Shown: in pieces, positions 1-33,071 of the stretch
How the letters are laid out: each line of letters starts with the position of its first letter
Position numbering within the stretch: the stretch's first letter is position 1
DNA from: Rickettsiales bacterium
GTDB taxonomy: Bacteria; Pseudomonadota; Alphaproteobacteria; Rickettsiales; SXRF01
NCBI GenBank assembly: GCA_947459535.1
Contig: CANHDY010000008.1
Span: 1-33,071 of the forward strand
Direction: 5' to 3'
DNA: 33,071 bases
Notes under the pieces: generated by a model
Database searches by the model: none
What the model was told of the DNA's origin: nothing
Seen by the model: only the letters and a program-made list of their open reading frames with translations
Made by a program: the position numbers and the translations under genes

Positions 1-483
1 GAATCCGGCACAAAATTCTATACCGGCCTTGAATCTGCGAAAGAGTCGCCTCTGGCGAGAAGCTTGTTTGAAGCGGGCGATGTCGAGGCGGTGTTTTTCG
101 GCAGCGATTTCATTACCATCACCAAAAACGAAGCTAGCCACTGGGAAGCACTGCGCCCCATCCTGCTGTCGATTATTCTCGACCATTTCACAGCCGGTAA
201 GCCTGTGATTGTCAGCGGCGCCACGGCTACGAATACCGCAAACGCCGAAGATAGCGAGCTGGTGAAACAAATCAAAGAACTGATCGACACCCGCGTGCGC
301 CCGGCGGTGGCGCAGGATGGCGGCGATATTATTTTTCGCGGCTTTGAAGATGGCATCGTGCAGCTCGAACTGCACGGCTCATGCTCCGGCTGCCCCAGCT
401 CAACCGTGACGCTGAAAAACGGCATTGAAAATATGCTGAAGCATTATGTGCCGGAAGTGGTGGCGGTCGAGGCGGTGAATTAG
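1..483 (+). CDS. NfuA/NifU-type Fe-S cluster scaffold protein, 5' end outside window
   Basis: The frame is open from base 1 and reads ESGTKFYTGL before the first internal Met at 64, so the gene begins upstream. The visible N-terminal part (SPLARSLFEAGDVEAVFFG, then DFITITK) is typical of the Nfu_N domain. The C-terminal half is a NifU domain with the cluster-binding CxxC at 382-393 (CSGC within HGSCSGCPSS). Proteins of this family assemble a 4Fe-4S cluster between two subunits through this CxxC and pass it to apo-enzymes in the cytoplasm. A stretch around TATNTANAEDSELVKQ links the two domains. The stop at 481-483 is 3 nt before the next start, so the antiporter gene is probably co-transcribed. 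The family is clear; only the N-terminus is missing. Confidence 0.93.
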   Translation, partial: ESGTKFYTGLESAKESPLARSLFEAGDVEAVFFGSDFITITKNEASHWEALRPILLSIILDHFTAGKPVIVSGATATNTANAEDSELVKQIKELIDTRVRPAVAQDGGDIIFRGFEDGIVQLELHGSCSGCPSSTVTLKNGIENMLKHYVPEVVAVEAVN

Positions 484-486
484 CGC

Positions 487-1443
487 GTGACGCCCTTTAT
501 CCTGCAGATTCTGTTTGGTATCACCCTGCTGGTTGCAGGCGGCGAGCTACTGGTGCGCGGCGCCGTAACGGTTGCCAAATATTTCAAACTTTCCACCACG
601 GTGATTGGCCTGACCATCGTTGCTTACGGCACCTCCTCGCCGGAAATGATTGTGAGCATTCAGGCCGCAGCTGGCGGCAGCCCGGACATTTCGCTAGGCA
701 ATGTGATTGGCAGTAATATCGGCAATATCCTTGCCATTCTCGCCCTTGTTGCCATCATCACGCCCCTTAGAGCCTGCCCGGATCTGATCAAACGCGATGG
801 CTGGATCATGGTGGGTGTATCGGCATTGTTATGGCTGCTGTGCCTTGATGGTGAGGTGAGTCGCTTTGATGCGCTGATCTTTTTAAGCGGTGCGTTTTAT
901 TACACTTACCGTACGATTCAGAGCTCGAAGCTGCGCCCGGTGCTGCCGGTGCCCGAGGCGCAGGAAGTGCCGAATACCGAGAAAAAAGCCTGCCTGCCCT
1001 GCGCGGTTGCTTACATCGCCGTTGGCCTAGGACTCCTCACCACCGGCGCGGATATCCTGATTGATGGCTCCAGCGGTTTAGCTCGCATGTTCGGCGTTTC
1101 AGATGCAGTGATTGGCCTGACCATTGTCGCCATCGGCACCTCGACGCCGGAGCTGATTACCTCGCTCGTTGCCGCTTTCCGCAAGCAGGCAGATTTGTCG
1201 ATCGCCAACATCATCGGCAGCAATATTTTCAATATCTTAGGCATTGTTGGCGTCTCCGCCGCCATCACGCCGATTGCGGTTTCCGCTCAATTCCTGAGTG
1301 TTGATTTGTACGTGATGATTGGCGCGGCGCTGATCGGCCTTTGGATGCTTTATTCCAAACACACACTCTCGCGGCTGGAAGGGGCGGTGCTTCTGTTGCT
1401 TTATGTGGCATATGTTGTATATCAGTACGCTTTCACTGTCTAA
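487..1443 (+). CDS. Calcium/sodium antiporter (CaCA family, YrbG-like)
   Basis: 318 aa starting at GTG 487, 3 nt after the nfu stop. The protein is hydrophobic throughout, with about ten predicted membrane segments, and is built of two homologous halves. Each half carries the ion-binding alpha-repeat signature: YGTSSPEMIVSIQAA near residues 47-61 and IGTSTPELITSLVAA near 217-231, each followed by an IIGSNI- or VIGSNI-type motif. These repeats define the Na+/Ca2+ exchanger superfamily, which exports Ca2+ across the inner membrane using a cation gradient. The length matches bacterial YrbG. A polar loop (about residues 150-170) separates the halves. The exact ion specificity cannot be read from the sequence. 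Confidence 0.93.
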   Translation: MTPFILQILFGITLLVAGGELLVRGAVTVAKYFKLSTTVIGLTIVAYGTSSPEMIVSIQAAAGGSPDISLGNVIGSNIGNILAILALVAIITPLRACPDLIKRDGWIMVGVSALLWLLCLDGEVSRFDALIFLSGAFYYTYRTIQSSKLRPVLPVPEAQEVPNTEKKACLPCAVAYIAVGLGLLTTGADILIDGSSGLARMFGVSDAVIGLTIVAIGTSTPELITSLVAAFRKQADLSIANIIGSNIFNILGIVGVSAAITPIAVSAQFLSVDLYVMIGAALIGLWMLYSKHTLSRLEGAVLLLLYVAYVVYQYAFTV

Positions 1444-1448
1444 CTAGA

Positions 1449-1516
1449 GTCATTGCGATCGAAGCGAAGCAATCCAGCCAATGGATCGCCATGTCGCTAT
1501 CGCCCCTCGCGATGAC
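1449..1516. repeat. 68-bp palindromic repeat between the antiporter gene and secF
   Basis: Outer arms GTCATTGCGA (1449-1458) and TCGCGATGAC (1507-1516) pair at 9 of 10 positions. A second pair, ATCCA (1472-1476) and TGGAT (1482-1486), closes the centre. The sequence (GAAGCGAAGCAATCC facing GGATCGCC) matches a palindrome type I know from many alphaproteobacterial intergenic regions. It fills almost all of the 87-bp gap. Its right end lies just before GAAAGAG (1519-1525), which is the likely ribosome binding site of secF. Confidence 0.75.
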
Positions 1517-1530
1517 ACGAAAGAGTTTTT

Positions 1531-2463
1531 ATGCCCCTGCAAATTTTTGCCACCCGTCCGAATTTCGATTTCATGGGCAAACGCTGGCTTGGTTTCATCG
1601 TATCTGGCCTGCTGACGCTTGGCTCGATTGGGCTGGTATTCACGCAGGGTCTTAACCTCGGTATTGATTTTACCGGCGGGATCCTGATGGAGATCCAGAC
1701 ACAAAAACCTGCTGATCTAGGAAAGATGCGCGAAGCACTCTCAGGCCATGGGTTTGGCGAAATCTCACTGCAGAATATTGGTGATGATAAGAATGTGATG
1801 ATCCGGATTCAAGTCTCTGAAACGGACGATCAGGCAAAAATCACGTCCAAAGTAAAAGAGCTTCTGGCTACGTCATTTGGCGAAGGCATCGATTATCGCA
1901 AAATTGATTATGTCGGCCCCACCGTCGGTGAAGAGTTGATGGTGAACGGCGCCATTGCCGTATTTCTGTCTTTCCTATCGATTCTGGTCTATGTCTGGTT
2001 TCGTTTTGAATGGCAATATGGTTTCGGCGCCATTCTCGCGCTGGTTCATGATGCCATCATGATCATTGGATTTTTTGCTGTCACGCGCTTTGAATTTGGC
2101 CTCACGGCGGTGGCTGCTATTCTTACCATTGTCGGTTACTCTATTAATGACTCGGTGGTGATCTACGACCGCATCCGCGAGAACATGCGCCGCTACAAAA
2201 AGATGCCCGTGTTCGATCTACTCAATATCAGCATCAACGAGACACTTTCGCGCACCATCCTCACCGCTTCCACCACCCTGCTTGCCGCACTCGCGCTGGC
2301 ACTGTTTGGCGGCGAGGTGATCGCGGGCTTTTCATGGGCGATGGTGTTTGGCGTGATTGTCGGCACCTATTCGTCGGTCTATATCTCTGCACCAACGCTG
2401 CTTTATTTAAAGATTCGCACCGAAGGGCAGGAAGCTGCCCAGTCGCCAGCCACGATTCACTAG
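1531..2463 (+). CDS. secF: Protein translocase subunit SecF
   Basis: 310 aa, typical for SecF. It has the first membrane segment near residues 17-38, followed by the conserved LGIDFTGG motif. A periplasmic P1 domain of about 80 residues comes next, then the membrane bundle with GPTVGEELMVNGAIA, the YSINDSVVIYDRIREN motif and the C-terminal GVIVGTYSSVYISAP segment. SecF with SecD forms the proton-driven complex that helps pull preproteins through SecYEG. secD is usually directly upstream, but here the upstream gene is an ion antiporter, so secD must be elsewhere. The start at ATG 1531 has GAAAGAG as a plausible Shine-Dalgarno sequence. The leader carries a palindromic repeat. Confidence 0.97.
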   Translation: MPLQIFATRPNFDFMGKRWLGFIVSGLLTLGSIGLVFTQGLNLGIDFTGGILMEIQTQKPADLGKMREALSGHGFGEISLQNIGDDKNVMIRIQVSETDDQAKITSKVKELLATSFGEGIDYRKIDYVGPTVGEELMVNGAIAVFLSFLSILVYVWFRFEWQYGFGAILALVHDAIMIIGFFAVTRFEFGLTAVAAILTIVGYSINDSVVIYDRIRENMRRYKKMPVFDLLNISINETLSRTILTASTTLLAALALALFGGEVIAGFSWAMVFGVIVGTYSSVYISAPTLLYLKIRTEGQEAAQSPATIH

Positions 2464-2491
2464 CTGGAGACGGAAGACTGGAGACGACACG

Positions 2492-2929
2492 ATGGAACAT
2501 CCCGGACTTCATGGCTATTATTTTGAGGAGCTGAGCCTCGGGCAGCAGGCGAGCGTCTCGCGCACCATCACCGAAACTGACCTTCGCAACTTTTCCGGCG
2601 TGTCCGGCGATACCAACCCGATGCACCTGAGCGAAGAATTCGCTAAGCAAACCATCTTTGGCGGCACCATTGTGCATGGCATGCTCACCGCCAGCCTGAT
2701 TTCCGCCGTCATCGGCACCAAGCTGCCCGGCCCGGGCTGCATCTACATGAGCCAGAGCCTCAAATTCCTTGCGCCCGTGCGCGTGGGCGATACGGTGTAT
2801 GCCACCGCTACCGTGAAGGCGCTGGTGCCGGAGAAAAAACGCGTGGTGCTGACCACGCAGTGTTTTGTTAAGGAGACGCTGGTGGTGGATGGCGAAGCGC
2901 TGATTAAGGTGCCTTCTAAAAAGGATTAA
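2492..2929 (+). CDS. MaoC-like (R)-specific enoyl-CoA hydratase
   Basis: 145 aa, a single hot-dog domain. The hydratase-2 motif is complete: SGDTNPMH at residues 38-45, with the expected catalytic Asp40 and His45. GGTIVHGMLTASLIS follows, and SLKFLAPVRVGDTV lies near 90-103. Short proteins of this type (PhaJ-like) hydrate trans-2-enoyl-CoA to (R)-3-hydroxyacyl-CoA, often linking beta-oxidation to polyhydroxyalkanoate synthesis. GGAGACGAC precedes ATG 2492 as a ribosome binding site. A 3-hydroxybutyrate dehydrogenase elsewhere in this window fits hydroxybutyrate metabolism, but the substrate is inferred from family only. It could instead act on other acyl-CoAs. Confidence 0.88.
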   Translation: MEHPGLHGYYFEELSLGQQASVSRTITETDLRNFSGVSGDTNPMHLSEEFAKQTIFGGTIVHGMLTASLISAVIGTKLPGPGCIYMSQSLKFLAPVRVGDTVYATATVKALVPEKKRVVLTTQCFVKETLVVDGEALIKVPSKKD

Positions 2930-3002
2930 GCATTAGGGATTGGGGATTATGGGTTGACTTTAACAATGCTCGCTCTACTCCCTAAAACCAAATCCCTAAT
3001 GC
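2930..3002. repeat. Inverted repeat of degenerate 7-mers between maoC and ribF
   Basis: The left arm reads as heptads ATTAGGG, ATTGGGG, ATTATGG (2932-2952). The right arm, read on the minus strand from 3000 down to 2980, gives ATTAGGG, ATTTGGT, TTTAGGG. The outer 12 bp (2930-2941 with 2991-3002) pair perfectly. It starts on the base after the maoC stop and is followed by T7 (3006-3012), which directly abuts the ribF ATG. Confidence 0.75.
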
Positions 3003-3012
3003 CTATTTTTTT

Positions 3013-3936
3013 ATGCATCTCATCCGCGACCTGAAACCCGACCACTTCCCAAAAGGCTGCGTGCTGGCGATTGGCAATTTTGACGGTGTGCATCTGGGGC
3101 ACCGCGACATCATCACGCGCTGCGTGGCACTGGCGCGCGCCGAGGGGGTGCCAGCGGTGGTGATGAGTTTTGAGCCCCATCCAAGGGAATTTTTTGGCCG
3201 CACGAACGAACCGCTCAGGATTTTCTCGCCCAAGCAGAAAGCCCTCGCGCTGAAAGCGCTCGGGGTGGATGCGCTGCTGCTGCTGCGTTTTAACCACGAG
3301 CTTGCCGCCACCAGCGCCGATGATTTTGTAAAAAAACTGCTCTTCAGGACGCTGCGTGTGCGCCATGTGGTGACTGGTCAGAACTTCGCCTTTGGCAAGG
3401 GCAGGGGCGGCGGCAGTGATTTCCTGACCGAGCAGGCGCACGCCCATGGCTTTGGCTTTACCGCCTGCGCGCAGCTGACGGATGCACAAGGCCATATGAT
3501 TTCTTCCAGCGCCATTCGCACCGCACTGAAAGATGGCGACCTTAAAACGGCACGCGCCATGCTGGGGGATGATTATGGCATCGCAGGCCACGTGATTCAT
3601 GGCGAAAAGCGCGGGCGAACCATCGGCTTTCCCACCATGAACCTCGCCCTGAAGAAACGCTTTATCCCACGAAAAGGCGTCTATGCAGCGACGCTGAAAG
3701 TCGCGGGCGAGCGCTATGATGCGGTGGTCAATATCGGCATCAAACCCACCTTCGGCAGCCATGCGCCGCTTCTTGAAGCCCACGCCTTCGGGCTTGAAGG
3801 CGATATGTATGGCCGCTATGCATGCATCACGCTTAAGGCTTTCCTTCGCGATGAAATGCGCTATGAATCGCTTGACCTACTCAAAGCTCAGATTACCCAT
3901 GACGCCAGCCTCGCCCGACAACTCCTCGCCAACTAA
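3013..3936 (+). CDS. ribF: Bifunctional riboflavin kinase / FAD synthetase
   Basis: 307 aa, full length for RibF. The N-terminal FAD synthetase domain has the nucleotidyltransferase motif GNFDGVHLGH at residues 21-30 and later VTGQNFAFGKGRGG and ISSSAIR. The C-terminal riboflavin kinase domain has GRTIGFPTMN near residues 201-210 (PTMN replaces the common PTAN), GVYAATLKV, NIGIKPTF and a C-terminal LRDEMRYESLDLLKAQI. It converts riboflavin to FMN and then FAD. No Shine-Dalgarno sequence precedes ATG 3013: the upstream bases are a hairpin-forming repeat and T7. No other in-frame start would keep the N-terminal motif. It heads a long run of overlapping genes, and lspA starts inside its last 38 nt. 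Confidence 0.97.
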   Translation: MHLIRDLKPDHFPKGCVLAIGNFDGVHLGHRDIITRCVALARAEGVPAVVMSFEPHPREFFGRTNEPLRIFSPKQKALALKALGVDALLLLRFNHELAATSADDFVKKLLFRTLRVRHVVTGQNFAFGKGRGGGSDFLTEQAHAHGFGFTACAQLTDAQGHMISSSAIRTALKDGDLKTARAMLGDDYGIAGHVIHGEKRGRTIGFPTMNLALKKRFIPRKGVYAATLKVAGERYDAVVNIGIKPTFGSHAPLLEAHAFGLEGDMYGRYACITLKAFLRDEMRYESLDLLKAQITHDASLARQLLAN

Positions 3937-4414
3937 GCCGCGCTATCTACTGCTCGGGCTGGGTGTGGCGCTGTGCATCTTCATCGCCGACCAGCTATGC
4001 AAATGGTGGATGCTCGAGATCATCGATATTGATGCGCGCCCGCCCATTGAGGTGACTGGTTTTTTTAACCTGGTGATGGTGTGGAACCCGGGCGTGAGCT
4101 TTGGCATGTTCGCCCGCCACGATATGCCGATGGTGCTTTCAGCGGTTGCCATCGCCATTTGCTGTATTCTGTTTATGTGGCTGAAAAAAGCCGAAACACG
4201 CTATGTGGCGATTGCCATCGGCCTCGTGATTGGCGGCGCGCTGGGCAATGTGATGGATCGGTTTCGCTTCGGGGCGGTGGCGGATTTTTTTGATTTCCAC
4301 CTAAGCGGCCTGCACTGGCCGGCCTTCAATATCGCCGATAGCTGCATTTTTATCGGAGTTGCCGTTTTGCTGCTGGATAGTATAGTGACCAAGCCCAAGA
4401 GGGATGAAAGATAA
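3899..4414 (+). CDS. lspA: Lipoprotein signal peptidase (signal peptidase II)
   Basis: 171 aa from ATG 3899, which lies inside the end of ribF (38-nt overlap). Later in-frame starts would remove the first membrane segment. An open frame extends upstream to 3716, but that part is only the shadow of ribF. Four membrane segments are visible. The two catalytic aspartates of this aspartyl protease are present: Asp120 in GNVMDRF and Asp147 in FNIADS. NLVMVWNPGVSFG corresponds to the conserved periplasmic loop. The enzyme removes signal peptides from prolipoproteins after the lipid is attached. The next gene encodes a lipoprotein, a natural substrate. Confidence 0.96.
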   Translation: MTPASPDNSSPTKPRYLLLGLGVALCIFIADQLCKWWMLEIIDIDARPPIEVTGFFNLVMVWNPGVSFGMFARHDMPMVLSAVAIAICCILFMWLKKAETRYVAIAIGLVIGGALGNVMDRFRFGAVADFFDFHLSGLHWPAFNIADSCIFIGVAVLLLDSIVTKPKRDER

Positions 4415-5018
4415 AACGATGAAAAATGAACTGACCAAAACAAGTCTCGCACTATGCCTGATAATGCTCGCTGGCTGCGGCACCACCACCGTGAAAGAAA
4501 CACTCGGCATTGACCAGCGCGCGCCGGATGAATTCCGCGTGGTCTCGCGCCCGCCACTTTCCGTGCCACCACAATTCAGCCTGCGCCCGCCAGCTGTGCC
4601 CGATGGCACCACCACCACCGGTGCGGATGACAAAGCGCGCGCCGCTGTTGTGGGGGTTGCAGCCCCGGAGGATAATCGGTTCGTACTGCAACCGCAGCCA
4701 GGCCAGAGCACACCCGCAGCGCCCGCCAGCAGCAAAACCAGCGCCGAACAGCGCCTGCTTGAACAGGCCGGCGCCGCCAGCGCTGACCCCACCGTGCGCC
4801 GCGAGCTGGCCGAAGAAAAATTGATCCGCCAGCAGCAGAAAGAAGAGCGCCCATGGTGGGATCTTGGCCTTGCGCCTGAGAAAAAAGAACCCGTGGTGGA
4901 TGCCAGAGGTGAAGCCGAGCGTCTTGAGAAAAACGAGCGCGAAGGCAAAGCCCCCACGGAGGGCGAAACCGCCACGACCAAACCCAAAGATCGCGGCGTT
5001 CTGGACTGGCTGTGGTAG
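4404..5018 (+). CDS. BamF-like (DUF3035) outer-membrane lipoprotein
   Basis: 204 aa. A signal peptide ends in the lipobox LAGC with Cys25, so the mature protein should be lipid-anchored. After it comes the family hallmark LGIDQRAPDEFRVVSRPPLS, then VPPQFSLRPP, near residues 34-63. The middle is a low-complexity Ala/Pro/Thr region, and the protein ends with a charged stretch and the tryptophan-rich tail LDWLW. DUF3035 proteins are known in alphaproteobacteria as BamF, an accessory lipoprotein of the beta-barrel assembly machine. The position directly after lspA and before two M16 peptidases is, to my knowledge, a recurrent alphaproteobacterial order. Start 4404 overlaps lspA by 11 nt; ATG 4419 is an alternative. 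Confidence 0.82.
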   Translation: MKDKTMKNELTKTSLALCLIMLAGCGTTTVKETLGIDQRAPDEFRVVSRPPLSVPPQFSLRPPAVPDGTTTTGADDKARAAVVGVAAPEDNRFVLQPQPGQSTPAAPASSKTSAEQRLLEQAGAASADPTVRRELAEEKLIRQQQKEERPWWDLGLAPEKKEPVVDARGEAERLEKNEREGKAPTEGETATTKPKDRGVLDWLW

Positions 5019-6343
5019 CTCGCCCCAAGCAACTCCTGTGGTCGCTCGCCGCGAGCCTGATATGGCTGACCACGCCGGCCGCCGCTCAGACGATTGAGCA
5101 CTTCACGCTAAGCAATGGCATGGAGGTCGTTGTCACCCAGAATCACCGCGTGCCGGCGGTGAGCCACATGGTGTGGTACCGCGTGGGCGCCGCGGATGAC
5201 CCGCCCGGCAAATCCGGCCTTGCCCACTTCCATGAACATGTGATGTTTCTTGGCACACCCCGCTACAGCCGCGGCCAGTATAGCGATATCATCGCCCGCC
5301 ACGGCGGCGAGCAGAATGCCTTCACCGGCTATGACGCCACTTCTTATTTTGTCAATATCGCCAAAGAACATCTGCCGCTGGTCATGGAGCTCGAGGCCGA
5401 CCGCATGCGCGGCCTTGCCCCATCGGACGAAGCGATTGCCAAAGAACGCCAGGTGATTCTGGAAGAGCGGCGCATGCGCATTGAAAATAACCCGGATGCG
5501 CTGCTGAATGAACAGGTCAGCGCCATGCTATTTCGCAACCATCCTTACCAGATTCCAGTCATTGGCTGGATGCATGAGATGGAAGGCCTCAGCAAGCAGG
5601 ATGTGCTGGATTTTCACGCGCGCCACTATCATCCGAATAATGCCATTTTGATTGTCTCCGGCGATATCACCGCCAGCGAGCTGAAGCCGCTCGCAGAAAA
5701 ATATTATGGCGCGCTGAAACGAAAAAATATTCCTCAGCGCCGTTGGCAAAGCGAGCCACCGCAGATCGCCGCGCGACGCATTTCGATGACGCATCCCAAT
5801 GTCAGCCAGCCCATCTGGAGCCGCACCTACAGCGCGGCCAGCCTGGCAGACGGCAACAAAGAACAGGCGCTACCGCTGTTTCTGCTATCACAGCTCCTCG
5901 GGGGCGGCAAAACCAGCCGGCTTTATCAGGCGCTGGTGGTGGAGCAGAAACTCGCCAGCAGCATCAATACAAGCTATAGCGGTTTTACGCTGGGCCCCGC
6001 ACAATTCGAAATCACCGCCGTGCCGGAAAAGAATGTGACGCTGGAAGCGCTGGAACAAGCCATTGATGGCGAAATTAAACGGCTCGAAAATGGCATCAGC
6101 AGCGACGAGCTCGCACGCGCCAAAACACTCTACAAAGCGGATAGTATCTATGCCCGCGAAGGCCTGTCCTCAATGGCGCGTATCATGGGCTGGATACGCA
6201 TTCTTGGCCTGCCTGCGGATTATTTCTCGCAGTGGCCGGCGCTGATTGACAAGGTGGATCAAGCAGAGGTGCTGCAGGCCGCGCGCGACACGCTGCGCGA
6301 GCAGCAATCAGTGACGGCCATCTTGCTGCCGGAGGTGAAATGA
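5012..6343 (+). CDS. M16 family zinc metallopeptidase, catalytic member
   Basis: 443 aa from GTG 5012, overlapping the previous gene by 7 nt. A signal peptide (LLWSLAASLIWLTTPAAAQ) suggests a periplasmic protein. The inverted zinc motif HxxEH is intact: His72, Glu75 and His76 in AHFHEH. The third ligand is expected at Glu151 or Glu152 in VILEERR. Further family features are GGEQNAFTGYDATSYF, HPYQIPVIGW and, in the second half, QLLGGGKTSRLYQALV. This is the active partner of a bacterial M16 pair related to mitochondrial processing peptidase and PqqL-type proteases. The substrate is unknown. Confidence 0.94.
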   Translation: MVARPKQLLWSLAASLIWLTTPAAAQTIEHFTLSNGMEVVVTQNHRVPAVSHMVWYRVGAADDPPGKSGLAHFHEHVMFLGTPRYSRGQYSDIIARHGGEQNAFTGYDATSYFVNIAKEHLPLVMELEADRMRGLAPSDEAIAKERQVILEERRMRIENNPDALLNEQVSAMLFRNHPYQIPVIGWMHEMEGLSKQDVLDFHARHYHPNNAILIVSGDITASELKPLAEKYYGALKRKNIPQRRWQSEPPQIAARRISMTHPNVSQPIWSRTYSAASLADGNKEQALPLFLLSQLLGGGKTSRLYQALVVEQKLASSINTSYSGFTLGPAQFEITAVPEKNVTLEALEQAIDGEIKRLENGISSDELARAKTLYKADSIYAREGLSSMARIMGWIRILGLPADYFSQWPALIDKVDQAEVLQAARDTLREQQSVTAILLPEVK

Positions 6344-7719
6344 TGACGTTTTTTGCCGCCCCGGCCAAGGCCGTAAAGCCTCTCTATCTGAAATGCAGGC
6401 GTCTGGTTTTTGCTGGCTCAATGATGGCGATATCCATCGCAAGCCTGCTTGCCATGACCACCGCCGCTTACGCCGCTGATGTGCAGGAAATCACGACCCA
6501 AAGCGGTATCAAAGCCTGGCTGGTGGAAGATCGCTCGCTGCCTGTTTTTGCTGTGAAAATCGCCTTCACCGGTGCTGGTAGCGCTTATGACCCCGAAGGC
6601 AGAGAAGGCCGCGCCACCATGGCCGCCGCCCTGCTGACCGAAGGCGCAGGCGCGCTGGATAGCCGCGCCTTCAGCACCGAGGTGGAATCACACGCGCTGG
6701 GGCTGCAGGTTGGCGCCGAAGAAGACCATCTCTATGTGTCGCTCGAATCGCTGAGCGAGCATCAGGACAAAGCGTTTGAGCTGCTCGGGCTTGCCCTGAC
6801 CAGCCCACGCTTTGATAGCGACTCGATGGAGCGCGTGAAAAACCAGATGCTCTCCATCATCAAACAGCAGGAAAGCCGCCCGGGCTATCAGCTGCAGCTG
6901 GCGATGGCGAGCACCATTTTCGCCGGCCACCCTTACGGCCGCACCCCGCTGGGTAGCGCCAGCAGCCTTTCGCGCCTGGCTCGCGGCGATCTGAAACATT
7001 ACCAGGAGCGCTACCTGACGCGCGGCAACATCGTGGTGGCGATCACCGGCGATCTGAGCGCGGCAGATGCGAAACGCTTACTTGAGCGGCATCTGGGCAG
7101 CCTTCCAGAACATTACGACCCAGAAACGACCATTGCCGAAGCTGAGTTTCCTGCAAAAGCGCAGCAGGTGCATGTGGATTTTGATGTGCCGCAGACCATG
7201 GTTGGCTTTGCGCTGCCCGGACTGAAGCGCACCGACCCCGACTACATGACCGCCCACGTGATGAACCATATTCTTGGTGGTGGCGGCAGCCTGAATGCAC
7301 GGCTTGGCCGCGAAATTCGTGAAAAGCGCGGGCTGGCTTATTCGGTTTATTCCGGATTGGAGCCCATGGCGCATGGCGCGCTGCTGCGCGGCGGCTTTGC
7401 CACCAGAAGCGAGCAGGCAGGCGAAGCCATCCGCACCTTGAATGACACCCTCGCCGCCTTCGCCAAAGATGGCCCCAGCGACAGCGAACTGGCCGATGCC
7501 AAAGATTTTCTGAAAGGTTCGTTTGTGCTCAGCCTGGATAGTAATGCGGAAATCGCAGCATTTCTGCTGAACATGCAGCTGCATCAGCTGGGCGCTGATT
7601 ATCTGAGCCGCCGCAATGCGCTGGTGGATGCCGTGACCGCGCCGCAGGTCGCCGCCATGGCGCAGCGGCTGATTGTGCCCGGCAGACTGCAGCTGGTCAC
7701 CGTGGGGAAAAAGCCGTGA
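6340..7719 (+). CDS. M16 family peptidase-like protein, non-catalytic partner
   Basis: 459 aa, overlapping the preceding M16 gene by ATGA. The region where the partner has HxxEH reads RATMAAALLTEG (about residues 92-103), so the zinc site is absent, as is usual for the second subunit of these pairs. The substrate-binding R/Y motif is present in REKRGLAYSVYSG near residues 327-339, as in the non-catalytic half of two-subunit M16 enzymes. The N-terminal extension is long, with the hydrophobic signal segment at about residues 28-46. ATG 6421 (Met28) would give a more normal signal peptide and is an alternative start. It probably works with the catalytic protein just upstream. Confidence 0.92.
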   Translation: MMTFFAAPAKAVKPLYLKCRRLVFAGSMMAISIASLLAMTTAAYAADVQEITTQSGIKAWLVEDRSLPVFAVKIAFTGAGSAYDPEGREGRATMAAALLTEGAGALDSRAFSTEVESHALGLQVGAEEDHLYVSLESLSEHQDKAFELLGLALTSPRFDSDSMERVKNQMLSIIKQQESRPGYQLQLAMASTIFAGHPYGRTPLGSASSLSRLARGDLKHYQERYLTRGNIVVAITGDLSAADAKRLLERHLGSLPEHYDPETTIAEAEFPAKAQQVHVDFDVPQTMVGFALPGLKRTDPDYMTAHVMNHILGGGGSLNARLGREIREKRGLAYSVYSGLEPMAHGALLRGGFATRSEQAGEAIRTLNDTLAAFAKDGPSDSELADAKDFLKGSFVLSLDSNAEIAAFLLNMQLHQLGADYLSRRNALVDAVTAPQVAAMAQRLIVPGRLQLVTVGKKP

Positions 7720-8960
7720 CCGCCTACCGTCAGCTGACCACCCATTGCCCGCCGCCAAGTGCTGAAACACTGGCACGGCTTGAAGCGCCGCTTGCCAGCC
7801 TTAAACATCAGCATAACAGCACCGCACCGCTACTGCGCAGCTGGCAGGCACAGGGCGAACTGCCGCCGCTGCAGGCACTAGCAGACGAACTGCGCCAGCG
7901 TTTCGACCATGTCATCATCGTTGGCGCTGGCGGCTCCGGCCTCAGCGGCCGCGTGCTGAGCTGCCTCAGACCAAGCCTTGCGCCGCAGCTGCATTTTCTG
8001 GAAAATATCGACCCCGATGCCATCAGCGATCTGCTGCAGCGTGTTGTGCTGGAAAAGAGCGTTTTCATTTTTATCAGCAAGTCCGGCGCCACGGTGGAAA
8101 CGCTGGCGCATTTTCATGCCATTACAGCGGTGCTGGCGCAGCAGCTGGGAAGCGCCCGCATCCCGCATCACGGCCTTGCCATTACCATGGCTGGTGATAA
8201 TCCCCTGCGCCGCGCCGCAACCCATCTGAACATGCGCTGCCTTGACCACCCGGCCGATATTGGTGGACGTTTTTCTTTGTTTACCGCCGTAGGGTTGCTG
8301 CCCGCCGCCATCGCTGGCATTGACCTTCCGGCGCTGCTTGCCGGCGCCGCCAGCGTCGGCACGCAGCTGATGCAGGCGCAATCGCCGGGCGAGTTCGCAC
8401 CAGCGCTGGGCGCCGCAATGCAATATGATGCACTTAAGCAGGGGCGCACCATCAGTGTGATGCTACCTTATGCCCAGCGGCTGGAAGGTTTCTCCAGCTG
8501 GTATCGCCAGAGCTGGGCAGAGAGCCTGGGTAAAAGCGGGCGCGGCACCACCCCTATCCGCGCGGTTGGCAGCACCGACCAGCACAGCCAGCTGCAACTT
8601 TATCTGGATGGGCCGAAAGATAAATTCTTTACCATGATCCTGCTGGATCGTCTCGGCACCGGCCAGCCCATCGGCACCCTTGCCGACCCAGCGCTTGCTT
8701 TCATCTCGGGTAGAACCACCGGCGATGTGCTGGCCGCGCAGCAACAGGCAACGCTGACGTCGCTTGCGAATTCCAAAGCGCCGGTGCGCGTGATGGAGCT
8801 TGCAGCACTGAATGAGAGCTCGCTTGGCGGCTTGCTTGCACATTTCACGCTGGAAATTATCCTGATGGCCGCGCTGCTGGACGTCAACCCCTTTGACCAG
8901 CCTGCTGTGGAAGAAGGCAAGCAACTGGCGCGTGATTATCTGCTGAGGCCAGTCCCATGA
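7716..8960 (+). CDS. pgi: Glucose-6-phosphate isomerase
   Basis: 414 aa from GTG 7716, with GTGA overlapping the previous stop. It has two SIS domains: VGAGGSGLSGRVL near residues 68-80 and the phosphate-binding SKSGATVET near 120-128. ADIGGRFSLFTAVGLLPAAI corresponds to the conserved N-(V/I)-GGR-(F/Y)-S segment, and QLQLYLDGPKDKFFTMI lies near 291-307. The enzyme interconverts glucose-6-phosphate and fructose-6-phosphate. It is much shorter than the enterobacterial enzyme (about 550 aa) and resembles compact alphaproteobacterial forms. The glycine-rich motif GAGGSG differs from the more usual GIGGS, so activity on other sugar phosphates is possible, though pgi is the best call. Confidence 0.88.
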   Translation: MTAYRQLTTHCPPPSAETLARLEAPLASLKHQHNSTAPLLRSWQAQGELPPLQALADELRQRFDHVIIVGAGGSGLSGRVLSCLRPSLAPQLHFLENIDPDAISDLLQRVVLEKSVFIFISKSGATVETLAHFHAITAVLAQQLGSARIPHHGLAITMAGDNPLRRAATHLNMRCLDHPADIGGRFSLFTAVGLLPAAIAGIDLPALLAGAASVGTQLMQAQSPGEFAPALGAAMQYDALKQGRTISVMLPYAQRLEGFSSWYRQSWAESLGKSGRGTTPIRAVGSTDQHSQLQLYLDGPKDKFFTMILLDRLGTGQPIGTLADPALAFISGRTTGDVLAAQQQATLTSLANSKAPVRVMELAALNESSLGGLLAHFTLEIILMAALLDVNPFDQPAVEEGKQLARDYLLRPVP

Positions 8961-10762
8961 ACATCCGCCTGTTGCCCACCACGCTGATCAACCGCATCGC
9001 AGCAGGGGAGGTGATTGAACGCCCCGCCTCGGCGGTGAAAGAGCTGGTGGAAAACGCGCTGGATGCCGGCGCTACCCGCATTGATATCGCCCTTGAGGAA
9101 GCAGGCAAATCATCGCTGGTGGTGAGCGACAACGGCAAAGGCATGAGCGCAGATGAACTTGCCCTGGCGGTGCAGCGCCACGCCACCTCCAAGCTACCAT
9201 CGGACGATCTGCTGGACATACGCAGCCTTGGATTTCGCGGCGAAGCGCTGCCTTCGATTGGATCTGTAAGCCGCATGAGTATTGAAAGCCGCGCACGTGG
9301 CGAAAGTGAGGCATGGCAGATTACGCTGGAAGGCGGGCAGGTTGGCACTCCCAGACCAACTGCGCGCAGCGAAGGCACACGCGTGAGCGTGAAAGATTTG
9401 TTCTTTGCCACCCCGGCGCGCCTGAAATTCCTCAAAAGCGACCGCAGCGAAAATGCACAGGCGCAGGATGTGGTGCGCCGTCTGGCCATGGCGCGGCCGC
9501 ACGTTTCGTTTCAACTCACACTCGATGGCCGAAACGTGCTGACCTGCGATGCCACACAAGGTGAGCTGATTGATGCCCGCCTTGCCCGACTTGCCGATCT
9601 GATGGGCAAAGAATTTGCTGCCAATGCGCTGGCACTTGCCATGCAGCGCGAATCCATCCAGCTTTCCGGCTTTGCCGCGCTGCCCACCTTCAACCGCGGC
9701 ACCTCCAGCGAGCAATATCTGTTTGTTAATGGCCGCCCGGTGCGTGACCGGTTACTTCTGGGTGTGGTGAAAGCCGCCTATCAGGATGTGCTGGCGCATG
9801 ATCGCCATCCGGTGGTGGCGCTGTTTCTTGACCTGCCGCCCGAGGAGGTAGATGTCAATGTGCATCCCGCCAAGGCTGAGGTGCGCTTTCGTGACCCGCA
9901 AATGGTGCGCGGCCTGATTCTGGGAGGTATCCGTCAGGCGCTTGCTGAAGCAGGGTTTCGCACCGCGAGCACCGTCAGCGCGCAGGCGCTCAGCCGCTTT
10001 AGCAGCACCCAGAGCTATGGCTTTGCCAGCAGACCCGCGGCCACAACCCCGGCCTATGCCTTCGCGCTGCATGAACCATCAAGCCACGCCTATGCCGCCC
10101 CGCCGGAGCTGCTCAGCCCGGCCATGACCCCGCCCATGGCCAGACCCACCAGTAGCGACCCCACAGCCGCTGACTATACCAGCTACCCGCTCGGCGCCGC
10201 CCGCGCACAGCTGCACAAAACCTATATTATTGCCGAAACAAAGGATGGCATGGTCATTGTCGATCAACACGCCGCCCATGAACGTCTGGTGCTGGAAAGC
10301 ATGAAAGCACAGATGCAGCAGGGCGGCATTGCCCGCCAGAGCCTGCTGCTGCCGGAAGTGGTGACGCTGACGCCCGCGCTGTGCGAAGCACTGCTGGTGC
10401 GCGCCGGCGAGCTGCAGGAGTTCGGGCTCACCATTGAGGCGTTCGGTGCGGATTCGCTGGTGGTGCGCGAAGTGCCTGCCATGCTTGGCGAAATTGATGC
10501 CGGCGCTCTGGTGCGCGAGCTTGCCGATAATATCAGCGAATTTGGTGAAACGATCGCCCTGAAAGATCGCACTCTCGCACTCGCCAGCACCATGGCCTGC
10601 CATGGTAGCGTGCGGGCTGGTCGCGCTCTTTCCATCCATGAAATGAATGCCCTGCTGCGCCAGATGGAAGCCACCCCCAATTCCGGCCAATGCAACCATG
10701 GACGACCCACCACCATTACGCTAAAAGAGCGTGATATCGAAAAACTTTTCGGCCGAACCTGA
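8957..10762 (+). CDS. mutL: DNA mismatch repair protein MutL
   Basis: 601 aa with ATGA overlap to pgi. The N-terminal GHKL ATPase is complete: IAAGEVIERPASAVKELVEN, then NALDAGA, DNGKGM, RGEALPSIGSVS and GTRVSVKDLFF. A transducer domain with FVNGRPVRD and VDVNVHPAKAEVRF follows. After a Pro/Ala-rich linker the C-terminal domain carries DQHAAHERLVLE at residues 436-447. This fits DQHA(X)2E(X)4E, the metal-binding endonuclease motif of nicking MutL proteins in organisms without MutH. Near the end, CNHGRPT replaces the common CPHGRPT. The function is to couple mismatch recognition by MutS to strand incision. mutS is not in the window. Confidence 0.97.
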   Translation: MNIRLLPTTLINRIAAGEVIERPASAVKELVENALDAGATRIDIALEEAGKSSLVVSDNGKGMSADELALAVQRHATSKLPSDDLLDIRSLGFRGEALPSIGSVSRMSIESRARGESEAWQITLEGGQVGTPRPTARSEGTRVSVKDLFFATPARLKFLKSDRSENAQAQDVVRRLAMARPHVSFQLTLDGRNVLTCDATQGELIDARLARLADLMGKEFAANALALAMQRESIQLSGFAALPTFNRGTSSEQYLFVNGRPVRDRLLLGVVKAAYQDVLAHDRHPVVALFLDLPPEEVDVNVHPAKAEVRFRDPQMVRGLILGGIRQALAEAGFRTASTVSAQALSRFSSTQSYGFASRPAATTPAYAFALHEPSSHAYAAPPELLSPAMTPPMARPTSSDPTAADYTSYPLGAARAQLHKTYIIAETKDGMVIVDQHAAHERLVLESMKAQMQQGGIARQSLLLPEVVTLTPALCEALLVRAGELQEFGLTIEAFGADSLVVREVPAMLGEIDAGALVRELADNISEFGETIALKDRTLALASTMACHGSVRAGRALSIHEMNALLRQMEATPNSGQCNHGRPTTITLKERDIEKLFGRT

Positions 10763-11757
10763 TGTTTGATGCTTTCCCTCTTTATGTTCCGTTGTCGCTC
10801 GGCGCTTTCATCGCCACGCTGGTGGGCACCCGCGTATTGCTGGTTGCACAGAAAAGGCGCACCCCCGCGCCCGAGATTGCCGTGCTGACGCGGAAAAAAC
10901 CTCCCGCATTGCCCGGGGGCGGCGGCATTGCACCGGTCGTTGCCATCATGGTGTGCCTGACGCTGGCGGACTTTCCCTTTGAGATTCTGCTGGCCATGCT
11001 GCTGCTGGCCGCCAGCTGCCTGATGCACAGCTTAATCAGCCTGCCGCTGATGATCCGTTCGCTGGTGATGGTGCTGGCGACCACCATTCCCCTGAGCCTG
11101 ATGCCGCATGGTCTGTTTGGCCAGTGGCTGCCTGTGAATACTGACAAGTTGTTTACCGGTCTTTTGTGGATCTGGTTCATGGCCACCACCGCCTCGATTG
11201 AAAAGCAGGACGGCCCGTTTACCATTCCCTGCATCGCCATCGCCGGCGCGCTGTGCCTGGTCGCCGTCTTTGCCGGCCAGTTTCCATCGCCGCTTTCGAT
11301 TCACAGCCTGCTGGTCGCCTGCGCGCTGGCGGGCTTCATGTGGTGGAACTGGCCACCTGCAAAAATACGCATGGGCGAAGTGGGCGCGGTGCCGATAGCG
11401 TTTCTGATCGGCTACCTGCTGATGGTAGCAGCCAATAGCGGCTATCACTACACCGCCTTCATTCTCTGCGCTTACATCGTCAGTGATGGCCTGGCCACCC
11501 AGCTGCGCCGCCTTGCGACGCGCCGTCCATCCGCACCCTATTTTTATCAGCTGGCCGCGGCGCAAGGGCTGGCGCCAAGGCGCATCGCTGATCTGATGAT
11601 CGGGGTGCATCTGCTGCTGGGTTTCCTTGCGCTGCGCTGCCTGATTGATCCTCAATCCAGCCTGCTTTATATCGCACTGGCCTATGGTTGTGCGCTGTCA
11701 CTCATGGTGTTTTTTGCCACCCGAAAACCAGCGCCGGAGTCGCTGCCCCATGCCTGA
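10762..11757 (+). CDS. Divergent GT4 (WecA/MraY-like) membrane sugar-phosphate transferase homologue
   Basis: 331 aa, starting on the last base of the mutL stop (TGATG). About nine to ten membrane segments are visible. The basic loop LTRKKPPALPGGGGIAPV (about residues 43-60) matches the R..PTPRGGG loop of undecaprenyl-phosphate GlcNAc-1-phosphate transferases. Other key sites are altered: the DD motif expected in the next loop is missing (HSLISLPLMIRS), the N..N..DG.DG region reads TTASIEKQDG, and the FLGD.GS motif reads RMGEVGAVPIAF. The fold is therefore supported but normal catalysis is doubtful. The neighbour is a CapD/WbpM-type dehydratase, which suggests a role in surface-glycan synthesis. 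Confidence 0.72.
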   Translation: MFDAFPLYVPLSLGAFIATLVGTRVLLVAQKRRTPAPEIAVLTRKKPPALPGGGGIAPVVAIMVCLTLADFPFEILLAMLLLAASCLMHSLISLPLMIRSLVMVLATTIPLSLMPHGLFGQWLPVNTDKLFTGLLWIWFMATTASIEKQDGPFTIPCIAIAGALCLVAVFAGQFPSPLSIHSLLVACALAGFMWWNWPPAKIRMGEVGAVPIAFLIGYLLMVAANSGYHYTAFILCAYIVSDGLATQLRRLATRRPSAPYFYQLAAAQGLAPRRIADLMIGVHLLLGFLALRCLIDPQSSLLYIALAYGCALSLMVFFATRKPAPESLPHA

Positions 11758-13642
11758 TGCTGTTCGTCTGCGCAGCCTGGCTGTCGCCTGGTTTGACCTG
11801 ATCGCGGCAGCGCTCAGCTTCGTGCTGTCGATGATGATCCGCCTCGGCGATGATTTTTCTTTTTCGCTGTCTTATGTCGCTTTGGGTCTGCCAATTTTCA
11901 CCTTCACTGCGGCGGTGATTTTTGCCAGCATGCGATTGCACCGTGCATCATGGCGCTATGCCTCGCTGCATGACCTGCTAACTATCGCGCGCGCCGTGTC
12001 GCTGGCCGTGTTGGTGTTTGCGCTGGTGATGTTTTTTGTCACTCGCCTTGATGATATGCCGCGCGCCGCGCTGGTGATTAACTGGATGCTGCTGATGCTG
12101 TTGCTGGGTGCGCCGCGCCTTGCCTTTCGCGCATGGCATGATGGCAGCCTGAAGCTCAGCTCTGGCGCCAATCATCATCACGGACAGATTCCGGTGCTGC
12201 TGATTGGTAATCCCGCAAGCTGCGAACAGTTCATACGCGAGCAAGGGCGTAACCGACATGCGCTGTTTCGCGCTGTTGGCATCATTACTAGCGACCACCT
12301 CCATCATGGTCGCACCATTCACGGCGTGCCCGTTTACGGCGATTTAAGCGCTATGGATGCCGTGCTGCGCAAACTGATACGCCGTGGCACGCAGCCACAG
12401 AAAATCATCTGCGCCGACGAAACAACATCGCCGGAAGCGCTGCGCAGCCTGCTTGCTACGGCCAAAGAACACGGTCTGTCGCTCGCGCGGCTGCCGCGGC
12501 GCGATGAGCTCAGGCCGGGCATCGAAGACACCCAGACCTTAAAACCGATTGTTATTGAAGATCTTCTGGGGCGCGCGCAGAACGTGCATGACCATCGCGA
12601 CGTGCGCCGTTTTGTCAGCGGCAAAACCGTGCTGATCACCGGCGCGGGCGGCACCATCGGCAGTGAGCTGACCCGCCAGATCGCGACCTACGCCCCCGCC
12701 AAGCTGGTGATTGCTGAACTTTCCGAATTCCACCTTTATCAGATTGAGCGCGAAATCCGAGCACGCCACCCCGGGCAGCAGGTAACATTCATCCTGTGCG
12801 ATGTCAGGGATAGCCGCCATGTCGACCATGTATTCAGCCAGCATAAGCCTGACATCGTCATCCATGCCGCCGCCATCAAACATGTGCCAATGGCCGAGTT
12901 TAACATCGAAGAAGCAATCCTTACCAATGTCATGGGCACGCGCAACATTGCCGAAGCTGCAGTAAAGCACGGCGCCGGCACCATGCTGATGATCTCCACC
13001 GACAAGGCAGTCAACCCCACCAACGTGATGGGCGCCACCAAGCGCCTCGCTGAAAGCTATTGTCAGGCGATGGGCAGCCTCGGCCAAACCCGCTTTGTCA
13101 CCGTGCGCTTTGGTAATGTGCTGGGCTCAACCGGCTCGGTGGTGCCACTCTTTCAGGAACAGATTGCGCGCGGCGGCCCGGTCACAGTGACCCACCCCGA
13201 TATCACCCGCTATTTCATGACCGTGCGTGAAGCTGTGGAGCTGGTGCTTCAGGCCGCCACGCTCGGCACCACCATGAAAGAGCGCAACGAATGTATCTTT
13301 GTGCTCGACATGGGACAGCCGATGAAAATCAAAGATCTTGCCGAACAGATGATCCGCCTCGCCGGACTTACCCCCGGTAAAGACATTGAGATTAGCTACA
13401 CCGGCCTTCGCCCCGGTGAAAAATTGTATGAAGAGCTGTTTCACGGCGGCGAAAATGCGCTACGCACCGAGCACCAGAGCATTTTCCTGGCGAGCCCGCG
13501 CGGGGGCGAACTTGCCTCTTTACGAAACGCCCTGAAAACGCTAGTTGATGCCGCACAAAACCGCGATAAGCTTGCCGCACTCGCTCAGCTTAAAGCGCTT
13601 GTGCCTGAATTCACCCATGACCCACGTTACCCAGCCCTATGA
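11750..13642 (+). CDS. CapD/WbpM-type nucleotide-sugar 4,6-dehydratase/epimerase
   Basis: 630 aa from ATG 11750 (MPDAVRLR), overlapping the previous gene by 8 nt; the open frame further upstream is only a shadow. Four N-terminal membrane segments (about residues 10-130) are followed by a Rossmann-like domain ([16 protein letters not shown]). The SDR catalytic domain follows, with [14 protein letters not shown] near residue 294, [12 protein letters not shown], and [17 protein letters not shown] near 418-434, where Met and Lys replace the usual SYK-type residues as in WbpM/FlaA1. [11 protein letters not shown] is near 560. Such enzymes convert UDP-GlcNAc to a 4-keto-6-deoxy sugar for O-antigen or capsule. 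The product sugar cannot be predicted. Confidence 0.92.
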
Positions 13643-15258
13643 CCATCGCCCGCGCACTTCTCTCTGTTTCCGACAAAACCGGCCTGGTGCCTTTTGCCCA
13701 GTTTCTTGCCGAAGAAGGGGTGGAGATTCTTTCCACCGGCGGCACCGCCAAGGCGCTACGCGACGCCGGCCTTGCCGTGAAAGATGTCTCGGAGCATACC
13801 GGCTTTCCGGAGATGATGGATGGGCGGGTTAAAACACTGCACCCCAAAATCCATGGCGGCTTGCTTGCACTGCGTGATCACCCCGAACACCAGCGCGCGA
13901 TGAAAGACCATGACATTGCACCGATTGATCTGGTGGTGATCAATCTTTATCCTTTTGAAGCAACCGTAGCGAAGGGCGCATCGTTCGACGATTCTATCGA
14001 GAATATTGATATTGGCGGCCCGGCGATGGTGCGCTCTTCCGCCAAGAACCATGCTTTTGTCACCGTCATCACCGATCCGTCGGATTATGACGCGGTCATG
14101 GCAGAAATGAAAACAAACTCCGGTGCCACCACCGCCGAGACACGCAGGAAACTTGCGGCCAAAGCCTTTGCCCGCACAGCGGCGTATGACAGCGCCATCA
14201 GCCAGTGGTTTGCAAATAACCCTCATCCTAACCTTCTCCCTGAAAGGGAGAAGGAACTTACTTCCCCCTCTCCCTCTCAGGGAGAGGGTCGGGGTGAGGG
14301 TTTGTTTTCGGATAAACTAGAACTCTCCGCTGCCCTCAAACAGCCACTTAGCTACGGCGAAAACCCGCACCAGCAAGCTGCGTTTTACGCGCTGCCAAAC
14401 CCGCGTTTTGGCCTCGTCACCGCCCGCCAGCTGCAGGGCAAGGAGCTGTCCTACAATAACATTAATGATACCGATGCCGCGTGGGAACTGGTGAGCGAAT
14501 TTGATGCACCAGCCGTGGCCATCATCAAGCACGCCAATCCGTGCGGCGTGGCGACCGGTAAGGATCTACGCGAGGCGTATCTTCGCGCCTATGCCTGCGA
14601 TACCACCAGCGCCTTTGGCGGCATTATCGCCGTCAACCGCGAGCTGGACGTAGCGGCCGCCGAAGAAATGGCCAAGCTGTTTGTCGAGGTCATCATCGCA
14701 CCTAAAATTTCCAAGGAAGCCTCCGAGCTACTGGCGAAGAAAACCAAGCTGCGTGTGCTGGAAACTGGCGGCATGCCAGATCCCAAGGCCAAGGATGTGG
14801 TGGTGAAATCAGTCACTGGCGGCCTGCTCGTGCAAACGCGCGACGACACGCTGTTTGATGAAGCCGCTCTCAAAACCGCAACCAAACTCGCCCCCACAAG
14901 CGAGCAGCTGGCCGACCTCACCATGGCGCTCACCGTTGCCAAGCATGTGAAGTCCAATGCCATTGTGCTGGTGAAAAACGGCCAGACGGTGGGTATCGGC
15001 GCTGGCCAGATGAGCCGCATTGACTCCACCAAAATCGCCGTGCGCAAAGCCGGCGAAGCAGGCCTTTCCACGCAAGGAGCCGCGCTTGCCTCGGAGGCGT
15101 TTTTCCCATTTGCTGATAACGTATTACTGGCGGCAGAAAGCGGCATCAGCGCCATCATCCAGCCCGGCGGTTCCATCCGTGATAGCGAAGTGATCGAAGC
15201 GGCCGACAAGGCCGGTATCGCGATGGTCTTTACCGGCGTGCGGCATTTTAGGCATTAA
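13639..15258 (+). CDS. purH: Bifunctional AICAR transformylase / IMP cyclohydrolase with in-frame repeat insertion
   Basis: 539 aa, ATGA overlap with the upstream gene. The N-terminal IMP cyclohydrolase (MGS-like) domain shows [47 protein letters not shown] and [16 protein letters not shown]. The C-terminal transformylase domain shows [49 protein letters not shown] and AVTLA-type residues, ending in QPGGSIRD and GVRHFRH. The enzyme performs the last two steps of de novo IMP synthesis. Residues 194-221 are an extra peptide ([13 protein letters not shown], then [15 protein letters not shown]) encoded by a palindromic repeat. It sits in the linker between the two domains, so activity is probably retained. 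Confidence 0.97.
14218..14301 (+). repeat. CCCTCTCC-family palindromic repeat inserted in frame in purH
   Basis: About 84 bp, or 28 codons, between the cyclohydrolase and transformylase domains. The outer arms CCTCATCCTAACC and GGTCGGGGTGAGG face each other and enclose two hairpins, CTTCTCCCT/AGGGAGAAG and CCCTCTCCCT/AGGGAGAGGG. The same family, in the same reading frame and orientation relative to the gene, occurs in gshB. Confidence 0.85.
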
Positions 15259-15263
15259 TAAAC

Positions 15264-16556
15264 CTAAGCACCAAAATACCCTTTCCACGCCATCTCCAGC
15301 AGCTCTTCGCTGACCGCCACCGGCTCGCCGCGATACAGGCAGACATCCCGCATGCGCTCGATGAGGTCGCGCGGTTCGCAGGCGCGAAGCTCTTTCTTTG
15401 AGGCCTCATAGCGCCCATGCAGCGCTTTCAGGAAACTATCCGGCACGGTGACGTTGTAGCGCTGTGCATAACGGCGGAAAATCGCGTTATAATTCTCGAC
15501 TGTCGGCTTATCGATGGTGAGACGGTAGCCAATGCGGCGCAGGAATGCGGGATCAGTGACATCTTCCGGCCGCAGGTTGGTGGCGATAATCAGCATGAGC
15601 AGGAACGGCACCTGAATCTTCTGCCCACCGAACAGCGTGAGGAAATCCACGCGGTGCTCGAGAGGAATAATCCAGCGGTTAAGCAGCTCGCTTGGCTCCA
15701 CATGCTGGCGGCCAAAATCATCAATCAGGAAGGTGCCGCCGTTGGCTTTCATGTGCAGCGGTGCTTCGTAATATTTGAGCGAGGGCAGGTAGGTCATGTC
15801 GAGCGACTCCAGCGTCATCTCACCGCCCGCCACCACAAATGGCCGTTTGATTTTCACCCAGCGACCATCCACCGCGCCCGGCTTTGCCGCTACTTCTACG
15901 GCATGGTGGCAATGGGTGTCGTAAAGGCGAATGATATGGCTATCTACTGCGATGGCGTGCGGTATCCAGATATCGCCCTGCATGACGTGATGCAGCGCAC
16001 GCCCCATGCTGGTTTTGCCGTTGCCGGGCGGCCCCGATACAAACAGGCTGCGCCCCGAGGATACCGCCATGCCCGCCACTTCCACCGAAGCGCTGTCGAG
16101 CACCAGCTCGGATAGCGCCTGCGAGACCTGCTGCGGCGTCACCGCGCGCGGCTGGCTCGCATCCCATTCAAACATCGCCGTATAGGCCGCAAGCGATACC
16201 GGCGCCGGACCAATATAGCCGGAAATATCCAGCTGGCGCTGCGCGCGTTCACGCCCGCGCTGAGAGAGATTATAGCGGTAGCCCTGCTGCTCAGTATGCC
16301 CAAGCACCTCCAGCAGGTTGTCGATACGCATCGCCTCCAGCAGCTCCGCCACCACCAACTGCGGCAAATGCATGCGCTTTGCGATATCTTCAGTGGTAAA
16401 TTGCGGCAGAATATAAGCAGTTTTCAGCGCAATGTCTGAAAGTAGCGCCCGCGAAACCCCCGCCCCTGCAACGCTGGTCGGCGCGGCCGGAGCCATGCCA
16501 TCTTTCAGGGAAATGAGCTTCGGAAGCGCACTACCTGCCTGACTTGCGATCATCAT
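15264..16556 (-). CDS. AAA family ATPase with N-terminal winged-helix-like region
   Basis: 430 aa. The first 35 residues are low complexity. Residues 37-110 (LLSDIALKTAYILPQFTTED then IAKRMHLPQLVVAELLEAM) look like a winged-helix domain. The ATPase core has Walker A GPPGNGKTS at residues 175-183, Walker B GGTFLIDDFGR with Asp279/Asp280, and a sensor-1-type IIATNL near 328-333, then a helical lid with PRDLIERMRDV. Similar proteins are common in alphaproteobacteria and are often annotated only as ATPase; I do not know a proven function. AAAGGAG (about 16563-16569, minus strand) is a good ribosome binding site before ATG 16556; ATG 16553 is possible. It lies downstream of gdh on the same strand, separated by twin hairpins. 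It converges on purH with only 5 bp between the stops. Confidence 0.85.
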   Translation of the reverse strand: MMIASQAGSALPKLISLKDGMAPAAPTSVAGAGVSRALLSDIALKTAYILPQFTTEDIAKRMHLPQLVVAELLEAMRIDNLLEVLGHTEQQGYRYNLSQRGRERAQRQLDISGYIGPAPVSLAAYTAMFEWDASQPRAVTPQQVSQALSELVLDSASVEVAGMAVSSGRSLFVSGPPGNGKTSMGRALHHVMQGDIWIPHAIAVDSHIIRLYDTHCHHAVEVAAKPGAVDGRWVKIKRPFVVAGGEMTLESLDMTYLPSLKYYEAPLHMKANGGTFLIDDFGRQHVEPSELLNRWIIPLEHRVDFLTLFGGQKIQVPFLLMLIIATNLRPEDVTDPAFLRRIGYRLTIDKPTVENYNAIFRRYAQRYNVTVPDSFLKALHGRYEASKKELRACEPRDLIERMRDVCLYRGEPVAVSEELLEMAWKGYFGA

Positions 16557-16571
16557 AGAAATCTCCTTTGT

Positions 16572-16674
16572 GACCCTCTCCCCATCGGGGAGAGGGTTGG
16601 GTGAGGGGGGGTGTTAAGATGCGCGTTAGTTTTACCCCCTCATCCCGGCCTTCTCCCCGATGGGGAGAAGGAGA
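16572..16674. repeat. Twin-hairpin CCCTCTCC-family repeat between gdh and the AAA ATPase gene
   Basis: Hairpin 1 is CCCTCTCCCC (16574-16583), loop ATC, GGGGAGAGGG (16587-16596), a perfect 10-bp stem. Hairpin 2 is CCTTCTCCCC (16649-16658), loop GAT, GGGGAGAAGG (16662-16671), also perfect. Between them GGTTGGGTGAGGGGG faces CCCCCTCATCCCGGCC. The order is inside-out compared with the copy in purH. Located just after the gdh stop on the minus strand, it could also act as a 3' stabiliser or weak terminator; no T-run follows. Confidence 0.85.
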
Positions 16675-16675
16675 A

Positions 16676-19600
16676 TTAAGTGAGTTTACGAATATGTTTG
16701 AGTGCTACCATCAGGCGCGGTGCATCGAAGCCATCCGTGCTTTTCAGGTCGGCAAGGAAGCTATCATACGAGGCAAGCTGCGCACTTGTCGCCCAGGCCT
16801 TCGCGCCACCCGCGTTAAATGCGGCCTGAGCCAGACGCCGATGCTCGTCCGATAGCTGGCTGATGAGTGCCTGCAGCGCCAGCTTCTCCCAATGCGAGGA
16901 GACCACAATTTTCTGCGCCGAAATTTTCAGCCAGAACAAGCTGAGGCGCGCGCCAACTTCAAAGAACTCCGCACCAATATCGCGCACGTCTTTTTTCAGC
17001 TGGCTGGCCACCGTGATGATATCCAGCGCTGAGCCCATGCCCTCGAGCGAAGAAATGGCAAGCGCCAGCTTCTGCGGCACTCCTTCTGCCATCAGCTGCG
17101 TGCGGATTTTTTCCTGCTCACGCGAGAGCGTTTCTGACTGCATTTTGCCGAGGAGTTTTTCGATCTGCGTAATCTGCGGCGCAATCTGTGCCGAGACTTT
17201 ATCCATCGCCAGCGGCAGAGGGAAATTGCGCAGCAGCCACATCGCCTGCGCCGCGATAAACTGATTAGCCGCTACCTGCATGGCAACCTGCACCGGCACC
17301 GGCACACTGGATGCCAGCGCCTCAATCTCGTTCCAGATCGTGCGCAGACCAAAGCTATCACGCGCCAGCGCATATGCCGCCGCCACATCGCGCGCGCCTG
17401 CGCCGGTTTCTTCCATCAGGTCGAAATAAAACGTGATGCCCGCGCGGTTCACCAGGCTGTTGGTCATGACGGTCGCGATGATCTCGCGCCGCAAGCGGTG
17501 TTTCTCAATCGCCTCGGCAAAGTCTCTCTGCATCGCCTGCGGGAAATAACGCTTCAGATCCGAAACGAAGTAGGGCTCGTCCGGCAGGCTGGAACTGAGC
17601 AGCTGTTGGTAGATGTCCATCTTGCTGTAAGCCAGCAGCACCGCAATTTCCGGCCTTGTGAGGCCTTTCTTGGCGGCGCGCAGCTCGGCGAGCTGTTTGT
17701 CCGTGGGCAAGAATTCAATCGCACGATCCAGCAGGCCGGTTTTTTCCAGCGTGTGGATGAGCCGCTGCTGCGCATCAAGCAGCACCCAGCCCTGCTGCTC
17801 AGCCAGCGTAACGGCCTGCGTTTGCAGGATGTTGTCTTTGAGCACGAGGCCGGCCACTTCGTCTGTCATCTTTCTCAGCACGCTGTCGCGCTTTACCTGC
17901 GGCAGCGCCTTGGAAGCCACCAGCGGGCTGAAGGCGATTTTGATATTCACCTCGTGATCCGAGCAATCCACCCCGGCCGAGTTATCAATCGCATCGGTAT
18001 TAATGCGCCCACCCGCGCGCGCATATTCGATGCGGCCTTTCTGGGTGAAGCCAAGATTGCCGCCCTCACCAACGATTCTGCAACGAAGCTCGCGGCCATT
18101 CACACGCACCGCGTTATTCGCGCGGTCGCCGACCGATTCATGGCTTTCTTCTTCAGCCTTCACATAGGTGCCGATACCGCCATTCCACAGCAGATCCACC
18201 GGCGCGAGCAAAATAGCGCGCACCAGCTCGTCCGGCGTGAATTTCGACTTGGAGACACCCAGCGCGCTCTGCGCTTCTTTGGAAAGTTCAATGAACTTGG
18301 CGCTGCGCTCAAACACGCCGCCGCCCTTTGAAATGAGCTTTTCGCTGTAATCTTTCCAGGTGGAACGGGGCAGGTGGAACAGCCGCTGGCGCTCGGCAAA
18401 CGACGCCTTCGCATCCGGCGCGGGATCAATAAAAATATGCATATGGTTAAAGGCCGCAACGAGGCGGATATTATCCGACAGCAGCATGCCGTTGCCAAAC
18501 ACATCGCCCGACATGTCGCCAATGCCGATGCAGGTGAAGGGCTGTTTTTTGATATCCACGCCCATTTCGGCAAAGTGACGCACCACCGAAATCCAGCCGC
18601 CACGCGCCGTGATGGCCATTTCCTTATGGTCATAGCCAACCGAACCGCCGGAAGCAAACGCATCGCCCAGCCAGAAACCATACTCGGCCGACACTGAATT
18701 CGCGATATCGGAGAAGGTCGCCGTGCCTTTATCTGCAGCGACCACGAGATAGGGATCATCACCATCATGACGCACGAGATCGGTCGGCGGCACAATCTTG
18801 CCACCCGCGATGTTATCCGTGAGGTCAAGCAGGCCAGAAAGGTACATCTTGTAGCAGGCGATGCCCTCCTGCTGGTAGGCCTCGCGCCCGGCAGGCGGAC
18901 GCTTGACCACGAACCCGCCCTTGGAACCCACCGGCACGATGACCGAGTTTTTCACCATCTGCGCCTTCATCAGGCCGAGCACTTCGGTGCGGAAATCATC
19001 CGGCCTATCCGACCAGCGAAGTCCGCCGCGTGCCACCTTGCCGCCGCGCAGGTGAATGCCCTCCACCCGCGGGCTATAGACAAAAATTTCCACATGCGGG
19101 CGCGGGCGCGGCAGGTCTGGGATACGTTTGGAGTCAAACTTGAAGGAGAGCACGCTGCGATTGTGCTGATAGTAGTTCGTGCGCAGGATGCACTGGATGA
19201 TTTCCATGTAGCGACGCAGGATTAAATCGTGCGTGGCGCTTGTCACGGATGCCAGCGCCGCCTCTATCGCTGCCGTATGTTTTTCGGCCTGCTTTGCGTG
19301 ATCTTTACCCAGCGGGTTAAAGCGCGCATCAAATAAATCCGCCAGCTGGCGTACCACCGCCGGATAGCTGCAAAGCGCCTGCTCAATACTGGTGCGCACC
19401 TGCACAAAGCCAGCCTGACGCAGATATTTGGCGAGTGCGCGCATCAGCGTCACCTGCCGCCATGACAGACCGGCGAGTAGCACCAGGCTGTTCATGCGGT
19501 CATCTTCCATCTCGCGCGACCAGGCCTTAAGCAGCGCTTCTTCAATCCGCTCGCGCACCTGCACCACCGGCATGTGCTCAGGCGAGGGAATTTCCAACTT

Positions 19601-21406
19601 GAAATCACGAATCCAGATCACTTGCCCCGCCGGAAGCCGCACCTCATAGGGATGTTCTTCAATCACCCTGAAACCGGCATTTTCCAGCAGCGGGAGAATA
19701 TCGGAAAGCGCAATCGGATCTTTCGGGCTGTAAATTTTCAAATGCAGCGCCGTGCCCTGATCCCGCTTGGGCTGATAAAGTTCCAGCGATAGCTCGCCGC
19801 TGACCATGGCTGCTTCGATGTTGCTGATATCATGCGCGGCGGCCATCGCATCATGATCATTGATGTAGGATTGTGTAAAAGCGCGGCCATAGGTGCGGGC
19901 GTAGCGTTCGCCCTGATCTTCGCCATATTTAATGACCAGCGCTTCCGACAGCTGATCGCTCCAGAGATAGGCGCGCTTAGCGATTTCTGATTCAATCGCC
20001 CGCACATCCACCGCCGGAATATCACCCGGTGTGGTTTTGATCATCAGATGCAGGCGCGCCAGTGGCGCTTCCGTAATCTGGGCGGAGAAGTTCGTCACGC
20101 TGCCATTATAGGCGTTCTCCATGAGCTGCTGAATCTGCTCACGCAGCGTCGTTGAAAAACGCTCACGCGGCACAAACACCATGCAGCTGACGAAGCGCTC
20201 AAATGTATCCGTGCGCGCAAAAATGCGCACACCCGGGCGCGACTCCAGCGCAAAAATGCCCATGCTGACATCAAACAGCTCGTCCTCATCCATCTGAAAA
20301 ATTTCATCGCGCGGCAAAAACTCCAAAATAGTGCGCAGCGCTTTGCCGTCGTGGCTGGAGGGCGCAAAACCCGAGCGTGCCACCACCCCAGCTACTTTAC
20401 GACGCAGAAATGGAATATCATCGGTGCTCTGGTAATACACATTAGAGGTAAACAGCCCGAGAAAGCGATGCTCGCCCACGGTTTTACCCTGCGCATCCAC
20501 GCGCTTGACGCCAATATAATCCATCGGCACCGGGCGATGCACCGGCGAACGGCGGCTGGATTTGGTGATCTCCATTAAATGCTTGCTGACGATCATCTGC
20601 TCGATGGTTTGTAGATTCGTTTCTTCGGTGATGGTGGTGATGCCAAGACGTTGCGCCGTCTCAGCGTTCTTCAGCGGCTTGCCGCTGCTATCGGCCAGCG
20701 TGTAATCGCCGTAGCCAAGAAACACAAAATTGCGATCGACCAGCCAGCTGAGAAAATCCTTAACCTCGGCCGCTTCCTGTTTGCCAAAGCGGGCACTAGC
20801 CGCATCCAGCGAGGTAATAATACCCTCTGCCTGCGCCACTACCTGCCGCCAGTCCTTGACCGAGGCGCGAATATGCGAAAGCACCCACTTAAGATCATCG
20901 AGCAGCGCTTTTTCTGCAAGCTCCGCGGGCAGCGCCGACACATCGAAATGAATGAAAGACTCCTGCAGCGCACCCTCATCTTTCGGCTCGGCTAAGCCAA
21001 GAAGCTCACCTTTCTTGTCGCGCCTCACCGAAAACATCGGATGCAATGTTTCAAAAATGGTGAGCCCGTGGCGGGTCAGTTCCGCCGACAGCGAATCCAC
21101 CAGAAACGGCATGTCATCGCCGACAATTTCTATCACCAGATGTTTACTGGCGTAGCCGTGCTGCGCGCTATCCGGCGTAAAAAGCCGTATCTTTGTCTCA
21201 CCGGGCTCGCGCTTCTGCATGAAATCGATCGCGCCGCGCGCAATCGCCACGGCTGTTTTCGGCGGCATCGCTTCCAGATCAGACACCGGCGTGCGCTCGT
21301 AAAAGCGCTGTACAAACTGATGAAACGATGCCGGTTCACGTTTGCTGACGGCGGAAATGATGGCGCTCAGGGCGTTTTCATGCTGCTGCTTGTAGGCGAT
21401 TTTCAT
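16676..21406 (-). CDS. NAD-specific glutamate dehydrogenase, large (about 180 kDa) class
   Basis: 1576 aa, the usual size of this class. The N-terminal half holds the regulatory region, with ACT-like parts such as VIEIVGDDMPFLVDSLSAEL (about residues 90-109). The dehydrogenase core follows: RVEGIHLRGGKVARGGLRWS, GLMKAQMVKNSVIVPVGSKG with the catalytic-type lysine region, GIGDMSGDVFGNGMLLS, HMHIFIDPAPD and AGGRINTDAIDNSAGVDCSD. It catalyses NAD-dependent oxidative deamination of glutamate to 2-oxoglutarate and ammonium, which in these bacteria mainly serves amino-acid catabolism. Start ATG 21404-21406 is 9 bp from the divergent cysQ start, so any promoter must overlap the neighbouring gene. 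No interruption is visible. Confidence 0.97.
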   Translation of the reverse strand: MKIAYKQQHENALSAIISAVSKREPASFHQFVQRFYERTPVSDLEAMPPKTAVAIARGAIDFMQKREPGETKIRLFTPDSAQHGYASKHLVIEIVGDDMPFLVDSLSAELTRHGLTIFETLHPMFSVRRDKKGELLGLAEPKDEGALQESFIHFDVSALPAELAEKALLDDLKWVLSHIRASVKDWRQVVAQAEGIITSLDAASARFGKQEAAEVKDFLSWLVDRNFVFLGYGDYTLADSSGKPLKNAETAQRLGITTITEETNLQTIEQMIVSKHLMEITKSSRRSPVHRPVPMDYIGVKRVDAQGKTVGEHRFLGLFTSNVYYQSTDDIPFLRRKVAGVVARSGFAPSSHDGKALRTILEFLPRDEIFQMDEDELFDVSMGIFALESRPGVRIFARTDTFERFVSCMVFVPRERFSTTLREQIQQLMENAYNGSVTNFSAQITEAPLARLHLMIKTTPGDIPAVDVRAIESEIAKRAYLWSDQLSEALVIKYGEDQGERYARTYGRAFTQSYINDHDAMAAAHDISNIEAAMVSGELSLELYQPKRDQGTALHLKIYSPKDPIALSDILPLLENAGFRVIEEHPYEVRLPAGQVIWIRDFKLEIPSPEHMPVVQVRERIEEALLKAWSREMEDDRMNSLVLLAGLSWRQVTLMRALAKYLRQAGFVQVRTSIEQALCSYPAVVRQLADLFDARFNPLGKDHAKQAEKHTAAIEAALASVTSATHDLILRRYMEIIQCILRTNYYQHNRSVLSFKFDSKRIPDLPRPRPHVEIFVYSPRVEGIHLRGGKVARGGLRWSDRPDDFRTEVLGLMKAQMVKNSVIVPVGSKGGFVVKRPPAGREAYQQEGIACYKMYLSGLLDLTDNIAGGKIVPPTDLVRHDGDDPYLVVAADKGTATFSDIANSVSAEYGFWLGDAFASGGSVGYDHKEMAITARGGWISVVRHFAEMGVDIKKQPFTCIGIGDMSGDVFGNGMLLSDNIRLVAAFNHMHIFIDPAPDAKASFAERQRLFHLPRSTWKDYSEKLISKGGGVFERSAKFIELSKEAQSALGVSKSKFTPDELVRAILLAPVDLLWNGGIGTYVKAEEESHESVGDRANNAVRVNGRELRCRIVGEGGNLGFTQKGRIEYARAGGRINTDAIDNSAGVDCSDHEVNIKIAFSPLVASKALPQVKRDSVLRKMTDEVAGLVLKDNILQTQAVTLAEQQGWVLLDAQQRLIHTLEKTGLLDRAIEFLPTDKQLAELRAAKKGLTRPEIAVLLAYSKMDIYQQLLSSSLPDEPYFVSDLKRYFPQAMQRDFAEAIEKHRLRREIIATVMTNSLVNRAGITFYFDLMEETGAGARDVAAAYALARDSFGLRTIWNEIEALASSVPVPVQVAMQVAANQFIAAQAMWLLRNFPLPLAMDKVSAQIAPQITQIEKLLGKMQSETLSREQEKIRTQLMAEGVPQKLALAISSLEGMGSALDIITVASQLKKDVRDIGAEFFEVGARLSLFWLKISAQKIVVSSHWEKLALQALISQLSDEHRRLAQAAFNAGGAKAWATSAQLASYDSFLADLKSTDGFDAPRLMVALKHIRKLT

Positions 21407-21415
21407 TTATTTCCT

Positions 21416-22225
21416 ATGGCGTTGGTCTATGATGACCTCATGACTAGCACCGATGGCAGCCAATTTCTAGAGGATTGCAAACGCATCGCCACCGCTGCCG
21501 GCCGCCTCATCCTGACGCACCACCCGCACGATGTTGCAACGCAGCGCAAAACTGATGGTAGCCCGGTTACCCGTGCCGATGAAGAAGCCGATGCGCTGAT
21601 CACTCAGGCGCTTGAGGCGCTGACGCCAGATATTCCTATCGTTTCAGAAGAGGGGGGATTTGCGCAGCATGGTGCCTATGAGCGGTTCTGGCTGGTTGAC
21701 CCGCTTGACGGCACCGAGTCCTACAAGCGCGGCGAGCCGGAATTCACGGTGAATATCGCGCTCATCGATCACGGCGCGCCGGTGCTTGGTGTGATTTACG
21801 ATCCCTCCCACCACCAGCTTTACTGGGCAGCAGCCGGTCAGGGCGCATGGCGTGATGATGGCGCCGGTGCGGCGCGGATTCATACCCGCTCAATCGCCGC
21901 AGGCATGCCGCTGCGCCTCATTAAAAGCCGCAGAAAACCCTCCGCTGGATTTCTGCAGAAAATCGCTGCGCTGCAGGTCGAACAAATGCAGCTGGTCTCC
22001 AGCTCGATTAAATTCTGCCGTGTGGCGGAAGGCAGCGCTGATCTCTATCCGCGTTTTGGCAGCACCATGGAATGGGACACCGCTGCCGGACATGCAATTT
22101 TAAATGAAGCAGGCGGGTGCGTGCTCATTGCCGGCAGCCAGAACGAGCTCACCTACGGCAAACCGGGCTACCAGAACCCACACTTCATGGCATGGGGAAC
22201 GTTAGCGCAGCACGCCTCAATGTAG
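21416..22225 (+). CDS. cysQ: 3'(2'),5'-bisphosphate nucleotidase, CysQ-type inositol monophosphatase family
   Basis: 269 aa from ATG 21416, or 261 aa from ATG 21440; neither has a clear Shine-Dalgarno sequence. The open frame upstream of 21416 is a shadow of gdh. Metal-binding motifs of the family are present: Glu in IVSEEGG, the DPLDGTESYKRG signature and the C-terminal WDTAAGHAILNEAGG. CysQ removes the 3' phosphate from PAP (adenosine 3',5'-bisphosphate) formed in sulfate assimilation. Other members act on inositol phosphates, but DPLDGT with SYKRG and the short length favour CysQ. The 3' end overlaps the convergent membrane-protein gene by 9 bp. Confidence 0.9.
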   Translation: MALVYDDLMTSTDGSQFLEDCKRIATAAGRLILTHHPHDVATQRKTDGSPVTRADEEADALITQALEALTPDIPIVSEEGGFAQHGAYERFWLVDPLDGTESYKRGEPEFTVNIALIDHGAPVLGVIYDPSHHQLYWAAAGQGAWRDDGAGAARIHTRSIAAGMPLRLIKSRRKPSAGFLQKIAALQVEQMQLVSSSIKFCRVAEGSADLYPRFGSTMEWDTAAGHAILNEAGGCVLIAGSQNELTYGKPGYQNPHFMAWGTLAQHASM

Positions 22226-23191
22226 TAGTTGTGCCTTTGATAGATTGGCGGCGCGCTGCTCATCAATCTTCGCGGCAAACGAATAATCTGGCTGCTGAAG
22301 GGCAAAGTTTGCTGCAGCAGGAGGCATCAGCAGGGGCATGGTGGCAGGTAGCGCCAGTGTGTTGTAAGCATCCGCCGCCAATGCATTCGGAGATTTGCGC
22401 CCTGAATTAATCTCATCCGCCCATTCTTTTGCTGGAACGATGTCACGGTAACGCGAGACGACCTCGCGCTTGTCTTTGAAAGAAAGATCGGCGTAAGAGC
22501 GCTGGTAATATTCTCGAATCTGCTCGGCCAGCCGTGGCTGTGCTTCTACAAACGCCTGCATCACTTGCTCTGGTGAGACTGAAGAAACCTTACTTTGCTG
22601 GCTGATGGCCTTTATGGAATGATTCGAACGGTATGGCCTGTACTCACCAGTCACTTTCTGCACCGCCTCTTCAACCAGAAAATAAGCAATATTTGATGCT
22701 GCGCCACCGATGAGTGCTCCGCCAAACCACCTCATGAACTCTGTAGACAAAACGGCCGGAGCGGCCGCCGCAAGTGCTGTCGTAACCACCCCGCCTATAA
22801 GGCTAGTGGTGATATTGATGCGGTAATTGTGCTTGAGTTTATCAAGCGTATCCTGAATCGCATTGTGCCCACCATTGATCTGCTGTGCGGCAAGTGACAG
22901 ATCATCGAGAGTCACCTCTGATGCTTCTTTTCCAACTGCTGCGGCAACATCTGATTTGTACTGTTTGAGCAAATCACGCCTATGGTTGGTGGCAATCAGA
23001 TGGTTACGGTAAACGCTTAATCCAATCAGCGCCGCGCCTACCAGTACCAGGCCGCCCAAGCCAAAAGCCGGCATAGCGCTAAACAATGCTGTGCCCTTAA
23101 AAAAACGCCAAACCTGCCCCGTCAACTCGCTATCAATCACGCGACGGAATTTTTCACCAAAGGTTGGGGTATCACTGTTTTGTGCTTGCAT
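22217..23191 (-). CDS. Unrecognised membrane protein with central hydrophobic helices
   Basis: 324 aa that I cannot assign to a family. Visible features: a short charged N-terminus (FGEKFRRVIDSELTG); a hydrophobic segment near residues 36-60 (AMPAFGLGGLVLVGAALIGL); a charged, probably helical region to about 125; and two close hydrophobic stretches near 128-150 and 155-175 (LIGGVVTTALAAAAPAVL and WFGGALIGGAASNIAYFLV), which could form a hairpin. The rest is a long soluble C-terminal part with VSPEQVMQAFVEAQPRLAEQ, and a Pro/Ala-rich tail. There is no signal peptide cleavage site. The base composition looks less GC-rich than in the flanking genes. The stop overlaps cysQ by 9 bp. It could be an inner-membrane structural or secreted protein; function unknown. 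Confidence 0.75.
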   Translation of the reverse strand: MQAQNSDTPTFGEKFRRVIDSELTGQVWRFFKGTALFSAMPAFGLGGLVLVGAALIGLSVYRNHLIATNHRRDLLKQYKSDVAAAVGKEASEVTLDDLSLAAQQINGGHNAIQDTLDKLKHNYRINITTSLIGGVVTTALAAAAPAVLSTEFMRWFGGALIGGAASNIAYFLVEEAVQKVTGEYRPYRSNHSIKAISQQSKVSSVSPEQVMQAFVEAQPRLAEQIREYYQRSYADLSFKDKREVVSRYRDIVPAKEWADEINSGRKSPNALAADAYNTLALPATMPLLMPPAAANFALQQPDYSFAAKIDEQRAANLSKAQLLH

Positions 23192-23246
23192 TTAGAAAAT
23201 TTAACACAACTTGATGCAAAAGAATGTGAAGTTTTTATGAAGGCAG

Positions 23247-23273
23247 GAAAATCATTTTAAATACATGATTTTC
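23247..23273. other. AT-rich hairpin between gshB and the membrane-protein gene
   Basis: GAAAATCAT (23247-23255) and ATGATTTTC (23265-23273) form a perfect 9-bp stem with a 9-nt loop. It lies 6 bp beyond the gshB stop on the minus strand and about 55 bp before the next gene's start. There is no T-run after it, so it is at best a weak terminator. It could also be an operator for the downstream gene. The rest of the 87-bp gap is AT-rich with no clear promoter. Confidence 0.45.
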
Positions 23274-23278
23274 AACAA

Positions 23279-24334
23279 TTAAAGCCTTGCCTCGATCGCA
23301 TCCCAGACCGTGGATTCGAGCCTCAGGCCATAAAGCCGGTTCATCGCCGGAATGCCGGTGGGGGAGGTGATGTTGATCTCGGTGAGGTAATCGCCGATGC
23401 AATCAATCCCCGCCAGCACAATGCCGAGGCGCTTCATTTCCGGACGCAGCGCCTCGCAGATCTCTCTCTGGCGCGGCGTGATTTCGGCTTTCTCAGGATG
23501 GCCGCCCACACGGAAATTCGCACGGAAATCTTCCTCGGCGGGAATACGCGCCATGATGCCGCCAAGCTCGCCATTAATCAGGATGATGCGGCGATCGCCC
23601 GTTTTCACTTCCGGCAGGAAAGGCTGCACCATCACCGGCTCTCTCAGCTTGAAAGCACCCTCATCCCGGCCTTCTCCCTGAGAGGGAGAGGGGGAAGTAA
23701 GTGACTCCCTCTCCCTTTTAGGGAGAGGGTTGGGGTGAGGGTTGAGAAAAGGGTGAGGGTAGGGATCATCCGGCTTCACGCGCACCACATCATGCCCGGC
23801 ATAGCCATAGAGCGGCTTGATGACGATATCCTTAAATTCGCGGCGAAAGGCAGCAATCTCGGCGCTATCGGCGGTCACCAGTGTCGGCGGCATGAACTGC
23901 TTAAAGACCGTGGGGAATAGTTTTTCAGGATGGTTGCGCACCGAGGCCGGGTCGTTGATCACAAGCACCTTGCGACCCTCACCCCCACCCTCTCCCTGTG
24001 AGGGAGAGGGAGAAGTGAGGCGCTCCAGCACATAGGTGGTGGAAAGATAGGCCATGTCAAAAGGTGGATCCTGCCTGAGCAGCACCACATCCATCTGCGT
24101 TAAATCCAGCCGCGCGGATTCATGCACGTCAAACATGTGGGTAGCGTTGTCATGAAAGCTGGTTCGCTCGGCATGCGCGGTGATCGCGCCATCTTTCAGT
24201 GTCAGCTTATCGGGCGTGTAAACCCAGACTGTATAACCACGGCGCTCGGCTTCCAGCGCAAGGCGCAGGGTGGTATCCGTGGCGTATTTCATCGTGGCCG
24301 GCGGATCCATTTGAATGGCTACACGGAGGTTCAT
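23279..24334 (-). CDS. gshB: Glutathione synthetase with two in-frame repeat insertions
   Basis: 351 aa, against about 316 for the E. coli enzyme. Family features include MDPPATMKYATDTTLRLALEA near the start, VLLRQDPPFDMAYLSTTYVLE, INDPASVRNHPEKLF, the ATP-grasp segment FKDIVIKPLYGYAGHDVVRV, VMVQPFLPEVKTGDRRIILI, and GIDCIGDYLTEINITSPTG. It joins gamma-glutamylcysteine and glycine with ATP. Two extra peptides come from palindromic repeats: residues 106-120 ([15 protein letters not shown]) and residues 198-226 (NPHPNPLPKRERES, then [15 protein letters not shown]). Both keep the frame open. They lie in surface-loop regions between conserved blocks, so the enzyme may still work. It is the last gene of the rsmI-yraN-BON-gshB group on this strand. 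Confidence 0.95.
   Translation of the reverse strand: MNLRVAIQMDPPATMKYATDTTLRLALEAERRGYTVWVYTPDKLTLKDGAITAHAERTSFHDNATHMFDVHESARLDLTQMDVVLLRQDPPFDMAYLSTTYVLERLTSPSPSQGEGGGEGRKVLVINDPASVRNHPEKLFPTVFKQFMPPTLVTADSAEIAAFRREFKDIVIKPLYGYAGHDVVRVKPDDPYPHPFLNPHPNPLPKRERESLTSPSPSQGEGRDEGAFKLREPVMVQPFLPEVKTGDRRIILINGELGGIMARIPAEEDFRANFRVGGHPEKAEITPRQREICEALRPEMKRLGIVLAGIDCIGDYLTEINITSPTGIPAMNRLYGLRLESTVWDAIEARL
23657..23743 (-). repeat. CCCTCTCC-family palindromic repeat inserted in gshB (copy 2, full length)
   Basis: 87 bp or 29 codons. Read on the minus strand it has the same order of parts as the copy in purH: CCTCACCCC arm, two CCCTCTCCC hairpins and a GGATGAGG arm. It encodes NPHPNPLPKRERES followed by [15 protein letters not shown], 23 of 28 aligned residues identical to the purH insert if one gap is allowed. 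Confidence 0.85.
23975..24019 (-). repeat. CCCTCTCC-family repeat inserted in gshB (copy 1, half length)
   Basis: 45 bp or 15 codons encoding [15 protein letters not shown], equal to the second half of the longer copies. CCCTCTCCCT (23989-23998) and AGGGAGAGGG (24001-24010) form the single hairpin. It may be a truncated element or an independent insertion of a half unit. Confidence 0.82.
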
Positions 24335-24341
24335 ATATTTC

Positions 24342-24419
24342 GTAGGTTGCGAAGGTTACGAAGGTGATTAAGAAACAACCTACGAAACCTAATCAACTTA
24401 CGCAACCTTCGAAACCTAC
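24342..24419. repeat. Inverted repeat of degenerate 9-mers between the BON gene and gshB
   Basis: The left arm reads GTAGGTTGC, GAAGGTTAC, GAAGGTGAT (24342-24368). The right arm on the minus strand, from 24419 down, reads GTAGGTTTC, GAAGGTTGC, GTAAGTTGA. The arms pair over about 30 bp with four mismatches and one gap; the loop is about 24371-24389. The units match those flanking the four-helix-bundle gene at 32571-33027. It fills the space between the BON gene stop (24420) and the gshB start (24334). Confidence 0.8.
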
Positions 24420-25004
24420 TTAGTTGTACCCTCTTCGAGGGTCACCCTTCAGCTTCACATAACTCACCACGCGCTGCACGTAGCTGGTGGTGCTGGCGAT
24501 ATGGGTGACCTTGCCAAGCTCGGTCTGATCCTGCGCGATACCCATGAGATACACCACCTGATTCACCGTGATGACCGAATAGTTGATCGAGCGAACACCT
24601 TTTTCCAGAATCATACGGCTACGAACCTGCGTTGAAACCCAGACATCGCGCGTGTAGTTCCAGATGCCGGCCTGGTCGCTGATCTGAATCTCGTTGATGA
24701 CCTCTTTCACCCCTTCCACCTGCCAGGCCAGGCGCACCGCCTCAATCTGCGATTCGGGCTTGTTCACATTGCCGGTCAGCAGCACGCGGCCTTCCACGGA
24801 CTTCACTTCCACATTCGCCAGCAGGTCTTTATAATCTTTGTTGGCGAATTTGTTTTTGATTTGAATAAGTATGGCCGCATCATCAATCGCATTGCCAACC
24901 GAGCGCTCCTGCGCCACCACCGCCGCCGTCTCTGTGCCACCGGCAATCAGCAGAGGAATACAGCCGGACAGCGCCAGCGGCAGCAACACCAGCCATTGTT
25001 TCAT
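24420..25004 (-). CDS. BON-domain outer-membrane lipoprotein (DolP/YraP-like)
   Basis: 194 aa from ATG 25002-25004, chosen because GGAGG lies 5-6 nt upstream on the minus strand and the protein then begins with a compact signal peptide, MKQWLVLLPLALSGC, whose lipobox cysteine is residue 15. The frame is open further upstream to 25040, which I reject as start. Two BON domains follow: about residues 38-105 (DDAAILIQIKNKF, VKSVEGRVLLTGNV, VKEVINEIQI) and 115-185 (VSTQVRSRMILEKGV, YSVITVNQVVYLMGIAQD). E. coli DolP, a two-BON lipoprotein that maintains outer-membrane integrity, has the same architecture and is also found near yraN. ATGA overlap with the yraN stop indicates co-translation. Confidence 0.9.
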   Translation of the reverse strand: MKQWLVLLPLALSGCIPLLIAGGTETAAVVAQERSVGNAIDDAAILIQIKNKFANKDYKDLLANVEVKSVEGRVLLTGNVNKPESQIEAVRLAWQVEGVKEVINEIQISDQAGIWNYTRDVWVSTQVRSRMILEKGVRSINYSVITVNQVVYLMGIAQDQTELGKVTHIASTTSYVQRVVSYVKLKGDPRRGYN

Positions 25005-25396
25005 GATATCCTCCATGCGTCCCTGATATGCACCGGCCACCGGCGTGGCGCGATGTAAACAACATCAAAACGCATTGTATCGATGCGCCGGGAGGTTAGT
25101 CCAGCAATTTTGTGATCATTGGCAATGAGCGTTGCCATCGCGCTGGCAATGCGCGCCTGCTTGTGCGGCGTGATGGATTCCATAAGCTGCTCGCTGCGTG
25201 CGCGTGCTTTGACCTCTACCGCCACCAGCGTGCGGCCTTTCATGGCGAGAATATCAATCTCGCCGCTGCCCGCGCGGTAGCGCTCCGCCAGCACATGGTA
25301 GCCCTTCAGACGCAACAGCCATGCGGCGATTTTTTCAGCACGCAGGCCACGCTGCTGCGAGCTAGCTGGTTTTGATCTGGGAAAGCGCGAGCGCAT
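25001..25396 (-). CDS. yraN: YraN family (UPF0102) nuclease-fold protein
   Basis: 131 aa, the family's usual length. It has the Holliday-junction-resolvase-like fold signature: G..AE..AAWLL..KGY, then GSGEIDILAMKG with the conserved Glu-x-Asp, and VAVEVKARA with the E-x-K pair of PD-(D/E)xK nucleases. Its biochemical role is not established. The gene starts inside the last 35 nt of rsmI, and no later in-frame start keeps the N-terminal helix. It is followed by the BON lipoprotein gene with an ATGA overlap. Confidence 0.93.
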   Translation of the reverse strand: MRSRFPRSKPASSQQRGLRAEKIAAWLLRLKGYHVLAERYRAGSGEIDILAMKGRTLVAVEVKARARSEQLMESITPHKQARIASAMATLIANDHKIAGLTSRRIDTMRFDVVYIAPRRWPVHIRDAWRIS

Positions 25397-26216
25397 AAAT
25401 TTCTTTTTTCGAACGCCCGGTCATCTGCGCGATGAGCGCCGAGGTTTCTTTGATGCCGTGGGTGGGCAGCAGCGCGGCAATCTGCGCCGCAATCAACTCG
25501 TCAGACACGGTCTCCTCCAGCGGCGGCGCCACCACCAGCACCACCTCGCCTTTCGGCTCGCCTGCGCTTGCGTAGTGCGCAAGCAGCTCAGAAAGCGTGC
25601 CGCGCCGCGCCTCTTCAAACAGTTTGGTGATCTCGCGTACCACCGCCGCCTGACGGTTGCCAAGCACCTCGTGCATGGCGGCGAGGGTGTCCTGAAGCCG
25701 CCGGGCGGATTCAAAAAAAACAAGGCTGGACGGCACCGCCTTAAGCGCCTGCAGCTCGTGCTTTCGCGCCTGCTCTTTGGCTGGCAGAAAACCTGCAAAG
25801 AAAAATCGCTCACACGGGATGGCCGAAAGCACCAGCGCCGCCATGACACTGGAGGCACCCGGCAGAAAAGACACATGAAAGCCGCGATCCGCCGCCGCGC
25901 GTACGAGCCGGAACCCGGGGTCAGAGATGAGCGGCGTGCCCGCATCCGACACCAGCGCCACGCGCTTTCCGTCGGAAAGCAGTGCTAAAATCTCTGCTTC
26001 TTTCTTTTCATCACTGTGATCATGATAAGAAAGAGTAGGGGTGGTGATGCCGTAGCTTGAGAGCAGCTTGGAGGTCACGCGCGTGTCTTCGCAGGCAATC
26101 ATATCCACCGATTTCAGGCATTCAATTGCGCGCAGCGTGATATCGCCGAGATTGCCAATTGGCGTCGCCACCACATAAAGCCCGGGCGGTAATGTTTGAC
26201 TGGAATGTGCTTTCAC
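25362..26216 (-). CDS. rsmI: 16S rRNA (cytidine-1402 2'-O)-methyltransferase
   Basis: 284 aa from GTG 26214-26216, preceded by AAGGAAG on the minus strand. SAM-binding tetrapyrrole-methylase fold with family motifs: VVATPIGNLGDITLRAIECL near residues 15-34, ACEDTRVTSKLL, SYHDHSDEKK, ALVSDAGTPLISDPG near 88-102, and FLPGASSVMAALV. It methylates the ribose of C1402 in the decoding centre. The C-terminal tail (GRSKKEIYALALSQ) is typical. It is the first gene of a minus-strand group with yraN, the BON lipoprotein and gshB, divergent from the LpoA-like gene by a 41-bp gap. Confidence 0.97.
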   Translation of the reverse strand: MKAHSSQTLPPGLYVVATPIGNLGDITLRAIECLKSVDMIACEDTRVTSKLLSSYGITTPTLSYHDHSDEKKEAEILALLSDGKRVALVSDAGTPLISDPGFRLVRAAADRGFHVSFLPGASSVMAALVLSAIPCERFFFAGFLPAKEQARKHELQALKAVPSSLVFFESARRLQDTLAAMHEVLGNRQAAVVREITKLFEEARRGTLSELLAHYASAGEPKGEVVLVVAPPLEETVSDELIAAQIAALLPTHGIKETSALIAQMTGRSKKEIYALALSQIKTS

Positions 26217-26257
26217 ATTAGCTTCCTTTCCAGTGAATCTATAGCGCGGTTTTTTCC

Positions 26258-27496
26258 ATGATGATACGTTCTTTCTTCACGCTCGCGCTGGCTGGCCTTG
26301 TGCTTGCCTCATGCGCCGGTGCTCCCCCTGCTCAGAAACCCGCCCCCAAACAGCAAGCCGCCGCTCCTCAGCCGCCGATCATCAGCGAGGCACCTGCCAT
26401 TGCTTCCCGCGGGGTGATTCCCTCTGAGGCGCCGGTGGTGAAGGTTGCCCTGATGGTGCCGCTTTCCGGCGAATCCATGGGAGTAGGCAACGCCATGCTG
26501 GATGCCGCCACCATGGCGCTGCACCATGCCTATGGCAATGCCCCCTCAGACGCGATTAAACGCCGCGTCATCATTCTGCCCAAAGATACCGGCAACACGG
26601 CTGCGGACTCCGCGCGCGCAGCACGTCAGGCCATTGAGCAGGGCGCGACCATCATCGTCGGCCCGCTGTTCAGCCAGTCTGTCAGCGCCATCGCACCTCT
26701 GGCGGAGCAATCCGGCATCACCATGATCACCTTCTCGAATAATCAGGCCGTGGCAAGTGACGGTGTTTATACTTTCGGCTTTTTGCCGGAGCAGCAGGTG
26801 GAGCGCATGGCATCATTCATGTTTCTAAAGAACATCCAGAGAATCGCGGTGCTGGCTCCGAATGATGCATACGGCCAGAAAGTGCTCGATGTGCTCAAGG
26901 CAGAAACTAGCAGGCGGGGCATCCAGACGACACCAAATGAACTTTATGCACCAAGCCCAGCCAATATCGATGCGGCGGTGGCAAGGCTTGCCGCAGCCTA
27001 TAACGGCGTCACCGACGAACGTAAATTTCAGGCACTTTTTATCGCTGATGGCGGCGCACAGCTTAAAAACGTTCTGGCCTCGCTGAAAAAAACCAACCTT
27101 GATCTCTCCAAAATCAGGCTGATCGGCACCGGCCAGTGGGATGACCCCGAGCTACTCAAGCTACCAGAAATGCGCGGCGCATGGTTCCCCAGCGCACCAC
27201 CCCAGCCTTATCAGAATTTTGAGCGCCAGTTTGAAACGATTTATGGCTATAAACCGATACGTCTGGCAAGCCTCGCTTACGATGCGATGACACTGGTCAG
27301 CACTCTGGCGATGAGCTCCGAAGATGGCCATATTAACCGCGCGGCGCTCACCGATCCGCAAGGGCATCTGGGCGGCGCCAACAGCCTCTACCGCCTGATG
27401 CCCGATGGCACCAGCCAGCGCCCACTTGCCGTTTTAGAAATAACGGCGGATGGGTTTATGGTGATCGACCCCGCTAAGAAAAGTTTTGATCGCTAG
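26258..27496 (+). CDS. Penicillin-binding protein activator, LpoA-like lipoprotein
   Basis: 412 aa. A signal peptide ends in LVLASC with lipobox Cys19, then a Pro/Ala/Gln-rich linker (about 20-60). The rest is a type-1 periplasmic-binding (Peripla_BP_6) fold: VKVALMVPLSGESMGVGNAM, GATIIVGPLFSQSVSAIAPL, AVLAPNDAYGQKVLDVLKAE and SLAYDAMTLVSTLA. In gammaproteobacteria LpoA combines an N-terminal TPR part with this fold and activates PBP1A. Here only the C-terminal fold is present, as is common in alphaproteobacteria. Its position divergent from rsmI and yraN mirrors the E. coli rsmI-lpoA-yraN neighbourhood. The start may be ATG 26258 or 26261; no strong ribosome binding site is visible. Confidence 0.85.
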   Translation: MMIRSFFTLALAGLVLASCAGAPPAQKPAPKQQAAAPQPPIISEAPAIASRGVIPSEAPVVKVALMVPLSGESMGVGNAMLDAATMALHHAYGNAPSDAIKRRVIILPKDTGNTAADSARAARQAIEQGATIIVGPLFSQSVSAIAPLAEQSGITMITFSNNQAVASDGVYTFGFLPEQQVERMASFMFLKNIQRIAVLAPNDAYGQKVLDVLKAETSRRGIQTTPNELYAPSPANIDAAVARLAAAYNGVTDERKFQALFIADGGAQLKNVLASLKKTNLDLSKIRLIGTGQWDDPELLKLPEMRGAWFPSAPPQPYQNFERQFETIYGYKPIRLASLAYDAMTLVSTLAMSSEDGHINRAALTDPQGHLGGANSLYRLMPDGTSQRPLAVLEITADGFMVIDPAKKSFDR

Positions 27497-27498
27497 GG

Positions 27499-28701
27499 TC
27501 AGCTGCTCAAAAGCTCGGCTGTGAGGGTGGTGAGCACAAGCACGCCGCGCATCGTGGTCTGCACTCTTCCCGAAATAGGCACAAGCAGACCTTCACGCTC
27601 GTAAAGCGCACGCTTTTTGCCGTTAATGATGGAAAGAAACGGCGCATCCTCAATGCCTGCGCTCAGGCGGATTCCCATCATGAACCGCTCTTCAAGATCT
27701 GTTTCGGTATCAAGTGGCTGCCATGTTTCCATGCCATGCTCTGCGGCCTCCACCTGCGCCAGCCAGCGCTCCGGCGATTTGAGGGTGCTGGTGGCCGTTC
27801 GGTAGGCGGTGGACGGTGGACGGTGGACGAAATTATCTTTTATGTCTACTGTCCACTGTTCACTGTTCACTGGATCATGACCTGCGGTCATAATCCTGCC
27901 ATGCGCGCCCGGGCCAATGCCGGCATATTCGCCGCCCTGCCAGTAGGTCAGGTTGTGGCGGCTTTCTGCCCCCGGCCTTGCATAGTTTGATACTTCATAC
28001 GCCGAAAGGCCGCGTGCACCAGTCATCTCGGCGGTGAGCTCATAAAGACTTTTTGCCAGCTCATCCTCCGGCAGCGCAAACTGCCCTTTGGCATAGGCGG
28101 TGGCAAAGGCGGTGTTTGGCTCGATGGTCAGCTGATAGAGCGAGAGATGCTCGGTGCCAAAGCTAAGCGCCTGCGTTAACTCAGCCTGCCATGAAGCCAA
28201 GCTTTGGTTCGGCCGCGCATAAATGAGATCAAAGGAGACACGTTCAAACTGCTGCTGTGCCAGCTCAATCGCCGCGACTGCCTCGCGCGCGCTGTGGCCA
28301 CGCCCGAGAAAGCTAAGCTCCTTATCATCAAAGGACTGCACACCGATAGAAACACGATTCACCCCCGCCTGGCTGAAGGAAGCAAAGCTTCCGGTTTCGA
28401 TGGTGGTCGGGTTCGCTTCCAGCGTGATTTCGACCGGCTCCAGCGCCGGCCAGTGCTGCCTGGCACGCTGAATCAGCGCATGAACGGTCTCCGGCGGCAT
28501 GAGTGAGGGCGTGCCGCCACCAAAAAAAATGCTCGAAAGGCGGCGCTGCGGCAATTTGCCGGCCATAAAATCAAGCTCGGTCAGCAGCGCTTTTTCCCAG
28601 CGCGCCTGATCCACCCCCGCGCGCACATGGCTGTTAAAATCGCAGTACGGGCATTTGGACAGGCAAAACGGCCAGTGGATATAAAGGGCGATAGAATTCA
28701 T
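27499..28701 (-). CDS. hemW: Radical SAM protein HemW, with an in-frame repeat insertion
   Basis: 400 aa, about 20 longer than E. coli HemW. The radical SAM motif is CLSKCPYCDF (CX3CX2CxF) near residues 13-22. Phe after the third Cys instead of a fourth Cys distinguishes HemW from HemN. Also present are IFFGGGTPSLMP, EITLEANPTTIE, GVNRVSIGVQSFDD, SFDLIYARPNQ, YEVSNYARPG and YAGIGPGAHGR. HemW is thought to deliver heme to apo-proteins and is not a true coproporphyrinogen oxidase. About residues 277-301 (SEQWTVDIKDNFVHRPPS and following) come from a heptad palindrome. No Shine-Dalgarno sequence precedes ATG 28699-28701, because the leader is another heptad palindrome. The stop is 2 bp from the convergent LpoA-like gene. 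Confidence 0.95.
   Translation of the reverse strand: MNSIALYIHWPFCLSKCPYCDFNSHVRAGVDQARWEKALLTELDFMAGKLPQRRLSSIFFGGGTPSLMPPETVHALIQRARQHWPALEPVEITLEANPTTIETGSFASFSQAGVNRVSIGVQSFDDKELSFLGRGHSAREAVAAIELAQQQFERVSFDLIYARPNQSLASWQAELTQALSFGTEHLSLYQLTIEPNTAFATAYAKGQFALPEDELAKSLYELTAEMTGARGLSAYEVSNYARPGAESRHNLTYWQGGEYAGIGPGAHGRIMTAGHDPVNSEQWTVDIKDNFVHRPPSTAYRTATSTLKSPERWLAQVEAAEHGMETWQPLDTETDLEERFMMGIRLSAGIEDAPFLSIINGKKRALYEREGLLVPISGRVQTTMRGVLVLTTLTAELLSS
27801..27871. repeat. Inverted array of 7-mers inside hemW
   Basis: The left arm is four heptads: GGTAGGC, GGTGGAC, GGTGGAC, GGTGGAC (27801-27828). The right arm is GTCTACT, GTCCACT, GTTCACT, GTTCACT (27844-27871), the reverse complement in pattern with A/G changes. 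A 15-nt AT-rich loop lies between (27829-27843). The frame of hemW stays open through it. Confidence 0.85.
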
Positions 28702-28763
28702 GAGTTGCTAGTTGCTGGTTGCTGGTGCTTTCCTTTACACTAGCAACTAGCAACCAACAACTA
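28702..28763. repeat. Inverted array of 7-mers forming the hemW/orf28775 divergent leader
   Basis: Left arm 28702-28727 contains GTTGCTA, GTTGCTG, GTTGCTG. Right arm 28738-28763 is its inverted counterpart and pairs at 21 of 26 positions; the loop is CTTTCCTTTA (28728-28737). The arm starts on the base next to the hemW ATG and the structure takes up nearly all of the 73-bp gap. Neither flanking gene has a visible ribosome binding site. Confidence 0.82.
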
Positions 28764-28774
28764 ACTACTATCTG

Positions 28775-29611
28775 ATGAAACTAAACCCTAAAGAACAACA
28801 GCAGCTGACCAGCCTGATGACACGGCTGTGCGAAGAAATCCGCACCATTGAGAGCGAATATGGGCTGGTGGTGGGCGAGGGGGATTTCCGCCCGCGCATT
28901 GATTATTTCCACGATGCCGTGCAGGCGCTTTTTTCCGGCGAGGCGAGGCATCTCGAAGATGGCGGCCGGCTCGGCGTGGAGTTTCTGGCCTATGATGTGC
29001 AGTGCCTGCGCTACCTGATCACCATGCCATTATCGCCGTTTAAAGCAAAAGGCGGCATGGATTCAGCGCATAGCGAGCTGGTGGCGCTGGATCACCAGCT
29101 GGTGGCGCAGCCCAGACGCCCCGACCGCAAAACCAAAGAACGCCTGATTGAGCTTTATGAGCATTACAGCGTGCTGTTTGCCGCGCTGCTCAAACCACAA
29201 GCTGACGCAGATACACAAGAACGCACCGGCGATCTTGATGCTGATGTGCGTGAGCTGACCGCCATCACCCAGCAATGCGAAAAAGGTAATAGCAATGCAG
29301 TGGCCAACCTCGCGAACCATCTGGAAGATGAGCAGCTGCGCGCGGAGCTGATCGCGTTCATCCAAAATGGCGGCATGAAAAAACCCGAGCTGGTGAAGAA
29401 ACTCATCGCGGCCTTAAAAGCCAAAAGCAAAGCCAAGGACAAAGCCCGCGCCGGGCTCGAAAAAGCGCACATGGACTACAGCCTGATCCAGCTGGCGCTG
29501 TTTGAAAACTCCCGCGATATGCTGAAAAAAATGGCCACGCAAGGCATGAATCTAGTGGGCAGTTTTGTTGAAGCCTCCATCAGCCAGACACGCCGCGAAA
29601 TGGGGCGCTGA
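28775..29611 (+). CDS. Unrecognised soluble, mostly helical protein
   Basis: 278 aa that I do not recognise. It has no signal peptide or membrane segment. The N-terminal 130 residues contain LTRLCEEIRTIESEYG-type helices and FRPRIDYFHDAVQALF. The middle holds a charged helix and a Lys/Ala-rich, probably coiled segment (ALKAKSKAKDKARAGLEKAH, about residues 211-230). The C-terminus (DMLKKMATQGMNLVGSFVEA) is amphipathic. The open frame, codon use like the neighbours and the fitting start make it a real gene. The two-component system begins 74 bp downstream on the same strand, separated by a possible promoter, so a functional link is only a possibility. Confidence 0.75.
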   Translation: MKLNPKEQQQLTSLMTRLCEEIRTIESEYGLVVGEGDFRPRIDYFHDAVQALFSGEARHLEDGGRLGVEFLAYDVQCLRYLITMPLSPFKAKGGMDSAHSELVALDHQLVAQPRRPDRKTKERLIELYEHYSVLFAALLKPQADADTQERTGDLDADVRELTAITQQCEKGNSNAVANLANHLEDEQLRAELIAFIQNGGMKKPELVKKLIAALKAKSKAKDKARAGLEKAHMDYSLIQLALFENSRDMLKKMATQGMNLVGSFVEASISQTRREMGR

Positions 29612-29619
29612 GAAGTCAC

Positions 29620-29649
29620 TTGTATACGAACGCCTGCGGCGAGTAGAAT
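29620..29649 (+). promoter_or_regulatory. Possible sigma-70 type promoter for the two-component pair
   Basis: TTGTAT (29620-29625) and TAGAAT (29644-29649) are separated by 18 bp and lie 37 bp before the regulator ATG at 29686. Each box matches the consensus at four or five positions. This is the only gap in this part of the window with room for a promoter. Confidence 0.35.
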
Positions 29650-29685
29650 CAGCTTAATATTCATTATCATCGATGCGTTACTGCT

Positions 29686-30357
29686 ATGAAGCTCCTCATT
29701 ATTGAAGACGATCTTGAATCCGCGAAATACCTGGCCAAAGGTCTGCGCGAGCACGGCCATGTGGTGGATCACCGCGCCTCCGGCAAGGAAGGTCTGTTTA
29801 TGGCCACCACCGAACATTACGACGCGCTGATTGTCGACCGCATGGTGCCGGATGTTGACGGCATGACTGTGGTGCAGACACTGCGCGCCTCCGGTAATGA
29901 AACGCCGATTTTATTTTTAACCGCGCTGGATAAGGTTGAGGAAAAAGTAAAAGGGCTGAAAGCGGGCGCCGATGATTACCTCGCCAAACCCTATTCCTTC
30001 ACCGAGCTGATGGCGCGCCTCGAGACCATCACCCGCCGCAAAACCGGCGAGAAAGCCGTGACCAAACTTTCCTGTGGCGAGCTGGAGATGGATCTGCTCA
30101 CCCGCACCGTGCGCCGCGCTGGCAAAACCATCGACCTACAGGCGCGAGAATTTTCGCTACTCGAATATCTGATGCGCAATGCCGGTACCGTCGTCACCCG
30201 CACCATGCTGCTTGAGCATGTGTGGGATTATAATTTTGATCCGCAGACCAACGTCATCGATGTGCATATCAGCCGCCTGCGCCAGAAGGTGGATAAGGGC
30301 TTCGACAAAAGCATGATCCATACGCTCCGCGGCGCTGGCTACAAGCTGGTCGCATGA
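29686..30357 (+). CDS. OmpR/PhoB-family DNA-binding response regulator
   Basis: 223 aa. Receiver domain at residues 1-115 with the acidic pair EDD (7-9), phospho-acceptor Asp51 in ALIVDRMVPDVDG, Thr79 in FLTALD and Lys101 in LAKPYS. A winged-helix domain of the Trans_reg_C type follows (about 128-222), with LQAREFSLLEYLMRN, VVTRTMLLEHVWDYNFDP, VIDVHISRLRQKVD and HTLRGAGYKL. It binds DNA after phosphorylation by a partner kinase, almost surely the product of the next gene, whose ATG overlaps its stop (ATGA). The signal and targets cannot be inferred. The pattern resembles heavy-metal or QseB-type regulators, but this is too general for a symbol. Confidence 0.95.
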   Translation: MKLLIIEDDLESAKYLAKGLREHGHVVDHRASGKEGLFMATTEHYDALIVDRMVPDVDGMTVVQTLRASGNETPILFLTALDKVEEKVKGLKAGADDYLAKPYSFTELMARLETITRRKTGEKAVTKLSCGELEMDLLTRTVRRAGKTIDLQAREFSLLEYLMRNAGTVVTRTMLLEHVWDYNFDPQTNVIDVHISRLRQKVDKGFDKSMIHTLRGAGYKLVA

Positions 30358-31754
30358 TGTTTAGCCGGCTTGCCCGCACCATTAATAGTTTCACCTTCCG
30401 CCTCGCGCTGGTCTATGTCGGGCTGTTCAGCTTATCGGCTATTTTGCTGTTTGCCTTCATTTACACCTTTGCCATGCGCTACACCGATACAAAGGTCAGC
30501 GATGCGATAAAACTTCAATATTCCTACCTGCTAAATGAATATCGCGAAAATGGCTCGGCCGGGGTGGAACGCCGCATCCGCGAACTCATCGCGGAGGATG
30601 ACGAATCCTCGCGCATCTTCCTGCTAGTCAACCGCGAGCAGGAACGCCTCGCTGGCAACCTGAACATCTGGCCCAAAACCATCAGCAAAGAAGGTGTGTT
30701 TGAAAAAGAAGGCGAGTGGATCCGCTTTTATATCGAAAGCGCGCGCGGCATCCCAGAGGGCATTGAGGTCAAGGCACTAACTATTCCGCTATCGAAATGG
30801 CGTTTTCTGCTGATTGGCGAAACCACTCAGGCCAGCGACCGCGTCAAGCAGACCATCATCCAGACCTTCTGGGCAAGTTTACTCGTCACGCTGGTGATGG
30901 CATTCATCGGCGCGCTGATTATCACCCGCAGCGTGATTCACCGCCTGAGTATCATCAACCGCTCCGCTGCCACCATCATGCGCGGCAACCTCTCGGCTCG
31001 CATTCCTTCAGCGCGCGGTGGTGATGAGTTTGATGAGCTATCTTCCAACCTCAACCGCATGCTCGATCGCATCGAGATGCTGCTGCTGTCGCTCTCGCAG
31101 TTTTCCAGCAATATCGCACATGATTTACGCACGCCGCTGTCGCGCATCATTAACCGTCTGGATGCCGGCCTGCGCAGCATCGAACCAAGCAACCCCGCCT
31201 ACCGCTTACTCGAAAAAAACGCCCGCGAGATGGAAGGGCTGGTTAGCACCTTTAACTCTATCCTTAAAATTTCGGAGCTGGAAGCGCGGCCGGAGTCAGT
31301 GACATTTGAACCGTGCGACCTGCGCGCAGTGATCGAAAACCTCACCCTATTCTACGAACCCTATGCTGATGAAAAATCCATTCATTTCCACCTGCTGACG
31401 ATTCCAGACGGCGACTTCATCATTCAAGGCGAAAAAAATCTGCTGACACAGGCCTTCGCCAACCTGATCGATAACGCCATTAAATTCACCCCCGAGCAGG
31501 GCACCATCACCATCCAACTTGAGCGGGGCGAACATCATGCCTCGGTCACCATCGCTGATAGTGGCGCTGGTATCCCGCCGGAATATCACGACAAGGTGTT
31601 TGAAAAATTCTTCCGCCTCGAGCAAAGCCGCGCCAGCAAAGGCAATGGTCTTGGGCTTTCGCTGGTGGCCGCAATTGCCCGCATCCATAAAGCACGAATA
31701 ACCCTTGAAGATAATGAGCCGGGGCTTAGAGTGCGGATGGAATTCAGTATTTAA
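30354..31754 (+). CDS. Two-component sensor histidine kinase
   Basis: 466 aa. Membrane segments at about residues 17-41 and 170-192 flank a periplasmic sensor of about 130 residues with no recognised domain. A HAMP linker is at about 193-245. The HisKA dimerisation domain carries the phospho-acceptor His256 in SSNIAHDLRTPLSR. The catalytic ATPase domain has the N-box NLIDNAIKF (Asn374), G1 ADSGAGIP (Asp402) and G2 GNGLGLSL (430-437). It is translationally coupled to the response regulator by ATGA. The length and layout are typical of OmpR-partner kinases. Confidence 0.95.
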   Translation: MMFSRLARTINSFTFRLALVYVGLFSLSAILLFAFIYTFAMRYTDTKVSDAIKLQYSYLLNEYRENGSAGVERRIRELIAEDDESSRIFLLVNREQERLAGNLNIWPKTISKEGVFEKEGEWIRFYIESARGIPEGIEVKALTIPLSKWRFLLIGETTQASDRVKQTIIQTFWASLLVTLVMAFIGALIITRSVIHRLSIINRSAATIMRGNLSARIPSARGGDEFDELSSNLNRMLDRIEMLLLSLSQFSSNIAHDLRTPLSRIINRLDAGLRSIEPSNPAYRLLEKNAREMEGLVSTFNSILKISELEARPESVTFEPCDLRAVIENLTLFYEPYADEKSIHFHLLTIPDGDFIIQGEKNLLTQAFANLIDNAIKFTPEQGTITIQLERGEHHASVTIADSGAGIPPEYHDKVFEKFFRLEQSRASKGNGLGLSLVAAIARIHKARITLEDNEPGLRVRMEFSI

Positions 31755-31786
31755 CCCACACCCTCTCAACCAACCGCGAGGCTTTT

Positions 31787-32569
31787 ATGCTCAAAGGAAA
31801 AAACGCCATCATCACCGGCTCCACCTCCGGCATCGGCATGGGCATTGCCTACAAGCTCGCAGAAAGCGGCTGCAATGTGCTGATCAATGGTTTTGGTGAT
31901 GCCGCCGCCATCGAAGCGGAACTCAAAGATATCACCGCGAAATATGGTGTAAGAGACGCCTACTCAAGTGCTGATATGAGCAAGCCCGACCAGATCGCTG
32001 GTATGGTGAAACAGTGTGAGGACACGTTCGGAAGCTGCGATATCTTGGTCAATAACGCCGGCATTCAGTTCACCGCCAATGTCGAGGATTTTCCGCAGGA
32101 AAAATGGGACTCAATCCTCGCCATCAACCTGTCATCCGCCTTTCACGCCATCAAGGCAGCACTGCCCGGTATGAAAAGTCGCGGCTTTGGCCGGATCATC
32201 AACATCGCTTCGGCGCATGGGCTGGTGGCATCGAAACAAAAATCAGCCTATGTGGCCTCCAAGCACGGCATTGTCGGGCTCACGAAAGTGACTGCGCTGG
32301 AAACCGCGGATTTCGACATCACGGCCAACGCCATCTGCCCCGGCTGGGTGCTGACGCCGCTGGTGCAAAAACAGATCGATGACCGCGCGCGCGCGCAAGG
32401 CTGCGATGCCAAAAAAGCCGAAGCGGAACTGCTCGGCGAGAAGCAACCCAAAAAACGCTTCAACACACCGGAAGATATTGGCGCGATGGCCGTGTTCCTC
32501 TGCGGCCCCCACAGCGCCGCCATGACGGGTGAGGTAATCAGCATGGATGGCGGCTGGACAGCACAGTAG
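31787..32569 (+). CDS. 3-hydroxybutyrate dehydrogenase (SDR family)
   Basis: 260 aa, full length for this enzyme. The classical SDR motifs are GSTSGIG (11-17), NNAG (89-92) and the catalytic residues Ser142, Tyr155 and Lys159 in ASAHGLVASKQKSAYVASKHG-type sequence. The C-terminal part (NAICPGWVLTPLVQKQIDDR, then ARAQGCDAKKAEAELL and LGEKQPKKRFNTPEDIG) is characteristic of bacterial D-3-hydroxybutyrate dehydrogenases. It oxidises (R)-3-hydroxybutyrate to acetoacetate with NAD, using the monomer released from polyhydroxybutyrate. GCGAGG lies before ATG 31787. A patatin-like gene next to it is, to my knowledge, common in alphaproteobacteria; here a repeat-flanked gene separates them. Confidence 0.93.
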   Translation: MLKGKNAIITGSTSGIGMGIAYKLAESGCNVLINGFGDAAAIEAELKDITAKYGVRDAYSSADMSKPDQIAGMVKQCEDTFGSCDILVNNAGIQFTANVEDFPQEKWDSILAINLSSAFHAIKAALPGMKSRGFGRIINIASAHGLVASKQKSAYVASKHGIVGLTKVTALETADFDITANAICPGWVLTPLVQKQIDDRARAQGCDAKKAEAELLGEKQPKKRFNTPEDIGAMAVFLCGPHSAAMTGEVISMDGGWTAQ

Positions 32570-32570
32570 C

Positions 32571-33027
32571 AAGGTTTCGAAAGTTTAGGATGTTTCGTAG
32601 GTTGCGTAGGTTTTCATGAAAGCGGGTGGATTTAAAAATTTACTCGTTTGGCAACAGGCGATCGAGCTTACGGATCTTGTTTACGATCTTTGCCGAGACT
32701 TACCAAAAGAAGAGCTGTATGGCCTTGGATTACAGCTGCGTCGTTGCGCAGGATCTATACCGGCTAATATTGCAGAAGGTAGTGGTCGAGGGTCAAAGAA
32801 AGAGTTTATTCAATTTCTTCGTATCGCTTATGGCTCGTTATGCGAGCTTGAAACCCATATCATTATTGCTCAGAGACAAAAATTGGCGTCCTGCGATTGG
32901 AAAGCATTGGAACAACAATTATCGTCTGTGAGCCGCTTACTAAAACTATTGATTCAATCGCTAAAAGCACCACGATGAATTGCTAAACCTACGCAACCTG
33001 CGCAACCCACAAAGCCTTCGCAACCTC
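32571..33027. mobile_element. Putative small mobile unit: four-helix-bundle gene inside 43-bp terminal inverted repeats
   Basis: Left repeat 32571-32613 and right repeat 32985-33027 align as inverted repeats without gaps at 33 of 43 positions. The innermost 15 bp (AGGTTGCGTAGGTTT at 32599-32613 and its complement at 32985-32999) are identical. Each arm is a chain of degenerate 9-mers such as TAGGTTGCG and AAGGTTTCG. The left arm begins 2 nt after the dehydrogenase stop and the right arm ends just before the patatin-like ATG. That this is a mobile unit is my inference; target duplications are not evident. Confidence 0.6.
32616..32978 (+). CDS. Four-helix bundle protein, 23S rRNA intervening-sequence (S23/IVP) family
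   Basis: 120 aa, the full family length. Signature features are LLVWQQAIELTDLVYDLC near residues 10-27, LGLQLRRCAGSIPANIAEGS near 37-56, and GSKKEFIQFLRIAYGSLCEL near 59-78, followed by a last long helix. The family was first found as a reading frame inside intervening sequences of 23S rRNA genes; many members lie outside rRNA. The related Avd protein of diversity-generating retroelements binds nucleic acid. No molecular role is proven for stand-alone members. TTA leucine codons and lower GC set it apart from its neighbours and suggest recent arrival. The ATG is 3 nt after the inner repeat, whose TAGG may act as a weak ribosome binding site. Confidence 0.92.
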   Translation: MKAGGFKNLLVWQQAIELTDLVYDLCRDLPKEELYGLGLQLRRCAGSIPANIAEGSGRGSKKEFIQFLRIAYGSLCELETHIIIAQRQKLASCDWKALEQQLSSVSRLLKLLIQSLKAPR

Positions 33028-33028
33028 T

Positions 33029-33071
33029 ATGACCAAAGCCATCGATCTTGCCAGTCAGGGCGGCGGCGCGC
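33029..33071 (+). CDS. Start of a patatin-like phospholipase gene, 3' end outside window
   Basis: Only 14 codons are visible: MTKAIDLASQGGGA. This resembles the N-terminus of bacterial patatin-like phospholipases, in which a short strand is followed by the LALQGGGAHG oxyanion loop. The position after 3-hydroxybutyrate dehydrogenase agrees with a common alphaproteobacterial gene pair. The nucleophile motif GxSxG would lie beyond the window edge. No ribosome binding site is visible because the upstream bases are the right inverted repeat of the preceding element. Confidence 0.6.
   Translation, partial: MTKAIDLASQGGGA

Follow-up and report, generated by a model that had tools for sequence, protein, structure and literature searches.

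The locus described here raises the question of why a small gene of the IVP (four-helix-bundle) family should lie enclosed by inverted repeats in the gap between two host genes, and of how such a unit, if mobile, could spread with no transposase of its own. A preliminary description of the window (the whole 33,071-nt stretch of DNA analyzed, contig CANHDY010000008.1 of Rickettsiales bacterium assembly GCA_947459535.1) had proposed a candidate minimal mobile element. This interpretation is supported by the analysis presented below, in which the two outcomes named as refuting it (the gene at the same place in relatives with degenerate or absent arms, and no association of IVP genes with such arms elsewhere) were both tested and neither occurred.

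Structure and composition of the element

The features of the locus are presented in Table 1. Repeat detection placed the arms at 32572-32613 and 32985-33026 (42 nt each), with 33 of 42 positions complementary (79%) and the inner 15 nt identical, in agreement with the inverted arms first reported; described more finely, each arm consists of five AGGTT-like cores and four 4-nt spacers, giving 41 nt. The inverted repeat score is 39; with the same procedure a score of 24 was reached in 0.8% of dinucleotide shuffles, 3.4% of mismatched flanks and 6% of other ORFs. The element is approximately 450 bp in size with a single gene of 120 codons, and it fills almost the whole of the gap between the bdhA stop codon (TAG, 32567-32569) and the patatin ATG (33029). 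It shows the arrangement by which we propose to define such elements, an IVP gene between inverted five-core arrays of constant 7-9 nt spacing. As previously noted, no transposase gene is present within it. The gene had also been called foreign-looking, and its GC content (43% versus 57% for the window) and its use of TTA for leucine (6 of 21 codons versus 0 of 16 in bdhA) are consistent with this. The gene-less relative with the same 9-mer units was recovered as a pair of arrays, the 3' array being flanked by the start codon of a minus-strand gene and the stop codon of the next gene.

Table 1. Coordinates of the element, its host genes and the gene-less hairpin within the window.
Feature	Position	Strand	Details
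Gene-less hairpin, 5' array	24335..24366	+	9-mer cores, one decayed
Gene-less hairpin, 3' array	24377..24417	-	five cores
bdhA (3-hydroxybutyrate dehydrogenase), upstream host gene	31787..32569	+	stop codon 2 nt before 5' arm
5' arm	32572..32612	+	cores AGGTT/AAGTT/ATGTT/AGGTT/AGGTT; 4-nt spacers TCGA, TAGG, TCGT, GCGT
IVP / four-helix-bundle gene, 120 aa	32616..32978	+	PF05635, TIGR02436; AlphaFold model compared with homopentamer 2gsc
3' arm, inverted five-core array	32986..33026	-	minus strand: AGGTT GCGA AGGCT TTGT GGGTT GCGC AGGTT GCGT AGGTT
Patatin-like gene start, downstream host gene	33029..33071	+	runs off window

A second PF05635 gene of the same genome (L005, G000:C107:5447-5753) encodes a protein closely similar to the window IVP and likewise lies immediately ahead of a patatin gene, and its 3' arm is almost the same as that of the window element (32571-33071). 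Contig C8 breaks in the patatin gene and C107 in the IVP gene, which points either to duplication of the locus or to variation among strains in the assembly.

Empty sites in related genomes

The genome under study (G000, 1.89 Mb) contains six PF05635 genes by profile search and, among the genomes compared, is the only one with the unit at the bdhA/patatin junction. In the sister species of the genus (G001) the bdhA orthologue (94% amino acid identity) has a stop codon overlapping the patatin ATG, and in four outgroup genomes of the family (L089, L091, L093, L097) patatin follows straight after bdhA with no insert, as would be expected had the unit been inserted between two adjoining genes, as originally suggested; at no such junction was the gene seen with decayed arms. 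For all five G000 IVP sites with mappable flanks the orthologous G001 junction was intact and empty, in two cases exactly at an ATGA stop/start overlap. On a plasmid of Calothrix brevissima NIES-22 a 513-nt unit lies between two genes which, on plasmids of Tolypothrix, Aulosira, Nostoc carneum, Anabaena cylindrica and N. commune, are separated by a 2-3 nt gap, and a unit follows a TraM-type gene on plasmids of Nostoc C052 and N. edaphicum, three other plasmids having approximately 52 nt at that place. Such empty sites reflect either insertion or loss between species, and comparison of the genomes, with several outgroups available only for the bdhA and Calothrix sites, indicates insertion. No target-site duplication was recognized at the filled/empty pairs (bdhA, the G000/G001 sites, Calothrix, Nostoc); some junctions were clean (L003, L004) and others lacked approximately 10-40 nt (Calothrix, Nostoc).

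At the TraM-type junction of the Nostoc plasmids (L318, L322), ATCC 53789 carries a gene-less pair with GGGAACT/GGGAATA units and plasmid H of C057 carries a different array pair (AATTCAA), making three different inserts at one junction. Stop-broken or split IVP genes with persisting arms were observed at G037:C4:27984, G009:C16:8662-8984 and L328, as expected for decaying mobile elements.

Arms around PF05635 genes in other lineages

The association of arms with the IVP gene proved more general than could be seen from the window sequence alone. A sample of 131 PF05635 genes was assembled from the genes of relatives and, by score rather than at random, the best 80 matches in named genomes, whose phyla included Acidobacteria, Cyanobacteria, Bacteroidota, Chloroflexota, Planctomycetota, Firmicutes, Patescibacteria, Proteobacteria and others, and arms were scored when an inverted repeat score of at least 24 was obtained between the two 200-nt flanks. 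IVP genes were regularly flanked by arms (111 of 131, 85%), 15% of loci having none at this threshold, while control rates at score 24 were 0.8% for dinucleotide shuffles, 3.4% for mismatched flanks and 6% for other ORFs on the contigs concerned. In structure the arms are tandem arrays, with a period of 7 in 75 cases, 8 in 19 and 9 in 4, and G exceeds C in the 5' arm of 106 of the 111. The sequence of the unit varies from lineage to lineage and differs between genera.

Agreement between repeat unit and protein

Between loci with less than 50% protein identity the share of common arm 6-mers was 0.02; it rose to 0.15 where identity was 60-70% and to 0.41 where it exceeded 70%. A further test was offered by Xanthomonas, in which hundreds of GGGAATC repeats have been described, with four units preferred and 70 inverted pairs; the relevant passages of that report give their origin as unknown and describe the repeats as generally without association to mobile elements (Rehm 2015, PMC4692102). 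If the idea developed here is right, the Xanthomonas IVP should bear GGGAATC arms. This was found to be the case, as genes 86-88% identical to XCC0516, an identity on which the assignment of these genomes to Xanthomonas rests, have GGGAATC arms and are located between accB and accC. Approximately 30 loci of the family lie between accB and accC, with arms of GGGAATC, GGGATTC or GTGAATC. Tandems of GTGAATC numbered 60 and 383 in the two genomes with GTGAATC arms and 0-1 in 13 others; those of GGGATTC numbered 200, 100, 97 and 25 in genomes with GGGATTC arms, and those of GGGAATC 319 and 117 in genomes with GGGAATC arms. The commonest tandem unit was identical to the IVP arm unit in 12 of 14 Xanthomonadaceae genomes (permutation p about 0.001, orthologues counted separately and G685, with GTGATTC arms, left out of the scoring), the exceptions being G509 and, through one very long array, G337.

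Gene-less array pairs

Extending the search for the 9-mer arms to the rest of the genome gave 77 occurrences of the motif, compared with 2 for the reversed control; 47 were present in G001, and in 14 other genomes of the family the motif was at background (0-5, like the reversed control). A motif-free search of nearly the whole of G001 returned 44 array pairs with a period of 7 or 9 nt, compared with 0-1 periodic hits in mispaired-window controls, and three of the unit families among these pairs match the three IVP genes of G001. The loops of the gene-less hairpins are unrelated to one another, for which reason the hairpins were rejected as copies of one master sequence. Most mappable 9-mer hairpin positions are common to both species of the genus, and G001 keeps 9-mer pairs without any 9-mer IVP; the pairs are therefore long-lived and able to outlast the gene.

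At one intergenic position a 9-mer hairpin in G000 (C6:21041, L295) corresponds to a GTGCTTGG-type 7-mer hairpin in G001 (L210:10021). Either the site has been used again or the unit has been rewritten throughout; the presence of a different unit family at one position in each species was taken to imply that sites are re-used. At L022 (G000:C24:4178-4410) a tandem duplication, with copies 142 bp apart, comprises a 9-mer hairpin together with part of the end of the gene before it. Separate long G/C-rich palindromes of the form CCCCTCCCCC...GGGGGAGGGG, with no 7-9 nt periodicity, were observed in G001 at L195:5472, L253:3235 and L273:11008.

Five cores per arm and the IVP pentamer

Array length was measured as the maximum-scoring segment against the periodic consensus. 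The 7-mer arrays peaked at 29-33 nt (133 of 232 arms, 57%, or 52% when the accBC orthologues of xanthomonad loci were removed), whereas only 10.5% of simulated random-length arrays passed through the same procedure fell within this range. The 8-mer arrays peaked at 35 nt and the 9-mer arrays at 41 nt. Each of these lengths equals four periods plus one core, and thus five cores. In the 9-mer family of the genus, where AGGTT cores and NCGN spacers can be counted directly, five cores were present in 33 of 46 arms and the remainder, at the edge of the criterion, had four or six. A single uninterrupted GGGAATC array from G337:C1:326879 onward, with approximately 200 tandem matches, is far above the five-core norm.

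The window protein is a member of PF05635, '23S rRNA-intervening sequence protein' (118 bits, E 3e-34, cut-off 33.8), and of TIGR02436, 'four helix bundle protein' (118.4 versus 24). Its AlphaFold model (pLDDT 96) aligned with 2gsc at a TM of 0.91, and structure matches comprised XCC0516 of Xanthomonas (2gsc), BT_0352 (2rld) and, more distantly, Avd. The solved relatives 2gsc and 2rld each have five chains as homopentamers, and a homopentamer torus has also been described (PMC4990558). One ring would then probably cover one arm, with one core per subunit. The match between the number of cores at each end and the number of subunits in the ring, five in both cases, constitutes a rare prediction of stoichiometry from comparative sequence data. 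The trp RNA-binding attenuation protein TRAP is likewise a symmetric ring that binds evenly spaced short words, one per subunit; the likeness is by analogy only, the TRAP fold being unrelated, its target 11 triplets on RNA and the system non-mobile. Over 183 sequences, positions Q40, R43, S47, N51, E54, S74 and E77 of the IVP are conserved at 98-100%, which is many polar residues for a plain scaffold. The protein is under purifying selection (median dN/dS 0.18 among 29 accBC loci).

Proposed mechanism and alternative explanations

Our favored reading, which we hold to be likely, is that the locus is a mobile DNA element of minimal, self-contained form, in which the IVP pentamer reads the cores of each end, one to a subunit. 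An IVP (PF05635) gene would be its only gene, with an inverted array of five short cores, at 7-, 8- or 9-nt spacing, on either side. IVP would assemble as a five-membered ring, each arm being recognized by one ring with one core per subunit, and rings would mark both ends, where, on DNA, each strand has a G-rich array at its 5' side. Marking of the ends would allow the element to be copied elsewhere, in practice to positions between operon genes and in the sense orientation, with the promoterless IVP gene expressed by read-through. IVP may also act in trans on gene-less array pairs with the matching unit, which would explain why the dispersed repeats of a genome carry the unit of its IVP. Joining would be carried out either by host replication or repair or by a candidate activity of IVP itself, residing in its invariant polar residues. 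A reverse transcriptase or RAYT supplied in trans was rejected, as neither is present where copies are most numerous: no RVT_1 (PF00078) match was found in G000 (6 copies) or in G037 (10 copies, from ten PF05635 matches in a genome rated 100% complete), and no Y1_Tnp (PF01797) match in G000, G001 or G037. A phage origin was also rejected, no IVP of the window type being found in 50,697 phage records.

An alternative which we regard as unlikely is that IVP is a host-owned regulator of its own operon, inherited vertically and non-mobile, with the arrays serving as operators or mRNA-stability hairpins. With respect to co-directional neighbors, taken from crude ORF calls, 82 elements are in the sense and 9 in the antisense orientation, and elements begin at a median distance of 4 nt from the upstream stop, the median distance from their end to the following ATG being 16 nt. 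The sense orientation among operon genes would suit a regulator, as would the long residence between accB and accC in the approximately 30 xanthomonad loci, the purifying selection on IVP and the several hairpin positions common to two species. Selection for read-through expression explains the sense placement, with transcription-linked insertion as a possible alternative. A non-mobile regulator is, however, difficult to reconcile with the empty state of all five orthologous sites tested, with copy positions that differ among related genomes, each of which has between 0 and 10 copies, and with units that differ between genera. Nor do the arms have the G.U excess expected of selected RNA hairpins, as mismatches comprised 100 G.U versus 112 A.C. 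In-register complementarity was 0.847 versus 0.832 for unit-shuffled arms, and 0.849 versus 0.849 for gene-less pairs. An RNA hairpin under selection was rejected on the basis of both results, and each arm seems to be maintained as an independent site on DNA and not as half of an RNA stem.

Generation of the arrays by slippage or template switching, with the IVP gene as a mere passenger, is improbable. Slight variation in unit counts (6 versus 7 in two Nostoc plasmids), the existence of very long uniform arrays such as the one in G337 and the unrelated hairpin loops could all be accounted for in this way. Against it, array length is held at five cores in different phyla, arms are associated with one gene family in 85% of cases versus 6% for neighboring ORFs, and the unit follows the protein.

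More improbable still is a retroelement in which IVP acts as an Avd-like accessory of a reverse transcriptase in trans and spread takes place via RNA. The sense-strand bias would fit such a scheme, and Avd of diversity-generating retroelements (DGR) shares both the fold and the pentamer (4dwl, 8ub7; TM about 0.75). Avd, however, acts alongside a reverse transcriptase and a pair of template and variable repeats, neither of which is present here; the arms lack RNA-type wobble, and G000 and G037 are without an RVT_1 match, although a reverse transcriptase too divergent for the PF00078 profile could escape this search. That the unit is nothing more than a classical 23S rRNA intervening sequence (IVS) displaced to intergenic DNA is scarcely credible, for although the protein family is the same and GACAGAT heptamers precede the S23p gene in the Coxiella 23S IVS (PMC4990558), none of 40 scanned IVP loci was in rRNA, no Rfam match was obtained in the window, and dispersed gene-less arrays fall outside the IVS concept.

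Relation to known elements and published repeats

The window element fits no known class of mobile element tested. It shares the protein family and terminal inverted repeats with the 23S rRNA IVS of Leptospira and Coxiella (S23p/IVP gene), which has long been suspected to be mobile and in Coxiella has heptamers before the gene (PMC4990558). It differs in lying between two protein genes, bdhA and patatin, and not inside a 23S rRNA gene, in having five-core array ends and in its dispersed gene-less copies. More probably, the element described here is the general form and the rRNA IVS one particular instance of it. The likeness to REP sequences and their dedicated proteins (RAYT, TnpA-REP) drawn in the preliminary description holds in outline, both systems having dispersed intergenic palindromes which match the repeats around one dedicated chromosomal gene, but it does not extend to the Y1 HUH transposase, absent from G000 and G037; in addition, the ends are tandem arrays of short words rather than one palindrome, and the unit changes between lineages. 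Set against MITEs and IS-type transposons, the element has inverted arms, no transposase gene inside and no recognized target-site duplication, the search of the genome for a transposase acting in trans having covered some families, Y1 among them.

No earlier description of such an element was found in the open literature (PMC), and it appears to represent a previously unrecognized and widespread kind of mobile DNA. If so, few autonomous mobile elements would be smaller, and the element, with no recognized transposase, would pose the question of how it moves. PF05635 is a large orphan family, misnamed after rRNA and without a function since its structure was solved in 2006, and the present proposal provides it with a testable role. 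In its broadest form the proposal is that homopentamer-measured ends have five words each, the word being free to change with the protein, that the heptamers of Xanthomonas, Nostoc and others are non-autonomous progeny, and that 23S IVS are copies which landed in rRNA; for this wider reading we consider the case evenly balanced.

An origin is thereby offered for several published and unexplained heptamer repeat families. GGGAATC (Xanthomonas), GGGGATT (Nostoc) and TAACTGA (Beggiatoaceae) were reported without a known origin and, in the sections describing them, are not linked to an IVP gene. Of these words, GGGAATC is repeated in the arms of the IVP that xanthomonads carry between accB and accC. 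TAACTGA is described as abundant and unexplained in the part of the Beggiatoaceae report that concerns it (PMC4679880), and in a Phycisphaerae locus (L148:2950-3400) the IVP arms consist of TCAGTTA repeats, its reverse complement.
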